A stretch of DNA of 64,000 nt from Microvirga terrae (GTDB taxonomy: Bacteria > Pseudomonadota > Alphaproteobacteria > Rhizobiales > Beijerinckiaceae), in NCBI RefSeq assembly GCF_013307435.2, contig NZ_CP102845.1, positions 3,284,001-3,348,000 on the forward strand. The letters are read 5' to 3'. The position numbers were made by a program, and so were the translations under genes. The notes under the pieces are model-generated. The model saw only the letters and a program-made list of their open reading frames with translations, did not search any database and had not been told where the DNA came from. Shown in pieces: positions 1 to 64,000 of this stretch. The stretch's first letter is position 1, and each line of letters starts with the position of its first letter.

Positions 1-1461
1 CTGGCCGGCCGCGAAGAGGGTTTCCTCGTCGAACGCGCGACCGATGAGCTGGAGCCCCAGCGGCAACCCCTGGGCATCGAGCCCGGCCGGCACGGCAATG
101 CCCGGCAGGCCTGCCATGTTCACCGTCACGGTGAAGATGTCGTTGAGATACATCTCGACCGGATCGCCCGAGCCCTTCTCGCCAATGCCGAAGGCGGACG
201 ATGGGGTGGCCGGGGTCAGGATCGCGTGCACGCCCTGGGCGTAGACCTCCTCGAAGTCCCGCTTGATCAGGGTGCGCAGCTTCTGCGCCCGGACGTAATA
301 GGCGTCGTAATACCCCGCCGAGAGCACGTAGGTACCGATCATGATGCGGCGCTTGACCTCGCGGCCGAAGCCGGCTGCGCGGGTCTTCTCGTAGAGATCG
401 ACGATGTCCCGGCCGTTCTCGCGCAGGCCGTAGCGCACGCCGTCGTAACGGGCGAGGTTCGAGGAAGCCTCAGCCGGCGCAACGATGTAGTAGGCGGGCA
501 GCGCGTACTTGGTGTGCGGAAGCGACACCTCGACGATCTCGGCCCCGGCGGCGCGCAGCCACTCGGCGCCCTGATGCCAGAGCTGCTCGATCTCGGGCGA
601 CATGCCGTCGATCCGGTATTCCTTGGGAATGCCGATCTTGAGACCCTTCACGCCCCGAGAAACCGCAGCCTCGAAATCGGGCACCGGCAGGTCCACGCAG
701 GTGGTGTCCTTGGGGTCGGGCCCGGCCATGGAGCGGAGCATGATGGCCGAATCCCGCACGGAGCGGGTGATCGAGCCGGCCTGATCGAGCGACGAGGCGA
801 AGGCCACGGTGCCCCAGCGGGAGACGCGCCCATAGGTCGGCTTGATGCCGACCGTGCCGGTGAACGCCGCCGGCTGGCGGATCGATCCGCCGGTGTCCGT
901 CGCGGTGGCGCCCAGGCAGAGGTGAGCGGCAACGGCCGCCGCCGACCCGCCCGAGGAGCCGCCGGGCACCAGATGAGTGCCCTCGATGGCCCCGGAGGCT
1001 CCGGCGCTCACATTCGAGCCCTCGCGCCGCCAGGGCGACACCACCGGCCCGAAGGCGCTGGTCTCGTTGGACGAGCCCATGGCGAATTCGTCCAGATTGA
1101 GCTTGCCGAGCATCACGGCGCCGTCGTTCCAGAGGTTCCGGGTGACCGTCGACTCATAAGGCGGGATGAAATTGCCGAGGATCTTGGAGCCGGCCGTCGT
1201 GGTGACGCCCTCGGTGCAGAACAGGTCCTTGATTCCGAGCGGGATACCCTCGAGCGCCCCTCCCTCACCGCGGGCGATCTTCTCGTCCGAGGTCTTGGCC
1301 ATGGCGAGCGCCTTCTCGGGCGTCTCGACCAGATAGGCGTTGAGCGCCCTCGCCTTCTCCATGGCGGCGAGATGGGCCTGCGCCAGCTCGGTCGCGGAAA
1401 AGGTCTTGGCCTTCAGGCCGTCGCGGGCTTCGGCAATCGTGAGATGGGTCAGTTCGTTCAC
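1..1461 (-). CDS. gatA: Asp-tRNA(Asn)/Glu-tRNA(Gln) amidotransferase subunit A (3' end beyond window)
   Basis: Amidase subunit of GatCAB. It releases ammonia from glutamine or asparagine, which is used to convert mischarged Glu-tRNA(Gln) or Asp-tRNA(Asn) in the cytoplasm. The minus strand gives 487 codons that run off the left edge, close to the full family length of about 490. The amidase signature [11 protein letters not shown] (around 930-965) carries the nucleophilic serine, and GIPLGIKD near the N-terminus carries the catalytic lysine. The best start is a GTG at 1459-1461, giving an N-terminus [13 protein letters not shown] that is typical of GatA. The gene lies 89 bases after gatC in the same direction, the usual alphaproteobacterial gatCA order. 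Identification is firm; only the last few residues are missing. Confidence 0.95.
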
Positions 1462-1550
1462 GGGACTGGATCTCTTGTCTCGGCGCCTCGAGCGGGATCG
1501 TCCCGGCCATCTGCGCCTTCATTTCAGGATCGGTGGGAAGGCTCGCGGCC

Positions 1551-1838
1551 CTACTCGACCACCTTCGGCACCAGGAAGAAGTTGTCTTCCGTTGCCGGAG
1601 CGTTTTCGACGATCTTCTCGGGAATGCCGCCATCGGTCACGCCATCCTGGCGCTTCTTCATGACCATGGGCGTCACGGAGGTCATCGGCTCGACGCCCTC
1701 GACATTCACCTCGTTGAGCTGCTCCACGAAGGAGAGAATCGCGTTGAGCTCGCCCTGGAGATGGGGCACCTCCGCATCCGTCACGGCAATGCGCGCCAGA
1801 TGGGCGATGCGGCGGACCGTTTTCTCATCGACCGACAT
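1551..1838 (-). CDS. gatC: Asp-tRNA(Asn)/Glu-tRNA(Gln) amidotransferase subunit C
   Basis: Small 95-residue subunit that wraps around and stabilises the GatA-GatB interface in the tRNA-dependent amidotransferase. The N-terminus [17 protein letters not shown] and the motif [14 protein letters not shown] are textbook GatC, and the length is normal. ATG start at 1838. It is the first gene of the visible gatCA unit, read leftwards. Upstream lies a long gene-free stretch with repeats, so the promoter is probably within 1840-1960. gatB is not in the window. I see nothing abnormal in the gene. Confidence 0.95.
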
Positions 1839-2036
1839 GAATGGTCATACCCCTTGGAAATCTGCTGGCCGGCCTATAGCACCCGCCCGCCTCGCGGGGC
1901 AACGCTGGATGTGACGGGACGGGCCTCTCCTGTCTTCGGCGTGGCCTGAGGATGATACCCTCCCCCAGTCATCACTGGCCGTTCCCTCATCCGCACGTCA
2001 TGGCCACCCTCTGCCTGTCGCGCCCCCCTCCTCCCG

Positions 2037-2066
2037 TGTCATGGCCGGGCTTGTCCCGGCCATCCC
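2037..2066 (+). repeat. REP-like palindrome, single copy
   Basis: A palindrome of the form ATGGCCGGGC-TTG-TCCCGGCCAT, followed by CCCG. The same core recurs at 2125, 2617 and inside cobN at 57455. This copy has no obvious inverted partner next to it. Such dispersed extragenic palindromes are common in Hyphomicrobiales genomes. It lies in the gene-free stretch upstream of gatC. Confidence 0.7.
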
Positions 2067-2124
2067 GCTGCGGTGAGGCGCGGCGCTCTTCCTCGCCACC
2101 TTCTGTCCGTCCTAACACCCTCGA

Positions 2125-2217
2125 CGTCATGACCGGGCTTGTCCCGGCCATCCCGATCATGTGAGGCGCCGTGCCTTACGGATCGAGATCACCGGCCCAG
2201 GGCCCGTGATGACGTGG
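2125..2217. repeat. BIME-like pair of inverted REP palindromes
   Basis: A forward REP core starts at about 2125 (GTCATGACCGGGCTTGTCCC) and an inverted, more divergent partner lies at about 2187-2217 (read on the minus strand it begins GTCATCACGGGCC). The two starts are about 62 bases apart, nearly the same spacing as in the copies at 2617-2713 and 57455-57546, so this is a defined composite unit rather than chance palindromes. Confidence 0.6.
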
Positions 2218-2252
2218 CAGGGTCTGTGCAACGATGTGTTCTCATTTTGTTC

Positions 2253-2281
2253 TTGACAACCGGTGCAAGCTAAGCTATATC
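2253..2281 (+). promoter_or_regulatory. Strong sigma70-like promoter
   Basis: TTGACA at 2253-2258, a 17-base spacer, then TATATC at 2276-2281: a perfect -35 box and a -10 box with two mismatches at ideal spacing. It points rightwards into 2287 onward, where no convincing protein gene exists but where a strongly folded RNA is predicted. It cannot serve gatC (minus, behind it) or the hydrolase at 2722-3423 (minus). Confidence 0.6.
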
Positions 2282-2286
2282 GTTGG

Positions 2287-2400
2287 ACAGATCGGTTCCT
2301 GCGAGGGGCGCGCTCGCGAGGCGTCGCAAGTGTGGGAGCCGGCACGGTCCTGCGACAGGCTTCGCACCCCTGGGCGCGCAGGAGGCCGACCTTGGGCTCC
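2287..2400 (+). ncRNA. Candidate rod-shaped structured RNA (possibly 6S-like)
   Basis: Downstream of the promoter at 2253-2281 the sequence folds by eye into one long imperfect hairpin. The outer stem is TCGG/CCGA, followed by CCTGCG/CGCAGG and GGGG/CCCC. Inner stems are GTCGCA/TGCGAC and then GGA-CCG/CGG-TCC around a short loop. A closing stem, an unpaired central region and a terminal stem-loop is the architecture of 6S RNA, but I did not recognise 6S primary sequence and the size (about 110 nt) is short for alphaproteobacterial 6S. The ends are estimates. No credible ORF overlaps it. Confidence 0.4.
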
Positions 2401-2616
2401 GTCCAGCTGGTCCGCCTGAAAAGAACCGTGCGCGACGAGCAGCTTGGCTCTCGCTTATCACCTCAGACATCGAGCCGGGCTGCCACTCGCGCCACCCTCG
2501 ATCCTCCTGACAGGCTCGCAGCGCAAGCTGCGGGCCCACAGGTGCTGCTCTTTGACAGCGCACAGATCACGAACCCGCACCGCAGCGCGACGCTCCCCCG
2601 TCCCGCCACCCTGCGC

Positions 2617-2713
2617 CCGTCATGGCCGGCCTTGTGCCGGCCATCCCGATCCGGAAGAGCGCCGCACCTCAAACAAGCGGGATCATCGCCACGAGGCCGG
2701 CGATGACGTCGAG
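2617..2713. repeat. BIME-like pair of inverted REP palindromes
   Basis: Forward core at about 2617-2650 (CATGGCCGGCCTTGTGCCGG, then CCATCCCGAT) and inverted partner at about 2680-2713. The starts are 63 bases apart, matching the other two composite copies. It ends just 9 bases from the stop of the minus-strand hydrolase gene, so it may act as that gene's transcript 3' end. Confidence 0.65.
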
Positions 2714-2721
2714 GGTAGACC

Positions 2722-3423
2722 TCACACCGTCACGCCTACCGTCTTGTGAGGCACCACGACCTGGATGCCCTTGCCGTCCAGTGCCGCCACGAAGCGGTCC
2801 GCATCGGGGACGAGCGGCGGGAAGGAGGCGTAATGGCAGGGGATGGCCGCCTTGGCGCCGCTGAAATAGCGCTCGACCGCGAGCGCCGCGACCTCCGGCC
2901 CCATGGTGAAGCGGTCGCCGATGGGCACGATCACCACGTCCGGCCTATGAATCTCGGCGATCAGGGCCATGTCGCCGAAGATGTCGGTATCACCCATGTG
3001 ATAGACGGTCGGCTCACCGGGCGCCTTCACGATGATCCCGTTGGCGCTGCCGAGCGGGAAATTCACGTCCATTTCCACCAAGCCCGAGGAGTGGTCCGCC
3101 CGCACGAGGGTGACGGTGAAGCCGCCCTGGTCGGTCGTACCGCCCGTGTTCATGGGATCGAAGCTCTCGACGCCCTGCTTGGCGAGATACATGCAGAGCT
3201 CGAAATTGGTCACCACTTTAGCGCCGGTCGCCTTCGCGATATCGGCCGTATCTCCCACATGGTCTCCATGGCCGTGGGTGAGCAGGATGTGAGAGACGCC
3301 GTCGGTGATCTTCGCCCTGTCGCCTTCGAATGCCGGATTGCCGGTGAAGAACGGATCGATGAGCAGGGCCTTGCCGGCAAAGTCGAGACGGAAGGCGGAA
3401 TGACCGAACCATGTGATTTTCAT
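2722..3423 (-). CDS. UPF0173 metal-dependent hydrolase (metallo-beta-lactamase fold)
   Basis: A 233-residue single-domain protein. The metallo-beta-lactamase signature HGHGDH lies in [13 protein letters not shown] at about residues 47-60, preceded by [13 protein letters not shown], the conserved N-terminus of the UPF0173 (YtkL-like) family. Further metal ligands are expected in GDTD (about 145) and HYA (about 198). The real substrate of this family is not established. ATG start at 3423; the length is normal. It is transcribed away from the divergent thuE operon, with a 131-base shared upstream region. It is probably cytosolic, with no signal peptide. Confidence 0.9.
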
Positions 3424-3554
3424 GAGAACACCCTCGTTTTCGGCAACATCAGATGGAGCGGAAGCGCTCCCTTGACCACGTTCGATAGGAACAAATCGGC
3501 CAGTGGGGCTTTAAGAAGCTAAGCAATAAACCTCAAGCCTGCAGGAGGATAGCC

Positions 3555-4820
3555 ATGTCGCGCCTCATCGCCAGCCTCGCAGCCGCCGCAGGGCTTCTCG
3601 CCACTACCAGCGCCTGGGGGGTCGAGATCTCGATCTCATGCAGCGCGCTGGGCAAGGAATACGAGATCTGCAAGCAGGGCGTCGATGCCTGGGCGGCCAA
3701 GACCGGTAACACGGTCAAGATCGTCTCGACGCCCAACTCCGCGACGGAGCGTCTGGCACTCTTCCAGCAGCTCCTTGCGGCCGGCGCCGGCGACATCGAC
3801 GTGTTCCAGATCGACGTGGTCTGGACGGGCACCCTGGGCAACCACCTGCTCGACCTGACCTCCAAGGGACAAGCCATCATCGGCGACCATCTTCCCGCCA
3901 TGGTCGAGACGAGCCGCGTCGAGGGCAAGCTCATGGCCATACCCTGGTTTGCCGATGCCGGCCTGCTCTACTACCGCAAGGACCTTCTGGACAAATACAA
4001 GCGGCCCGTGCCGGAGACCTGGGCCGATCTCGGCGAGACGGCGCGCCTCATCCAGGAAGGCGAGCGCAAGGAGGGAAAAGCCGACTTCTGGGGCTACACC
4101 TGGCAGGGCCGCGCCTACGAGGGGCTGACGACCAATGCGCTGGAATGGGTCGCCTCCCATAACGGCGGAACCATCGTGGACGAGAAGGGCGAGGTCACCA
4201 TTGAGAACCCGAAGGCCGCCGAGGCGCTGAAGGCGGCGGCGGGCTGGGTCGGAACGATTACGCCCGAAGGCGTTCTCAACTACACGGAGGAGGAAGCCCG
4301 CGGCATCTTCCAGGCCGGCAATGCAGCGTTCATGCGCAACTGGCCCTATGCTTGGGCACTGGCGCAGGGCGGCGACAGCACCATCAAGGACAAGGTCGGA
4401 ATCGCACCCCTGCCGAAAGGGGGAGCCGACGGGCGCCACGCGGGTACTCTTGGCGGCCAACTTCTCGCCGTCTCGAAATACTCCAAGAACACGGATGCCG
4501 CGACGGATCTCGTGATGTATCTGACGAGCGAGGCTGAGCAGAAGCGCCGGGCGGTTGCAGGCTCCTTCAACCCGACCATCGTGTCGCTCTACAGTGACAC
4601 AGACATCTCTAGGGCCAATCCGTTCATCGGCGACCTCGTGGACGTGTTCAGCAATGCGGTCGCGCGCCCCGCGACCGTGACGGGACAGAACTACAACAAG
4701 GTTTCAACCGAGTTCTTCAACGCCGTCCACCAGGTGCTGTCCAAGAAGTCTGACCCCTCGCAGGCGCTCAACCGCCTCGACCGGGACCTCAAGCGGATCA
4801 AGCGCAACGGCTGGCAATGA
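3555..4820 (+). CDS. thuE: Trehalose/maltose/sucrose ABC transporter, periplasmic binding protein
   Basis: A 421-residue extracellular solute-binding protein (family 1). It starts with a signal peptide (MSRLIASLAAAAGLLATTSAWG) and continues with family blocks seen in Sinorhizobium ThuE: TPNSATERLALFQQLLAAG, DIDVFQIDVVW, IPWFADAGLLYYRKDLL and PLPKGG. It should capture alpha-disaccharides in the periplasm and deliver them to ThuFG. A clear AGGAGG ribosome site (3542-3547) precedes the ATG. The stop codon overlaps the thuF start by 4 bases (ATGA), so the four genes form one operon. Upstream at about 3486 there is a GGAAC box but no matching CGTT. Sugar specificity is inferred from family resemblance. 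Confidence 0.85.
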   Translation: MSRLIASLAAAAGLLATTSAWGVEISISCSALGKEYEICKQGVDAWAAKTGNTVKIVSTPNSATERLALFQQLLAAGAGDIDVFQIDVVWTGTLGNHLLDLTSKGQAIIGDHLPAMVETSRVEGKLMAIPWFADAGLLYYRKDLLDKYKRPVPETWADLGETARLIQEGERKEGKADFWGYTWQGRAYEGLTTNALEWVASHNGGTIVDEKGEVTIENPKAAEALKAAAGWVGTITPEGVLNYTEEEARGIFQAGNAAFMRNWPYAWALAQGGDSTIKDKVGIAPLPKGGADGRHAGTLGGQLLAVSKYSKNTDAATDLVMYLTSEAEQKRRAVAGSFNPTIVSLYSDTDISRANPFIGDLVDVFSNAVARPATVTGQNYNKVSTEFFNAVHQVLSKKSDPSQALNRLDRDLKRIKRNGWQ

Positions 4821-5794
4821 TCATGAGCGGTGCCGTCGCCGAGGCCAGCGCTCCCGGGCAGGTGATTGTCAAGGGACGCCGCTCCTCCCTCACGCGCTCG
4901 CGCATCAGGGCGGCCTGGCTCTTCGTCGCGCCGAGCCTGGTCGTGGTTGCGCTCATCGCGGGTTGGCCCCTGGCGCGGACGATCTGGTTCAGCTTCACAG
5001 ATGCCAGCCTCAATTCGCTGAGCGAGTACGAGTTCATCGGCCTTGAGAACTACCTCGCCAACTACGACGGCGAGTGGTTCGGGATCCTGACCGAGCCTGA
5101 CTGGTGGCATTCCGTCTGGAATACCCTCTGGTTCACACTGGTGTCCGTCTCCCTCGAAACAGTGCTCGGAATGGTGGTCGCGCTGATCCTGAACGCGGCC
5201 TTTCCGGGCCGCGGCCTCATGCGGGCCGTCATCCTCATTCCTTGGGCAATCCCGACCATCGTGTCGGCCAAGATGTGGAACTGGATGCTGCACGACCAGT
5301 TCGGCGTCATCAACGACCTCCTCCTGCGTATCGGCCTGATCGCCGCCCCGGTGCCATGGACGGCGAATGCCGACACGGCCTTGTGGGCCGCCGTCATGGT
5401 GGATGTCTGGAAGCACACCTCATTCATGGCCCTGCTCATTCTGGCCGCTCTTCAGATGTTGCCGCAGGACATCTACGAGGCCGCGAAAGTCGACGGCGTA
5501 TCCCCCATCCGGGTCTTCTTCCGCGTGACCCTGCCGCTCATCAAGTCGGCGCTGCTCGTCGCGGTGATCTTCCGCTCTCTCGATGCCATGCGGGTGTTCG
5601 ACCTGATCTACGTCCTGACGTCGAACGCCAAGGAAACGGCCTCCATGTCGGTCTATGCGCGCCAGCAGCTCGTGGACTTTCAGGAGGTGGGACTCGGCTC
5701 CGCCGCCGCGACCCTGATTTTCCTCATCATCGCCCTCGTCGTCGTGATCACGCTCGCGGCCGGGCGCGTGCGTCTCGGAGAGGATCCGCGATGA
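4817..5794 (+). CDS. thuF: Sugar ABC transporter permease (MalF/ThuF type)
   Basis: A 325-residue inner-membrane permease with about six membrane segments, the first at residues ~35-57 (LFVAPSLVVVALIAGWPLA). The cytoplasmic EAA loop that contacts the ATPase is visible as YEAAKVDGVSPIRVFFRVTLP. The start at 4817 overlaps the thuE stop by 4 bases; a second ATG in frame at 4823 is also possible. It pairs with the downstream permease to form the membrane channel for disaccharide uptake. Its own stop overlaps the thuG start by 4 bases, indicating translational coupling. Confidence 0.88.
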   Translation: MIMSGAVAEASAPGQVIVKGRRSSLTRSRIRAAWLFVAPSLVVVALIAGWPLARTIWFSFTDASLNSLSEYEFIGLENYLANYDGEWFGILTEPDWWHSVWNTLWFTLVSVSLETVLGMVVALILNAAFPGRGLMRAVILIPWAIPTIVSAKMWNWMLHDQFGVINDLLLRIGLIAAPVPWTANADTALWAAVMVDVWKHTSFMALLILAALQMLPQDIYEAAKVDGVSPIRVFFRVTLPLIKSALLVAVIFRSLDAMRVFDLIYVLTSNAKETASMSVYARQQLVDFQEVGLGSAAATLIFLIIALVVVITLAAGRVRLGEDPR

Positions 5795-6615
5795 AGCTTC
5801 TCGCCCGGGCGGGCTTTTGGCTGCTCGTGATCGTCATCGCGCTTTTCGCGCTGTTCCCCTTCTATTACGCGATCATCTCGTCGTTTCGCTCTGGAAGCCA
5901 ATTGTTCTCGGTGGCCTACTGGCCCGAGCGCCTCGACCTGACGAACTATGCGGCGGTGTTCGAGCGCCAGCCCTTCGGCCGCAACATCCTGAACTCCGTC
6001 ATCGTGTCGGGCGCCGTTGTCGCCTTGTCGCTGGGTCTGGGGATCACGGCCGCCTATGCGTTCGGACGTATTGCGTTTCGCGGCCGCTCACTGCTGCTCA
6101 TGACGATCCTCGCCGTCTCGATGTTCCCACAGGTGGCGGTGCTCGCCGGCATGTTCGAGCTGATCCGGGCTTTTGGCCTCTACAACACCTTGCCCGGCCT
6201 GATTCTGGCCAATCTCATGCTCACCCTGCCCTTCACGATCTGGGTGCTCACAACTTTCATGCGCGACCTGCCGAAGGAGATCGAGGAGGCGGCCTTCGTC
6301 GACGGCGCAACTCCGTGGATCGTGGTGCGGCGGGTGTTTCTGCCGCTCATGGCGCCGGCCGCCGTGACCACGGGTCTCCTCGCCTTCATCGTCTCGTGGA
6401 ACGAGTTTCTCTTCGCCCTCACCTTCACGCTCACCAACGAGCGGCGCACGGTGCCGCCCGCCATCGCCCTCATGAGCGGATCGACGGCTTACGAGCTGCC
6501 CTGGGGCACCATCATGGCCGGGTCCGTGATCGTGACCATCCCGATCATCGCGCTCGTGCTCGTCTTCCAGCGCAAGATCGTGGCGGGACTGACGGCCGGT
6601 GCCGTGAAGGGTTAG
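5791..6615 (+). CDS. thuG: Sugar ABC transporter permease (MalG/ThuG type)
   Basis: A 274-residue inner-membrane permease starting MKLLARAGFWLLVIVI. The frame is open much further upstream, but the ATG at 5791 is chosen because it overlaps the thuF stop by 4 bases and begins with a proper first transmembrane helix. The EAA motif is EEAAFVDGATPWIVVRRVFLP, and the region before it (TFMRDLPKEI) is typical of MalG proteins. It forms a heterodimer with ThuF. Followed after 18 bases by the ATPase gene. Confidence 0.88.
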   Translation: MKLLARAGFWLLVIVIALFALFPFYYAIISSFRSGSQLFSVAYWPERLDLTNYAAVFERQPFGRNILNSVIVSGAVVALSLGLGITAAYAFGRIAFRGRSLLLMTILAVSMFPQVAVLAGMFELIRAFGLYNTLPGLILANLMLTLPFTIWVLTTFMRDLPKEIEEAAFVDGATPWIVVRRVFLPLMAPAAVTTGLLAFIVSWNEFLFALTFTLTNERRTVPPAIALMSGSTAYELPWGTIMAGSVIVTIPIIALVLVFQRKIVAGLTAGAVKG

Positions 6616-6633
6616 TCCAAGGAAATACATGCA

Positions 6634-7770
6634 ATGGCTGATGTCGTCCTCAAGAACGTGCAGAAATCCTTCGCCCGGGTGAAGGTCATCCACGGCATCG
6701 ATCTCGACATCCGCGACGGCGAGTTCGTGGTCTTCGTCGGCCCGTCCGGCTGCGGGAAGTCGACCCTGCTCCGCCTCATCGCCGGTCTCGAGGACATCAC
6801 GGCGGGCGAGCTCTTCATCGGAGGCGACCGCGTGAACGACCTCGTTCCGGCCAAACGCGGGATCGCAATGGTGTTCCAATCCTACGCGCTCTATCCTCAC
6901 ATGACCGTCTACGACAACATGGCCTTCGGCCTGGAGCTGGCGAAATCCTCGAAAGCCGAGATCGACGCCAAGGTGCGCGAGGCCGCGCGCCTGCTCCAGA
7001 TCGACTCACTCCTCGACCGCAAACCAAGGCAGCTCTCCGGCGGTCAGCGCCAGCGTGTCGCCATCGGTCGCGCCATCGTGCGCGATCCGAAAGTGTTCCT
7101 CTTCGACGAGCCGCTCTCGAACCTCGACGCGGCGCTGCGCGTCCAGACCCGAATCGAGATCGCCAAGCTTCACACGGACACCCGTGCCACGATGATCTAC
7201 GTGACGCACGACCAGGTGGAGGCCATGACTCTCGCCGATCGGATCGTGGTGCTCAATGCAGGCCGAATCGAGCAGGTGGGCACGCCGCTCGAGCTCTATC
7301 ACCGCCCGGCCAACCTCTTCGTCGCCGGCTTCATCGGCTCGCCGCAGATGAACTTCATTCCCTGTCCGATCGCGGGCGTCGGACCGAACGAGGTGCTGGT
7401 CGCCCTGCCGAGCGGCGGCACTCTTGCGGTTCCGGCCGCACCGGAACGCGTCCAGCCGGGCGATAACGTCACGCTCGGGGTAAGGCCCGACCATGTGCGC
7501 GTGAGTGCTCAGGGTTCGTTCACGGGGCGGGTCGAGCTGGTGGAGCAACTGGGCGAGAACCATCTTCTCTATGTGGATGTCGGCCAGGGCCGCCGCCTGA
7601 CATTGCGCGAGCCCGGCGACGCGCGTCACTCGGTCGGCGCGATGGTAGGTCTCGAACTTGACCGGGAATCCTGCCATCTGTTCACGAAATCGGGAGACGC
7701 CTTGCGGTCCAGCGCCGATACCGCAAGTCCTGCCCCATCATCTCCCGGTCCCGCAAGCCGCGCAGCCTGA
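6634..7770 (+). CDS. thuK: Sugar ABC transporter ATP-binding protein (MalK/UgpC/ThuK type)
   Basis: A 378-residue ATPase that powers ThuFG. Walker A is GPSGCGKST (about residues 36-44), the signature is [10 protein letters not shown], Walker B is [12 protein letters not shown], and the switch histidine is in VTHDQ. The C-terminal third is the MalK-type TOBE regulatory domain (for example LGVRPDHV). AAGGA precedes the ATG. It is last in the thuEFGK operon; ruvX follows after 64 bases with its own ribosome site. One ATPase may serve several sugar transporters in such bacteria, so the exact partner set is inferred from the operon. Confidence 0.88.
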
Positions 7771-7834
7771 TCTCGACGCGGAGCGACTTCCCCTGTACTG
7801 GCTGGATCCGGCAGGTTCGACGAGGAGGCAACCC

Positions 7835-8395
7835 ATGATCTCACGCGACGACGAACTGGTCGCCTTCATTGACGGACTGGCGCCACGGGCCCGCCTCATG
7901 GGCCTTGATCTGGGCACCAAGACTATCGGTCTCGCCCTCTCCGACGTGGAGCGGCGGATCGCGACGCCTCTCGAGACGATCAAGCGGGTGAAGTTCACCC
8001 CAGATGTGGGGCGCATCAAGGATCTCGCCGCGCGCTATGAGGTTGGTGGCCTCGTCTTCGGCCTGCCGCTCAACATGGACGGCACGGAGGGCCCCCGCTC
8101 CCAGGCCACCCGCGCCTTCGTTCGCAACCTGAAGCCCCTCCTGCCCCTGCCGGTCCTGTTCTGGGACGAGCGGATGTCCACCATGGTGGTGACCCGCACC
8201 CTCCTGGACGCAGACGCCTCCCGGGCCAAGCGGGCCGACGCGGTCGACAAGATGGCCGCCGCCTACATCCTTCAAGGGGCCCTGGACCGGTACGAGCGCA
8301 TCGCCGCCGACGCCGAGGCGGCGGAGGACGAGGCCCGGCTCAGATCGGAGCTCGACCTGAACGCTCCGCCGGAAGGCGGGTCGCTGGACACATAG
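7835..8395 (+). CDS. ruvX: Putative pre-16S rRNA nuclease / Holliday junction resolvase-like RuvX (YqgF)
   Basis: A 186-residue RNase H-fold protein of the YqgF family, involved in 16S rRNA 5' end processing in E. coli and historically called a Holliday resolvase. The conserved motifs [17 protein letters not shown] (catalytic Asp), [21 protein letters not shown] and [13 protein letters not shown] are all present. The frame stays open upstream, but the ATG at 7835 is preceded by GAGGAGG at the right distance and yields a normal length. The acidic C-terminal tail is longer than the E. coli protein. Confidence 0.88.
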
Positions 8396-8427
8396 GGGGT
8401 TCGCGAGCGGGGCCCGATTTGAAGGCT

Positions 8428-8456
8428 TGACGACGCGTCAAAAGCCCCCTATCTCA
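8428..8456 (+). promoter_or_regulatory. Likely promoter of tRNA-Gln
   Basis: TTGACG (8428-8433), 17-base spacer, TATCTC (8451-8456). It lies 84 bases before the tRNA-Gln gene, reading in the same direction, with no protein gene between. Confidence 0.45.
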
Positions 8457-8540
8457 GCGCCAACCGCGACGCCGGTTCCGGATCCCGCCTGACATGCTGA
8501 GACACGCACCAGACAGGTCAAAGGATCCCCGTGGCTTCGA

Positions 8541-8614
8541 TGGGGGATAGTTTAATGGTAGAACAGCGGACTCTGACTCCGTTAGTCTTGGTTCGAATCC
8601 AGGTCCCCCAGCCA
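8541..8614 (+). tRNA. tRNA-Gln (anticodon CTG)
   Basis: The acceptor arms TGGGGGA and TCCCCCA pair perfectly, followed by a G discriminator and an encoded CCA (8612-8614). The D arm is AGTTTAATGGTAGAAC, the anticodon stem CGGA/TCCG encloses the loop CTCTGAC with CTG at its centre, and the T arm contains GGTTCGAATCC. All elements are intact. The nearby gatCA genes act on mischarged Glu-tRNA(Gln), so product and enzyme lie in the same 8 kb, though this may be coincidence. Confidence 0.95.
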
Positions 8615-9393
8615 GCTCTTCTTTCAAGCAGTTTGCGGCTTTTCCTCCCATCCAGGTTTGAAGCTTGTGTCTCCGGCTCTCCGGCTGCTTATCCACTAGG
8701 GTTCCAGGTTCGAACCCTCGCGGCGGGACGACGCGGGCCGGCGTATCCTCGACTAGATCGACCCGGCCACGGCCGTTCAGGACGCTGCCGAGAACGTCTC
8801 GTCCGAACGGAGCAAACGGCGATAGTGGCCTGCGAGAGCTTGGCGGGAAAGCTCCGCGTCCGGCGAGCGGTGCTCCCTGCTGACAGTGGCCCCGGCTTCC
8901 AGGCGGCAACCTGCCACGTCAGAACCGATCCTTCGCCGACTCAACCGACGGTCCTGCGGATACGGTCGATCGGCTCGTGGACCTCGGTAGTTCCTGATCC
9001 CGCCTCTGGTTTTCCTAAAACCGCGCAGTTCCAGGATCATCCTCTACCGCTGGCTCGGCGAAGAACCATCCGCCCAAGTCATCGGCGTCGCCTCCGCCGC
9101 ACCGGCGGAATGATACCAGCACGATCATGAAGAGCGACGGCCTTCGGGGGTAAGATCAACCTCGAGATCCTCGCTCGGTTTCAGCCGCACGAGAACCACG
9201 CTCCCGCAGTGGTTCATGGCCCCTCGCCCGACGGTCAACAGCAACGCGCAATACGTCGGGAACCCGCATCCCGGGATACAGGGTGGCCACCGCATATGAT
9301 GGCGTGATCATCCTTCAACCTGTGTCGTGTCGCAACCGAGGAGCAACCTGACGCGCCCGGGAATGATCCCTGAATTTGCTTCGGGCATGTCGC
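8615..9393. other. Gene-free stretch with a tRNA-like remnant
   Basis: About 780 bases without a convincing gene. The only recognisable structure is a T-arm-like segment GGTTCGAACC at 8707-8716, with a 4-of-5 paired stem and some tRNA-like sequence before it (from about 8661). It lacks a matching acceptor stem, so at best it is a decayed tRNA copy next to the functional tRNA-Gln. Short open frames here lack ribosome sites and resemble no known protein. Confidence 0.35.
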
Positions 9394-10026
9394 CTACGGT
9401 TCGACGAGCTTGTTGCGGATCGCGTAGCGCACCAGGGTGGCGGTGGATTTGACATTGACTTTGCGCATGGCCGCAGCACGGTGGCTTTCCACCGTCTTGA
9501 GGTTGACCCCCAGAATCTGCGCCACCTCCTTGTTGCTGTGGCCCTCGGCGATCAGCTGGACCACGCTTCGTTCCCGCGTGGTCAGGGTGCTGTCGACCGC
9601 GTGGCCGTGCGCCAGATAGGCGTTCAGGAGCGTCTCTGAGATCTTTCCCGTAAAGAATGGTTTGTGATGGGAGAGCGACTCCACCGCTGCGATCAGGAAC
9701 TTGCGGGCGTCGGACTTGAGCAGGTATCCCCGCGCGCCGGCCTGGAGCAGCTCCCTCAGCAGGGGCTCGCTCTCATGCATGGTGAAGATCAGCACCTCGG
9801 TCTGGCGCTGGAAAGCGCGGATCTCGCGCGTGGCGTCGACGCCGTTGAGAAGCGGGAGCTGATAATCGAGGATGGCCACGTCCGGCTGTGTCTCGGCAGC
9901 AAGCTGTACGGCCTGCCGCCCGTTCTCGGCCTCGGCCACCACCTCCCAGCCCGGTTGAGCGCTCAGGATCGTGTGGAGCCCGGAACGGACCACGTCATGG
10001 TCGTCGGCGATCAGGATACGCACCAT
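9394..10026 (-). CDS. NarL/FixJ-type LuxR response regulator
   Basis: A 210-residue two-domain regulator. The receiver domain begins MVRILIADDHDVVRSGL, with the phosphoacceptor aspartate in VAILDYQLPLL (about 54) and the conserved lysine in GYLLKSD. The C-terminal LuxR helix-turn-helix is LTTRERSVVQLIAEGHSNKEVA. An upstream in-frame extension exists, but the start at 10026 begins exactly at the receiver fold. It lies 90 bases downstream of the large sensor kinase gene at 10117-12519, the usual kinase-regulator arrangement, so that kinase is its likely phosphodonor. Target genes are unknown. Confidence 0.88.
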   Translation of the reverse strand: MVRILIADDHDVVRSGLHTILSAQPGWEVVAEAENGRQAVQLAAETQPDVAILDYQLPLLNGVDATREIRAFQRQTEVLIFTMHESEPLLRELLQAGARGYLLKSDARKFLIAAVESLSHHKPFFTGKISETLLNAYLAHGHAVDSTLTTRERSVVQLIAEGHSNKEVAQILGVNLKTVESHRAAAMRKVNVKSTATLVRYAIRNKLVEP

Positions 10027-10116
10027 GGCACCGCTCTCCTCCGCACATTCCCCCATAGCGCGAAACCACGACTGCGGCACTCGGGAAAAACCCCGAACAG
10101 CGTGCGGGAAAGTACC

Positions 10117-12519
<2,403 letters not shown>

Positions 12520-12945
12520 GACACGCCTCCCGGCCGAATCGACGACGAGGCCCTCAGCCCGATCCGCCGCCGCATTCGGCCGGAACGTTAACATGGGTTA
12601 AACCCGGAATGAACTCCCAGCTAGTTTGATACGGAACCCGGGACATACCCTGAGCCTCGGAACAGCAAGCGCCGCACTCGGACTGATCGTCCGAGGGTTG
12701 CATCGGGCGGCACTGTGGCAGCACCGGTCACGATCGGCCAGACCGGAGTGGCATCGTCCGTCCCTCCACGCCGCCGGAAACCGAACGGCGTTGGCATGCG
12801 CGAAATAACGTAACCGTCATCCTGTGAGGCATGAGCGGCGGTGCACATCGGCCTCATGAGGAGGAACTCCACGAGCTTGGCACTCGGAACTGTCGCCGTG
12901 ATCGCACATTGAGAAGCTACGCGCTTACAACACTGGAGAAGAACC
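12520..12945. other. Divergent intergenic region
   Basis: About 425 bases between the minus-strand sensor kinase and the plus-strand PepSY-like gene. It must hold both promoters. Two GGAAC boxes (about 12863 and 12887) resemble the -35 of EcfG promoters, but neither is followed by CGTT at 16-17 bases, so I do not call them. No convincing small gene. Confidence 0.4.
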
Positions 12946-13308
12946 TTGATCCGTCTCGGCTTCGCAACACTCGCCGTCCTGTCGGCCCTGGCCACGGGTG
13001 CCGTTGCCCAATCCACGAACTCTCAAAGCTCTGGATCCTCGGCCGCGCAGCCGATGAACAGCAACGACTCCTCCAATCCCGCCGTAACCCACAAGCCCGC
13101 CGACAGCCCGCAGACCACCGGCGCCGTCGAGCCGGGTGCCAACAGCTTCACGGAAGCACAGGCGCGCTCCCGTCTTGAGGCGCAAGGCTTCAGCAACGTC
13201 ACCGAGCTGCGCAAGGACGATCAGGGCATCTGGCGCGGCAAGGCGCAACGTGACGGCAAGTCCGCGAGCGTCGCCATCGACTACAAGGGCACCGTGCAGG
13301 CGCAGTAA
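12946..13308 (+). CDS. Small secreted PepSY-like protein
   Basis: A 120-residue exported protein. A signal peptide (about residues 1-22, ending AVAQS) is followed by a Ser/Asn/Pro-rich low-complexity linker to about residue 65. The C-terminal domain has the pattern SFTEAQARSRLEAQGFSNV, then LRKDDQGIWRGKAQRDGK and VAIDYKG, a PepSY-like fold often seen in small periplasmic proteins of Methylobacteriaceae. The start is a TTG with GGAGAA upstream. Its role is unknown; the family is thought to modulate proteases or bind surfaces. It sits just before the YsnF-type stress protein in the same direction. Confidence 0.6.
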   Translation: MIRLGFATLAVLSALATGAVAQSTNSQSSGSSAAQPMNSNDSSNPAVTHKPADSPQTTGAVEPGANSFTEAQARSRLEAQGFSNVTELRKDDQGIWRGKAQRDGKSASVAIDYKGTVQAQ

Positions 13309-13388
13309 GCGCGTGCCCATCCGACTTTTGTGACGCCACCCGGCCGGCTGCTGGCTGACGGGATCCTTTCTGAAGAAGTGGAACAGAC

Positions 13389-14438
13389 ATGACCAATAAG
13401 ACCATCACGGCGTTTTTTGACAGCTACGAGGATGCCTCCGAGGCCGTCCGCCGCCTGGAAGCGGCAGGCGTTTCGCACCGCGATATCAGCCTCGTCGCCA
13501 GCAACGACGGTGATCGTTATTCATCGCACGCCAGCCGGACCTTCGACGGCACGAACCATCATGACGACGACGTCAGCGACGGTGCTGGTACGGGCGCTAC
13601 CGTGGGTACGCTCGCGGGCGGCGGCGCAGGGCTTCTCGCCGGCCTCGGCATGCTGGCCATTCCGGGGCTCGGCCCCGTGGTGGCCGCCGGATGGCTGGTC
13701 TCCACGCTGGTGGGCGCCGGAGCCGGGGCAGCCGTGGGCGGCATCGCGGGTGCGCTGGTCGATGCCGGTGTCGACGAGAACGACGCTCATGCCTATGCCG
13801 AGGGCATCCGGCGCGGCGGCGCCCTGGTGACGGTGCGCGCCTCTGAGGCCGAGGTGGAGCGGATCGTCGACATTCTCGACGATGAGGGCACGGTGGATTT
13901 CGACGAGCGCGAGACCACTTGGCGCTCTGAAGGCTGGACCGGAGCCGGCGCCTCGACGACGGGCACGACCTCTGCGGCATCCACCACCGGGCTGACGGAC
14001 CGCGCCGCGTCCGCCGGGCGGGAGATGGACGAGGTGATCCCGGTTGCCGAGGAGGAGTTGCACGTCGGCAAGCGTGAGGTGAACCGCGGCCGCGTCCGCC
14101 TGCACTCGCGCGTGATCGAGCGGCCCGTGCAGGAGCAGGTCACCCTGCGCGAGGAGCGCGTCGACGTGGAGCGCCGCCCGGTCTCGGGCACGACTCAGGC
14201 CGGAGCCAGCGGTGGCGACCTGTTCCAGGAGCGCACGATCGAGGTCGAGGAACGCGGGGAAGAGGCCGTCGTCTCGAAGGAGGCGCGCGTGGTCGAGGAG
14301 GTCGTCGTGCGCAAGGAGGCAGAGCAGCGCACCGAGACGGTTTCCGACACCGTGCGCAAGACCGAGGTCGACGTAGAGGACGACCGCAACATCCGTGGCA
14401 CCGGCACCACCGGCCTGCCCGGCGACCGCAAGCTCTGA
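13389..14438 (+). CDS. YsnF/AvaK (DUF2382) stress protein with glycine-rich N-terminal domain
   Basis: A 349-residue fusion. Residues 1-50 resemble general stress protein 17M-like domains (TITAFFDSYEDASEAVRRLE). Residues ~65-130 form a glycine/alanine-rich hydrophobic stretch (GTLAGGGAGLLAGLGML) that could insert into or associate with membranes. The C-terminal half is the YsnF/AvaK domain (EVIPVAEEELHVGKREV, then repeated VEERG/VVSKEARVVEEVVV blocks) with many charged heptad-like repeats. This class is linked to stress tolerance in bacteria, but its biochemical activity is not known. A strong inverted repeat follows the stop. The neighbours (NepR-like protein, response regulators) support a stress role by inference. 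Confidence 0.8.
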   Translation: MTNKTITAFFDSYEDASEAVRRLEAAGVSHRDISLVASNDGDRYSSHASRTFDGTNHHDDDVSDGAGTGATVGTLAGGGAGLLAGLGMLAIPGLGPVVAAGWLVSTLVGAGAGAAVGGIAGALVDAGVDENDAHAYAEGIRRGGALVTVRASEAEVERIVDILDDEGTVDFDERETTWRSEGWTGAGASTTGTTSAASTTGLTDRAASAGREMDEVIPVAEEELHVGKREVNRGRVRLHSRVIERPVQEQVTLREERVDVERRPVSGTTQAGASGGDLFQERTIEVEERGEEAVVSKEARVVEEVVVRKEAEQRTETVSDTVRKTEVDVEDDRNIRGTGTTGLPGDRKL

Positions 14439-14448
14439 CGAGACATGC

Positions 14449-14476
14449 AGAAGCCCGGCCTTCAGGCCGGGCTTCT
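14449..14476. terminator. Perfect 12-bp hairpin after the YsnF gene
   Basis: AGAAGCCCGGCC-TTCA-GGCCGGGCTTCT: a perfect 12-bp stem with a 4-base loop, 11 bases after the YsnF-type stop codon. There is no U-tract, so it may be a bidirectional or RNA-stabilising end between two converging units. Confidence 0.65.
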
Positions 14477-14554
14477 CCTGCCGAAGTCGGGATGAGAAGG
14501 GACCACCACCATGGCCGGTGCCCTCTCCGTCCCGCTGGTTAGAACGTGGCCGCG

Positions 14555-14953
14555 TCACGTCACCGGTGGCTGGGGGTCGTTGATAGCCTTTTCCGCTTGG
14601 ACCAGCACATCAAGGCCACGCCACGGCTTGGGCATGAAGGTCACACAATCCGGCAGATCATTCTCCTGTGCATCCGGATCACCGGAGGTGAGCACGATCC
14701 GGATCGTCGGCCAGAGCTTGCATGTGGCCCTGGCGAGTTGAACGCCGTCCATCTCTCCCGGCAGGCGCACATCGGCGAACATCATCGCCACCTCGCCGCC
14801 ACGCTCCTGGAGGCATTGCAGGGCTGCCTCTGCGCTTTCGACCTCTACAACATCAAGGGGTGTCTCATCCAGCAGCACGGCCGCGAGAGCCCGGACGTCA
14901 GGATCATCCTCGACAATCAATGCGAGATGAGGTTCAGGCTGTAGAGCGGTCAT
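14555..14953 (-). CDS. Single-domain response regulator
   Basis: A 132-residue CheY-like receiver with no output domain. The acidic pair is in LALIVEDDPDVRAL, the phosphoacceptor Asp in MMFADVRLPGEMDGV, and the conserved Lys in FMPKPW. The chosen ATG at 14953 lies inside the end of the NepR-like gene (20-base overlap); an upstream extension is open but would overlap that gene completely. The overlap implies coupled expression. It does not carry the FATGxG motif of the alphaproteobacterial general stress single-domain regulators, so membership of that group is not supported. Its partner kinase is unknown. Confidence 0.8.
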   Translation of the reverse strand: MTALQPEPHLALIVEDDPDVRALAAVLLDETPLDVVEVESAEAALQCLQERGGEVAMMFADVRLPGEMDGVQLARATCKLWPTIRIVLTSGDPDAQENDLPDCVTFMPKPWRGLDVLVQAEKAINDPQPPVT

Positions 14954-15131
14954 GATCAGCCTCGCTGGTTTCCATCTGGCGCAGGATTGAGACGAGCGCG
15001 TCCGGGATCGGGGCATCGAGCACATCCCGGTAGGTCTCGGTGTAGCCCCGCCCGATGATCAAGGCGGCGACGTGTGGATGAAGGTCGTTGACATGGGGCA
15101 GACGCGCGTCGCCTTCAGCGTCGTGGGACAT
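14934..15131 (-). CDS. NepR-like anti-sigma factor
   Basis: A 65-residue protein whose core ALIIGRGYTETYRDVLDAP followed by IPDALVSILRQME closely follows the NepR pattern (IGxxLRxxYxxVxxEPIPDxFxxLLxxLE). NepR binds the sigma factor EcfG and is titrated by phosphorylated PhyR in the alphaproteobacterial general stress response. The start at 15131 gives a normal NepR length. No ecfG or phyR lies next to it, so this is probably a secondary paralog. It overlaps the following receiver gene by 20 bases. The function is inferred from the family pattern only. Confidence 0.6.
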   Translation of the reverse strand: MSHDAEGDARLPHVNDLHPHVAALIIGRGYTETYRDVLDAPIPDALVSILRQMETSEADHDRSTA

Positions 15132-15604
15132 CGGCTCACTCCTCGGGTTCTGATATCTTGGTGTCGTTTCCGGGCACGAATTGCGCCCGAGTAACATGTG
15201 TTAGTGAGGTGAACCGCTGATCCTGCGATGGGTTTCAGCGTGGCTGCAAGAGCTACGTTAAATAGTCCCCTCCCCGGCTCTCCCGACTGTAAGGGGTTGG
15301 TTCTCCGCTGTACGACGGAAACCATGTGCATACGAAGATCGTCGACTTTAAACGAGATAAAGAAATCATGCTGCGCTCTGCATTGTTGAACAGTCGGGCA
15401 TCGTAGAGCGCGAGCGGATTTCTGCGATGTTGCTCCGCAACATTGATCGCTACACGCGAATTCCAGAAAAGTTCCATGTTAAGCCATGTCATTATTCTAT
15501 GGCTGGGTTACCAACAGCAGTGACGCTGAGACGCTCCCGATCTGATCGGATGATCCCCGCGGGGCCTGATTTGCCTGCCCCATCCGAAGACTCGGGAGGA
15601 TTTC
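15132..15604. other. Divergent intergenic region
   Basis: About 470 bases between the NepR-like gene (minus) and the M20 amidohydrolase (plus). An open frame of 79 codons on the minus strand (15253-15492) has unusual composition and no family resemblance; I do not accept it as a gene. No EcfG-type promoter with correct spacing was found here on either strand. It is locally less GC-rich than the surroundings. Confidence 0.35.
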
Positions 15605-17215
15605 ATGAAGCATCGTTTGCTACCCAGTGTCTTGCTCACGGCCCTTCTCACGACAGCAGCGCCCGTCATGGCCCAAACGGCGGGGCCGAGCGCCGCTGTC
15701 GTCGAACGTATCGCAGAGTTGAAGAAGCAGGCGATCCAAGGCGTCGAGTCACGAGCCAAGCTCGCTCAGGAGATGAACGATTCCATCTTCAGCTTCGGTG
15801 AACTCGCGTTCCAAGAGTTCGAAACCTCTAAGTACATCACGGAGATACTCGAGAAGAACGGCTTCACCATCAAACGAGATGTGGCGGGCCTTCCCACCGG
15901 CTGGGTCGCGACATGGGGCTCGGGAGGTCCCGTGATCGCGCTCGGCAGCGATATCGACTGTATTCCGAAGGCGTCTCAGAAACCGGGCGTCGCATACCGC
16001 GAGCCCATGATCGAAGGAGCGCCGGGGCACGGCGAGGGTCACAATTCCGGCCAGGCGCTCAACGTGGTCGCGGCGCTCGCGCTGAAGGACATCATGGAGC
16101 GGGAGAAGATCCCTGGAACGATTATGCTCTGGCCGGGCGTCGCCGAGGAGCTTCTCGGCGGCAAGGCCTACATGGTTCGCGACGGCGTGTTCAACGGGGT
16201 CGATGCGGTGCTCTTCACCCATGTCGGCAACAACCTTCAGACCGCCTGGGGACAGGCGAACGGCACCGGAATGGTGTCGGTCGAGTACAAGTTCAGCGGC
16301 GAGTCCGCCCACTCGGCACAGGCGCCATGGCGCGGTCGCAGCGCTCTCGACGGGGTCGAGCTCATGAATGTCGCGTGGAACATGCGCCGGGAGCATTTGC
16401 GGCCAGAGCAGAGGTCCCACTACGTGATTCCCGACGGTGGCGATCAGCCGAATGTCGTCCCGTCGGTGGCCAGCGTCTGGTACTTCATCCGCGAGCAGGA
16501 CTTCGAGAACATCCGCAAGAACTTCGAAATCGCCAACACCATTTCGGAAGCCGCGGCGAAAATGACGGACACCACTGTGACGCGGCAGGTCATCGGCACG
16601 GCCGCGCCCCGCCACTTCAACAAGGCGATCGCGGAGGCCGCCTACGCCAACATCCAGCAGGTCGGCATGCCCCAATGGACGGAGGACGAGCAGGCCTTCG
16701 CCAGGGCGGTACAGCGCACGGTCAAGGGCAAGGAGGAAGGGCTCGCCACCACGGTGAAGAAGCTCGAGCCCCCGGCCGACAAGCCGGAGAGCGGCGGTTC
16801 GGACGATATCGGCGACATCTCCTGGACCGTGCCGACGATCACGCTGAACTATCCGGCGAACATCCCGAACCTGCCGGGACATCACTGGTCGAACGCCATG
16901 TCCATGGCGACCCCGATCGCCCATAAGGGGGTCGTCGCCGGTGCGAAGGTGATCGCCATGACGGGCATCGACCTCCTGTCGCGGCCGGAGCTTCTGGTGC
17001 AGGCCAAGGGCTACTTCACCAGCGAGCAGCAGAAGAACCAGAAATACGTCTCGATGATCTCAGCGGAGGACAAGCCTCAGGTGCAGATCAACGCGGACGT
17101 CATGGCGCGCTACCGGCCCGAGATGAAGAAGTACTACTACGACCCGTCCAAGCACGCGACGTATCTCGATCAGCTGGGGATCAAGTTCCCGGTGTTGGAG
17201 AAGCCGAAGAACTGA
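15605..17215 (+). CDS. Secreted M20-family amidohydrolase (AbgB-like)
   Basis: A 536-residue exported metallo-amidohydrolase. Signal peptide at residues 1-24 (ending VMAQ). The M20 fold is shown by ALGSDIDCIPKASQ, GHGEGHNSGQALN, GVAEELLGGKAYM, a dimerisation insert beginning FSGESAHSAQAPW, and the late block SDDIGDISWTVPT followed by HHWSN. It most resembles p-aminobenzoyl-glutamate hydrolase subunit B and related amidases. The metal-site motif reads GHGEGHN where relatives usually have GHGCGHN or GHACGHN, so a metal-ligand cysteine is replaced by Glu. GGAGG precedes the ATG. The C-terminal ~80 residues are an extension of the common fold. The substrate is unknown. Confidence 0.82.
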   Translation: MKHRLLPSVLLTALLTTAAPVMAQTAGPSAAVVERIAELKKQAIQGVESRAKLAQEMNDSIFSFGELAFQEFETSKYITEILEKNGFTIKRDVAGLPTGWVATWGSGGPVIALGSDIDCIPKASQKPGVAYREPMIEGAPGHGEGHNSGQALNVVAALALKDIMEREKIPGTIMLWPGVAEELLGGKAYMVRDGVFNGVDAVLFTHVGNNLQTAWGQANGTGMVSVEYKFSGESAHSAQAPWRGRSALDGVELMNVAWNMRREHLRPEQRSHYVIPDGGDQPNVVPSVASVWYFIREQDFENIRKNFEIANTISEAAAKMTDTTVTRQVIGTAAPRHFNKAIAEAAYANIQQVGMPQWTEDEQAFARAVQRTVKGKEEGLATTVKKLEPPADKPESGGSDDIGDISWTVPTITLNYPANIPNLPGHHWSNAMSMATPIAHKGVVAGAKVIAMTGIDLLSRPELLVQAKGYFTSEQQKNQKYVSMISAEDKPQVQINADVMARYRPEMKKYYYDPSKHATYLDQLGIKFPVLEKPKN

Positions 17216-17262
17216 GGCACCTCCTGGCTCCGCAAGTCTCTTACGCGAGTTCATGATGCAGC

Positions 17263-17287
17263 GGGCGGCGGCTCCTGGACGCCGCCC
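17263..17287 (+). terminator. Hairpin after the M20 amidohydrolase
   Basis: GGGCGGCG, a 9-base loop, CGCCGCCC: an 8-bp perfect stem about 48 bases after the stop of the amidohydrolase. It is followed by TCCCT rather than a clean U-tract, so termination strength is uncertain. Confidence 0.5.
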
Positions 17288-17293
17288 TCCCTG

Positions 17294-17698
17294 TTGACCC
17301 ACGCTGATCATGATGGAGGCGTCTGCGTAAATCGCGGCTCATACGAAAGAGGAACGTTTCACGTATGCCATGTCGAGAGCAACCTATCCAACCTTACGGT
17401 CGGAACGCTGACCGGAGTTCCTGTCCTGGCGCAGGACGTTGCTCCAGCCAACGCCGAAACCGTCAAGTGCGTCATGCGGCTGATCACGGCATCGTTCGCG
17501 GCGGAAGGCAGCAAGCGGACCTACGAACGCGGATCGACGGATTCCAACATGCCGATGAGCCTCGGCATCCCGTCCCTGACGATCCCTCGGGTCGGCGCGT
17601 CAGCGCGCGCGCACTCACTCGACGAACGGATCGACACGGAGCCGGAAAGCAATCACGGCGTGAAGAAGACGGTTCTGGCTGTTGCAGGAGCGCAGTGA
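17294..17698 (+). pseudogene. C-terminal remnant of a second M20-family peptidase
   Basis: The frame encodes about 110 residues matching only the end of M20 peptidases: NAETVKCVMRLITASF, then YERGSTDSNMPMSLGIPSLT and a block with AHSLDERIDTEPES. GSTDSN-P-LGIP-I and AHS-DE are hallmark C-terminal M20 motifs. The N-terminal catalytic half, signal sequence and metal-binding motifs are absent, and the first ~30 residues look like read-through of unrelated DNA. It is therefore a truncated relic lying in tandem behind an intact M20 gene. Its sequence differs enough from that gene that it is not a recent copy of its end. Confidence 0.65.
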
Positions 17699-17728
17699 CG
17701 GCGATCGGGCCGGTCGCATGCCGTCCGG

Positions 17729-18706
17729 TCATCGATCCCGGGCTTGCGGGTCGGCCGAGGGTGGGGCAAGGGTTCCGGCCTCCAGGCCGATCCGCGTGCA
17801 GTTCCGTCCTTCCGCCTTTGCGGCATAAACGGCCCGGTCAGCCCGATAGAGGATCGTGCTTCTATCGTCGTGCGGCAGGGCCTCGGTTAGGCCGGCGCTG
17901 AACGCGACGGGCCGGCGTGTCGCCTGATCGGGCAGCATGGCCGGCGCGAAGCCCGACCTGATCCCGTCGAGAAGCCGGGCGGCATCGTTGAGGCGGGCGT
18001 CCGACACCAGCAGCAGGAATTCCTCGCCGCCGATCCGTCCGAGATAATCTCCGGGCCGAAGCTTCTCGCGGAAGACCTGCGCGAAGTGGCGGAGAACGGC
18101 GTCGCCGGCTTCGTGGCCATAGGTGTCGTTGACTTGCTTGAACCGATCGATGTCGATGATCGCGGCGCACAGGCCGGCGCCGGAGAGCCTGCCGGCCGAA
18201 AGCGCCTCGTCAAGAAGTTCGAGAATGTAGCGCCGGTTCGGCAGGCCGGTGAGCAGATCCGTCCGGGAGGCCAGGAGAGCCGCCTCGTGGGCTTGGCGCA
18301 GGGACTTCTCGCTATGTTTCAGGGCGGACACATCGGTCCCCACCGTCATGACCCACCCGTTCGGAAGCACCGTGTGCTCGATCCAGAACCAGCGGCCGTC
18401 GAGGAGATCCGTCTCGAACGACTTCCGGCGCGAGGACCTGCGTCGGGGCAACGTCCTGGCGATCAGAGCCTCCACGTCGCCATCGTCGATCCTGACGCCA
18501 AGTCCGTTCGCGGCACCGTACCGGAGGATGTCGGTGAAGGTGAAAGGACCCTCGTAGCCCTTCAGGAACATGCCCCGGTAAGTCGCGTTGGCATAGCGGA
18601 GGTTGTCCTCGTCATCGTAGATGGACACGGCCTGGCCGGCGTCCGCAAGCGCCTCCATAATACTCCGCAGCGTTTCGTCGTCGGGATCTGAAGGGAACGA
18701 GGGCAT
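17729..18706 (-). CDS. PAS-GGDEF diguanylate cyclase
   Basis: A 325-residue soluble protein. An N-terminal PAS domain (residues ~10-130, YDDEDNLRYANATYRGMF) is followed by a GGDEF domain starting near LLTGLPNRRYILELLDEAL. The active site is intact (GRIGGEEFLLLVS), and an RxxD inhibitory site (RPGD) lies five residues before it, so product inhibition by cyclic-di-GMP is expected. It makes c-di-GMP from GTP in response to a cue sensed by the PAS domain. No membrane segments. Two other c-di-GMP related proteins occur nearby (GAF-GGDEF at 39225, PilZ at 49141), suggesting local control of adhesion or matrix functions, by inference. Confidence 0.88.
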   Translation of the reverse strand: MPSFPSDPDDETLRSIMEALADAGQAVSIYDDEDNLRYANATYRGMFLKGYEGPFTFTDILRYGAANGLGVRIDDGDVEALIARTLPRRRSSRRKSFETDLLDGRWFWIEHTVLPNGWVMTVGTDVSALKHSEKSLRQAHEAALLASRTDLLTGLPNRRYILELLDEALSAGRLSGAGLCAAIIDIDRFKQVNDTYGHEAGDAVLRHFAQVFREKLRPGDYLGRIGGEEFLLLVSDARLNDAARLLDGIRSGFAPAMLPDQATRRPVAFSAGLTEALPHDDRSTILYRADRAVYAAKAEGRNCTRIGLEAGTLAPPSADPQARDR

Positions 18707-18789
18707 CCGAAGAGCGGGAGTTCCGGGCTGATTTTCGGTCTTCTACTTGGATTTTCCGGTCCAAGTCACTCCGCGACCATAAGGGAGCC

Positions 18790-19158
18790 CTACGTGCCTG
18801 GCAAGTTGGGCCCGAATGGGCGTGATTTCTCTGGGAGCCCGCCTGATCCTGTCTCACGGTCGGAATTCGCCGCGCCTGCTGCGTGGGACGGCGTTCGAAT
18901 GGAGGCTGCCGCAGTCCATTCAACAGGCACGCCCCTGCCCCCCGTCCCGAACCAGCCCAAGTCGTTCAGGTAATCGCAGGACACGATCAGCAGGATGAAC
19001 GTTCCTCCGAGCTTGATCAGGTTGAGGGAACGCTCAAGACCATTGAGCTTGTCCTCCAGCATGTTCATTCTGATCTGAAGCTGAAGGAGCTGGACGAAGG
19101 GCGTCGTGTCCAATCGTCCCACGCCAAGCCCGACGTCCCCAGTGCCGCCCTCGTCCAT
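18790..19158 (-). CDS. Hypothetical small membrane protein
   Basis: A 122-residue protein of unknown family. Residues ~22-48 form an amphipathic, coiled-coil-like helix (LLQLQIRMNMLEDKLNGLE), directly followed by a hydrophobic segment (IKLGGTFILLIVSC) that should cross the membrane once. The last ~50 residues are polar and low in complexity. The ATG at 19158 has GGGAG nine bases upstream. It sits between the diguanylate cyclase and the T1SS adaptor, all on the minus strand. No homolog recognised; its reality rests on the ribosome site and the helix/TM pattern. Confidence 0.45.
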   Translation of the reverse strand: MDEGGTGDVGLGVGRLDTTPFVQLLQLQIRMNMLEDKLNGLERSLNLIKLGGTFILLIVSCDYLNDLGWFGTGGRGVPVEWTAAASIRTPSHAAGAANSDRETGSGGLPEKSRPFGPNLPGT

Positions 19159-19325
19159 CGTGTGTCTCCCGATGTTGTTGTGGGAGGCGGTCTCGCCCGC
19201 CCCTGATCAAGCGGCATCGTCATCGATGCCGCCCGACCGTCTCGGCAGATCCCGGCGGCCTTGAGCGCGAGGCGTCGGGTTGCCCCGACGCCGGAACGGA
19301 GTCTTCCGAGCCGTGCCTTCGAGGA

Positions 19326-20657
19326 TCACTCCTCCCGGAAGGCTCGTTGGAGATTATCGGCCAGGGGTTTGGTGAGATAGGAGAAGACCGTGCGGTAGCC
19401 CGTCTGGATGAATCCTTCGACAGGCATGCCCGGCAGGAGCTTCGCCGTTCCGAGGCGCTCGTACTCGGTGTCCGGGATCGCGATCCTGACCGGGTAGTGG
19501 GAGATCCCACTGCGCTCGTCCGTCACCAGGTCGGCGGCAATCCTCGTGACATGCCCCTTGATCTCCGGCGTCGTGCGCTGGTTGAAGGCCGACAGCCGGA
19601 GCACCGTGTCGAGCCCCTGCCGGAGCTGATCGATGTCCTGCGGGGCGACCTTGACCTCGATCGACAGTTCGTCGCCCTCCGGCATCACGAGCATCAGGGT
19701 GTCGCCAGGGCCGATCACGCCGCCCACCGTGTGCACGGCCAGTTGGTGCACGATGCCGTTCTGAGGTGCGCGGATGTCGATGCGCTTCAGCTGATCCTCG
19801 GCCGCAACCTTGCGCTCCACGAACTCGGCGATCTTGGCCTGCACCTCCCGCAGTTCCGTGGAGACCTCGCTGCGCAGGTCCTGGTCGATCTGCAGGATCT
19901 GGAGCTCGGTCTCGCTGATCTTTCCCTTGGCCTGCGCCACCGTCGAGATCAACTGCCCGCGCTCGCCACGCAGCCGCGTCTCCTCACGCTTGAGTGAGGT
20001 CACGCGGGTGATCGGCACCAAGTTCTTCTTCCACAATTCCTGGACGCCGGTCAGCTCGGATGCGATCAGGTCGATCTCGTCCGCCTTGGCCGAAGCCTGC
20101 AGCTTGGTGCCGTCGATCTGTTCGGCCAGCTGCGCGACCCGCTCCCGCAGCTGCGACCTCTGGCCTGCGCGCGCCTCGCGCCGGCTGTCGAACAGCCGTC
20201 GTTCCCCGCTCATCAGGTCGGCCACGTCTGGCTGATGGGCGCGCGAGACGAGATCCTCCGAGAAGCGGACCGCCTCGGCCCCGTCCCGCTCGGCCTCGAG
20301 CCGGGCCTTGCGGGCGACCATCTCGTCGATGCTCTTGGCGACCATCGCGAGGTTCGCGCGCGCCACCGTTTCGTCGAGACGGATGACCACGTCCCCGGCC
20401 CGGACCCGGTCTCCATCGCGAGCCAGAATCTCGCCGACCACACCGCCGGTCGGGTGCTGGACCTTCTTCACATGGCTGTCCACGACCACGGTGCCGGGGG
20501 CCACGACGGCTCCGGACAGTTCGGTCGTCCAGGCCCAGCCGCCCAGACCGCCGACCAGGAGGGCGACACCTCCCAGTGCGAGCCTGGTATGATGACGGAT
20601 GGACCGGCGGGCCGTCGAATTCATGGTGCTGCTCATGACGCTGCTCCCAGGGTTCAC
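19326..20657 (-). CDS. Type I secretion periplasmic adaptor (HlyD/PrtE family)
   Basis: A 443-residue membrane fusion protein that links the inner-membrane ABC exporter to a TolC-like outer-membrane channel. One N-terminal TM segment (about residues 27-47) precedes the lipoyl-type half-motif ELSGAVVAPGTVVVD and KKVQHPTGGVVGEIL. Long alpha-helical hairpins fill the middle (for example RSQLRERVAQLAEQI). The C-terminal beta-barrel contains VPQNGIV-like and LPGMPVEGFI blocks. Its start overlaps the upstream exporter stop by 4 bases, so the two are translationally coupled. No TolC homolog is in the window. Confidence 0.9.
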   Translation of the reverse strand: MNPGSSVMSSTMNSTARRSIRHHTRLALGGVALLVGGLGGWAWTTELSGAVVAPGTVVVDSHVKKVQHPTGGVVGEILARDGDRVRAGDVVIRLDETVARANLAMVAKSIDEMVARKARLEAERDGAEAVRFSEDLVSRAHQPDVADLMSGERRLFDSRREARAGQRSQLRERVAQLAEQIDGTKLQASAKADEIDLIASELTGVQELWKKNLVPITRVTSLKREETRLRGERGQLISTVAQAKGKISETELQILQIDQDLRSEVSTELREVQAKIAEFVERKVAAEDQLKRIDIRAPQNGIVHQLAVHTVGGVIGPGDTLMLVMPEGDELSIEVKVAPQDIDQLRQGLDTVLRLSAFNQRTTPEIKGHVTRIAADLVTDERSGISHYPVRIAIPDTEYERLGTAKLLPGMPVEGFIQTGYRTVFSYLTKPLADNLQRAFREE

Positions 20658-22381
20658 GCGGACCTGGCCGCGTTGGGTTGGTGGACGGCGCCGGTCGGAA
20701 CCGGACGCAGGACGCTGCTGAGAACCTCCTCCTTGAGGCCGAACTTTCGCACCATGCCCTCATCGAGCACGAGGATGTGGTCGACGCCAGCAAGGGCGCT
20801 GGGGCGGTGCGCGATGACCACGACGATCCCGCCCCGTTCGCGCACCCCCTGGATCGCCCGGGTCAGAGCGTGCTCGCCGTCATTGTCGAGATTGGAGTTC
20901 GGCTCGTCGAGGACCACGAGGAACGGGTCGCCGTAGAGCGCCCGGGCCAGGCCGATGCGCTGGCGCTGCCCGCCGGAGAGCGCGGCTCCGCCCTCCCCGA
21001 CCTGTGTCTCATATCCTTGCGGCAGGCGCAGGATCATCTCGTGCACATTGGCATCCTGGGCCGCGCGCACCACGTCCTCCGGCTTCGGGTCGGCCTGGAA
21101 GCGCGCGATGTTCTGGGCTACCGTTCCGGCGAACAGCTCGACGTCCTGCGGCAGGTAGCCGATGTGCTGGCCGAGGTCCTCCGCCAGCCACTGCTCGAGC
21201 GCGGCCCCGTCGAGGCGCACCTTCCCGCGCCAGGCCGGCCACACGCCAACCAGCATGCGGGCGAGCGAGGACTTGCCGGAGGCGCTCGGACCGATGATCC
21301 CAAGGCCCATGCCGGCCTTCAATTCGAACGAAACATCCTGCACGGCGAAGCGCTGCCCCTTGGGCGCACCCGATCCCGCGTTCTCCACTGACAGCGAGGC
21401 GCGGGGCGCCGGGAGCGCGAGCGGCCGCGTCTGCGTGCGGTCGTCCGCAAGGGCGACGCGCAGCCGCGACCAGCCCTGGCGGGCCGACACGAAGCCCTTC
21501 CAGTTCGCGATCGCGAGTTCGACCGGTGCCAGCGCACGCGAGACCAGGATCGACGAGGCGATCATGATGCCGCCCGTCGCTTGGTTGTTGATGACGAGAT
21601 AGGCGCCGACACCGAGCACGCCCGATTGCAGGGCCATGCGCATCACCTTCGAGAAGGCCCCGAACCCGCCGGAGACGTCCGAGGCGGTCTGCTGGTGGGC
21701 CAGATACTGGGCGTTCGCCTGCCCCCACATCAGTCCGAGCCGACCGGCCATGCCCATCGCCTGCACCACCTCGGCGTTGCGGCGCGCACCGTCCCCGATG
21801 CCGTTGCGCAAGGAGGCCGCGCCGACAGCTGCCTTCGTGGCCTTGCGGGTCAGCACATCCGTCATGACCGTGATCGCCACCAGAACAGACGCACCTCCCA
21901 CCGTGACCCAGCCGAGCAGCGGATGGAACGCGAAGCAGATGAAGAGGTAGAGCGGGATCCACGGCAGGTCGAACAGGGCCGAGGGACCGCCTCCAGCAAG
22001 GAAAGCGCGAATCTGATCGAGGTCACGCAGCGGCTGCTGGACATCCCCTTCACCCTTGTCCCGCAGGGGGGCCAAGACCTGACCGCGAAAGACGCGCTGG
22101 CTTAGATCCTCGTCAACGGCTGCGCCGAGGCGGGCGAAGATGCGGCCGCGGAGCATGTCGAACAGTCCCTGGAACAGGAACAGGGCCAGGATGATGGCCG
22201 ACAGCCCGAGCAGCGTCGGGATGCTTCGGCTCGGCAGGACCCGGTCGTAGACCTCCATCATGTAGAGGGACCCGGAGAGATAGAGAATGTTGATCAGGCC
22301 GCTGAGAAGGGCGATCCCCAGCAGGGCGCCACGGCAGGAAGCCATCAGGCTGATGCGGCTTTTGGCGGATGAAAGGGACAT
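20654..22381 (-). CDS. Type I secretion ABC exporter, permease/ATPase (PrtD family)
   Basis: A 575-residue inner-membrane ABC exporter. The N-terminal half is a six-helix transmembrane domain (residues ~20-290; first helix GALLGIALLSGLINILYLSG). The C-terminal ATPase has Walker A GPSASGKS, signature [15 protein letters not shown] and Walker B FLVVLDEPNSNLD. It has no N-terminal C39 peptidase-like domain, as expected for PrtD/AprD exporters of RTX proteins. The start at 22381 has GAGGA upstream; an in-frame extension to 22441 is less likely. It lies directly behind the giant RTX peroxidase gene, its obvious substrate, and before the adaptor. Confidence 0.9.
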   Translation of the reverse strand: MSLSSAKSRISLMASCRGALLGIALLSGLINILYLSGSLYMMEVYDRVLPSRSIPTLLGLSAIILALFLFQGLFDMLRGRIFARLGAAVDEDLSQRVFRGQVLAPLRDKGEGDVQQPLRDLDQIRAFLAGGGPSALFDLPWIPLYLFICFAFHPLLGWVTVGGASVLVAITVMTDVLTRKATKAAVGAASLRNGIGDGARRNAEVVQAMGMAGRLGLMWGQANAQYLAHQQTASDVSGGFGAFSKVMRMALQSGVLGVGAYLVINNQATGGIMIASSILVSRALAPVELAIANWKGFVSARQGWSRLRVALADDRTQTRPLALPAPRASLSVENAGSGAPKGQRFAVQDVSFELKAGMGLGIIGPSASGKSSLARMLVGVWPAWRGKVRLDGAALEQWLAEDLGQHIGYLPQDVELFAGTVAQNIARFQADPKPEDVVRAAQDANVHEMILRLPQGYETQVGEGGAALSGGQRQRIGLARALYGDPFLVVLDEPNSNLDNDGEHALTRAIQGVRERGGIVVVIAHRPSALAGVDHILVLDEGMVRKFGLKEEVLSSVLRPVPTGAVHQPNAARSA

Positions 22382-22454
22382 GGCCGTTTCCTCAGAAGAG
22401 AAGAAGGATGAAACCGGATGCCGCCAGGGGGTCGGCGACATCCGGGTTCAGGTT

Positions 22455-22490
22455 CCCGCCGGGAGGATTGGGGGAAATTCTCCCGGCGGG
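22455..22490 (-). terminator. Hairpin between the RTX peroxidase gene and its exporter
   Basis: CCCGCCGGGAG, a 14-base loop, CTCCCGGCGGG: a perfect 11-bp stem in the gap between the giant gene (stop at 22517) and the exporter (start at 22381). There is no U-tract. It may partly terminate or protect the upstream mRNA so that substrate and exporter are made in different amounts. Confidence 0.6.
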
Positions 22491-22516
22491 GCCATCGCGA
22501 TCTCAGGTCAACCTCA

Positions 22517-25500
22517 TCAGAAGATGAAGTCGCTGTTGTCGAGATCGGATGCGGTGACGCCTTTCAGGACCAGGATGTCGGAGCCGTGGTCGATCACGGT
22601 GTCATGGCCGACCTGGGTCAGGTGCAGGTCCGACAGTTTGTCCACCCCGGAGAGCCGGCTCGCGTCGATCCTGTCGTGGTCAGCGCGGAAGTCGGTGACC
22701 ACGTCGCGGCCGCCGCCCCGCTCGAACACGAAGGTGTCCTGGCCCGAGCCGCCGGTCAGCCTGTCGTCGCCCGACCCGCCCCGGAGCACGTCGTTTCCGG
22801 CGCCTCCGGAGAGCTTGTCGCGGCCCGAGCCGCCGAGGAGCATGTCGTCGCCCGTCATGCCCCTGAGCACGTCGTGGCCTGCTCCGCCCTTCAGGACGTT
22901 GTCGCCGGCATTGCCCGTCAGGGTGTTGTCGAGACGATTGCCCGTGCCGTTGACGTCGGCCGTTCCGGCCAGGACCAGCTTCTCCACGTGGGTGCCGTTG
23001 AGCGAGTAGGACACGCTGCTCCTGACGGTATCGACACCCTGACCGCTGCGCTCGATCACCCGGTCGCCGCCATGGTCGACGACGTAGACGTCATTGCCTC
23101 TGCCGCCTTCCATCCGGTCGATGCCGGCGCCGCCGTCGAGACGGTCATTGCCGTCGCCGCCGTGGAGCTTGTCGCGACCGTCACCGCCGTAGAGCCTGTC
23201 GTGGCCGCGACCACCCTCCACCCGGTCGTCGCCTTCGCCGCCCCGGAGTGTCTCGCTGCGCGAGCCGCCCTTGAGGACGAGGTTGGCAGGCGCCTCGGGT
23301 TGAGCAGGAGAGGCCGGGATCGGGTCGCTCGGGATGACCGGATCCACCGGCGGCTGAGGCTGGGTCGGAGCCTCGGGCTGCGTCGGGTTTTCCGGGTTGG
23401 CCGGCGTCTCGGGCTGCACCGGAGTTCCCGGGTCCGCCGTCACCGAGGTCTCGGCCAGGGTGGGCTTACGTCCCGCCTCGCACCGGAAAGTCACCCGGTG
23501 GACGCCCGACGTGATCGTGGTCGTCCCGTCCTCGTGCTCCTCCCACTCGTACTCGTCCGCCTTGCGGCCGGGTTCGAGCTCGATCACATCCTGCTCCCGC
23601 AGCGTGCCCACGATGGTGTCGTTGCCGCCGTGGGAGCGGAACACGATCCGGTGCGCCGAGGTGAGCTGCGAGATGTCGATGGTGTCGTCATCGCCCGTTC
23701 CGTTCACCGTAATGGTGTTGAGCGCCAGGCTGGTTCCCGTGAAGTTGCCGATGATCTGGACCGTGTCGTTCCCGCCGGCATTGCCGCCGACCGGACCGCC
23801 CGGCACCGTAACCTCGCGGGTCCCGATGATGATCTCCTCGATATTGTCGAGTTCCGCCATGACCGAGGTGTTGCCGTTCACCGTGCGGGTGATCACGATC
23901 TCCGTCGTCGCCTTGAGGTCGAGGATGTTCGCCGCGACCGCAGCATCGCGGGAATAGACCCGGAACGTCTCGGACAGGGCGTTCCCGTTCACGTCGAAGG
24001 TGTCGACACCATCACCGCCGTCGACGAAGTCGCGCCCGTCCTGCGACGTCTCGAATGTGACGCCGAAGATCGTGGTGGACGTCGCGTTCCACACGATGGT
24101 GTCGTTGCCGCCACCCGCCAGGATCGTGTCGTTGCCCGTACCGCCGTCGAAGATGCTGGCGGTGCCGTCCCCGATCAGGATGTTGTTTCCTGCCGTGCCC
24201 TCGATCGGGCTCGCGTCGCGGGTGACCGTGACGTTGGCCGTATCGGTGCGGACCGGGCTGCCGCCGTCGCTGACCGTGTAGGTGAATGATCCACCCGCGT
24301 TACCGGTGTCCGTGAAGGTCACGGAACCGGGATTGGTCGTCAGCGACAGGCTGCCGAGGCCGTTCGCATTGCTCAGACCCGTGATATCCAGAGCCGGACC
24401 GTCCGGATCGGTGTCGTTCGACAGGAGGACCCATTCCGGAACCACGATCGGACCGTTCACGATGTTCGTAATAATGGTGTCGTTGTTCGCGTTGACCGGA
24501 TCGTTGACCGCTACCACGTTGACCGTGGTCGTGGCGACGTTGCTGTCTAAGAGACCGTCGTTCACCGTCACCTGGATCACGCGGCTGCCCGCCACGGGAT
24601 TGTTCGAGTTGTTGTCGAATGTCACCGCCTGGATGGCCCGCTGGTAGGCAGCCAGCGAGGCTGTGCCCGTCAGGTTCACGGTGATCCTGCCGGCCACCGA
24701 TGTGTCCACGTTCGCCGAAATCCCCGCAGGCAGCGTGCCGACGTCGAGGTCGTCCCCGGCCTGGGCATTGGTGAGCACGATCCGGGCCGACACCATCTGG
24801 GCAGCGTCGTCGACGATGCCCGGATTGTTCGCGATCGCCACGGCCGCGCCGCCTTCGGTGAAGGACGCCGCATGATTGACGGTCGGAGTGGCCGCCGGGA
24901 GCATGACGCTGACCGACAGGTTGTCGATGTTGACGAACTCGTTGTTCGCGTTGATGTCCGACGCCACGAACCGGATGGCCGCGCCGGCCGTGAATGGACC
25001 GGTGATGTCGAAGCCCCGATTCCCGCCGTTGGTGTTCCCGGTGATGGTTTCGACCAACATCCAGGTCGAGCCGTCCTTCGAGAAATAGACCTCGACCTGC
25101 TCGCCGTTGTCCAGACCCTGCTCGGCGACCGAGTAGGTCAGCCGGGCCGAGGCGACACCCGCAAGGTTGAGACCGCGCTGGATGCTGGCACCGTCACCCT
25201 GGTCGAACCGCAGGGCGCCGTTGTTGATCTGGATTTGCCCGTTGGTCGAGGTCGCGCTGCCGTCATCACTGGTCTCGACCCAGTTGCCTGTCCAAGCGCG
25301 GCTACCATCGTTCCGGGCATAGGATCCGGAATTGAAGGTATCGGCGAAGTTGCCGCCGGGATCGAAGGCGTGGAGAGTCAGCTTCGGCGGGGTCACGCTC
25401 ACCTCGCCGTCGGCGAAGCGCAGCTTCTCGATGTTGAACAGGCGGTCCGTCCCGTCCGAGGCCCGGTTGTTGCCCGTGGTCGGATCGGTCTCGACCGTCA

Positions 25501-28500
25501 CGGTCACGTGCTGAACGGTGATGCTGCCATCGGCATTGCTCGTGATGGTGTAGTTGGCCCGCAGGTCGCCGTACACCGCCACGTCGGTCGCCGTGTTGTT
25601 CAGATCGCCGTCGACGATCTCGCGGACGATGCTGAGCTGACCCGGGTTCAGGGTCGCGCTGAGCATCAGGGCGTCCAGGGTCTTGCCGCCGAACTGGGCC
25701 GCGGCATTGGCCACAGGAGCGCCGTAGGCGTACTGGGATTCCAGGTAGACCTTGCCGGTCATGCCGTCCGCCGTGTAGGCCACGCCGTCCTTGACGATCC
25801 GGATCCGTACGTTGAGCCACTTGTCACCGTCGATGATGTCGTCCCCGGCGAAGCCCTTGATGGTGTCGCTGCCGCCGCCGCCGAGGATGATGTCCGCGGC
25901 CTGCGAGGTGTCGAGCACGATCAGCTCGGGGTTTCCATCCTTATCGAGGACCGGGTTGCCCTGGGCGTCCACCACCGGGATGCGGGTGCGGTGCGCCACC
26001 AGTTCGGCAAGACCATTGATGAGCGAGACGTTCTTCTGCAGCAGGTCGTTCGAGAACGATTCGAGCGGAGAGTTCGGACCCGGGATGGCGGCCGTACCCG
26101 TGGCCTCCGCCCTGGTATTCACCGCCGCAACGCGACCGGTCAGGATGTCATTGTGCTTCCATCCGGACAGACCCTCGACGAGGTCGAAACGGTCGCGGAG
26201 GATGAATGCCTCCTGGTTGTCGAAGAGCGGGATGCCGAGGTCGGAATTCGCCGCGACGTTATCGCCCTTGTGAATGGCCCAGTCGAAGCCGGCCATGCCA
26301 TTGTTGCGCTGGATACCCTCTGCCTGGAACATGATGTCATCGCCGGACTCGCCATCGTAGTCGGTATCGCTGGCGCCGCCGTTGAGAACATCGTGTCCGA
26401 TAATGGTGGAGTTGAAGAACAGCTCCGAGTTCTCACCCGACAGGCTGTCGAAGCGCGGTCCGCCCTCGAGCCAGTCGTCACCCTCGTTGCCGAGCAGGGC
26501 ATCGCCGCCGTCGCCGCCGAGGATGAAGTCGTTGCCTGTGCCTCCGAAGGCCTCCTTTCCGTCAGGCCCGGTAATGATGAAGTCCTGGCCCTGGTTGCCG
26601 AAGATCAGCGCGAGCCCGCTGCCGCCCTGGATAACGTCGTTGCCGCCCTCGCCATGCAGGAAGTCGGTCGCGCCGATGTCGGTGCCGGCGTTGGTGATGA
26701 TGTCGTCGCCGTCGCCGCCATGGATGATGTCGACCCCGTAGCCGGCCTCGATGGTGTCGTTGCCTTCATAGCCCCAGACCGTGTCGTCACCTTCGCCGGC
26801 CACGATCAGATCGGCTTCGGACGAGCCGCCCATGACCACGTGGTCGCCGCCGTGGTAGATCAGAACGTCGTCGTCGCCGTCACCGTCGAGATCCTTGCGC
26901 ACCACCAGCGGCGAGAGTGCCTGGAGAACCGGGTCGTCCCAGATTGGGTCCGCTCCGATCTGCTTCGACTTGATGATCTCGAGCGTGTGGTCGGGCGTGG
27001 AGAAGATGTTGCCCGGGAGCGCGGTCCGGCCCTCGTCGCCGAGGTCGGTGTTGCGCATGATGATGTCGGTCATCGAGTTGTTCTCGAGCTCGTTCAGGAG
27101 GTTGAGGCCCTGAACACGCGACAGGTAGTAGAACCGGTCGGCATCCTGGAGAGCCTCCAGCTGCGCCTCGAAGACGAACGCGAAGGTGGAGCCCAGCATG
27201 CCGCCGAAGTCCATCTTCTTCTCGGCGAGACCGCCCATCCAGAGATCGATGTCGTTGAGGCCCGAGTTCTCGGCGTTCCATACCCCCGTGCCGTTGAGGA
27301 ACGCGAGCCGGTCGGCCGGTTCGCCGGTTCCGCCGAACACCAGCAGGGTCGCGGCGGCCCGCTTCGCCTCCATGGTGGTCGCCGCCTCGATCAGCGGGTG
27401 CTTGCCGTAGGCCGCGATGAAGTTGACGATCGACAGGGAGTTCTGGAGGTTGAGGGCGAAGTCGGTCCAGCTCACGTAAGGCTTGAGCTGGGAGTCCTGG
27501 CCGGCCATCTGGTAGAACTGCGCGCGCGCCTCGTTGAGGGTCGGCAGGCCGAGGTCACGGCCACGGGCGATGTTGAGCGCCGCGAGATCGAGCGGGATGC
27601 CGACGAGCTGGTTGCGCAGCACGTGGGTGATGAACTCGTCGATCTCATTGCCATGCTGGCGGGACATGCCGCGGATGATCGCGCCGGCGGCCTGCTCATG
27701 GTCCACCACCACGTTGCCGCTCGAGTCGGTCGCCCCGAAGGCGAGCGGGTTGAGGAAGCCGTCGAACAGCTTCATCGACACCTGCTGGCCGTTGACCGAG
27801 ATCGTGTCGATGGTCTCATTGAGCATCGAGTGACCGAAGCGGTACACGGCCTGGGCGAACTCCGCGAAGATTGCCGGGTTGATGTCGACCGACGGCTCGA
27901 ACACGAAGGCGTCCACGTCGGGCTGCATCTTGCGGGCGAATTCCTCGAAGACGAGGTGCTGGTACTCCATCTCGTTGGTGAAGCGGGCGGCCTGGAACAG
28001 GCGCTCGCCGTCCCATTTCAGCGCAGCCTTGCCAGCCTCGGTGGTCGGGACCGTCGTGACCGGAACGAGCAGCCACTCGTTCAGGAAGGTGAGATCGCCG
28101 CTCGAGAGCGCCAGGGATTTGACCTGGTCGACGAGGTGGTTGTGCTCCGAGTGGAAGACGTGGTGAATCGTGGTCAGGCCGACGTTCTCGTTGCCGCGGC
28201 CGTCACCCGTGATGTAGTGGGCGTCGAGCAACTCGTTGTCGTAGGCGGTGTTCGAACCGCGCGAGTTGACGAGGTTGGTCGTGGAGCCATCGGCATTGGC
28301 GTAGCCGACGCCGGCGTCACCGTCCTTCTGAAGGGCCCCGCCGACAAGGACAGGCACCGCCGCGTGGGCGATGTCGTCGAGGAAGGCATGGCCGGTGAGA
28401 ACCGCGTTCGCGAGGCTCACCGGAGAACCCGGCGTGCCCGAGACCACGATGTCGTCGGAGGTGTTCGGGACTCCGTCTGCACCGATCCCGACGATCACCT

Positions 28501-31276
28501 GCGCGAAGCCGGTCTGCGGATGCGGGATGAAGTTGCCGTAGGGGTCCGTGCGCAGCAGCGGGACGTTGGTGACATTGGCGTCGGTCAGGTCGATGCCGAG
28601 CATGATTCGGGCCTGCTCCTTGACGTCCGCCCAGGTGGCGAGGCCCCGGTCGCCGTCGAGCAGCTTGCCGGTGGCGACCGTCTTGCCGTCGGGACCCGTG
28701 GTGTACTCGCGCAGGAAGACCTGATGCGAGGCATGCGACGTGTAGGTCTGGTTCTGGTCGACCCACGGGGTGGTCAGGTTCGTGTTCTCGCCGTCCGGCG
28801 TGGCCGCGCGGGTCAGCACCATGAAGTTCGTGTGAGGCGTCGCCGGGTTGTAGAGCGGATCATCCGGAGACAAGGGGATATAGACCGTTCCGCTGCCGCC
28901 CTTGGCGATCAGGTCGAGGCCGTGATCGAAGAACTGGCCGAACAGGGTGAACAGCGAGTTGTAGGGGGCCGAGTCGCCGATGTCGGGCGAGACGTTCGGG
29001 ATCAGAACGGTAGTGCCGTCCATCTGAATGCCCAGCTGGGACAGGAGATTGGACAGCGCCGTCTGCGCCACCGTGACGCCCTGAGCGGCTCCCTGCGCGT
29101 CGGCAAGGGCGGCCTCGGCCGTGGTCAGTGCCGTCGTGGCGGTCGCCACACCGGTCTGCGCGGTGCTGACGGCGGCAGCCGATTCGTCCGCAGTCGCGCG
29201 GGCCTCGGCCTCGGCGGCCTGGCTCGCCGTCAGGGCCTGCTGGGCGGCCGCGTAGTCGGCATTCGCTTCCACGAGCTGCGCGCTCATGAAGTCGTACACC
29301 GCCTGCGCGTCATTCAGAGCGTCCTCCGCGTTGGCGAGCGCCGCAACCGCGGCTTGGTGCGCCTGCTGGTGGGCGGTCAGCTGCTGCTGCGCCGCTGTGA
29401 CGGCAGCCTCGGCGTTCGCCAGGGTGGCGGTTGCCGCTGCCACGTCGCCCTCGGCAGTCTCGACCGTCGCGGTGGAGAGGCCGACCTGCGCGAAGGCTGC
29501 ATCGACCGCAGCCTGGCTGTCGTCGAGAATCTGCTGGGCGGCAGCAACGTCGGCGAGTGCTTGAGCGTAGGCGTCGCTCTGCTCGTTGAGGCCATCCAGC
29601 ACGGCCTGTGCCTCCTGCAGCGCTGTCTGGGCGAGATCGCGTGCGTTCACGGCCAGCTGATAGGCGGATTCGTCGGCCGCCAGCTGCGCCTGGGCTGAGG
29701 TCAGGGCCGTGTTGGCGCCGGTCAGGGTGGTGTTTGCGGCGTCGACGATCGCCTGGGCTGCATCGGCAGCATCAGCGGAGGCATCAGCCGTCGTGCGAGC
29801 GGCAACTTCCGCATCCTGTTTCAGCTGCAAGTCTTCCTGTGCGGCGAGGTAGGCGACATTCGCGTCGTTGAAGGCCTGCATTTCCGTCGGAAGCACACCC
29901 CCCTGAATGATCGCGCTGTAGTGAGCCAGGGCCGCGTCGTGCGCCTCCTGGGCAGATTCGAGATCGGCCAGAGCCGTCTCGTGCAGCGCCTGATCGGCAT
30001 CGGCCTTGGCCTGAAGCGGCGCAAGCGCGGCCTCCGCATCCGCGAGCGCGGTCGTCGCGTTCGCCACGGCGGTCTCCGCCGCCTCGATCGCCGCATTGGC
30101 GACCTCGATCTTTGCGAGCGCTGCGTCCACGGCCGTCTGGCTGTCCACCAGGATCTGCGCGGCAACCGCGACATCGGCCTCGGCCTCGGCGATGGCCGCG
30201 TCGAGATTGTCGGCGCCGCTCGCGATCAGACCGTCAAGAACCTCCTGCGCGGCATCCAGTGCCTGCTGGGCGGCATCGCGCACGTTCACGGCGGTTGCGT
30301 AGGCCGCGTTGTCCGCAATCAGGTCGGCTTGAGCATCGGCGAGCGTAGCCTCAGCGGCAGCCTTCGCCGTCGTGGCGAGGGTCACGGCGCTTTCAGCGGC
30401 GGCGAGCGCGGCAGTCGAGAGCACCACCTGGGCTTGGGCCGCATCAGCGGCAGCCTGCCCCTGGTTCATGACCTGCTGGGCGGCGATGAGGTTGAGGCTG
30501 GCGATTCCGAGCGTATCGCCCATGGCCTCGTAGACAGCCTTCGCGTCGTTGAACGAGGCCTGGGCGGCGGCGAGGTTCGCCACAGCCGAGGCATGCGCGG
30601 CCTGATGCGTCGTAGCCTGCGCCTGCGCCTGGCCGAGGGTAGCCTGGGCCTGGGCAAGGGCGGCCTCGGCCGCATCGACGGCCGCCTGAAGGCCGGGGAT
30701 GGCGCCCGGTGCGCTTCCGGCTTCCGCCTGCGCCTGTGTGATCGCCGCGCGGGCCGCCTGGATCTGCTGGATGGCAGTGAGCTGGGCGGCGCCCGTGATC
30801 CCGGCATAGGTCAACGCCGCGCTGATGGCGGCGGGATTGTTCAGCGTCTGGTCGGCGATGAGGTTCGAGATCAGACGCGGGTCGGCGTCGACGACGGTGC
30901 CCGGCGGCAGCATCGGCGATCCCGTCGACGATCCGGGCGCATAGTTGTTGTTCGTCAGCCACACCGGATTGGCCGGGGTGCCGAACATCATGCGGTCGTC
31001 GCCCTCGTTCACGTACTGGGGCGGAGTCATCACCGGAAACGGCTGATCGGCGGCGCCCCAGGTCTCGCGTCCCTCGACGAGGTTGTTGTAGCTGCCGTCG
31101 ACCGTGCGCAGCCCGTACGGAAGCAGGAAGGCCTGGGTCGGCGTGGTGGCCGCGTTCGGATCGAGGCCTCCGGCCTCGGCCACGAGATCGCGCAGGTCCT
31201 CGCCGGCGGCATGGCGCTCGGCGATCTTGATCTGCTTCAGGATGAATTCGAGGTCGTGCTTGACGAGATTGACCAT
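22517..31276 (-). CDS. Giant secreted heme peroxidase with coiled-coil insertion and RTX repeats
   Basis: A 2919-residue protein from the ATG at 31276 (GGGGAAG upstream; frame open to 31351). N-terminal ~155 residues are typical of bacterial peroxidase-RTX proteins (DLEFILKQIKIAERHAAG). Residues ~160-740 are an Ala/Gln/Asp-rich coiled coil made of repeats of about 213 residues. Residues ~755-1400 are an animal-type heme peroxidase domain with HSEHNHLVDQ (about 1042) and the proximal-His motif YRFGHS (about 1145). An RTX block follows (~1475-1600), a jelly-roll-like domain (~1980-2120), cadherin-like domains (~2135-2340), a Pro-rich linker (~2615-2660) and a long C-terminal RTX array ending in a T1SS-type hydrophobic tail (DFIF). 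No signal peptide, so export is by the adjacent T1SS. It probably acts at the cell surface in oxidation or adhesion. Confidence 0.9.
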   Translation of the reverse strand: MVNLVKHDLEFILKQIKIAERHAAGEDLRDLVAEAGGLDPNAATTPTQAFLLPYGLRTVDGSYNNLVEGRETWGAADQPFPVMTPPQYVNEGDDRMMFGTPANPVWLTNNNYAPGSSTGSPMLPPGTVVDADPRLISNLIADQTLNNPAAISAALTYAGITGAAQLTAIQQIQAARAAITQAQAEAGSAPGAIPGLQAAVDAAEAALAQAQATLGQAQAQATTHQAAHASAVANLAAAQASFNDAKAVYEAMGDTLGIASLNLIAAQQVMNQGQAAADAAQAQVVLSTAALAAAESAVTLATTAKAAAEATLADAQADLIADNAAYATAVNVRDAAQQALDAAQEVLDGLIASGADNLDAAIAEAEADVAVAAQILVDSQTAVDAALAKIEVANAAIEAAETAVANATTALADAEAALAPLQAKADADQALHETALADLESAQEAHDAALAHYSAIIQGGVLPTEMQAFNDANVAYLAAQEDLQLKQDAEVAARTTADASADAADAAQAIVDAANTTLTGANTALTSAQAQLAADESAYQLAVNARDLAQTALQEAQAVLDGLNEQSDAYAQALADVAAAQQILDDSQAAVDAAFAQVGLSTATVETAEGDVAAATATLANAEAAVTAAQQQLTAHQQAHQAAVAALANAEDALNDAQAVYDFMSAQLVEANADYAAAQQALTASQAAEAEARATADESAAAVSTAQTGVATATTALTTAEAALADAQGAAQGVTVAQTALSNLLSQLGIQMDGTTVLIPNVSPDIGDSAPYNSLFTLFGQFFDHGLDLIAKGGSGTVYIPLSPDDPLYNPATPHTNFMVLTRAATPDGENTNLTTPWVDQNQTYTSHASHQVFLREYTTGPDGKTVATGKLLDGDRGLATWADVKEQARIMLGIDLTDANVTNVPLLRTDPYGNFIPHPQTGFAQVIVGIGADGVPNTSDDIVVSGTPGSPVSLANAVLTGHAFLDDIAHAAVPVLVGGALQKDGDAGVGYANADGSTTNLVNSRGSNTAYDNELLDAHYITGDGRGNENVGLTTIHHVFHSEHNHLVDQVKSLALSSGDLTFLNEWLLVPVTTVPTTEAGKAALKWDGERLFQAARFTNEMEYQHLVFEEFARKMQPDVDAFVFEPSVDINPAIFAEFAQAVYRFGHSMLNETIDTISVNGQQVSMKLFDGFLNPLAFGATDSSGNVVVDHEQAAGAIIRGMSRQHGNEIDEFITHVLRNQLVGIPLDLAALNIARGRDLGLPTLNEARAQFYQMAGQDSQLKPYVSWTDFALNLQNSLSIVNFIAAYGKHPLIEAATTMEAKRAAATLLVFGGTGEPADRLAFLNGTGVWNAENSGLNDIDLWMGGLAEKKMDFGGMLGSTFAFVFEAQLEALQDADRFYYLSRVQGLNLLNELENNSMTDIIMRNTDLGDEGRTALPGNIFSTPDHTLEIIKSKQIGADPIWDDPVLQALSPLVVRKDLDGDGDDDVLIYHGGDHVVMGGSSEADLIVAGEGDDTVWGYEGNDTIEAGYGVDIIHGGDGDDIITNAGTDIGATDFLHGEGGNDVIQGGSGLALIFGNQGQDFIITGPDGKEAFGGTGNDFILGGDGGDALLGNEGDDWLEGGPRFDSLSGENSELFFNSTIIGHDVLNGGASDTDYDGESGDDIMFQAEGIQRNNGMAGFDWAIHKGDNVAANSDLGIPLFDNQEAFILRDRFDLVEGLSGWKHNDILTGRVAAVNTRAEATGTAAIPGPNSPLESFSNDLLQKNVSLINGLAELVAHRTRIPVVDAQGNPVLDKDGNPELIVLDTSQAADIILGGGGSDTIKGFAGDDIIDGDKWLNVRIRIVKDGVAYTADGMTGKVYLESQYAYGAPVANAAAQFGGKTLDALMLSATLNPGQLSIVREIVDGDLNNTATDVAVYGDLRANYTITSNADGSITVQHVTVTVETDPTTGNNRASDGTDRLFNIEKLRFADGEVSVTPPKLTLHAFDPGGNFADTFNSGSYARNDGSRAWTGNWVETSDDGSATSTNGQIQINNGALRFDQGDGASIQRGLNLAGVASARLTYSVAEQGLDNGEQVEVYFSKDGSTWMLVETITGNTNGGNRGFDITGPFTAGAAIRFVASDINANNEFVNIDNLSVSVMLPAATPTVNHAASFTEGGAAVAIANNPGIVDDAAQMVSARIVLTNAQAGDDLDVGTLPAGISANVDTSVAGRITVNLTGTASLAAYQRAIQAVTFDNNSNNPVAGSRVIQVTVNDGLLDSNVATTTVNVVAVNDPVNANNDTIITNIVNGPIVVPEWVLLSNDTDPDGPALDITGLSNANGLGSLSLTTNPGSVTFTDTGNAGGSFTYTVSDGGSPVRTDTANVTVTRDASPIEGTAGNNILIGDGTASIFDGGTGNDTILAGGGNDTIVWNATSTTIFGVTFETSQDGRDFVDGGDGVDTFDVNGNALSETFRVYSRDAAVAANILDLKATTEIVITRTVNGNTSVMAELDNIEEIIIGTREVTVPGGPVGGNAGGNDTVQIIGNFTGTSLALNTITVNGTGDDDTIDISQLTSAHRIVFRSHGGNDTIVGTLREQDVIELEPGRKADEYEWEEHEDGTTTITSGVHRVTFRCEAGRKPTLAETSVTADPGTPVQPETPANPENPTQPEAPTQPQPPVDPVIPSDPIPASPAQPEAPANLVLKGGSRSETLRGGEGDDRVEGGRGHDRLYGGDGRDKLHGGDGNDRLDGGAGIDRMEGGRGNDVYVVDHGGDRVIERSGQGVDTVRSSVSYSLNGTHVEKLVLAGTADVNGTGNRLDNTLTGNAGDNVLKGGAGHDVLRGMTGDDMLLGGSGRDKLSGGAGNDVLRGGSGDDRLTGGSGQDTFVFERGGGRDVVTDFRADHDRIDASRLSGVDKLSDLHLTQVGHDTVIDHGSDILVLKGVTASDLDNSDFIF

Positions 31277-31430
31277 GACGCTTCCCCTTGCGTGGGCCCT
31301 GCCCACATTGCTGTTCCTCTGTGCATTGCCGCGACCCGGGCCCTTGGCCACAGGTCCGCAACTTGACTGAGAGTGTCGAGCAAGGCCGGGAACGCCGCAT
31401 CGGATGAAGGGGCAACGAATCTTGAGTCAT

Positions 31431-31508
31431 TGGTCCGAGGTCATGACCGACTTGGGTCCAGTCGGCATGGTCCAATGGCCAGGGACCGCACTGGTCTAAG
31501 GTCTGACC
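31431..31508. promoter_or_regulatory. Cluster of GGTC/GACC half-sites
   Basis: Nine GGTC or GACC tetramers within about 78 bases, including a perfect palindrome GGTCATGACC at 31439-31448, where fewer than one would be expected by chance. It lies in the divergent region between the giant peroxidase gene and the HhH gene at 31562, so it could control either. GGTC-type half-sites occur in operators of GntR/FadR-like repressors, but no such regulator is in the window. Confidence 0.4.
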
Positions 31509-31561
31509 CACCCTCGAAGGGATCGGTGCTGCGTTATCCTCATGGGTAGGATGAGGGATCG

Positions 31562-32014
31562 TTGGGATGGGACCCCACCCGAGAGGAAAAAACTCTGATT
31601 AGAGTTGCGCGCTCACTCACGGGACGCGTCGACAACATGCATGAGAACGGCTTCTTTCCGATCAAACATTTCAGCCAGCGCGTCCAGGAGAGCATCTTGG
31701 AGGCGTTCGATGGCCGCTGCCCGTCGATGTCCGAGCTCGCGCAGCTGCCTGATCTCTTCCTGCTGACGCTTCCCGGCTTCGGGCCGAAGACGCTTCGGAA
31801 GATTCGGGCCCTGACCGTCGAGATCCATACATCGCCGGGCAGCGCACGGACCGGTCCTGGTCGGCCCCTGCGAGCGGAGCTCGATCGGCTCCGACGAGAA
31901 CTGGGAGATCTGCGGGACGAGTTTGAGCATCGGCAATACGATCTACGACGCCGGCTTGACCTGATCTCGACCGAGCTGATGGTTCATGGGTCTGCACTCG
32001 AACGCAAGGCCTGA
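31562..32014 (+). CDS. Hypothetical protein with HhH-like domain and C-terminal coiled coil
   Basis: Up to 150 residues from a TTG; an ATG at 31637 would give 125. The centre resembles the helix-hairpin-helix of the RNA polymerase alpha C-terminal domain (MSELAQLPDLFLLTLPG followed by FGPKTLRKIRAL). The last third is a strongly charged coiled coil (LRAELDRLRRELGDLRDEFE). This suggests a small DNA- or RNA polymerase-associated dimer, but no known family was recognised. It is divergent from the giant peroxidase gene and convergent with the LuxR regulator at 32052. Confidence 0.55.
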   Translation: MGWDPTREEKTLIRVARSLTGRVDNMHENGFFPIKHFSQRVQESILEAFDGRCPSMSELAQLPDLFLLTLPGFGPKTLRKIRALTVEIHTSPGSARTGPGRPLRAELDRLRRELGDLRDEFEHRQYDLRRRLDLISTELMVHGSALERKA

Positions 32015-32051
32015 ATCGATCGTGCACGCCTCGTGGCGCCTGCCAGGCGCT

Positions 32052-32687
32052 TCAGGCCTCGCCCCATTCCTGCTTTGCGAGAAGCGCCGCCTCGACACGA
32101 TTTCTGACGTTGAGTTTCTTCAGGATGTTGCCCACGTGGAACTTGACCGTCTTTTCCGTCACGGCCAGCCTGTCGCTGATTTCGCGGTTCGTGAGGCCTG
32201 CAGCGATGAGGCGCAGCGTGCGCTCTTCGCTCTCGGAGAGGGTCGAAAACGGCCTTGCTTCGGCCCGGATCCTGTTCGACAGCAGCCGGAGGGCGAGATT
32301 CGGAGAGATGAAGGACCCGTCCGTCTTCACGGTTTTCACGGCGTTGATCAGATCCGGTGCGTTGATCCCCTTGAGAAGATAACCGACGGCGCCCGCCTCG
32401 AGGGCACGGGTGACGGCATCGTCATTCTCTGATGCCGTCAGCATGACGATCTGGGGTGAAGCGGGAAGGTCGCTGATGGTTCGGGCAGCTTCGATACCAT
32501 CTCCGGGCATCGAGATGTCGAGCAGGATCAAATCAGGCCTGTGCACTCGTGCCAGCTCGATCGCGTCCGCCGCGGAAGCGCCCTCTCCCACGACCTCGAT
32601 CATGTCGTCAAGCATGAGCGCCCGGATCACCCCTGCCCGCAACATCGAATGGTCGTCCACTACCGCGACCCGCAATCGCTCAATCAT
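32052..32687 (-). CDS. NarL/FixJ-type LuxR response regulator
   Basis: A 211-residue regulator starting MIERLRVAVVDDHSML. The phosphoacceptor Asp is in LILLDISMPGDG, the conserved Lys in GYLLKGI, and the LuxR helix-turn-helix is LSESEERTLRLIAAGLTNREISDRL. The ATG at 32687 overlaps the kinase stop by 8 bases, marking a coupled kinase-regulator pair; an alternative start at 32705 lies further inside the kinase gene. Regulated genes are unknown, with the neighbouring divergent regulator and EcfG-like promoter region as candidates. Confidence 0.88.
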   Translation of the reverse strand: MIERLRVAVVDDHSMLRAGVIRALMLDDMIEVVGEGASAADAIELARVHRPDLILLDISMPGDGIEAARTISDLPASPQIVMLTASENDDAVTRALEAGAVGYLLKGINAPDLINAVKTVKTDGSFISPNLALRLLSNRIRAEARPFSTLSESEERTLRLIAAGLTNREISDRLAVTEKTVKFHVGNILKKLNVRNRVEAALLAKQEWGEA

Positions 32688-34176
32688 CGTGCTCCTCGCC
32701 CGCAATCGTGACGTTCATTTCAATTCGGGTTCCGCCAACCGTGCGGCGTGTGATTTGGAAGACGCCGCCGAGGCTCTCGACCCGGTCGCGCAGGCCGACC
32801 AGTCCCAGGCCGGGCTCAGGAATCGCTAGGCTGCTTCCGAGGTCGCGCCCATCGTCCTGCACGGCCAGGATCAATTCAGCTCCATCCAGCCGGCAGGAGA
32901 CGGCCTGACCATTGCCGCCAGCATGCCGGAATGCATTGTTGAGGCCCTCCTGCAGGAAACGATAGGCGCAGATCTTGAGCGCGTGCGTGAGCGGACGCGA
33001 AACGTCATCGCAGTCGACCGTCACGTTGGTGCCGGTGCGCAGCTCGTGATGCGACACCACCCGCTTCACGATCTCCGGAAGCGGGAGGCGTTCGATCTCA
33101 GGCAGCATCAGACCCTTGGACGTCGTTCGGACCTCCCGAAGAGCATCCGAGAGCACCGATTCCAGAGCTTGAAGCTCCTCCTCGCGCCTCTCCGGCGTCT
33201 TGGCTCTCCGAACATGCTCGACCGCGAGCGCCGCCAGACCGATCAGCTGAGCGGGGCCGTCGTGCAGTTCGGCGCCGATCCTGCGCAGGTAGTTCTCCGT
33301 CAGCTCCGCAACCCGGCCCGAGGCGCGCTCGGCACGCTCCTTGAGGATCTGGTTATGCCGCGAGGATTGCTCGATTTCGATCAGGCGCGCGCCCAGTTGA
33401 CGTTGCTGCGAGAGGATGAGCCTGTTGCCTCGATACACGATCCCGAACAGACCAAGCATGATGAGCGCGGTAGCGCAGGCAACCGCAACCCAGCTCTTGA
33501 GCCGCAGCCACCGCAGCTCATGGTCGAGACCGACGGGGTTTTCATGGATCTCCGCGACGGCAATGACGCGGCCGGAATGGTGCTCGCGGATCGGAACGTA
33601 GATTTCTAGATATTTGGTGTTCCATCCCCGAACCGTGTGCTCGCTGGCATCCAGGTTCGCGTACTGGGCGGAGATTTCACCCTTCAATGCGGTCGTCAGC
33701 CCGTCGGGGGGTGCGAATTGTCGCCCGATCAGATCCGGTGTGGTCGAATAGGCCACGACACCGCCATTCTTCCAGATCTCGAGATGCGGGAACCGCTGCC
33801 TGAAGAGATCTCCTCCGAGCAGGCGATCCAGTTCGCTTCTCGTGGAATCTGGCAGAACCTCCTCGGCCGCCAGCGGCTGGGCGAGCGGCGAGATGAAGCT
33901 GTCCATCAGGAGAGCAGTGGCCGAAGCGGTATTCTCGATCGTCGTTCTCGTGGCATGCTCCGACACGAACAAGCCGGCCGCAATCATGGCCACGAACATG
34001 ATGACCCCGCCCGTCACCACGAACTGGCGCGTCAAGCTCAACGTCGACGGGGTCACGCTCCCCCGCCTGATCCACGCTGTCGGTGCCAACTCGGACACGA
34101 TCGCCCCAAACTCAAGCAGTAAGAGATTACCAGGGACGGCAATACTTACAATCGACCTCATACCAGCAATAATCAA
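32680..34176 (-). CDS. Membrane sensor histidine kinase, HisKA_3 type
   Basis: A 498-residue kinase. TM1 is about residues 50-70 (VTGGVIMFVAMIAAGLFV), an extracytoplasmic sensory region of ~150 residues follows, and TM2 is about 228-248 (VAVACATALIMLGLFGIV). A short coiled coil leads to the HisKA_3 helix with the phosphorylated His in RRIGAELHDGPAQL, then a HATPase domain (FLQEGLNNAFRHAGG, VQDDGRDLG, GLGLVGLRDRVE). It is a DegS/NarX-like kinase coupled to the overlapping LuxR regulator. The start is uncertain; the first 40 residues are poorly conserved in character, and an internal ATG at residue 6 is possible. Signal unknown. Confidence 0.85.
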   Translation of the reverse strand: MIIAGMRSIVSIAVPGNLLLLEFGAIVSELAPTAWIRRGSVTPSTLSLTRQFVVTGGVIMFVAMIAAGLFVSEHATRTTIENTASATALLMDSFISPLAQPLAAEEVLPDSTRSELDRLLGGDLFRQRFPHLEIWKNGGVVAYSTTPDLIGRQFAPPDGLTTALKGEISAQYANLDASEHTVRGWNTKYLEIYVPIREHHSGRVIAVAEIHENPVGLDHELRWLRLKSWVAVACATALIMLGLFGIVYRGNRLILSQQRQLGARLIEIEQSSRHNQILKERAERASGRVAELTENYLRRIGAELHDGPAQLIGLAALAVEHVRRAKTPERREEELQALESVLSDALREVRTTSKGLMLPEIERLPLPEIVKRVVSHHELRTGTNVTVDCDDVSRPLTHALKICAYRFLQEGLNNAFRHAGGNGQAVSCRLDGAELILAVQDDGRDLGSSLAIPEPGLGLVGLRDRVESLGGVFQITRRTVGGTRIEMNVTIAGEEHDD

Positions 34177-34494
34177 TACTTTAGTCCAGACCTGTCCGCC
34201 TCATTTCGAGATCTCCGGCAGATAAAACTCCAATAAGATTAATATCGCGGCCGTCTATATGCATCGAAGAGACCGCTCTCTCATACAGTTACTTCATAAC
34301 ACAAGCGTTCCTAGGCGGCCGCGTCCACTATCGAGCGCTCCTGCCCCGGTTACCTCTATGGGATTACGTCTTTCTGAACCCTCCCTAGCCCGTTCGGCCC
34401 TGGGACTCGCCTTTCGCCGGTCGCTACTTTTCAAGGGTGCGCATCCAGGACGGTCCGTCCCATCCGATAGTCCAAGCTGCGCGGGGGGTTTTCG
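34177..34494. other. Divergent intergenic region between kinase and orphan regulator
   Basis: About 318 bases, noticeably richer in A+T near 34177-34310, separating the minus-strand sensor kinase from the plus-strand LuxR regulator. It should hold both promoters. I see no gene and no consensus EcfG or sigma70 element. A GCGGGGGG run just before 34495 can serve as ribosome site for the plus-strand regulator. Confidence 0.4.
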
Positions 34495-35247
34495 ATGTCA
34501 TTCGTTTCGCTCGCCTTGGTCGATGATCATCCGATCATCATCGAAGGTCTTACGCATGTGCTCGGATCACAGGGTCTTTTCGACGTCGTGGCTACCGGCT
34601 GCACGTCCCGCGACGCGCTCAGCATCGCGCAAATCCATCGGCCCGCCGTGATGATCCTGGATCTGTCGAAGCAAGGAAGCACTGCCGCCACGATCGCCGA
34701 GATCAGATTGAAGCATCCGAGCATCAAGACTCTCGTCTTCACGGCAGAACTCAGTGTGCAACGGGCCATCGACGCTTTCGCCGCCGGGGCAACAGGTTAC
34801 GCCTCGAAATCCTGCTCTTTAGAGGAGCTTTCCCGTGCGGTCAGGATCGTGGCCAACGGCGAGGCCTATGTGTCCCCGACACTCGCGGCATCGGTCAACT
34901 CCGCGCTCCGGAGCGCCTCCGTGGCCAGGACTGCCGTGCCAGCCCCCACGCTGAATGCCCGCGAACACCAGATCGTCCGGCTTCTTCTCGACGGCAAAAC
35001 CAACAGGGAGATCGCCTCCGGCCTGGGCATCACCGAGCGAACCGTCAAGCATTACATGACCGTGCTGATGCACAAGCTCAACGTCCGAAACCGCGTCGAG
35101 GCGGTGATTGCAGCCCAGAACCTCAGCCGCGACGCGGCCGAGCGTTCGGTCTCCAGAGCAAGCGACGTCCGCGCCAGGCCCCCCCGGTCCGTGGCTGCCC
35201 CCCGGTCAGGCCTTCCTGACGCTTTGGTTCAGGGGCGCTTCTCCTAG
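34495..35247 (+). CDS. Orphan NarL/FixJ-type LuxR response regulator
   Basis: A 250-residue regulator. Receiver: LALVDDHPIIIEGL, phosphoacceptor Asp in VMILDLSKQGS, conserved Lys in GYASKSC. LuxR domain: LNAREHQIVRLLLDGKTNREIASGLG, with the downstream helix ERTVKHYMTVLMHKLNV. The last ~35 residues are an Arg/Ser/Pro-rich tail outside the fold. It has no kinase directly next to it in the same direction, but lies divergently from the kinase-regulator pair at 32052-34176, so cross-talk with that kinase is plausible. Confidence 0.88.
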   Translation: MSFVSLALVDDHPIIIEGLTHVLGSQGLFDVVATGCTSRDALSIAQIHRPAVMILDLSKQGSTAATIAEIRLKHPSIKTLVFTAELSVQRAIDAFAAGATGYASKSCSLEELSRAVRIVANGEAYVSPTLAASVNSALRSASVARTAVPAPTLNAREHQIVRLLLDGKTNREIASGLGITERTVKHYMTVLMHKLNVRNRVEAVIAAQNLSRDAAERSVSRASDVRARPPRSVAAPRSGLPDALVQGRFS

Positions 35248-35314
35248 ACCTGCACGCCCGGTCACACCCGTGATCCCCGGGTCGGCGCCGTCGAAGGACA
35301 AGGACGTCGCGCTG

Positions 35315-35566
35315 TCAGCGGGCTTGATCCAACCGGGTCCGGATCAGGTCCAGCAGCTCGTCGTCGGAGGCTCTCCGCTCCCAGTCGCCGGACAGTTCGA
35401 GCCTGACGGATTGTGCGCCGCCCGAAGGGGTGCAGACCACCTGAAAGGCGTCGGCTTTCCCGTCGACCCGAGCAGCCTCCTGCTTCTCCGGATCCTTGCC
35501 GAGACCTGAGAAGGCCTGGATGCAGGTCCACATGATGCCATCGGGATCGGTGACTTCGCGAGGCAT
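35315..35566 (-). CDS. Hypothetical 83-residue protein, probable EcfG regulon member
   Basis: A small soluble protein starting MPREVTDPDGIMWTCIQAF. An AGGAG box lies 10 bases before the ATG at 35566. The frame is open to 35605, but that start would overlap the promoter -10 element, so the later ATG is chosen. No family recognised; two cysteines (in WTCIQ and VVCTPSGG) and an acidic C-terminal helix (DDELLDLIRTRLDQ) are the visible features. A GGAAC-N16-CGTT promoter directly upstream suggests control by the general stress sigma factor EcfG. It converges with the orphan LuxR gene. Confidence 0.6.
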   Translation of the reverse strand: MPREVTDPDGIMWTCIQAFSGLGKDPEKQEAARVDGKADAFQVVCTPSGGAQSVRLELSGDWERRASDDELLDLIRTRLDQAR

Positions 35567-35603
35567 GGCGCCGTCCGCTCCTGATTCGCTGTCGAGCCTC
35601 GAC

Positions 35604-35628
35604 AACGGCGGATGTGCGGTAACGTTCC
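35604..35628 (-). promoter_or_regulatory. EcfG-type promoter (GGAAC-N16-CGTT)
   Basis: Read on the minus strand: GGAAC at 35628-35624, 16-base spacer, CGTT at 35607-35604. This is the consensus for the alphaproteobacterial general stress sigma factor EcfG. It lies 38 bases before the ATG of the 83-residue gene, correct for a promoter plus short leader. One perfect match per window of this size is expected by chance, so position is the main support. Confidence 0.55.
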
Positions 35629-35754
35629 GACCGGCCGCTCGCGCAGCGGCGCCGTTGCGGCCCGTTAACCTTTGCTTAACTTTAGCCTTGAGCGCTGCCG
35701 GCGCGCCGTGTCAGGTTTGATGAACAAATCCTTAACGGCATTTCGGTGGGGGCA

Positions 35755-36423
35755 ATGCGGCGATCTCTCTTCGAGCTTCTGGGCATTCGGCCATTTTCCA
35801 GGCTCACGATCCGGTTCGCCGCTGTCTGCGCCGCTCTGACCGTCCCGGCCGCAGCAGCCCAGGCGCAGACGCAGACCGGAAGCATCCTGCCGACCATCAC
35901 ACAACCTGTCGCCAAAGTAGGAGCCGCCAAGCCGATCATGGGCTGGGTCCGCTTCTGCGAGCAGAATCCGTCCGAATGCACGGTCGATCTCTCCGAGCCA
36001 GCCATCATCGAGCTGACCGCGAAGAATTGGCAGGTTCTCAACCGGGTCAACCAGCAGGTCAACGCCGCCATCAAGGCCAAGTCCGATTTCGACCATTGGG
36101 GCATTGAGGACATCTGGGACTTCGCCGAGGACGGCTACGGCGATTGCGAGGACTACCAGCTCCTCAAGCGCAAACGCCTCGTCGAGGCCGGCTTCCCGCA
36201 CCGGGCCGTGCGGATGACAGTCGTGATCGACGAAGACGGTGCCGGCCACGCGGTCATGATGGTGCGCACCAATCGCGGCGACTTCATCCTCGACAACAAG
36301 CGCAATGCCGTCCTGCCGTGGCACAAGACCGGCTACACCTACATCAAGCGCGAAGGCGACGAGGGCTTGGCCTGGGCGTCTCTCGGTGGCCGGACCTCAC
36401 CGACCATGACGGCGAACCAGTAG
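35755..36423 (+). CDS. Bacterial transglutaminase-like cysteine protease (BTLCP)
   Basis: A 222-residue exported protein. Signal peptide about residues 1-37 (ending AAQAQ). The BTLCP/DUF920 fold is clear: MGWVRFCEQNPSECTV, then the Cys of the catalytic triad in YGDCEDYQLLKR, the His in AGHAVMMVRT and the Asp in FILDNKR. Homologs process periplasmic or surface proteins (the LapG-like superfamily), but the substrate is not known here. The ATG at 35755 is preferred over an in-frame GTG at 35746. No lapD-like partner is adjacent. It is probably secreted to the periplasm. Confidence 0.85.
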   Translation: MRRSLFELLGIRPFSRLTIRFAAVCAALTVPAAAAQAQTQTGSILPTITQPVAKVGAAKPIMGWVRFCEQNPSECTVDLSEPAIIELTAKNWQVLNRVNQQVNAAIKAKSDFDHWGIEDIWDFAEDGYGDCEDYQLLKRKRLVEAGFPHRAVRMTVVIDEDGAGHAVMMVRTNRGDFILDNKRNAVLPWHKTGYTYIKREGDEGLAWASLGGRTSPTMTANQ

Positions 36424-36583
36424 AAGGAACGGGCTCGCACCCGTCGCAAAGGCGGCCGCGGCATTGCACGGGAGGATCGCGCCGCCTTCTGCGGCGGCGT
36501 TCCATTGACTTGCCGCGGGCAGAGTTCCAGAGTCGCGGCCCGGCGCTACGTCCGTGCTGGTCGCCCGTGCGATCCGCCAGTCG

Positions 36584-36757
36584 ATGGAGATTCCGTTGAT
36601 CACTGGACGCCCTTGGTACGATCTGCCCATCGTCATCATCCTTGGGCTGGTGATCGGGCTCGCGTTCGGTGAGTTCGCGAAGTTCCTTTCGGCCCAGCCG
36701 CCCTCCACGGCCGCCCCGGCCCCGCACAAGAGAGAGCGCCCTCCTGGGACGCCTTAG
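36584..36757 (+). CDS. Single-TM miniprotein A
   Basis: 57 residues from the ATG at 36584 (67 from an upstream GTG at 36554). After a short polar start (PWYDLP) comes one membrane helix, IVIILGLVIGLAFGEFAKFL, then a Pro/Ala-rich basic tail. The block W-Y-D-L-P-x-V-I-I-L-G-x-x-I-G-x-x-F-G is matched by the next small gene (36848), which argues that both are real. No function known. It lies 160 bases after the BTLCP gene. Confidence 0.5.
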   Translation: MEIPLITGRPWYDLPIVIILGLVIGLAFGEFAKFLSAQPPSTAAPAPHKRERPPGTP

Positions 36758-36847
36758 GAGAGCGTCCTCGATCGCTACCCCTTTCGGGAGATAGGCAATA
36801 CCGTTGCGGCGTGGTACTGACGCGGAGTCGGTTTGCGGGATGCGTCC

Positions 36848-37006
36848 ATGTCCACGAAGCACAGCGAGAATGCCGGAACCAGCTGGCGCGAGATCAGGCT
36901 CATCATCGTCCTTGGAACGTTGATCGGGATCACGTTCGGCTTCGTGACGTACGTGCTCACGCCGGAACCCTTGATCGTCGTGGCGAAATCGAAATCACGT
37001 CCCTGA
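36848..37006 (+). CDS. Single-TM miniprotein B
   Basis: 52 residues, starting MSTKHSENAGTSWREIR. One membrane helix (LIIVLGTLIGITFGFVTYVL) is followed by a short basic tail (AKSKSRP). It aligns with miniprotein A over about 25 residues centred on W-(Y/R)-(D/E)-(L/I)-x-x-(V/I)-I-x-L-G-x-x-I-G-(L/I)-x-F-G. Two such genes in tandem suggest local duplication of a small membrane protein. Function unknown. Confidence 0.5.
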   Translation: MSTKHSENAGTSWREIRLIIVLGTLIGITFGFVTYVLTPEPLIVVAKSKSRP

Positions 37007-37710
37007 CGCCTTTGCCGTCTCGGCCCGCTCCACACATGAAAAATTCCGTGAACGGACAGCTTTTGTTCGGAACTGTCGCGTACCCGACAGACACGGGAGC
37101 AAGAGGCGGCTAAAGCAAGGCAACCGGCCTTGATTTGCCCCTACGGGTCGGAACTTGGAGCGCCCTGGAAGACGGGCGCTCTCCTTTTACCGGCCCTTTG
37201 CAGGCTTCCCTGCCGGCCCCCCCAAGCATCTCCATCACGACGAATGGCCCGCGCGCGACTGCGCGCCGGGGTTGCCGGTCACCATGACCGCCACGACGGC
37301 GAAAGAGGTCACGGCGCCTGCAACCTCGTCACCCAGGCGGAATACACACCGACCTGTTCCGTACGGGCGCTGATGCAGCCGATCTCGTTCGCCCCAGAAT
37401 GAAAAGCCCGTGCGCAGCCAAGTCGCGGGCGGCTGACAATATGCGTACGGCCTAGTTGCCCTGATGAGCAATGCAGACGCTACTGCTAAGCAACAGTTTG
37501 ATGATTTTTGCACTGCGATAATACTTTTTGTCTAGGAACAAAGGATTACGCGAATAATTCATAGCTGATGGAAGCGATAAGAATGAGCCTGTTCTTAGAA
37601 TAGCCAACCACGGGATGACATAACCTTGGCCTTGGACAGGCTTGCCCTTATCCATCGTTTTCTTGTTCGTTATGCGTTTCCATATAACCTTCACAGCAGG
37701 ACCATGACCG
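37007..37710. other. Gene-free stretch before the RTX gene
   Basis: About 700 bases. It holds one good terminator-like hairpin (37158-37188) and, from about 37440 to 37700, DNA clearly richer in A+T than the surroundings. Short open frames here are shadows or lack ribosome sites. The promoter of the RTX gene at 37711 is probably in the A+T-rich part. Confidence 0.4.
37158..37188 (+). terminator. Rho-independent-type terminator
   Basis: GAGCGCCC, 8-base loop, GGGCGCTC, then CCTTTT: an 8-bp perfect stem with a short U-tract. It faces right and lies 150 bases after miniprotein B, so it probably ends the transcript of the small-protein genes. Confidence 0.6.
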
Positions 37711-38616
37711 ATGCCCATTTTCGACGGAACGGCAGGAAACGACAGAATTGGCGGCACCAGCAACTCTGACACAATCAATGGATTGGCAGGCGATGACATT
37801 CTCCTTGGCCTGCTGGGTCGGGACAACATCTTCGGAGGCGATGGCTTCGACCGCATCGATGGACAGGACGGAAATGACTTTCTCAGCGGCGGAAGCGGGA
37901 TCGATTTCATCGCAGGCGGCGACGGCAGAGACCGGATCTTCGGCGATGACGGCGCCGATCAATTGATTGGTGAGTTCGGCAACGACACGATCTTCGGCGG
38001 CTTGGGAGACGATTATGCGGCCGGCAATCCGGGCAATGACCAACTCTTCGGCGAAGACGGCAACGACTTCTTGGTCGGCGAGAGTGGACGGGACCTGGTC
38101 TACGGACAAGCCGGCGATGACTTCGTCGCCGGGGGTGACGACAACGATACCGTCAGCGGAGGCGACGGCGAGGATCTCGTCGACGGCGATCGTGGCAACG
38201 ACGCCCTCTCGGGCAACGCCGGATCCGATGTGCTCTTCGGCGATCGCGGCGATGATGTGCTCAATGGTGGATCCGGCACCGACGCCCTCTGGGGTGGCCT
38301 TGGAGCTGACAGGTTCGTTCTCCGCAACCTGACCGACACGGGCACCACTGGGGCCGATGCCGACTACATCGGAGACTTTTCGTACGGCGGAGGCGATCGC
38401 CTCGACCTGCGAAGCATCGATGCCGATGAGGGACAATCCGGGAACCAAGCTTTCACCTTCATCGGCACGGACGCTTTCACGGAGGCGGGGCAACTTCGAT
38501 TCAGCGTCAGTGGCGGCGACACGTACATCGCGCTGAATACCGATGCGGACGCGGATGCGGAAGCTGTGATCCACATCGAGCAGTTGGGTGCGACTGCGAA
38601 ATGGTTCCTGCTCTGA
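37711..38616 (+). CDS. RTX calcium-binding protein, probable T1SS substrate
   Basis: A 301-residue, very acidic secreted protein without a signal peptide. Residues 1-195 are nonapeptide RTX repeats of the GGxGxDxUx type (for example GGDGFDRIDGQDGNDFLSGG), which bind Ca2+ and fold outside the cell. Residues ~196-301 are an RTX C-terminal module (DRLDLRSIDADEG, DTYIALNTDADADAE) ending in hydrophobic AKWFLL, typical of T1SS signals. Codons are less G+C-rich than the neighbours and the upstream DNA is A+T-rich, so transfer is possible. The T1SS genes at 19326-22381 are the nearest exporter. A perfect hairpin follows. Confidence 0.85.
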   Translation: MPIFDGTAGNDRIGGTSNSDTINGLAGDDILLGLLGRDNIFGGDGFDRIDGQDGNDFLSGGSGIDFIAGGDGRDRIFGDDGADQLIGEFGNDTIFGGLGDDYAAGNPGNDQLFGEDGNDFLVGESGRDLVYGQAGDDFVAGGDDNDTVSGGDGEDLVDGDRGNDALSGNAGSDVLFGDRGDDVLNGGSGTDALWGGLGADRFVLRNLTDTGTTGADADYIGDFSYGGGDRLDLRSIDADEGQSGNQAFTFIGTDAFTEAGQLRFSVSGGDTYIALNTDADADAEAVIHIEQLGATAKWFLL

Positions 38617-39224
38617 ACGGGCGAACGCTGTCGCTCAGCGGTCACCTCCGGTCGGGGCGATGTCCGGCCGGCGGCTGAAACGATCCCTCTCATCAGGAGC
38701 GCCTCCTCGATAGGCGCTCCTGCCTCAGGAACGGCGTCACGGCAGAATTCTGCCGTCTGGCCCGACGCCGGGGCGCCGAAACGCAGGCACCTGCGACATC
38801 GCACGCCGGAGCGGCAGCCCGGCCTCTTCTCGAATTGCGTCAACCCTTTCGGGACCGATTGCCCAAAAATCCGGAAGTTCGCCTGTCTCCTGCGTCGCGG
38901 CGCGGCTTGTCGGGCCCCGCTCGTTACAGGGAGGGCTTCACAGAATCGTCCCACAAAGTCCGAAGCGAAGCCGCATTCCGGTCAAGGTTAATTTTTAGTT
39001 AACAGGCTCCCGTAGGGGCAAATACGGGCCGGGGCCGCGCCTGAATCTACGCAAAGGGACCAGGCGCGGCTACTTTTCCTCGTCGTCGATCGCCCATTCA
39101 CCCAAACGCCGACAGGATCTGCGCAGGATCTTCGTCCCATCGGCCTCAGGAAGAACGGCGCGCGTGAGAGGTGGAACCTTTGCGGTAGCTGCGATATGAA
39201 AGCCTCTCTCGGTTTCTCCCCTCG
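38617..39224. other. Intergenic stretch with a perfect hairpin
   Basis: About 600 bases between the RTX gene and the GAF-GGDEF gene. Only the hairpin at 38694-38722 stands out. No credible gene; a long minus-strand frame here is the shadow of the cyclase gene. Confidence 0.4.
38694..38722. terminator. Perfect 11-bp hairpin after the RTX gene
   Basis: CAGGAGCGCCT, 7-base loop, AGGCGCTCCTG. Perfect stem, no U-tract. It is 78 bases after the RTX stop codon and is a likely transcript end. Confidence 0.6.
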
Positions 39225-40253
39225 TTGCCGGACTGGAACTCCAACGTGTTTGCCGTGCCTCCCCGGCCCTCCAATGAAGCAGAGCGGCTCGACTTTCTCT
39301 ATTCCTGCGGAATCCTCGACACGCCGCGCGAGGATCGGTTCGACCGGATCACGCGGCTGGCGGCCCAGTTCTATGGAGCCGATGTTGCATTCCTCGGATT
39401 CATGGACGACCGGTACCAGTGGATGAAATCCATCCGCGGGGATGGCGTCGCGCCCTGGATCGAGCGAGACCGATCCATCTGCCAGCTCGTGATCGCCTCC
39501 GGCGAACCCTTGGTGATCGGCGACCTTGCGACGGATCCGCGCGTTGCCGGCCATCCGGTCGTTCCGCAGCTCCCCTTCCGGTTCTACGCCGGGGTTCCTC
39601 TCACGACCGAGGAGGGCGCCGCCGTCGCATCGCTCTGCATCCTCAAGCGCGAACCCGAGGCGGCGGAGGCCTTCGACCTGGCGCCCCTGGGAGATCTCGG
39701 CTCCATCGCCATGGACGAGCTCGAGCTTTGGCGGCGCAACCAGGAGCTGGAGCGGCTGGCGGAAACGGATGGCCTGACGGGGCTGGCCAACCGCCGCGCC
39801 TTCGATGCTGCCCTCGATCGCGCCTGGCGGCGGCGTCAGCGGACCGGACGCCCGGTGTCGCTGCTGATGCTCGATCTCGACCATTTCAAGCTGCTGAATG
39901 ACCGCCGGGGACATCAGGCTGGAGACGAGACGCTCCGGCGCTTCGCCAGCCTCCTGGCGGAGGCGGCCCGGCGGCCGGACGACCTGGCGGCCCGTTACGG
40001 CGGTGAGGAATTCGCGCTGATCCTGCCCGACACGGACGAGGCCGGGGCCCTGCAGGTGGCGCGGCTGGTCCGGGAAACGCTCGCCTCGGCCGCACTCCCG
40101 CACCCGGGCGGGATCAACGGTCTCGTGACCGCCAGCATCGGAGTCGCGTCGGCAGGATCGGACAGTCCCGACAGCGCCGAAACCCTCGTGACGCGGGCCG
40201 ATGCAGCGCTTTACCGGGCCAAGCAGACGGGACGCGACCGGGCGGTGAGTTAG
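39225..40253 (+). CDS. GAF-GGDEF diguanylate cyclase
   Basis: A 342-residue soluble enzyme making c-di-GMP. GAF domain at residues ~25-155 (RLAAQFYGADVAFLGF, FRFYAGVPL), then GGDEF from about 175 (ETDGLTGLANRRAFDAALD). The active site is GGEEF, with an RxxD inhibitory site (RPDD) five residues upstream. The start is uncertain: a TTG at 39225 is the longest, with GTG codons at 39249 and 39258; no ATG is in frame. It lies between two T1SS-type RTX genes, so a role in controlling extracellular matrix is a reasonable guess. Confidence 0.85.
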   Translation: MPDWNSNVFAVPPRPSNEAERLDFLYSCGILDTPREDRFDRITRLAAQFYGADVAFLGFMDDRYQWMKSIRGDGVAPWIERDRSICQLVIASGEPLVIGDLATDPRVAGHPVVPQLPFRFYAGVPLTTEEGAAVASLCILKREPEAAEAFDLAPLGDLGSIAMDELELWRRNQELERLAETDGLTGLANRRAFDAALDRAWRRRQRTGRPVSLLMLDLDHFKLLNDRRGHQAGDETLRRFASLLAEAARRPDDLAARYGGEEFALILPDTDEAGALQVARLVRETLASAALPHPGGINGLVTASIGVASAGSDSPDSAETLVTRADAALYRAKQTGRDRAVS

Positions 40254-40435
40254 CGACCGGCCCGACGGATCCGCTGTTGGGCGCTCTTGCAAGAGGCGGC
40301 ACCTGCGGGGCGGCGTCGAGGCAGTGCCTCCGACGGGGTAGTACCTATCCCTTTTTTCTCTTGCGTCGCCTGAACGCACGGGGCTGTGGGCCGTTTGCTC
40401 ACCAAGTCATCGTTGTTCAACTGCGTGAGTTCGGA

Positions 40436-40747
40436 ATGCGTTTGTTGTCGCTTGCAGTGTTCACAGTCACCGCCCTCGTGTCTCTCGATGCCTCATCCGA
40501 GCCGGGAAACTGGGCCTCCAGCCCACAAGGCAAGGCGCGATGGGATGCTTGCTATCGGGAAACGAGGCTCAACTACAAGACCTACAATTTCTCGCTCGCC
40601 GATTATCGGCAGTCGATCAAGGCGGCGCGCCGGTCCCACATGAGGGAGTGCATGACCCGGGCGACTCCCCCGGCTCCCGTGCAGCTGGCCGTACCGACCG
40701 ATCGGAACCCGGAGACGGCTCTGTCCAGTTGGGCGCGCAACCCATAG
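40436..40747 (+). CDS. Small secreted protein, 103-residue family, copy 1
   Basis: A 103-residue protein with a signal peptide (MRLLSLAVFTVTALVSL). The mature part contains SPQGKARWDACYRETRL and SLADYRQSIK, then HMRECMTRATPPAPV. Two cysteines could form a disulfide. Copy 2 at 47481-47792 has exactly the same length and is about 55 percent identical by hand alignment. The frame is open upstream, but the ATG at 40436 starts at the signal peptide. Function unknown. It lies between the GGDEF gene and the alginate lyase. Confidence 0.7.
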   Translation: MRLLSLAVFTVTALVSLDASSEPGNWASSPQGKARWDACYRETRLNYKTYNFSLADYRQSIKAARRSHMRECMTRATPPAPVQLAVPTDRNPETALSSWARNP

Positions 40748-40935
40748 CCATCGACGGGCCGAGGCATCGCGCCGCCCGGACTGTCGGGTCGCGGCGATCC
40801 ACCCCTCGGCCCATCAACGGGACCGGATGAGTATCAGGGTCGTTCCCGCGTCCCGGTAACCATCTCGGACGGAAGGACAGGCTGGAGACATCCTGATGCC
40901 GTAAGCTGCGGGCTTTCGGTATCGGTATCCTCTCC

Positions 40936-42144
40936 ATGGCTCTCAACCCATCAGCTGCGCCAGGCAGCAATTTCGACCTGTCCGACTGGAAGATCGGCCT
41001 GCCTGTCGACAGCGCCGGCAGTTTCAAGGGCACATCGCGGGAGGTGAAGGCCCTCTCGGCTTACGAGCATCCGACCTATTTCCACACCGCTGCCGACGGA
41101 GCGATGACGTTCATGGCGCCCGTCGAGGGCGCCACCACGAAAGGCTCCAAGTTCGCCCGATCCGAACTGCGCGAGATGAACGGGTCGGAGCGCGCCGCAT
41201 GGAGCCTTTCGAAAGGCGGCGTCATGACCGCAACGCTGAAGATCGATCACGCCCCGATCAAGTTCAACGGGACGCCCGGACGGATCGTCGTGGGACAGAT
41301 CCACGGCCAGGACGAAGAACTGGTGCGTCTCAACTGGGAGAACGGCCGGCTCTATTTCGTCAATGATCAGGCAGGCCCTAACAACAGCGAAACCAAATTC
41401 TACTTCTACAATGCCGCGGGCAAGCAGCCGCAGGTGTCGCTGAACGAACGCTTTTCCTATACGATCAGCGCGAAGGCCGATCAGCTCGTCGTGACCGTCA
41501 AGGCCGACGGCCAGACCTACAAGTCGGTCAGCAAGATCAACAGCGTGTGGCAGTCGGACACGTTCTACTTCAAGGCCGGCGCCTATCTGGGCGTGAACGA
41601 AACGCAAGGGACCGGATACGGACAGACCTCGTTCTACGCCCTGTCGGTCTCGCACAAGGTCTCCGCGAAGGCGAACCTGCAGAAAACCGCCGCGGTGACG
41701 ATCAAGGGCGGTTCGGGGAACGACACGCTGCACGGAAAAGCCGGCCACGACACCCTGTCCGGCGGATTGGGCAACGACGTTCTCTCCGGCGGCGCCGGAA
41801 AGGACGTGTTCGTGTTCGACTCGAAACCCGGGACAGCCGCAACGGGTCGCGGGGTCAATGTCGACACGATCACGGACTTCAAGCCCGGTCAGGACAGGAT
41901 CTGGCTCGACAACAAAATCTTCAGCAAGCTCGGCAACGGCACGCTCTCGCAGCCCGTTCCACTGAAGGAAGCCTTTTTCACCCTCGGCTCCCAGGCGAAA
42001 GACAGGAACGACTACGTTCTGTACGACAGGACCTCAGGCGTCCTGTCGTACGATGCCGACGCATTCGGGTCCAAGGCGCCGGTCGAATTCGCACGGCTGA
42101 AGCCGGGAACGGTTCTAACCCATCAGGATCTGTTCGTTGTCTGA
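40936..42144 (+). CDS. PL7-family alginate lyase fused to RTX repeats
   Basis: A 402-residue secreted enzyme with no signal peptide. Residues 1-240 match the alginate lyase 2 (PL7) jelly-roll: RSELRE (75-80), QIH (121-123) and YFKAGAYLG (211-219), which hold the catalytic Gln, His and Tyr. These cut alginate by beta-elimination. Residues 257-289 are two to three RTX nonapeptides (GGSGNDTLHG, GGLGNDVLSGG), and the rest is an RTX C-terminal module with a T1SS-type end (LTHQDLFVV). It should be exported by type I secretion and remain active extracellularly with calcium. Whether the host uses alginate or only remodels its own polysaccharide cannot be told here. Confidence 0.88.
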   Translation: MALNPSAAPGSNFDLSDWKIGLPVDSAGSFKGTSREVKALSAYEHPTYFHTAADGAMTFMAPVEGATTKGSKFARSELREMNGSERAAWSLSKGGVMTATLKIDHAPIKFNGTPGRIVVGQIHGQDEELVRLNWENGRLYFVNDQAGPNNSETKFYFYNAAGKQPQVSLNERFSYTISAKADQLVVTVKADGQTYKSVSKINSVWQSDTFYFKAGAYLGVNETQGTGYGQTSFYALSVSHKVSAKANLQKTAAVTIKGGSGNDTLHGKAGHDTLSGGLGNDVLSGGAGKDVFVFDSKPGTAATGRGVNVDTITDFKPGQDRIWLDNKIFSKLGNGTLSQPVPLKEAFFTLGSQAKDRNDYVLYDRTSGVLSYDADAFGSKAPVEFARLKPGTVLTHQDLFVV

Positions 42145-42182
42145 AGCCGGCGAGGCTGCCATCATCGGACAGGTCCGCCGGA

Positions 42183-42512
42183 TCAATCGCGAGTGGCGGC
42201 CATCTCCTTCGTGCGCGCCCCCCCTTCGAGACGAAGCCTGCGCTCCAGATCCTCGACCTGCCTGGCGATGGCATTGAGGTTCGACCGGACGACGAACAGG
42301 TCCGACGCGGTGACTCCGGCCGAGCCGATCGGTTTGACCGGATCGGCTACGGGCTCCTGCTTCTGAGCCTTTTTGGCTGACCGCGTGTCTCCCATCATCC
42401 AGCGCCAGACGGCTCGAACAAGCCATATGAGCAGCAGGACCAGCACTACGCCGACAGCCAAAACGATGCCGAGCGTCACGGCAGAGCCGAGTTGATCGCT
42501 CCCGTCCATCAT
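42183..42512 (-). CDS. Hypothetical small membrane protein
   Basis: About 110 residues from an ATG pair at 42512/42509 behind a G-rich ribosome site; an in-frame ATG at 42539 exists. One strong TM helix (GIVLAVGVVLVLLLIWLVRAVW), a basic linker (RSAKKAQKQ), and a C-terminal helix with heptad character (ARQVEDLERRLRLE). No family recognised. It converges with the alginate lyase gene, only 38 bases away. Confidence 0.55.
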   Translation of the reverse strand: MMDGSDQLGSAVTLGIVLAVGVVLVLLLIWLVRAVWRWMMGDTRSAKKAQKQEPVADPVKPIGSAGVTASDLFVVRSNLNAIARQVEDLERRLRLEGGARTKEMAATRD

Positions 42513-42774
42513 AACCCCCCAACCCCAGTTACAGGCCATCCCTAGAGCATCGGCCCCGAAAGTGGAATGCACTTTTGGAGCTGTCCAATGCCCCCGTCGA
42601 AAACTCTCGCAACGTCAGGAGAAAACTCGACCACGATGCTCTCCGGGATGGATCGCGACCGCGCGGCGGGAGCCGTTTCCGGACGTTCCGCGCGAGCCTA
42701 TACTTTTGACGTACGTAGAAGCCGCAGAATTCGGCTTGCCGGAAGCGGGGAGCGTGAATAACCTCCCCCATCAA

Positions 42775-42866
42775 GAAAAAGGGCCGCAAGAATGCGGCCC
42801 GAAGTTTAGGGAGGAAACGCCCAAGAAGGGCGCGCAGGACGGTAACGCCAATCACCGTGCTGCATT
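42775..42866 (-). ncRNA. Candidate anti-Shine-Dalgarno small RNA
   Basis: Read on the minus strand: a hairpin CGCCC-TTCTT-GGGCG (42832-42818), then a single-stranded stretch with TTTCCTCCCTAAAC (CCTCCC at 42814-42809), then a strong terminator GGGCCGC-ATTCTT-GCGGCCC-TTTTT (42800-42776). A short RNA with an exposed CCUCCC segment next to an intrinsic terminator is the pattern of trans-acting sRNAs in Hyphomicrobiales (for example the alpha-r14 'cuckoo' group), which pair with ribosome sites. The 5' end is estimated from the promoter at 42872-42900. Confidence 0.55.
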
Positions 42867-42900
42867 GCAATAAAGTACTTTGTGCATCAAAAAGCAGCAA
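42858..42900 (-). promoter_or_regulatory. Promoter and dyad of the candidate sRNA
   Basis: On the minus strand, TTGCTG (42900-42895), a 17-base spacer and TACTTT (42877-42872) form a fair sigma70-like promoter aimed at the sRNA. The same stretch is an imperfect inverted repeat with arms TGCTGC (42858-42863) and GCAGCA (42894-42899) around AAGTACTT, resembling operators of regulators such as PhaR. The repressor is unknown. Confidence 0.4.
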
Positions 42901-43166
42901 GCACAAATGGGCAGCTACGCTGCCTTTCTCTTTTTTGTGTAGCGCTCCTGCAACAGTGGCGATCCGCCGTCGCGACGGCCCCATCCGGACCGGGAGAACA
43001 AAGCACTGGCGGGATGGCCGACCCGGCTTCATAATCCAGGGCATGCGACCATGACGGGTCGAGGGCTCTCGATGACCGCCTTGCCTTCCGTGTCGACGCA
43101 CCGCACGCACCCTGCCCTCGCCTTGCCTGCCCGTCTCCTGTGGGACCGGCTGAGGCGCAGCCGGTC

Positions 43167-44951
43167 ATGACCAGGCATCGCCTCAGGTTCAGCGGGCTGT
43201 TCCAGAAATACTTCCTCGTGCTGTATCTCGCCGTGGTCATCCCCCTGGCGACCAATGGCGTCAGCGAAGCCTGGTTCAGCTATCGCGACCAACGGACGAC
43301 GCTCGACCAGTTGCTGGAGGTCGAGGCGCGATCGGCAGCCGTCAAGATCCAAGGTTTCCTCGAGGGCATCACCAATCAGCTCGGCGGCCTCGTCCAGCTT
43401 TCCTGGACGGAGGAGCCCGACGAGCGCCGGCGGATCGATGCTCTGCGCCTGATGCGGCAGGTGCCGGCCATCGTCAGCCTCACCCTGGTCGACGGCGCCG
43501 GGCGCGAGCGGCTGTATGTTTCGCGCATCGGATTGAACCGGACAGAGAGCCGCGCGAACCGCTCGGAGAACGAGGCCGTCGCCGGAGCCCGTTCCGCCCC
43601 CCTGTGGTACGGAGAGGTCCGCTACTACCGCGACTCCGAGCCGTACCTGACGATCGCGCTGTCCGGCAACCGCCCCTCCGTGGGAGTGGTCGTCGCCGAG
43701 GTGAACCTGAAGCTGATCTGGGATGTGATCTCGGCCATCAAGATCGGCGAGACGGGCTCCGCGTTCCTGCTCGATGGGCCCGGCCGGCTCATCGCCCATC
43801 CGGACATCAGTCTGGTGCTGCGCGGAGCGGACGAGACCACCCTGGCGCCGTTCCGGGCGCTCAGGGAGTTGATCAGGCAGGCCGGCACGGACGTCGTCAC
43901 AGGCACGGACGATCAGGGAAAGGCGATCGCCGCCGCAGCCGCTCCCGTGCCCGGGCCCGACTGGACGATCGTCGTCGAGCAGCCGCTGTCCGAGGCGTTC
44001 GGACCCATCTATGCCGCCCTGTGGCGGACCGGCGGCCTCCTGCTGGCAGGCGCCGCCTTCGCGGGCCTGCTGGCCTATGTTCTGGCCAGCCGGATGACCG
44101 ATCCGATCCGGCGGCTCGAGGAGGGCACCGAACGGATCGGCGCCGGACATTTCGAGCATCGCATCCATATCGGGACGGGCGACGAGCTCCAGCGCCTGGC
44201 GGACAGCTTCAACGTTATGGCGGCGGAGCTCGCCGTCTCCCAGGAGCGGCAGGAGCGGATCGCCAAACTGAAGCGGTTCCTGGCGCCTCAGGTCGCCGAG
44301 CTCGTCGACCGCAAGGGCGACGACAGCGTGCTCGAGGGGCGGCGCACCGAGGTGGTGGTGGTGTTCTGCGATCTGCGCGGGTTCACGGCGTTCTCAGCGA
44401 AGGCGACGCCCGACGAGGTGATGAACGTGCTGTCCGAATATTACGATGCTCTCGGTCACATCATCACGAGGAACGCCGCGACGCTCACGAGCTTTTCGGG
44501 GGACGGCCTGATGCTGCTTCTGAACGCTCCCGTCGCGATCGACGACCCTGCCCTCAGGGCCGTGGACATGGCGGCGGACATGCAGCGAAGCGTCCAGGAC
44601 CTCATCGTCGGCTGGAGCCGGCGCGGACACCGGATCGGGTTCGGAATCGGGTTGGCCATGGGGCCCGCGACCGTCGGGCGGATCGGGTACGAAAGCCGGT
44701 TCGACTACACGGCCATCGGCAGTGTCGTGAACCTCGCCGCGCGCCTGTGCGCATCGGCGGCTGACGGGGAGATCCTCGCGGATGTCACTGTTGCCGAGGC
44801 CGTGATGCACAAGCGCGCCATCGCGTCGCTAGGGCTGCGCTCGATCAAGGGTTACGACGAGAGGATGCCCGTCTACGGGGTGCCTTTCGCAGAGCCGCCC
44901 GCGTGTCCCGAAGCGGTTGCAGGCAGCCCGGATGCCGCCACGCAGCTCTGA
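43167..44951 (+). CDS. Membrane class III adenylate/guanylate cyclase (Cache-HAMP-cyclase)
   Basis: A 594-residue signalling enzyme from the ATG at 43167 (open upstream to a GTG). TM1 at about residues 12-32, an extracytoplasmic Cache-type sensor of ~250 residues (ISAIKIGETGSAFLLDGPG), TM2 at about 292-315 (GLLLAGAAFAGLLAYVLAS), a HAMP linker (ASRMTDPIRRLEEG), and a class III cyclase domain. The metal Asp is in VFCDLRGFTAFS and the second in FSGDGLMLLL; the late block is FDYTAIGSVVNLAARLC. It should make cAMP or cGMP in response to a small extracellular ligand. A Crp-type regulator lies 1.3 kb downstream but is not linked. Confidence 0.88.
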   Translation: MTRHRLRFSGLFQKYFLVLYLAVVIPLATNGVSEAWFSYRDQRTTLDQLLEVEARSAAVKIQGFLEGITNQLGGLVQLSWTEEPDERRRIDALRLMRQVPAIVSLTLVDGAGRERLYVSRIGLNRTESRANRSENEAVAGARSAPLWYGEVRYYRDSEPYLTIALSGNRPSVGVVVAEVNLKLIWDVISAIKIGETGSAFLLDGPGRLIAHPDISLVLRGADETTLAPFRALRELIRQAGTDVVTGTDDQGKAIAAAAAPVPGPDWTIVVEQPLSEAFGPIYAALWRTGGLLLAGAAFAGLLAYVLASRMTDPIRRLEEGTERIGAGHFEHRIHIGTGDELQRLADSFNVMAAELAVSQERQERIAKLKRFLAPQVAELVDRKGDDSVLEGRRTEVVVVFCDLRGFTAFSAKATPDEVMNVLSEYYDALGHIITRNAATLTSFSGDGLMLLLNAPVAIDDPALRAVDMAADMQRSVQDLIVGWSRRGHRIGFGIGLAMGPATVGRIGYESRFDYTAIGSVVNLAARLCASAADGEILADVTVAEAVMHKRAIASLGLRSIKGYDERMPVYGVPFAEPPACPEAVAGSPDAATQL

Positions 44952-45123
44952 CCGCGCGACACGATAGGCCGAAATTCCCTCTGGTTTCGGGACGCAAACA
45001 ATGCGTCTATCATGCCGCTGGGTTGTGGGGCCCCGTAGACACGTCGAGGCAGCAGGCGATGAGTGTTGAACGCAGTGCCCCCATGAACGTCCGAAACGTT
45101 GCGCCCGCGCGGACGCAGACCCG

Positions 45124-46101
45124 ATGAGGCGCCGCGACTTCATCTCCGCGCTCGGTGCGGCAACGCTGGCACTTCCGGCGCGCGCTCAGCCTCTCACGGT
45201 TCCTCTGATCGGATATCTCGGCCCCGAATCGCCCGAACCCTTCGCCAGCCGGCTCAAAGCCTTCCGCGACGGCCTCGGCGAGAGCGGGTTTTCCGAGAGT
45301 CGCAACGTCGCCATCGAGTATCGTTGGGCGCAAGGGCAGTACAAACTCCTGCCGGCTCTCGCCGCCGAGCTGGCGGCGCGCAAACCCGCCGTCATCGTGG
45401 CGGCCGGCGGCGCTCCCGCGGCCCTGGCGGCGAAAGCGGCCACAAGCACGATCACGATCGTGTTCGAGATGGGTGGAGACCCCGTCGCGCTGGGAGTCGT
45501 GGACAGCCTGTCCCGACCCGGAGGCAATCTCACCGGGGTGTCGAGCCTGAGCGTGGAAGTCTCGCGCAAGCGGCTCGAATTTATGCATGAGCTGCTGCCC
45601 GACGCGACCGAGTTCGCCGTTGCGGTCAATCCCACCAGCCCGACGGCCGATTCACAGCTTAAGAACCTCCATGCGGCGGCCGATGCTCTCAGCGTGCGGC
45701 TTCTCGTTCTGAGCACCAGTGACGAACGGGAATTCGAAAACCTGTTCTCATCGGTTGCCGGGCTCAAGGTCGGCGGCCTGGTGTTCACGTCCGATCCCTA
45801 TTTCGCGTTCCGCAGCCAGCGCCTCTCAGCGCTGGCGACCCGCTACCGCGTGCCGGCCATCACGCAGTCACGCGACTTCCCGAACGCGGGCGGGCTCATG
45901 AGCTATGGCGGAGATTTCACGCAATCGCACCGACGCACCGGCGTCTATGCGGGGAGAATCCTCAACGGGGAGAAGCCTGCCGATCTTCCTGTTCAGCTCG
46001 TCACGAAAGTGGAACTGTTCGTGAACCTGAAGGCGGCCGCCGCTCTCGGCATCACCGTGCCGCCCTCGCTGCTCAGCAGCGCCGACGTGGTGATCGAATG
46101 A
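45124..46101 (+). CDS. ABC transporter substrate-binding protein (PF04392 type), orphan
   Basis: A 325-residue periplasmic binding protein. The N-terminus MRRRDFISALGAATLALPA is a twin-arginine signal. The mature protein shows the PF04392 pattern: IGYLGPESPEPFASRLKAF, VIVAAGGAPAALAAK, GGDPVALGVVDSLSRPGGN, and the late GVYAGRILNGEKPADLPVQ. Such proteins occur in very many copies in Bradyrhizobium-like bacteria and some bind aromatic amino acids. No permease or ATPase genes are adjacent, so it may be a stand-alone sensor or share a distant transporter. Confidence 0.82.
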   Translation: MRRRDFISALGAATLALPARAQPLTVPLIGYLGPESPEPFASRLKAFRDGLGESGFSESRNVAIEYRWAQGQYKLLPALAAELAARKPAVIVAAGGAPAALAAKAATSTITIVFEMGGDPVALGVVDSLSRPGGNLTGVSSLSVEVSRKRLEFMHELLPDATEFAVAVNPTSPTADSQLKNLHAAADALSVRLLVLSTSDEREFENLFSSVAGLKVGGLVFTSDPYFAFRSQRLSALATRYRVPAITQSRDFPNAGGLMSYGGDFTQSHRRTGVYAGRILNGEKPADLPVQLVTKVELFVNLKAAAALGITVPPSLLSSADVVIE

Positions 46102-46284
46102 CCCGGGTCGCCCCCGTGCGGGCGGCATCGCCCGCGCCGTTCGTGCATCGCGGCCGATGACGGAGCCATCCGGGCGGCGAGTGCCGTTCGCCGGCCTCCG
46201 ATCCGTGTCCGATGCAGCATTTTGCACATCCTCAGGCGACCCGTTGTGATAGAATGATCCCTGTTCAGAACAGGACCGTTCGCC

Positions 46285-47052
46285 GTGGCGCAGGTTCGGA
46301 TGAACAGCCCCCATCGATCCAATCGGCTCCTGGCCGCTCTGGATGAAGAGGACTTCGCGTTCCTTGAGCCGCATTTCGAACTGGTCGAGTTCGAACGGGG
46401 TCATGTGGTCTACGAGGCCGGGCAGACGATCCAGCATACCTACTTCCCCCATAGTGCGGTCGTCTCTCTCGTGACCGTCATGATCGACGGCAAATCGGCC
46501 GAGATGGCCACGTTCGGATGTGAATCCCTGTTCGGTTTCGTCAGCGCCTTCGTGTCGCGCAACTCGTTCGGACGCTATATCGTCCAGATCCCCGGAATCG
46601 CATCGCGCATCGCATTGGACCTGATGCACGACGCCTTCAAAACTCGTCCCAATGTTCAGCAGCTCATCCTGCGTTTCACCGAAGCCCTGCTGGCGCAGAC
46701 GCTCCAGAGCGTCGCCTGCAACGCCACCCACGGCGTCGAGGCGCGATGCTGCCGCTGGATCCTCAGCACGCGCGACCGCTGGGGCTCGGACGAACTGCCC
46801 CTGACGCATGAATTTCTCGCGGAGATGCTGGGAGTCCAGCGCTCGACGGTGAGCGCCGTCACGCGGACCCTTCACGAGGCCGGGCTCATCAACCAGAGTA
46901 GAGGCATCATCACCATCGTGGATCGCCGCGGCCTCGAAGAGACGGCCTGCGAGTGCTACGAGATCATCCGGAGCAAGTTTTCTCAACTCCTGCCCGTGTG
47001 GGAATCGGAGGAAGCCAATGGTGTTGACATGCCGGGCGCCCGCCACAGGTAA
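46285..47052 (+). CDS. Crp/Fnr-family transcription regulator
   Basis: A 255-residue regulator (250 if the ATG at 46300 is used). N-terminal cyclic-nucleotide-binding-like beta-roll (LVEFERGHVVYEAGQTIQHTY), a long dimer helix, and a C-terminal winged helix-turn-helix (FLAEMLGVQRSTVSAVTRTL). The Arg/Ser ligand residues of true Crp are not evident and no Fnr-type N-terminal Cys cluster is present, so the effector is unknown. The GTG start at 46285 has AGGA upstream. It may regulate stress or surface genes here; no operator could be assigned. Confidence 0.83.
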   Translation: MAQVRMNSPHRSNRLLAALDEEDFAFLEPHFELVEFERGHVVYEAGQTIQHTYFPHSAVVSLVTVMIDGKSAEMATFGCESLFGFVSAFVSRNSFGRYIVQIPGIASRIALDLMHDAFKTRPNVQQLILRFTEALLAQTLQSVACNATHGVEARCCRWILSTRDRWGSDELPLTHEFLAEMLGVQRSTVSAVTRTLHEAGLINQSRGIITIVDRRGLEETACECYEIIRSKFSQLLPVWESEEANGVDMPGARHR

Positions 47053-47480
47053 GACAGCCTGTGACGTCCCAGCAACCGAGCCTTGATGTGGTTAAGCGAA
47101 CGCTCCCCCGCACTGCCCTGCCGGCCCATCTGATCGACAAGGGCCTGATCGCTGCGGCCGTGACGGCAGCCGTGACGGCCCTCCTCCTCTGTTCTCAGCT
47201 TCCCTAGCGGGTTGTGGTCCCGGGCCGGGTTCATCCGCCGCGCGGGCCTCAAGGACGCTCGTCCCAGGCCCGGGCAATGGCCGCAAGGCCCATGGTCTCT
47301 CTGCCGAGAGAGATCTCTCTTTCAATGCGAGTGGCAGCTGGACGCCCCGTAGTGCCTTCCTCCCGAAAGCCATGGAGCAAAGGTGTGACCACCTTTGCCC
47401 CGTCCGTCTCGTGAGACACATGCGAGCGCAGTCGGCTATACTCTTCGTATGAGCCGATCCTCACCCCGTGAGCCTCGCCG
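47053..47480. other. Intergenic region with two short palindromes
   Basis: About 430 bases. GCAAAGGTG-TGAC-CACCTTTGC (47377-47398) is a perfect 9-bp inverted repeat and GTCTC-GT-GAGAC (47406-47417) a 5-bp one, both upstream of the 103-residue gene copy 2. A 71-codon GTG frame on the minus strand (47249-47464) reads like protein, but its third-position G+C is lower than that of neighbouring genes; I give it low credence. Confidence 0.35.
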
Positions 47481-47792
47481 ATGCGCTATTTCGCTTTTGC
47501 CATACTGGCCTGCACCATCCTTGCCTCGGGCAGCGTCTCCGCGCAGGAACGGCGCTGGGCGCCGTCCCCTGAGGGAAAAGCCAGGTGGGCCGCCTGCTAC
47601 AAGGAAACGCGGCTGATCTTCCGGACGCGGAACCTGTCGCTGCCCGATTACAGGGCCGAGATCAAAGATGCCCGCAAGGCTCACATGCAGCTCTGCATGA
47701 CCCGGGCGACGCCTCCCGCTCCGGTCAACGTTGCGACGCCCCTGGGTCAGAACCCGGCGAGCGCGCTGGCGAGCTGGGCCAGCAGCCCCTGA
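47481..47792 (+). CDS. Small secreted protein, 103-residue family, copy 2
   Basis: 103 residues, signal peptide MRYFAFAILACTILASGSVSA, then SPEGKARWAACYKETRL, SLPDYRAEIK and HMQLCMTRATPPAPV. It is a same-length paralog of the gene at 40436-40747, with the strongest conservation around the two cysteines and the TRATPPAPV block. Spacing of conserved residues is identical with no gaps. Function unknown; probably periplasmic or surface exposed. Two palindromes lie upstream and may regulate it. Confidence 0.7.
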   Translation: MRYFAFAILACTILASGSVSAQERRWAPSPEGKARWAACYKETRLIFRTRNLSLPDYRAEIKDARKAHMQLCMTRATPPAPVNVATPLGQNPASALASWASSP

Positions 47793-47826
47793 GCCTGCAC
47801 GACCGCCCGACCGTTAATTCCCGTTA

Positions 47827-47851
47827 GGATCGAATTCTGAGCTCGTGCGTT
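47827..47851 (+). promoter_or_regulatory. Weak EcfG-like promoter before the STAS gene
   Basis: GGATC (47827-47831), 16 bases, CGTT (47848-47851), differing from the EcfG consensus by one base in the -35. It ends 38 bases before the STAS start, the same distance as at the 83-residue gene. One-mismatch sites are common by chance, so this is only suggestive. Confidence 0.25.
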
Positions 47852-47889
47852 AGCCTACGCCGCTTGGATTAATCCTAAAGGGGAACTGC

Positions 47890-48240
47890 ATGAACATCGA
47901 GCTGGCTGCTCAGGACTCGGGAACAGCCTTGGTCAACATCGAAGGCCGCCTGGACGCCGCCGCGGCGCCAAACTTCAAGCAGCAGATCTCGTCGGCGATC
48001 GCAGGCGGCAACGTCAGGCTCGCCCTCCATCTCGCCCATGTCTCGTTCATGGACAGTACCGGTCTGGGCGCCCTGGTCGCCGCCCTGAAGGCGGCCCGGA
48101 AGGCCGACGGCGACATTGGCATCGTGGCACCGAGCAGCCAGGTTCAGAAACTGTTCCGGCTGACCGCCATGGACCGGGTGTTCAGGATCTTCGACACGCA
48201 CGACGAGGCCCTGCGTCAGCTCAGGCCGGATTCGCGATGA
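47890..48240 (+). CDS. STAS-domain anti-sigma factor antagonist
   Basis: A 116-residue single STAS domain. The phosphorylatable serine is S56 in VSFMDSTGLGAL, the hallmark of SpoIIAA/RsbV-type antagonists that bind a kinase anti-sigma factor and release its sigma factor. Other family blocks: VNIEGRLDAAAAPNF and FRIFDTHDEAL. No matching RsbW-like kinase is adjacent. Alphaproteobacteria mostly use the PhyR/NepR switch for stress, so the partner here is unknown; STAS proteins also act in lipid or signalling roles. Confidence 0.82.
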   Translation: MNIELAAQDSGTALVNIEGRLDAAAAPNFKQQISSAIAGGNVRLALHLAHVSFMDSTGLGALVAALKAARKADGDIGIVAPSSQVQKLFRLTAMDRVFRIFDTHDEALRQLRPDSR

Positions 48241-48250
48241 GAGCCGAGGT

Positions 48251-48496
48251 TCACTCGTCGGACGTCGACGTCGCGTCGATGCAGGGGATGATCAGAACGG
48301 GGCGGAGATCCTCCCCGACGATCTCGATCATGATCTCGCTGCTGTAATTCGGCGACATGCCGGCCCAGCTCTTCAGAAGCCTTTCGGCCACTCTTGCGGC
48401 CTCGTTCCTGGCGGCCGCAATGTCCGGCAACTCGACGCCACTCGGATCCTCATCGATGCCGAAATGGCTCCTGACATCAATGTAATAGCGGGGCAT
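48251..48496 (-). CDS. DUF6894 family protein
   Basis: An 81-residue soluble protein starting MPRYYIDVRSHFGIDEDPSG. The pattern MPRYYxDI...D..GVELPDxxAARxEA is the DUF6894 family, abundant in Methylobacterium, Microvirga and Bradyrhizobium and often near stress genes. The start at 48496 is chosen because the family begins with MPRYY; a longer frame exists. Function unknown. It converges with the STAS gene, with only 10 bases between stops. Confidence 0.75.
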   Translation of the reverse strand: MPRYYIDVRSHFGIDEDPSGVELPDIAAARNEAARVAERLLKSWAGMSPNYSSEIMIEIVGEDLRPVLIIPCIDATSTSDE

Positions 48497-48738
48497 TACG
48501 CATCCCCTCGAAAACGCTGAAGGCCACGGGGCTGATCCACCATGACATTCACCTATGTTAATTGACAATTTCCAGCGTTGAAATTCCCCCTGAATCCCCG
48601 CTCACTATTCCGGACAGGCCTAATCATTTATGAAGCCACCCGGCACCACTTCGATGGCATAGTCTTTCTTTGTCACGGCAGGCGAACCGAAGGCGAGCCG
48701 CACAGTTGCCAATAGTCTGCCACCCTTCAGGACCTCCG

Positions 48739-48993
48739 ATGCTCTTACCCTGGATGAAACTTGCCACGGACACCACGATGCTGGCCTTCGAGGCTCAGAT
48801 GGTGATCTGGACCCGTGTGTCCCGTGCCGCCATGGGCCAAGGCTCCCACGCGGAAAACCTCCTGATGGTGACCGAAAAAGTCACTGCGTTCGCGGAAGCG
48901 GCGGCGACGCTCGCGGCGGGGGGCTCGCCCCACAAGGTCGTGAAGGGGTACCGCCGGAAGGTCCGGGCCAACGTGAAGCGCCTGAAGCGGTAG
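48739..48993 (+). CDS. Conserved small phasin-like protein
   Basis: 84 residues, starting MLLPWMKLATDTTML, mostly helical, ending in a basic tail (KGYRRKVRANVKRLKR). Its helical, Ala-rich body (VTEKVTAFAEAAATLAAGG) recalls phasin-like proteins of this order, but a firm family assignment is not possible. AGGA lies upstream of the ATG. It is likely cytosolic; association with storage granules or DNA is conceivable. Confidence 0.6.
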   Translation: MLLPWMKLATDTTMLAFEAQMVIWTRVSRAAMGQGSHAENLLMVTEKVTAFAEAAATLAAGGSPHKVVKGYRRKVRANVKRLKR

Positions 48994-49140
48994 ATCCTGG
49001 CGCGCTCTTGCGGCTCGTTGCCGCAAGTCACTGACCTGCTCACCCTTGCTTGCACGATCTTAAGCCTATCCGCGGGATTTCTGTTCTGCGCCAGATGATC
49101 GGTGGTAGTTTTCGGCAGAAGCGCGTCGAAAGGTTCATTC

Positions 49141-49587
49141 ATGCGAGATCGTCGCCAGAGCGAGCGTCTCCCCTCGATCCTGGAGGGCCGGATCGTCCTT
49201 GGCCGGGATGCGCCTCACCTTCAATGCACGTTGCGGGACATCTCCTCGACCGGAGCCCGGATCTGGCTTCCGGCTGCGATCGAACTGCCGCAGCAGTTCG
49301 AACTCCGGGTTCCTGCCCTCGAACAGACCATGCCGGTTCAGCTCATGTGGTCAAACGGCAAGACCCACGGGGTCATGTTCCAGGAGGAGCTTCAGGGGCT
49401 GCCGGCCAACTCGGACGACGTGCCGGACGATATCCAGACACCTGAGCTTCAACCCGCCCTGGCGGGCGTCCCGAAAGGCCTGATCGCGTTGACCGAGCGT
49501 GTTCTCGACGACGCTCGTCAACAGCTGGCCGAAATTCTGGAACTGCCGGTCGAGAAAATCCGGCTGCGCCTCGACATCGACCCTTAA
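49141..49587 (+). CDS. PilZ-domain c-di-GMP-binding protein
   Basis: A 148-residue protein. The PilZ signature is present: RRQSER (RxxxR-type, residues ~4-9) and DISSTGA (about 37-43), the two elements that bind c-di-GMP. The domain ends near residue 95; a C-terminal helix (LIALTERVLDDARQQLAEI) follows. The start is set just before the RRQSER motif. It could be the receptor for c-di-GMP made by the two GGDEF proteins in this window and so control motility or exopolysaccharide, by inference. Confidence 0.8.
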   Translation: MRDRRQSERLPSILEGRIVLGRDAPHLQCTLRDISSTGARIWLPAAIELPQQFELRVPALEQTMPVQLMWSNGKTHGVMFQEELQGLPANSDDVPDDIQTPELQPALAGVPKGLIALTERVLDDARQQLAEILELPVEKIRLRLDIDP

Positions 49588-49596
49588 CCTCGCCTG

Positions 49597-49848
49597 TCAG
49601 CCCTCCGGCCTCACGAGGCGGTTTCGGACCTCGGATATTGCAGCCAGCACCATGGCGCCGACGATCATTGCCGCGAAGAGCTCCCCGAAGATGTGAACGA
49701 CGGCGCTCTGCTCCGGAAGGTTGTCGAGGATCACGTGATGGAGGTGATGCACCGTCGCGAGGCCGATCCCGAGAAACGCCCCGACCGAGGCCAGTCCAGG
49801 CGTGTTCCAAGCCCTCAGCATCTTCTTTTCGAAATGACCGCACGACAT
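49597..49848 (-). CDS. Hypothetical small membrane protein
   Basis: 83 residues (74 from the ATG at 49821). Two likely membrane helices, around residues 18-40 (GLASVGAFLGIGLATVHHLHH) and 52-72 (HIFGELFAAMIVGAMVLAA), with several histidines in between that could bind metal. No family recognised. It converges with the PilZ gene. Confidence 0.45.
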   Translation of the reverse strand: MSCGHFEKKMLRAWNTPGLASVGAFLGIGLATVHHLHHVILDNLPEQSAVVHIFGELFAAMIVGAMVLAAISEVRNRLVRPEG

Positions 49849-50104
49849 CGAACCGCAGCTCCTGCCGATCGTGATCAGACTTATGCAGTCTCGACCACCC
49901 CGACCGGGGACACCGGCCGAAACCTGGGCATCACGGTCAGAGCCAAAGCCAAGCCTGCAGGAACAATAACATTCCTTGAGTCAACTCGACAGGGGGGCAG
50001 AACTTGCATCCGAAAACTTGGCAATATCGGTCATGCAAGTAAGCTTGACCATTGGCATTACGTATTTTCCACTATTTCTTTTTGGCCTCACTGCAGGCTA
50101 TAGA

Positions 50105-50236
50105 ATGAACCCATTGATGCGGGGCAATTCACAACAACAGTCACCAAAGATATATTTCAACACTACCGTGCCTGGGGGGCTAAGCACGGGCTCGAGCCGC
50201 GGTTTCGATCGAAAGATCGGACGCGGCTTTTTCTTT
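50105..50236 (+). ncRNA. Candidate small RNA with strong intrinsic terminator
   Basis: Two hairpins end this stretch. First CCGTGC-(CTGGGGGGCTAA)-GCACGG (50166-50189), exposing a G-run in the loop. Then a terminator: outer stem AGCCGCG/CGCGGCT (50195-50228) enclosing CGATC-GAAA-GATCG, followed by TTTTTCTTT. No acceptable protein gene leads into it, so it should be the 3' part of a non-coding transcript starting perhaps near 50105, after TATAGA at 50098-50103. The 5' end is a guess. Confidence 0.45.
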
Positions 50237-50258
50237 GTCACGGGATCAACTGGGATCC

Positions 50259-51266
50259 TCATCTGAAGCTGGTCAAAGCGACTTCGAGACGCCGCCAAGC
50301 CTCGTCGGAGCCTGGCAGGCCAAAGCGGAGAAGACGCGGGTCGAACTGGAAGCGTCGCACCCAGATGCCGTGCCGCCCGAGATGGGCGAACAGGTCCGGG
50401 GCACGGCTGCTGCCCATGAGGCGGTAGAGGATCGTTCCGGCGGTCGGCTGGTCGGAGCAGGGTTCAAGCAAATCATCGAGGCGGCGGGCATCCTGGCCCC
50501 GTGCCTCCTGGGCCGCCAGCCGCCATGGACGATCCCGCAGCGCCCGGCGTCCGACCTCCAGAGCCGGACCCGAGACGGCCCAGGGCCCCAGCACCCGTCG
50601 CAACATCCCGGCCGCATCACGGGCCGCGACCGCGAAGCCGAGCCTCACGCCGGCGAGCCCGTAGGTCTTGCCGAAGGAGCGCAGAACGACGGCGTTCTCC
50701 GGGAGCACCGGAACGAGCGTCTCGCCGGCGGCGAAATCCGCGAAGGCCTCGTCGACCACGAGCCAGCCGCCGCGTGCCCACAGGCGCTCCGCTTGGTCGA
50801 GCAAGACTTGGCGCCCGACGATGCGGCCGTCGGGGTTGTTGGGGTTCACCACGACGAGAACATCCGCCTCTCCCGCAGCGTCGAGCGAGCCGACCTCCAC
50901 GACGTCGTGTCCCGTCCCGCGCCAGGCTCGGGCATGCTCGGCATAGGTTGGCCCGAGGATTACGACCCGCGACCGGGGGCGCAGGGCCGGCAGCAGGCTG
51001 ATGAGAACCTGCGTTCCAGGCGCGGCCACCACCACGGCGGCATCGGCCGCGCCATAGGCTTCGGCGGCGGCGGCCTCGAGATCCTCGTGGTCGGCTGGCG
51101 CAGGCAGCCGCTCGAACAGACAGGCTGGCAAGGGCGGCATCGGATAGGCTATGGGGTTGATCCCCGTCGACAGGTCGATCCATGGATCGGGCGCATCCGG
51201 AAAGAGCCGCCGGGCCACGTCCAGATCGCCGCCGTGCCAGATCCCCGCGTCACTCATCCGCTTCAC
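50259..51266 (-). CDS. cobC: Threonine-phosphate decarboxylase / cobyrinic pathway CobC
   Basis: A 335-residue PLP enzyme of the aminotransferase fold that makes the aminopropanol-phosphate arm for attachment to cobyric acid. It begins HGGDLDVARRLFPDAP (start possibly the second ATG at 51257), contains DLSTGINPIAYP, NPNNPDGRIV, and the PLP lysine in RSFGKTYGLAG. It is divergent from cobD with only 14 bases between starts, so promoters lie inside neighbouring coding DNA. No cobalamin riboswitch is next to it. Confidence 0.88.
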   Translation of the reverse strand: MKRMSDAGIWHGGDLDVARRLFPDAPDPWIDLSTGINPIAYPMPPLPACLFERLPAPADHEDLEAAAAEAYGAADAAVVVAAPGTQVLISLLPALRPRSRVVILGPTYAEHARAWRGTGHDVVEVGSLDAAGEADVLVVVNPNNPDGRIVGRQVLLDQAERLWARGGWLVVDEAFADFAAGETLVPVLPENAVVLRSFGKTYGLAGVRLGFAVAARDAAGMLRRVLGPWAVSGPALEVGRRALRDRPWRLAAQEARGQDARRLDDLLEPCSDQPTAGTILYRLMGSSRAPDLFAHLGRHGIWVRRFQFDPRLLRFGLPGSDEAWRRLEVALTSFR

Positions 51267-51280
51267 CCACCGATCGACCC

Positions 51281-52267
51281 ATGATCCTCTCCTGCAGCCT
51301 GATCACCCTGAGCCTCGCCCTCGCGGCCGAGGCGGCGTTCGGCTATCCCTCCCGCCTTTACACGTGGATCGGGCATCCCGTCACCTGGATCGGACGGCTG
51401 ATCAAGGAGCTCGACCGGGGGCTGAACCGGGAGCGCTGGTCTTTCGGCCGGCGCCGCGCCGCGGGCGTTCTCGCCCTGCTGCTGCTTCTAGGCATCACGG
51501 GATCGGTCGCGTGGATGCTCCAAGGGGCGCTCCTGCCGGTCGGCCCCGCGGGCCTCGCGATCCTGGCCGTTCTTGCCGGCACGCTGATCGCCCAGCGCAG
51601 CCTGCACGAGCATGTGGCGGCGGTGTCTCAGGGTCTTCGGGAGAGCGGCCTCGACGGCGGCCGCCGGGCGGTCTCGATGATCGTCGGACGCAATCCGCAG
51701 AGCCTGGACGAGGCGGGGGTCGCCCGCGCGGCCATCGAAAGCCTGGCCGAGAATTTCTCCGACGGGATCGTGGCGCCGGCCTTCTGGCTTGGCCTCGGCG
51801 GCCTCCCCGGGGCTGCCCTCTACAAGGCCACGAACACCGCCGACAGCATGATCGGCCACCGCACGCCCCGGCACGAGGCTTTCGGCTGGGCGGCCGCCCG
51901 GTTCGACGATCTCGTGAACCTGCCCGCCTCGCGCCTGACCGCCCTGCTCGTCATCGTGGCGGCCGCTCTCCATCGTGGCGCATCGGCCCGGAATGCCTGG
52001 CGGGCCGTCCGGCGCGACGCCAGGCAGCACCGCTCACCCAATGCCGGCTGGCCCGAGGCCGCCATGGCCGGGGCCCTGGGCCTGCGCCTTGCTGGCCCCC
52101 GGGTCTATGGCAACGTGCTGGTCGAGGATCGCTGGATGGGCGACGGCCGCGCCGAAGCGCGCGCACACGACATCGAGCGGGCGCTTGCCCTCTACCGGAC
52201 CGCTTGCGCTCTCCTGTTCGGTCTCGCCACGGGATCGGCCCTCGTGGCCTGGCTCATCGCGCGCTGA
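51281..52267 (+). CDS. cobD: Adenosylcobinamide-phosphate synthase (CobD/CbiB)
   Basis: A 328-residue inner-membrane enzyme joining aminopropanol (phosphate) to adenosylcobyric acid. The hallmark opening is [19 protein letters not shown]; later [32 protein letters not shown] and the C-terminal [15 protein letters not shown] are all CbiB signatures. Four to five membrane helices. The ATG at 51281 is chosen because it starts the first TM helix; the frame is open upstream into the cobC gene. Its 3' end overlaps the opposite-strand cobQ end by 14 bases. Confidence 0.9.
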
Positions 52268-53711
52268 GGGCGAGGAGCCGGTCGCAGTCGAGATGCCCCT
52301 CGAGGTGGTCGGCGAAGCGGTCGAGGATGTCGTCGACGAGGGCCTCGTAGGCGAGATCGCTCGTCTGCGCGCCGATCAGCCGCAGCCACCGCGCCCGCTG
52401 GCGGCCGTCCGCGAAGAGGCCGTGGACATAGGTGCCGGTCACGCGGCCATCGGCCGAGACGGCCCCGTCCGTCTGCCCGTCCGCCAGCCGGGCGAAGGCG
52501 CGCGACTCCGCATCCGGCCCGGACGTCTCGCCGATATGCATTTCGTAGCCGGAGAGCGGCGTGTCGTCGGCCAGCGTGGTCCCGGCGACCTCCTCCAGCC
52601 GCTTCGTCGCCGTGAGCGTGGTCGCCACGTCGAGCAGGCCCAGGCCCTCGACGGCGCGGCCCGCCTCGCCTTCGATGCCGAAGGGATCCTCGATGCGCCG
52701 GCCTAGCATCTGGTAGCCGCCGCACAGGCCCAGCACCCGCCCGCCCCGGCGCAGATGGGCCTTCAGGTCGATGTCCCAGCCCTGCGCACGGATGAAGAGC
52801 AGATCGTCGATGGTGGTCTTCGAGCCGGGCAAAAGGACGAGCGCGGCCTCGGCCGGAAGCGGCCGGCCGGGCTCGACCAGCACCACCTCGACCCCAGGCT
52901 CCTCGCGCAGGGGATCGAGATCGTCGAAGTTGGAGATCCACGGCGTCACCGGAACGGCGATCACCACCGCGCCCTTGCGCCCCTCGCGCCGCAGACCGAG
53001 GCCGTCCTCGGCCGGAAGGCGCGCGGCATCGGGAAAATGCGGCACGAGGCCGAGCGCCGGCCAGGCGGTGCGCTCCGCCACGAAGCGCATCCCGCTCTCG
53101 AACAGGGCTGGATCGCCCCGGAAGCGGTTGACGACGAAGCCCCGGATCATCGCGGCATCGGCCTCGTCGAGCACCGCCTTCGTGCCCACGAGGCTCGCGA
53201 TCACGCCGCCCCGGTCGATGTCGCCCACGAGCACCACGGGCACGCCGGCCGCGCGGGCGAAGCCCATATTGGCGATGTCGCCCGCCCTCAGGTTCACCTC
53301 CGATGCCGAGCCCGCGCCCTCGACCAGGACGAGATCGGCCTCGCCCGACAGGCGCCCGAAGCTGTCGAGCACCGCCTCCATGAGGCGAGGCTTCCAGGAC
53401 TGGTATTCGCGCGCCCTGGCGGTGCCGACCACCCGGCCCTGCACCACCACCTGCGAACCGGTCTCGCTCTGGGGTTTGAGCAGCACGGGGTTCATGTGGA
53501 CGCTCGGCGCCACGCCGGCGGCCCGCGCCTGCAGCGCCTGGGCGCGGCCGATCTCGCCCCCGTCGGCCGTGACGGCGGCGTTGTTCGACATGTTCTGCGG
53601 CTTGAACGGCCGGACCGTCAGGCCCCGGCGCGCGAAGACCCGGCACAGGCCCGCCACCAGGAGCGACTTGCCCACGTTGGAGCCGGTGCCCTGCACCATG
53701 AGAGCGCGCAT
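52254..53711 (-). CDS. cobQ: Cobyric acid synthase
   Basis: A 485-residue amidotransferase that amidates four side chains of adenosylcobyrinic a,c-diamide using glutamine and ATP. N-terminal P-loop-like ATPase ([17 protein letters not shown]), [11 protein letters not shown], and a C-terminal class I glutaminase with the nucleophilic Cys in [12 protein letters not shown] and His in YVHGLF. Length is normal. It starts at the base next to the cobO stop, so cobO and cobQ are one transcript. The 3' end overlaps cobD. Confidence 0.92.
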
Positions 53712-54317
53712 CTAGAACTCGACGCCTTCCTGTGCCTTCACGCCGGCGGCGAAGTGGTGCTTCACCAGGGTCATCTCGGTGACGAGATCGGCCGCTTCGA
53801 TGAGTTCGGGCTTCGCGTTGCGGCCGGTGACGACCACGTGGAGGTCGGGCCGGCGTCGCTTCAGGGTCTCGACCACCTCGGCCAGGTCCAGGTACTCGTA
53901 GCGCAGTGCGATGTTGAGCTCGTCCAGCACCAGGAGGCGGACGTCCGGGCGGGCCATCAGGTCCTTCGCCTTCCGCCAGGCCCGCTCCGCCGCCGCCACG
54001 TCGCGGGAGCGGTCCTGCGTCTCCCAGGTAAAGCCCTCGCCCATGGTGTGCCATTCGACCTGGTCGGAGAACCGGTCCAGGGCGAGGCGCTCGCCGGTCT
54101 CCCAGGCGCCCTTGATGAACTGCACCACGCCGACCCGGAAGCCGCGCCCGAGTGCCCGCAGCATGAGCCCGAAGGCCGCCGTCGACTTGCCTTTGCCAGG
54201 GCCCGTATGGACGATAAGGAGCCCCTTCTCGACCGTCTTCGAGGCGACCTCCCGGTCCTGGACCTCCTTGCGCTTGATCATCTTGGCGCGGTGGCGCGCC
54301 TCATCGTCCTGGGTCAT
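53712..54317 (-). CDS. cobO: Cob(I)alamin adenosyltransferase (CobO/CobA type)
   Basis: A 201-residue P-loop enzyme that adds the 5'-deoxyadenosyl group to the corrinoid cobalt. The P-loop is HTGPGKGKSTAAFG, with VVQFIKGAWETGER, TWETQDR and LLVLDELNIALRY as family blocks. The start at 54317 is preferred over an upstream in-frame start that would extend into the riboswitch region. It is divergent from the riboswitch-controlled operon, and itself has no visible riboswitch. Confidence 0.9.
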   Translation of the reverse strand: MTQDDEARHRAKMIKRKEVQDREVASKTVEKGLLIVHTGPGKGKSTAAFGLMLRALGRGFRVGVVQFIKGAWETGERLALDRFSDQVEWHTMGEGFTWETQDRSRDVAAAERAWRKAKDLMARPDVRLLVLDELNIALRYEYLDLAEVVETLKRRRPDLHVVVTGRNAKPELIEAADLVTEMTLVKHHFAAGVKAQEGVEF

Positions 54318-54420
54318 CCCGATCCTGCCTTCGCCCGAATGGACCGCACCATGAACAGACCCGCCCGGGAATTCAAGGCCGGGTATCTGCAACGCTCAGG
54401 CTTGAAAGATGCCCCTCGCC

Positions 54421-54602
54421 ACGGTAAGCGTGTTACGGACGGTGCCCCGGCAACGGGGTGAAAAGGGAATGCGGTGAGACACCGCGGCTGCCCCCGCAAC
54501 TGTAAGCGGCGAGCCTTCGCTCCACATGCCACTGGGCCTCATCGTCCCGGGAAGGCGGCGAAAAGCATCGACCCGCGAGCCAGGAGACCTGCCGTCAGCC
54601 TT
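54421..54602 (+). promoter_or_regulatory. Adenosylcobalamin riboswitch
   Basis: The conserved core is fully visible: GGTGCC (54441), GGGAAT-GCGGTG (54465-54476), the B12 core GCCCCCGCAACTGTAAGCGG (54490-54509), GCCACTG, GGGAAGGCGG, and the closing AGCCAGGAGACCTGCC (54579-54594). It reads rightwards, 130 bases before the cobalt transporter gene, and should switch off the hupE-cobJ operon when adenosylcobalamin is abundant. Confidence 0.95.
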
Positions 54603-54731
54603 TGCTTCTATCGGGTCTGTCGGACGGGGTGTGCCGACGGTGACCGTAGTCGAATGACCTCTCGTCGTTCGGTTCCGTCCGTGGAAGCGCAACAGACTCG
54701 ACCTGAATTGAGTCTCCCGACGGAGAGAACG

Positions 54732-55373
54732 ATGACTGCACGCCTTCTGCCCCAGACCCGATTCGCCACCCTGACGCTCGCCGGCCTCGTGGCCGCGACC
54801 CCTGCCCTGGCCCACCACGCCATGGACGGCCAGATGCCGTCCACCTTCGTCCAGGGCCTGCTCTCGGGCCTCGCCCATCCGGTCATCGGTCTCGATCACC
54901 TCGCCGCCCTCCTGGGCGTCGGCCTAGTCTCGTCCCGCTTCGCCCGCGGCCTCACCCTGCCGGCCTTCTGGATCGTCGCCATGGCGGCCGGGATCGGCCT
55001 GCACCTGGCGAGCGCCAACCTGCCTTATGCCGAGCTGCTCGTGGCGCTGAGCGTCGTCGTCATCGGGGTCGCGGCCACCGTTCGCACCACGCTCCCCTAT
55101 GCGGCGATCGCCGCCCTCTTCGCCATCGGCGGCGCCGTGCATGGCTATGCCCTGGGCGAGTCGATCGTCGGGGCGGAATCCACCCCGCTCGCCGCCTATC
55201 TGGCCGGCCTCGTCGTGGTCCAGACCGCGCTCACGACCGGGATCGCCTTCGCGGCCCGGCGCTTCGCCAAGGCTCCGCTCCAGGCTCCCTCCCTGCGGCT
55301 GCGCCTCGCCGGCCTGGCGGTCGCCCTCGCCGGGGCCGCGACCTTTGCCCTGGCCCTGTCGACCGTCGCCTGA
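54732..55373 (+). CDS. HupE/UreJ-family cobalt transporter
   Basis: A 213-residue membrane protein. A signal-like N-terminus is followed by HHAMDGQMP and the metal motif HPVIGLDHLAALLGVGL (the HX5DH pattern of HupE/UreJ), then about six membrane helices. HupE/UreJ proteins under B12 riboswitches are known to import Co2+, so this is probably the cobalt entry route for CobN. The ATG at 54732 follows GGAG; a longer frame would run through the riboswitch. It is first in the operon. Confidence 0.85.
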   Translation: MTARLLPQTRFATLTLAGLVAATPALAHHAMDGQMPSTFVQGLLSGLAHPVIGLDHLAALLGVGLVSSRFARGLTLPAFWIVAMAAGIGLHLASANLPYAELLVALSVVVIGVAATVRTTLPYAAIAALFAIGGAVHGYALGESIVGAESTPLAAYLAGLVVVQTALTTGIAFAARRFAKAPLQAPSLRLRLAGLAVALAGAATFALALSTVA

Positions 55374-55377
55374 CGTC

Positions 55378-55773
55378 ATGACCTCATCCCATGAGGAGAT
55401 CTGCCTGCATGTCTGCGTCACCTGCCGCGAGGCGGGTGGCCCGGACGACAAGGCGCTCCGGCCCGGTGCCGTCCTGCACCGGGCCCTCACGGAGGCGCTC
55501 GCCCGGCCCGACGCACCCAAGGTGCGCGTGGAGGCGGTCGAGTGCCTGTCCGTGTGCAAGCGACCGTGCACGATCGCCGTCTCCGCCCCCGGACGCTGGA
55601 CCTACATCTACGGCGACCTGAACGCCGAGACCTCGGTCGAGACGATCCTGGACGGGCTGCGGCGCTATGCAGACACGTCCGAAGGCCTCGTGCCCTGGCG
55701 CGAGCGGCCCGAGGCCTTCCGCAAGGGCGTCGTCGCCCGCATTCCCCCGTTCAAGACCAACAGCGCGGCCTGA
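55378..55773 (+). CDS. DUF1636 cobalamin-cluster protein
   Basis: 131 residues with cysteine pairs CVTC (near residue 12) and CLSVCKRPC (near 58), the DUF1636 pattern thought to bind a metal or a 2Fe-2S-like cluster. It is found in cob clusters, usually between the cobalt transporter and cobW, as here. A role in handling cobalt before chelation is proposed by context, not proven. The ATG lies 4 bases after the hupE stop. Confidence 0.8.
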   Translation: MTSSHEEICLHVCVTCREAGGPDDKALRPGAVLHRALTEALARPDAPKVRVEAVECLSVCKRPCTIAVSAPGRWTYIYGDLNAETSVETILDGLRRYADTSEGLVPWRERPEAFRKGVVARIPPFKTNSAA

Positions 55774-55797
55774 CCGAGGCCGCCGAAAGGCTCACTC

Positions 55798-56832
55798 ATG
55801 AGCGATCTCACCAAGATCCCCTGCACCATCGTCACCGGGTTCCTCGGGGCCGGGAAGACCACCCTGGTGCGCCACCTCCTTGAGAATGCGGGCGGGCGCC
55901 GCCTCGCGGTTCTCGTCAACGAGTTCGGCGATCTCGGCTTCGACGGCTCCTTCATTGAAGGCTGCGGCATCGAAGGCTGCACGCAGGACGACATCGTCGA
56001 GCTGCCCAACGGCTGCCTGTGCTGCACGGTGGCGGACGATTTCGTCCCGGCCCTGAACACCCTGCTCAACCGGCCAAACCCGCCGGAGCACATCCTGATC
56101 GAGACCTCGGGCCTTGCCCTGCCAAAGCCGCTGGTGCGCGCCTTCAATTGGCCGGACATCCGCTCCCGCGTGACGGTCGACGGCGTGATCGCCGTGGTCG
56201 ACGGGCCGGCCGTGGCCTCGGGAGCCTTCGCGGAGGATCCGGAGGCGCTGGAGGCGCAGCGCCAGGCAGATTCCTCCGTCGATCACGAGAACCCGTTGGA
56301 GGAGGTGTTCGAGGATCAGCTTCTCTGCGCCGACCTTATCATCCTCAACAAGACCGACCAGATGGCCGCCGGGGACAAGGGCAAGGTCCTGGCCGAGATC
56401 GAGGAGCATCTGCCCCGCGCCGTGAAGGTGATCGAGACCGCGCACGGCAAGGTCGATCCGACGATCCTGCTCGGCCTCGGAGCGGCCGCGGAGGCGGACC
56501 TCGAATCCCGCCCCTCGCACCACGAGACCGCCGACGACCACGACCATGATGATTTCGACAGCATCGCGATTCCGGTTGCGCCCGTGGACTCGCCCGAGGC
56601 GCTCGTCGCCCGCGTCGAGCGCGCCGCGGAAGCCGCCGGCGTGCTGCGGATCAAGGGCTTCGCGCCCGTCGACGGCAAGCCCATGCGCCTCGTGGTGCAG
56701 GGCGTCGGCACGCGCGTCGCGCATCACTTCGACCGGCCCTGGAAGGCCGGCGAGGCGCGCGACGGGCGCATGGTGGTGATCGGCCTGAAAGGCTTCGACC
56801 TGTCGGCCGTCGAGGCCGCTCTGCGCGGGTGA
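55798..56832 (+). CDS. cobW: CobW GTPase, cobalt chaperone (COG0523)
   Basis: 344 residues. P-loop GFLGAGKTT, the metal motif GCLCCT in LPNGCLCCTVADD, GTPase NKTD, and a His/Asp-rich loop (DDHDHDD) before the C-terminal CobW domain. It belongs to the G3E GTPases and is thought to deliver Co2+ to the CobNST chelatase. It is directly upstream of cobN with one base between stop and start, a fit position. Confidence 0.92.
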   Translation: MSDLTKIPCTIVTGFLGAGKTTLVRHLLENAGGRRLAVLVNEFGDLGFDGSFIEGCGIEGCTQDDIVELPNGCLCCTVADDFVPALNTLLNRPNPPEHILIETSGLALPKPLVRAFNWPDIRSRVTVDGVIAVVDGPAVASGAFAEDPEALEAQRQADSSVDHENPLEEVFEDQLLCADLIILNKTDQMAAGDKGKVLAEIEEHLPRAVKVIETAHGKVDPTILLGLGAAAEADLESRPSHHETADDHDHDDFDSIAIPVAPVDSPEALVARVERAAEAAGVLRIKGFAPVDGKPMRLVVQGVGTRVAHHFDRPWKAGEARDGRMVVIGLKGFDLSAVEAALRG

Positions 56833-56833
56833 C

Positions 56834-59800
56834 ATGCACCTCCTCCCGGTCACGGCGATCTCCCTCGACGAAGGCCAGGAGGCCACCGACCTCCAGCAGC
56901 CGCCGGGGGATGTCGTGGTCCTGTCCTTCGCGGACAGCGACCTCGGCGCCCTGGCGGAAGCCCACCGCCTGACGGCGGGCACAGCCTCGCTCCGCCTCGC
57001 CTCACTGCGCCGCCTGCGCCATCCGCTCTCAGTCGACCTCTACGTCGAGAGAACCGCCGCGAAGGCGCGCTTCGTGCTCGTGCGCTGCCTCGGCGGCCTC
57101 GACTATTGGCGCTACGGCATCGAGCACCTCGCCCGGGCCTGCCGGTCCCACGGCGTGAAGCTCGCGGTGCTGCCGGGCGACGACCGGCCCGACCCGCGGC
57201 TTTCGGCCTACGCCACCGTTCCCGCGGCGCTCTGCGATGAGCTCGACGCCTATTTCCGGGCTGGCGGCATCGACAACATGCGACGGCTGCTGGCCCGCAT
57301 CGGGGCCGAGATCGGCCTGTCCGATACGGCGGAGCCGCCTCGCGCGGCGCCGCGTGCGTTCGCTTGGGTGCTTCCGAGACCGCCCGTCGAAGGAAGTTCC
57401 GCTTACGGACCTGATCGCGAGAGACTGGGTCCCCGAGGACCAACAGCCACCTCACGGCATGGCCGGGCTTGTCCCGATGATCCCGATCCTTCGAAGCCCG
57501 GCGTTCTTCCGATTGAGATGGCCGGGACGAGCCCGGCCAGGACGGAGGTGGGAGTCTATGATGCGGCGGTCACCGGGAATGAGGGTTGCGAGGTCGAAGC
57601 GCACAGCATCGCGGTCCCGGAATCCATCCTCGCCAGCCTCCCCGGGGATCGTCCTCTCGCCTATCTCGTGGTCTACCGCTCTTCCATTCTCTCCGGCGAC
57701 ACGCGGGCCGTCGAGGCCCTGTCGGACGCGCTCGCCCGGCGAGGCATCGGGCCGCTCGTCCTTGCCGTCTCCAGCCTGAAGGATCCGGAAGCCGTCGCGG
57801 TCGTCCGGCGCACGATCCGGGCACGCTGTCCCGACATCATCGTGACCACAACCGCCTTTTCGTCGCGCGACGGGCAGGATTTCGTGCTCGACGAGGCCGA
57901 TTGCCCGATCCTGCAGGCGCTCCCGGTCGGCAGCGCCAAGGACGCCTGGGAAGCGTCGCCGCGCGGCCTTTCCGCGGCCGATCTCGCCATGCAGATCGCC
58001 CTGCCCGAATTCGACGGGCGCATCGCGGCTGGACTGATCTCGTTCAAGACCGAGGAGCCCGCCGAGCCGGCGCTCGCCTTCTCGCGCCGCGCCCAAGCGC
58101 CCGATCCGGCCGGCATCGATGCCGTCGCCGACAGGGCGGCCGCCTGGGTGCGCCTCGCCCGCACGCCGCGCCACGAGCGGCGGCTCGCCCTGGTCCTGTC
58201 CGATTATCCCGCGCGCGGCGGACGCGCCGGCTTCGCAGTCGGGCTCGACACGCCGGCGAGCGCCTGCGCTATTCTCGATCTCCTCAAGGATTCCGGCTAC
58301 GGGGCCGAGCGGAACGTCACGGCCGCCGACCTGATGCCGCGTCTCACCGAAGGCGAGCCGTCATTTTCCGTTCCACTCGCCGCCTACCTGTCGTGGCTCG
58401 ACACGCTTGCGCCGGGCGAGCGCGCCGCCATCGACGGGCGCTGGGGTGTTCCCACGGACGACCCTGCCTTCGCGGACGGCGCCTTCCGCTTCCGCGCGAT
58501 CCGCGCCGGAAACGTGCTCGTGGCCCTGCAGCCTGACCGCGGCCATCGCCGCGACCGAAAGGGCGTCTACCACGACCCCGAATGCCCGCCGGGCCACGGC
58601 TATCTCGCCTTCTATTTCGGCCTGCGGACGCTCGAGCGCATCCACGCCCTCGTCCATCTCGGCACCCACGGCACCACCGAATGGCTGCCCGGCAAGGCGG
58701 TGGCGCTGTCCTGCGCCTGCTGGCCGGGTCTCGCCATCGGGGCCATGCCGGTGATCTATCCGTTCATCGTCGACGATCCGGGCGAAGCCGCACCGGCCAA
58801 GCGCCGCATCGCGGCCGTCACCGTGGGCCATCTCACGCCGCAGACCGCCGAGGCGGGACAGCACGGCGAGGCGGCGGCCCTGCGCGAGCTGGTCGAGGAG
58901 TTCTCCTCCGCCCAGGTGCTCCACCCGGGCCGGGCCGCGCTCGTGGCGGGCGAGATCCTGGAGCGCGCCAGGGCGAGCGGGCTTGCCGAAGCGTGCGGTG
59001 TCGCGGACGGCATGCCCATGGATGAGGCCCTGACGCGCCTCGACGCCCATCTCTGCGACCTGGGCGAGGTGACGATCCGCGACGGGCTGCACGTGTTCGG
59101 CCGCGCTCCCGCCGGGCTCGAGGCCTGCGCGACTGGCGAGCGCGAGGGCCTGCTGAAGGCTCTCGACGGCCGCTTCGTCGTGCCAGGCCCGTCGGGCTCG
59201 CCGTCGCGGGGGCAGACCAACGTACTGCCCACCGGGCGCAACCTCGCGACCCTCGACCCAAGGGCCATCCCGACCCGAGCCGCCACCGAACTCGGTCAGC
59301 GGGCCGCGGCGGAAGTGGTGCGCCGGCACCTGCAGGAGGAAGGCGACTGGCCGCGCCGGATCGTCATGGATCTGTGGGCGTCCCCCACCCTCCGCTCGGG
59401 CGGCGAGGACATCGCCCATGCGCTGGCGCTCATGGGCGTGCGGCCGACCTGGGACCATGCCTCGACGCGGGTGACGGGGTTCGAGATCGTCCCGCAGCCG
59501 CTCCTCGACCAGCCGCGCGCGGACGTGACCCTGCGGGTCTCCGGGGCCTTCCGCGACACCTTCCCGGACCAGATCGCGCTGCTCGACGGCGCCGCCCGCG
59601 CGGTCGCGGCCCTCGACGAGGACGACGAGTGGAATGCGCTCGCCGCCGCGCGCCGGCGCGGCGAGGCGGCGTCCCGCGTCTTCGGCTCCGCCCCCGGCAC
59701 CTACGGGGCCGGCGTGTCGGCACAGACGCTCGACGGCGAATGGGCCACGAGAGACGATCTCGGCCGCACCTATCTCGACGGCACCTCCCATGCGCTCACG

Positions 59801-60370
59801 GCGGACGGCGGGGTGCGGGAGGACCACAGCTTCCCCCGGCGGGTTGCGCAGGCCGAGGCCTTCATTCATGTGAGCGACGTGGCCGAGCGCGATCTTCTCG
59901 ATGGGGATTCCGCCGCCGATTCCGTCGGGGGCTTCGCGGCGGCCGCCCGGTCGCTCGGCGCCGCCCCGGCCGTCTACAGTCTCGACACGAGCCGGCCTCA
60001 GGAGCCCAAGGCCCGCACCCTGGCGGAGGACGTCGACCGCCTCGTCCGCGGACGCCTGACGAATCCCCGCTGGATCGCCGGCCAACTGCGGCACGGCTGG
60101 CGCGGCGCCGCCGAGATCGCCCAGGCGGTCGATGCGCTCTTCGCCTTCGCGGCGACCACGGATGCGGTCCCGCCGTCGTCCTTCGATCTCGTTTTCACGG
60201 CCCTGATCGCAGACCAGACCGTCTGGGAGCCGATCGAAACCTTCAACCCGGCGGCCGCGCAGGCCATCGAGGCGCGACTCGCCGACGCCCGTCGCCGCGG
60301 CCTGTGGCAGAGCCGCCTCAATTCGGTGGCAGCCTTCTTCGAGGATGAACGGAAGGAGGCGGCCGAATGA
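56834..60370 (+). CDS. cobN: Cobaltochelatase subunit CobN, with repeat insertion
   Basis: 1178 residues, the large subunit of the ATP-dependent aerobic cobaltochelatase that inserts Co2+ into hydrogenobyrinic a,c-diamide with CobS and CobT (not in window). Typical blocks: VLPGDDRPDPRL, YPARGGRAGFAVGLDTP, HLGTHGTTEWLPGKAV, GPSGSPSRGQTNVLPTGRN, and VSDVAERDLLDGDSAADSVG. It is somewhat shorter than the Sinorhizobium protein. At residues about 208-238 a BIME-like repeat pair interrupts the N-terminal domain in frame. It overlaps cobG by 4 bases. Confidence 0.92.
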   Translation: MHLLPVTAISLDEGQEATDLQQPPGDVVVLSFADSDLGALAEAHRLTAGTASLRLASLRRLRHPLSVDLYVERTAAKARFVLVRCLGGLDYWRYGIEHLARACRSHGVKLAVLPGDDRPDPRLSAYATVPAALCDELDAYFRAGGIDNMRRLLARIGAEIGLSDTAEPPRAAPRAFAWVLPRPPVEGSSAYGPDRERLGPRGPTATSRHGRACPDDPDPSKPGVLPIEMAGTSPARTEVGVYDAAVTGNEGCEVEAHSIAVPESILASLPGDRPLAYLVVYRSSILSGDTRAVEALSDALARRGIGPLVLAVSSLKDPEAVAVVRRTIRARCPDIIVTTTAFSSRDGQDFVLDEADCPILQALPVGSAKDAWEASPRGLSAADLAMQIALPEFDGRIAAGLISFKTEEPAEPALAFSRRAQAPDPAGIDAVADRAAAWVRLARTPRHERRLALVLSDYPARGGRAGFAVGLDTPASACAILDLLKDSGYGAERNVTAADLMPRLTEGEPSFSVPLAAYLSWLDTLAPGERAAIDGRWGVPTDDPAFADGAFRFRAIRAGNVLVALQPDRGHRRDRKGVYHDPECPPGHGYLAFYFGLRTLERIHALVHLGTHGTTEWLPGKAVALSCACWPGLAIGAMPVIYPFIVDDPGEAAPAKRRIAAVTVGHLTPQTAEAGQHGEAAALRELVEEFSSAQVLHPGRAALVAGEILERARASGLAEACGVADGMPMDEALTRLDAHLCDLGEVTIRDGLHVFGRAPAGLEACATGEREGLLKALDGRFVVPGPSGSPSRGQTNVLPTGRNLATLDPRAIPTRAATELGQRAAAEVVRRHLQEEGDWPRRIVMDLWASPTLRSGGEDIAHALALMGVRPTWDHASTRVTGFEIVPQPLLDQPRADVTLRVSGAFRDTFPDQIALLDGAARAVAALDEDDEWNALAAARRRGEAASRVFGSAPGTYGAGVSAQTLDGEWATRDDLGRTYLDGTSHALTADGGVREDHSFPRRVAQAEAFIHVSDVAERDLLDGDSAADSVGGFAAAARSLGAAPAVYSLDTSRPQEPKARTLAEDVDRLVRGRLTNPRWIAGQLRHGWRGAAEIAQAVDALFAFAATTDAVPPSSFDLVFTALIADQTVWEPIETFNPAAAQAIEARLADARRRGLWQSRLNSVAAFFEDERKEAAE
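57455..57546. repeat. BIME-like repeat inside cobN
   Basis: Forward core at about 57459 (ATGGCCGGGCTTGTCCCG, then ATCCCGATC) and an inverted partner at 57517-57545, with starts about 60 bases apart as in the intergenic BIMEs at 2125 and 2617. The reading frame of cobN remains open through it and encodes HGRACPDDPDPSKPG and further residues unlike the rest of CobN. The insert lies between conserved blocks, probably in a surface loop. Confidence 0.7.
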
Positions 60371-61665
60371 GCCCGCAGCCCGTCAGCGACAGGCGCCGCG
60401 GCTGGTGCCCGGGCGTGCGCCGCCCGATGGCGACCGGCGACGGCCTGCTCGTGCGCCTGCATCCCTTCGCCGGAAGGCTCACGGCCGATCAGGCCCGCCT
60501 GGTCGCCGAAGCCGCCCGCGCCCATGGCAACGGCCATCTCGACATCACGGCCCGCGGCAACCTGCAGATCCGCGGCGTGAGCGACGAGACCTACCCCAGC
60601 CTGCTCGCCCTCCTCGACCGGGAAGGTCTGGTCGAGCCCGAAGGCGACGGCCCGAACCGCCTGACGGTTCTCTCGCCGCTGGCCGGTCTCGACCCGCTGG
60701 AGCGCTTCGACGCCGCCACCCTGGCCCAGGCGATCGAGAGCCTGGACGGGGTCGGGGGCGGATTGCCGGCCAAATTCTTCATCTCGGTCGATGGCGGTGG
60801 CGCCATGGCTCTCGGCGACATCGGGGCGGACCTTCACCTGGCGGCGGGCGAGACCGGCACCGTTGCATTCGATGTGCCCTCGTCCGGGGGCCTGCGCGGG
60901 ATCGGCACGGCCGGCCTCGCCGACGCGCCGGGAGCGGTCCGCACGATCCTCGCGGGCTTCGCCGCCATGCGGCGCAACGGCGAGACCGAGGCGCGGCGTC
61001 TGCGGGATCTCGGCTTGGATGTCCTGGAAGGCTTGGCGGCATCCGCGGGTCTGGCTGCGGGATCCCCGACGCCCAGGCGCGAAGCGGCCCCGCGCGCCGG
61101 AATCCTCGCCGCCTCGGGCGGCAAAGCCGTGCTTCTGGCCCTGCCTTTCGGCCGCTGCGGCACCGGGCCGCTGACACAGGCGGCCGCGTGGAGCGAGCGC
61201 TTCGGGACGGGCGAGATCCGCCTGTCCTTCACACGGGGCATCCTGGTGCCGGGACTGTCGGACGCAGTTGTGCCGGCGCTCCTCGAGGAAGCCCGGGCGG
61301 CGGGTTTCATCACCGATGCCGGCGATCCCCGCCTCTCCCTGATCGCCTGCCCGGGCCGGCCGGACTGCGCCGGCGCTGCGACTCCCGCGCCCGCCGATGC
61401 CCTCCGGCTCGCCGCCGCCTGCCCCGACCTCCTGGCAAAGGGCGTCACCCTTCACGTGTCGGGATGCCCGAAAGGCTGCGCCCATCCGGGCAGCGCCGAT
61501 CTGACGCTGGTCGGGCGCCCAGATGGCCGCTATGACATCGTACCCGACGGCTCGCCCCGTGACGGTTCCCTGCTTCACCTCTCACTCGACGAGATCATGA
61601 CCCGCCTGATGCCTGCCAAGACCTCTGCCGACCTCAGCGGCGCGTTTCCGGAGTGCGCTCGATGA
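60367..61665 (+). CDS. cobG: Precorrin-3B synthase
   Basis: 432 residues, monooxygenase of the aerobic corrin pathway that makes precorrin-3B. It belongs to the sulfite/nitrite reductase-like family: N-terminal RGWCPGVRRPM, repeated ferredoxin-like halves (HLDITARGNLQIRGV), and the 4Fe-4S/siroheme-type cysteines in LIACPGRPDC and SGCPKGCAHPG. Coupled to cobN by a 4-base overlap and to cobH by another. This gene marks the pathway as oxygen-dependent. Confidence 0.92.
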   Translation: MSPQPVSDRRRGWCPGVRRPMATGDGLLVRLHPFAGRLTADQARLVAEAARAHGNGHLDITARGNLQIRGVSDETYPSLLALLDREGLVEPEGDGPNRLTVLSPLAGLDPLERFDAATLAQAIESLDGVGGGLPAKFFISVDGGGAMALGDIGADLHLAAGETGTVAFDVPSSGGLRGIGTAGLADAPGAVRTILAGFAAMRRNGETEARRLRDLGLDVLEGLAASAGLAAGSPTPRREAAPRAGILAASGGKAVLLALPFGRCGTGPLTQAAAWSERFGTGEIRLSFTRGILVPGLSDAVVPALLEEARAAGFITDAGDPRLSLIACPGRPDCAGAATPAPADALRLAAACPDLLAKGVTLHVSGCPKGCAHPGSADLTLVGRPDGRYDIVPDGSPRDGSLLHLSLDEIMTRLMPAKTSADLSGAFPECAR

Positions 61666-62291
61666 CGAGCCGCGCCTATATCCGGGACGGGGCCGAGATC
61701 TATCGCCGTTCCTTTTCCATCATTCGGGCGGAGGCGGATCTGTCCGGCTTTTCCGGTACGGCGGAGCGCGTCGTCGTGCGCATGATTCATGCCTGCGGAA
61801 TGACGGACCTGCCGAAGGACGTTGAACTCTCGCCCGACTTTGCTGACGCAGCGGAAGCCGCCCTCAAGCGTGGCGCGCCGATCCTGTGCGACGCCAAGAT
61901 GGTGGCGAACGGCATCACCCGTACCCGCCTCCCGGCGGAGAACGACGTGATCTGCACCCTCGACGACCAGCGGGTTCCCGACCTCGCCCGCCAGCACGGC
62001 AACACCCGATCGGCCGCAGCCCTGGAGCTGTGGCGCGAACGGCTCGACGGGGCCCTCGTGGTCGTCGGCAACGCACCGACCGCCCTGTTCCATCTGCTGG
62101 ACATGCTCGATGCCGGCGCGCCCAAGCCCGCCGCGGTGATCGGCATCCCGGTCGGCTTCATCGGGGCGGCGGAATCCAAGGAGGCGCTCGCCCAGGACCG
62201 CCGCGTTCCATATCTCGTCGTTCACGGCCGGCGCGGAGGCAGCGCCATGGCGGCCGCCGCGGTCAATGCCCTGGCGAACCCGGTCGAGTAA
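61662..62291 (+). CDS. cobH: Precorrin-8X methylmutase
   Basis: 209 residues. Moves the C-11 methyl to C-12 to form hydrogenobyrinic acid. Conserved blocks: YIRDGAEIYRRSF, the catalytic His region MIHACGMTDLP, DAKMVANGITR, GNAPTALFHLLDM and GIPVGFIGAAESK. The ATG at 61662 overlaps the cobG stop by 4 bases; the next gene starts 4 bases after its stop. Confidence 0.93.
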   Translation: MTSRAYIRDGAEIYRRSFSIIRAEADLSGFSGTAERVVVRMIHACGMTDLPKDVELSPDFADAAEAALKRGAPILCDAKMVANGITRTRLPAENDVICTLDDQRVPDLARQHGNTRSAAALELWRERLDGALVVVGNAPTALFHLLDMLDAGAPKPAAVIGIPVGFIGAAESKEALAQDRRVPYLVVHGRRGGSAMAAAAVNALANPVE

Positions 62292-62295
62292 GCCG

Positions 62296-63039
62296 ATGAC
62301 CATGCAGGATCCCGTCCGCCTCTTCGGCCTCGGCCTCGGCCCCGGCAACCCCGACTACATGACCGTGCGCGCCCGCCGGGTGCTGGAGAGCGCCGACCGG
62401 CTCGTCCATTTCTGCAAGCGGGGACGGCGCGGCAACGCGCGGACCATCGCAGACACCATCGTGGGCCCGAGCCCGGAGCGCGAGATCGCCCTCGCCTATC
62501 CGGTCACCACCGAGATCCCGGCCGATCATCCCGATTATGCGGCGGCCCTCAATCCGTTCTATGAGCAAGCGGCCGCAATGCTGCTCGCCGAGGTCGAGGC
62601 GGGCCGCACCGTCGCGGTGCTCTGCGAAGGCGATCCCTTCTTCTATGGCTCCTTCATGCATCTCTGGTGGCGTCTGAAAGACCGCCTGTCGATTGAAGTG
62701 GTACCAGCTGTCACCGCCATGTCAGGTGCCTGGACCCGCGCTGGCGCGCCGATCACCTGGGGTGACGACGTGCTGACCGTCGTACCGGGCACCCTCCCCG
62801 AGCCGGAGCTGGCGCGCCGCCTCTCCGGCACCGACGCCGCCGTGGTGATGAAGCTCGGAAGCCATCTGCCGAAGGTCCGGGCGGTCCTCAGATCCACCGG
62901 CCTGTTCGAGCGCGCCATCTATGTGGAGCGCGCCACCATGGCCCAAGAGAGGATCGTTCCTCTGCCCGACCTGCCTGACAATTTCGAGGCCCCGTACTTT
63001 TCCCTGATCATCGTGCCGGGCCGAGGGAGGCGCGTATGA
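62296..63039 (+). CDS. cobI: Precorrin-2 C20-methyltransferase
   Basis: 247 residues, SAM-dependent tetrapyrrole methyltransferase. N-terminal LFGLGLGPGNPDYMTVRA (SAM site), CEGDPFFYGSFMHLW, and EVVPAVTAMSGAWTRAG are CobI hallmarks. Overlaps cobJ by 4 bases. An upstream in-frame start exists but would overlap cobH. Confidence 0.92.
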   Translation: MTMQDPVRLFGLGLGPGNPDYMTVRARRVLESADRLVHFCKRGRRGNARTIADTIVGPSPEREIALAYPVTTEIPADHPDYAAALNPFYEQAAAMLLAEVEAGRTVAVLCEGDPFFYGSFMHLWWRLKDRLSIEVVPAVTAMSGAWTRAGAPITWGDDVLTVVPGTLPEPELARRLSGTDAAVVMKLGSHLPKVRAVLRSTGLFERAIYVERATMAQERIVPLPDLPDNFEAPYFSLIIVPGRGRRV

Positions 63040-63800
63040 CGGGCCTTCTCACCATCGTAGGTCTCGGCCCGGGCGACCCGCGTTACCTGACGCCGGCCGC
63101 CTCCGAGGCCCTCGCCTCCGCGACCGACATCGTCGGCTACGGTCCCTATGTGGACCGCGTGCAGGATCGGCCCGGCCTGCGCCGGCACGCCTCCGATAAC
63201 CGCGTCGAACTTGACCGTGCCCGCTTCGCCCTCGATCTCGCGGCGAACGGCGCCCGCGTGGCCGTGGTGTCCGGTGGGGATCCAGGGGTGTTCGCCATGG
63301 CGGCGGCCGTGTTCGAGGCCGTCGAGAACGGCGATCCGGCTTGGCGCGGCCTCGACATCTGCGTGGAGCCCGGCATCACGGCGATGCTCGCCGCGGCGGC
63401 CCGAGTCGGCGCGCCGATCGGCGGCGATTTCTGCGCCATGTCGCTCTCGGACAACCTGAAGCCCTGGGAGGTTGTCGAGGCCCGCCTGAGGGCCGCCCTC
63501 GCGGCCGATTTCGTCGTGGCTCTCTACAACCCGATCTCCTCCGCCCGCCCCTGGCAACTCGGGGCGGCGTTCACGATCGCCTCGGAGATTCGTAGCCCTG
63601 GCACGCCCATCATCCTTGCCCGCGCGGTGGGCCGACGCGACGAGCGGGTCAGGATCCTCCCGCTCGCGGAGGCGGAGGCGTCCATGGCCGACATGTCGAC
63701 CATGATCATCATCGGCGCGTCCACCACGCGCCTGATCGAGCGGATCGCGAACCAGGAACCATGGGTCTACACGCCACGGTTCTATGGAATTCGGCCGTGA
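63036..63800 (+). CDS. cobJ: Precorrin-3B C17-methyltransferase
   Basis: 254 residues. SAM-binding start LTIVGLGPGDPRYLTPAA, GGDPGVFAMAAAVFE, VEPGITAMLAAAARVGAPI and NLKPWEVVEARL identify CobJ, which contracts the ring at C-20. Starts within the cobI stop. Last gene of the plus-strand operon; its 3' end overlaps the opposing cobK end by 19 bases. Confidence 0.93.
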   Translation: MTGLLTIVGLGPGDPRYLTPAASEALASATDIVGYGPYVDRVQDRPGLRRHASDNRVELDRARFALDLAANGARVAVVSGGDPGVFAMAAAVFEAVENGDPAWRGLDICVEPGITAMLAAAARVGAPIGGDFCAMSLSDNLKPWEVVEARLRAALAADFVVALYNPISSARPWQLGAAFTIASEIRSPGTPIILARAVGRRDERVRILPLAEAEASMADMSTMIIIGASTTRLIERIANQEPWVYTPRFYGIRP

Positions 63801-64000
63801 ACACGCTCCAGCCAATCGAGCGCCGCATCGGCGGTCGCGACCTCCTCGGTATCGAGCGGCTTCTGCGGACGCGTCACGACGATCACCGGCAAGCGGAGAG
63901 ATTGCGCCGCCAGGATCTTCGGATACGTCGCCGCGCCGCCGGAATTCTTCGTCACCACCACGTCGACCCGCTCGCGCTCCATGAGGAGGCGCTCGGCCGC
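63782..64000 (-). CDS. cobK: Precorrin-6A reductase, C-terminal part (runs off window)
   Basis: The visible end reads VDVVVTKNSGGAATYPKILAA, then LPVIVVTRPQ, typical of the CobK C-terminus (TKNSGG-x-x-x-x-K motif, NADPH-dependent precorrin-6A reduction). The start lies beyond the right edge. It converges with cobJ, overlapping by 19 bases. Confidence 0.88.
   Translation of the reverse strand, partial: AAERLLMERERVDVVVTKNSGGAATYPKILAAQSLRLPVIVVTRPQKPLDTEEVATADAALDWLERVHGRIP

Follow-up and report, generated by a model that had tools for sequence, protein, structure and literature searches.

Palindromic repeats of unrelated families in the linker of the cobaltochelatase subunit CobN in Microvirga and related bacteria

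Introduction

REPs are regarded as excluded from genes. Those of the enterobacterial type, BIMEs or GTAG-REPs, carry a GTAG tag and come with a RAYT transposase, and we know of no enzyme that mobilises the CGTC-type REPs. The CGTC superfamily is delimited, in the parts of PMC3733652 considered here, by an unpaired end tag (CGTC, or TGTC or CCTC), a stem of 8-9 bp beginning with AT and a loop of 4-5 bases; its families are mostly dimers, with a tail that fits CCA in most of them. According to the same paper (Di Nocera et al. 2013), a wide variety of genes contain REPs, and recB of two Xanthomonas species has unlike REPs at approximately one position; its main text mentions neither cobN nor cobaltochelatase. 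Rickettsia palindromic elements lie in frame in many unrelated protein genes, to which they add a few tens of residues (PMC10969869, in the sections drawn on here). Br-REP1 and Br-REP2 of Bradyrhizobium are intergenic palindromic repeats from related bacteria, and the sections of PMC5082802 used here do not discuss intragenic copies of them.

Here we analyse a REP dimer that lies within cobN of Microvirga terrae, in a 64-kb stretch of DNA that we refer to, at its full length, as the window. Its family, F1, resembles the CGTC-tagged REPs, as far as these are portrayed in those parts of PMC3733652, in its tag, 9-base stem, 5-base loop, dimeric arrangement, alpha-proteobacterial host and lack of a dedicated transposase, but differs from them in that one gene takes several families. 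F1 shares alternating inverted units and intergenic dispersal with the GTAG-REPs, but its tag is CGTC and its own genome contains no match to the PF01797 Y1 transposase. The consensus sequences of Br-REP1 and Br-REP2 printed in the sections of PMC5082802 used here are unlike F1 and also unlike F2, a second family described below. An earlier note on this DNA had compared the insert with the Rickettsia elements. The comparison holds in that the cobN insert is palindromic, in frame and tolerated in a protein, but it does not extend to a general habit, since the Rickettsia elements (in the sections of PMC10969869 drawn on here) enter many unrelated genes, whereas the intragenic copies in our genome samples are found in cobN only. 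In-frame palindromes (Rickettsia), intragenic REPs of many species and the recB case of a shared site are known; the case described here differs in that the linker of one gene takes many palindromic families. Among the titles and abstracts listed from the open-licence literature on cobN or Microvirga combined with "palindromic", none reports a palindrome insertion in cobN.

A REP dimer in the reading frame of cobN

The features concerned are, by position in the window:

56834..60370, plus strand: cobN, cobaltochelatase large subunit, 1178 aa; frame uninterrupted, PF02514 match with E 8.4e-269
57380..57601, plus strand: extended linker, residues 183-256, predicted disordered; missing in CobNs of the empty 1104-aa type
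57380..57454, plus strand: left flank of the dimer, homologous to the L111 and L112 linkers (z 5.2 and 7.1)
57455..57544, plus strand: REP dimer in the cobN frame, coding for residues 208-238
57455..57483, plus strand: left REP unit, composed of a tag-like CGGC and the core; the stem has partly degraded in its 3' half (3 mismatches)
57516..57544, minus strand: right REP unit, inverted, with outward CGTC tag and intact stem
2125..2213, no strand assigned: extragenic REP dimer with a degenerate second unit (from the sequence, first core matched)
2618..2708, no strand assigned: extragenic REP dimer, spacing 58 (from the sequence)

The cobN gene is preceded by a cobW-type gene. According to the earlier note, a BIME-like composite palindrome lies in the cobN frame, is the same repeat as those between genes near 2125 and 2617, and has core starts about 60 bases apart. 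We confirmed both extragenic copies and located the inverted cores in cobN at 57459-57483 and 57516-57540, with the frame open throughout and a start-to-start distance of 57 bases, the commonest spacing in the family. The window linker comprises 124 residues compared with about 50 between the same anchors in empty Microvirga CobNs, which defines an extension of 74 residues. About 31 of the 74 extra codons are REP; the some 30 added codons proposed in the note correspond to the repeat but not to the whole extension, which varies between species and exceeds the REP.

The PDB relatives of the window CobN are 9uk9 and 7c6o, the latter being the top Foldseek match (E 1.6e-74). An AlphaFold2 model (mean pLDDT 76.5, 40-sequence alignment) has pLDDT values below 50 across residues 183-256, the longest such run in the model, which is flanked by strands 175-179 and 258-260. 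The linker appears as a gap in HMMER alignments with 9uk9 (175 to 273) and 7c6o (183 to 274), and the alignments to the solved CobNs break and resume there (173 to 199 in 9uk9, 182 to 189 in 7c6o). The model thus predicts a disordered linker at residues 183-256, and homology to the solved structures suggests a solvent-exposed hinge at the junction of the N-terminal (head) domain with the rest of the chelatase. The repeats would then dock at the CobN hinge.

F1 is a dispersed CGTC-type REP family

A 24-base core of F1 matches 246 sites in the 6.13-Mb genome at up to 3 mismatches and none in the reversed control, so the repeat suspected in cobN is indeed genome-wide; a 25-mer version finds 243 sites. 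In the 64-kb window, a 17-base core yields 8 matches compared with 0.47 in shuffles, 3 of the 8 being 3-mismatch matches outside any dimer. Among 101 candidate pairs with outward tags in 1.664 Mb of the genome, the spacing is 57 in 42, 58 in 35 and 56 in 10. Hence 87 of the 101 pairs fall at 56-58, and the commonest spacing is the one seen in cobN; a few of the remaining 14 outward pairs are spurious and owed to the limit of 8 mismatches. Inward pairs number 11 in the same 1.664 Mb.

The dimer consensus of the genome ends outwardly in CGTC, with 93-98% agreement per position, and 87 of 106 positions of the cobN dimer are identical to the consensus derived from dimers with spacing 57 (the cobN copy is among the 42 aligned). 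Each unit consists of the CGTC tag, a 9-base stem and a 5-base loop, and exact copies have the stem ATGGCCGGG/CCCGGCCAT and the loop CTTGT. F1 thus shows the tag, stem and loop, dimeric arrangement and absence of a transposase (judged by PF01797 only) of the CGTC superfamily; the left unit in cobN has the tag CGGC and a damaged stem, and the F1 tail is CCC compared with CCA in most CGTC families. A RAYT-type Y1 transposase was sought with PF01797, with 0 matches in the own genome; the control was positive in 5 of 14 genomes. REP dimers occur between genes at a density of about 1 per 4.4 kb. Of the 88 F1 dimers located elsewhere in the genome, outside the window, 71 have no stop in the frame in which cobN reads its copy.

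Unrelated palindromic families occupy the same linker

Of 3736 matched CobN-like proteins we compared the best 120, or 119 when the window's own copy is left out. Relative to an empty reference, 31 of these 119 (best 120 of 3736) have at least 15 extra linker residues, 1779 residues in total, while all remaining CobN sites combined account for 12 insert incidences and 387 residues. This count, together with 13 empty linkers among 33 Microvirga, bears out the expectation that the segment is absent in many relatives. Three of the 12 off-linker incidences, in Amorphus-type proteins, are again repeat-like.

At the DNA level we examined linkers from 79 named and 30 unnamed loci and could parse 105 of the 109 (L090, L103, L105 and L125 are missing). 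The inserts are palindromic DNA of mutually unrelated families, in frame, in Microvirga, Bosea, Methylobacterium and Amorphus. The repeat described in the earlier note is therefore only one of several such families at this linker, and the note was incomplete in this respect. Five families are shown to be dispersed within host genomes; three further ones, F5, F8 and F9, were assigned by their sequence. F1 is also present in cobN of M. sesbaniae, L112 and M. lotononidis. Most occupied Microvirga linkers contain F2 (CCTCATCCTGAGGAGC ... and its inverse), which F3 (CTCCCCCTTGTGGGGAGGG) frequently adjoins, and both families share one linker in five Microvirga genomes. The L123 linker combines F1, an F2 remnant and a third palindrome. 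F6 is found in Bosea cobN and F7 in cobN of Methylobacterium sp. J-076, and short peptide matches point to putative eroded F3 copies in the L036/L122 and L127 linkers. Genera differ in the insertion point, which precedes the PLPSFF block in Bosea and follows PRAFAW in Microvirga. As to sites away from the linker, P0091 and P0100 (both Amorphus-type) carry an F9-like repeat also at a second internal site (reference residues 432-436), and P0053 has a 34-residue insertion at reference residue 498 that is not obviously palindromic at the protein level.

F2 is read in two different frames in cobN (13 vs 8 of 21 scorable proteins; the tree requires 4 or more changes), and the unit is thus the DNA and not the peptide. 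Full-length F2 copies in cobN share their architecture with intergenic copies, and L121 and L128 have both lost the right half of F2 by a similar arm-to-arm deletion that retained the frame. F2 may also underlie the REP of the window. The left flank in L112, which is homologous to that in the window, is similar to linkers with F2 in 5 of 7 comparisons (z 4.3-6.0; z 2.8 and -0.25 for the remaining two), and the similarity takes in the beginning of the F2 arm. This suggests a candidate older F2 insertion; the window linker itself contains no significant match to the F2 core (p 0.32).

Linkers longer than 62 residues are found in 15 of the 76 parsed named loci. Exact inverted arms of at least 12 bases are present in 11 of these 15, and none of the 61 short linkers has arms longer than 11. 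The long linkers L031 (9) and L034 (11) have arms no longer than those in short ones, and L036 and L092 are without arms of at least 8. The hairpin could be useful in itself, if mRNA structure at the domain boundary slowed translation, allowing the head domain to fold before synthesis of the body. The inserts are sequence-unrelated, were gained repeatedly and yet are always palindromic, they are positioned between separately folding parts of CobN, and their RNA folds are very stable: the strand with the cobN REP has a folding energy of -62.7 kcal/mol (z -6.2) and an F2 copy one of -77.1 (z -9.5). However, every family supplied to the site is palindromic to begin with, so palindromy is no proof of selection, 13 of 33 Microvirga manage without an insert, and some inserts have decayed or lost an arm in frame (L121 and L128; L036 and L092 are armless). 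We consider such a role unlikely.

Repeats outside cobN avoid genes

Gene positions were taken from a simple codon-usage caller rather than from a curated annotation, with about 77-86% of the sampled blocks marked as coding. By these calls, 139 of 140 F1 copies are intergenic in a 1.6-Mb sample of the own genome that excludes the window, in agreement with the earlier statement that the palindrome is normally kept from genes. The remaining copy lies 30 codons into a called gene, ahead of what resembles the signal peptide of a TPM-domain protein, so the called start is probably wrong. The window contains three intergenic F1 copies and the pair in cobN.

Two relatives, G019 and G020, were sampled with 400 kb each, in blocks chosen to include cobN. 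F1 is intergenic there in 23 of 25 cases, with one copy at a gene edge and one weak in-gene match, which has 5 mismatches and on inspection is not a REP. For F2, 15 of 18 copies are intergenic and 3 lie in cobN; for F3, the corresponding numbers are 15 and 1 of 16. Exact F2 11-mers and an F5 12-mer in three genes each turned out to be short word matches; the genes concerned are conserved and have no palindrome there. Two relatives rich in F2 have 59 intergenic sites of this family among 60, the last one being a single codon away from the end of a gene; the 60 include some pairs of arms that belong to one element. As a positive control we used 12 cobN loci: 10 contain exact F2 cores, 15 in total, and the caller placed all 15 within genes, whereas the remaining two have no exact core.

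The search for further intragenic copies that the note had proposed returned no F1, F2 or F3 element within a gene other than cobN in the sampled genome blocks. Ten loci with a translated REP in long open frames and one locus of the own genome were considered, and none is a demonstrated second case. In most of these eleven the REP is close to where the open frame begins and probably upstream of the true start codon. It lies deeper in the frame in L275 and in the own-genome locus; six frames (the own-genome locus excluded) gave no Pfam match.

Insert type and the repeat repertoire of the host

Our Microvirga set comprises 48 genomes, 35 with cobN and 33 with readable linkers, of which 20 are occupied and 13 empty. 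The other 13 of the 48 genomes have no CobN match, and the presence of cobN is patchy in the genus.

The family found in cobN goes with a higher genomic copy number of that family (p 0.0016 for F1, 0.001 for F2 and 0.037 for F3, where the association is weak; 33 genomes, kinship ignored). Total repeats are likewise higher in genomes with occupied linkers (p 0.0001; 33 Microvirga, kinship ignored), and 7 of the 13 empty-linker genomes still carry at least 80 copies of F1, F2 and F3 combined. The own genome, with F1 in cobN, has 243 F1 sites, 2 F2 sites and no F3. The Methylobacterium with F7 in cobN contains 361 copies of this family, compared with 0 in two relatives with empty cobN. The picture is less clear for F6: five Bosea genomes with the insert have 5, 11, 10, 44 and 33 F6 sites (0 to 2 in controls), F6 being scarce in the first of these (5 sites vs 2 in a control), and a Bosea genome with an eroded linker has 10.

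Repeats do break assemblies: cobN of the G005 assembly is split over contigs C198 and C189, both of which end in F2 cores. A repeat-driven misassembly that placed the REP into cobN, or an annotation error, is nevertheless highly improbable. A near-identical protein (P0001, 99%) is present in the protein database, independent assemblies of other species, among them the complete genome L032, have inserts in the same linker with open frames, and none of the 34 main CobN matches in the genus-wide search contains a stop.

Turnover of inserts and constraint on the linker

A tree of 176 CobN rows, calculated with the linker removed and including 57 of the 79 named loci (L039, L097 and L108 are absent), requires at least 13 presence changes and 24 type changes, and a 59-row tree, mostly Microvirga, at least 4 and at least 15, respectively (F1 4, F2 8 and F3 6 changes by family); these counts assume that cobN alleles do not recombine, which could inflate them. 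Occupied CobNs do not form a single clade (AU p 0.00015). P0008, P0019 and P0021 are empty within an occupied clade, with linkers of exactly the ancestral length; precise loss, separate gains and allele exchange all fit this observation. In Bosea and Methylobacterium, single families are seen in scattered lineages with empty sisters. L034, labelled Chelatococcus composti, contains a CobN of the Microvirga type, grouped as a pair with P0015 in the tree, pointing to a mislabelled genome or to transfer.

Relative to M. sesbaniae, cobN of the window has a pN/pS of 0.74 for the linker and 0.85 for the REP, compared with 0.24 for the remaining sequence; the values against L112 are 0.75, 0.76 and 0.21. 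The synonymous divergence of the REP is about that of the rest of the gene, so the REP did not arrive recently. Almost no constraint acts on the amino acid sequence of the insert, whereas its frame is preserved.

Tolerance of the linker and its high occupancy

The most probable reading of these data is that selfish palindromes are tolerated in the disordered cobN linker, which is repeatedly colonised by families of the host genome. A CGTC-type REP dimer, dispersed in the genome, would have entered the stretch of cobN that codes for the disordered linker. It would have been retained because its DNA is open in the cobN frame and of a net length that preserves this frame, in a linker where almost any sequence is tolerated. 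Other palindromic families would colonise the same linker repeatedly, with turnover, nesting and partial deletion, each of them being a family present in the genome of that host. Mobilisation would depend on a trans-acting or other enzyme, because the genome yielded no match to a RAYT-type Y1 transposase, and the cobN insert presumably has no function of its own.

Tolerance alone predicts inserts in many genes with disordered linkers, and there are none in our samples. From the intergenic density of the repeats, a 60-base target as accessible as the DNA between genes should be occupied in some 1 to 2% of genomes, compared with the 20 of 33 observed. Kinship accounts for part of this occupancy, but not for the change of families. 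Tolerance thus explains the survival of inserts, but not by itself the restriction to cobN or the high occupancy, and an insertion preference or a use of the hairpin is possible.

The CobN linker may in this case be a true insertion magnet, in which palindromes already present or a local replication structure attract further elements more than other tolerant sites do. Several observations are in line with this: occupancy is far above the intergenic expectation, families lie side by side (F2 with F3 in five Microvirga, the trio in L123, F1 beside an F2-like flank in L112), and changes are frequent (at least 15 of type on the 59-row tree, 13 of presence on the 176-row tree). In Bosea and Methylobacterium, however, lone families occur next to empty sisters with no earlier palindrome visible, and the exact insertion point is not the same across genera, as seen for Bosea and Microvirga. 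We therefore regard a magnet as rather doubtful, and continue to favour tolerance with repeated colonisation from the host genome.

Tentatively, and with limited confidence, the linker between head and body of CobN could be seen as a general landing site for palindromes in several Hyphomicrobiales lineages, hit or retained beyond neutrality, with the hairpin either attracting machinery or being useful, for example in paced folding. If this were true, a protein gene would act as a standing collector of the palindromic family active in its lineage, and past waves of repeats would be recorded in its linker. A single site with multiple families makes it testable what sequence or structure such elements enter and on what the tolerance of a coding site is based. 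For annotators and structure modellers, the extra 15-119 residues in many Methylobacteriaceae CobNs are a caution: they are translated repeat DNA and not a domain.
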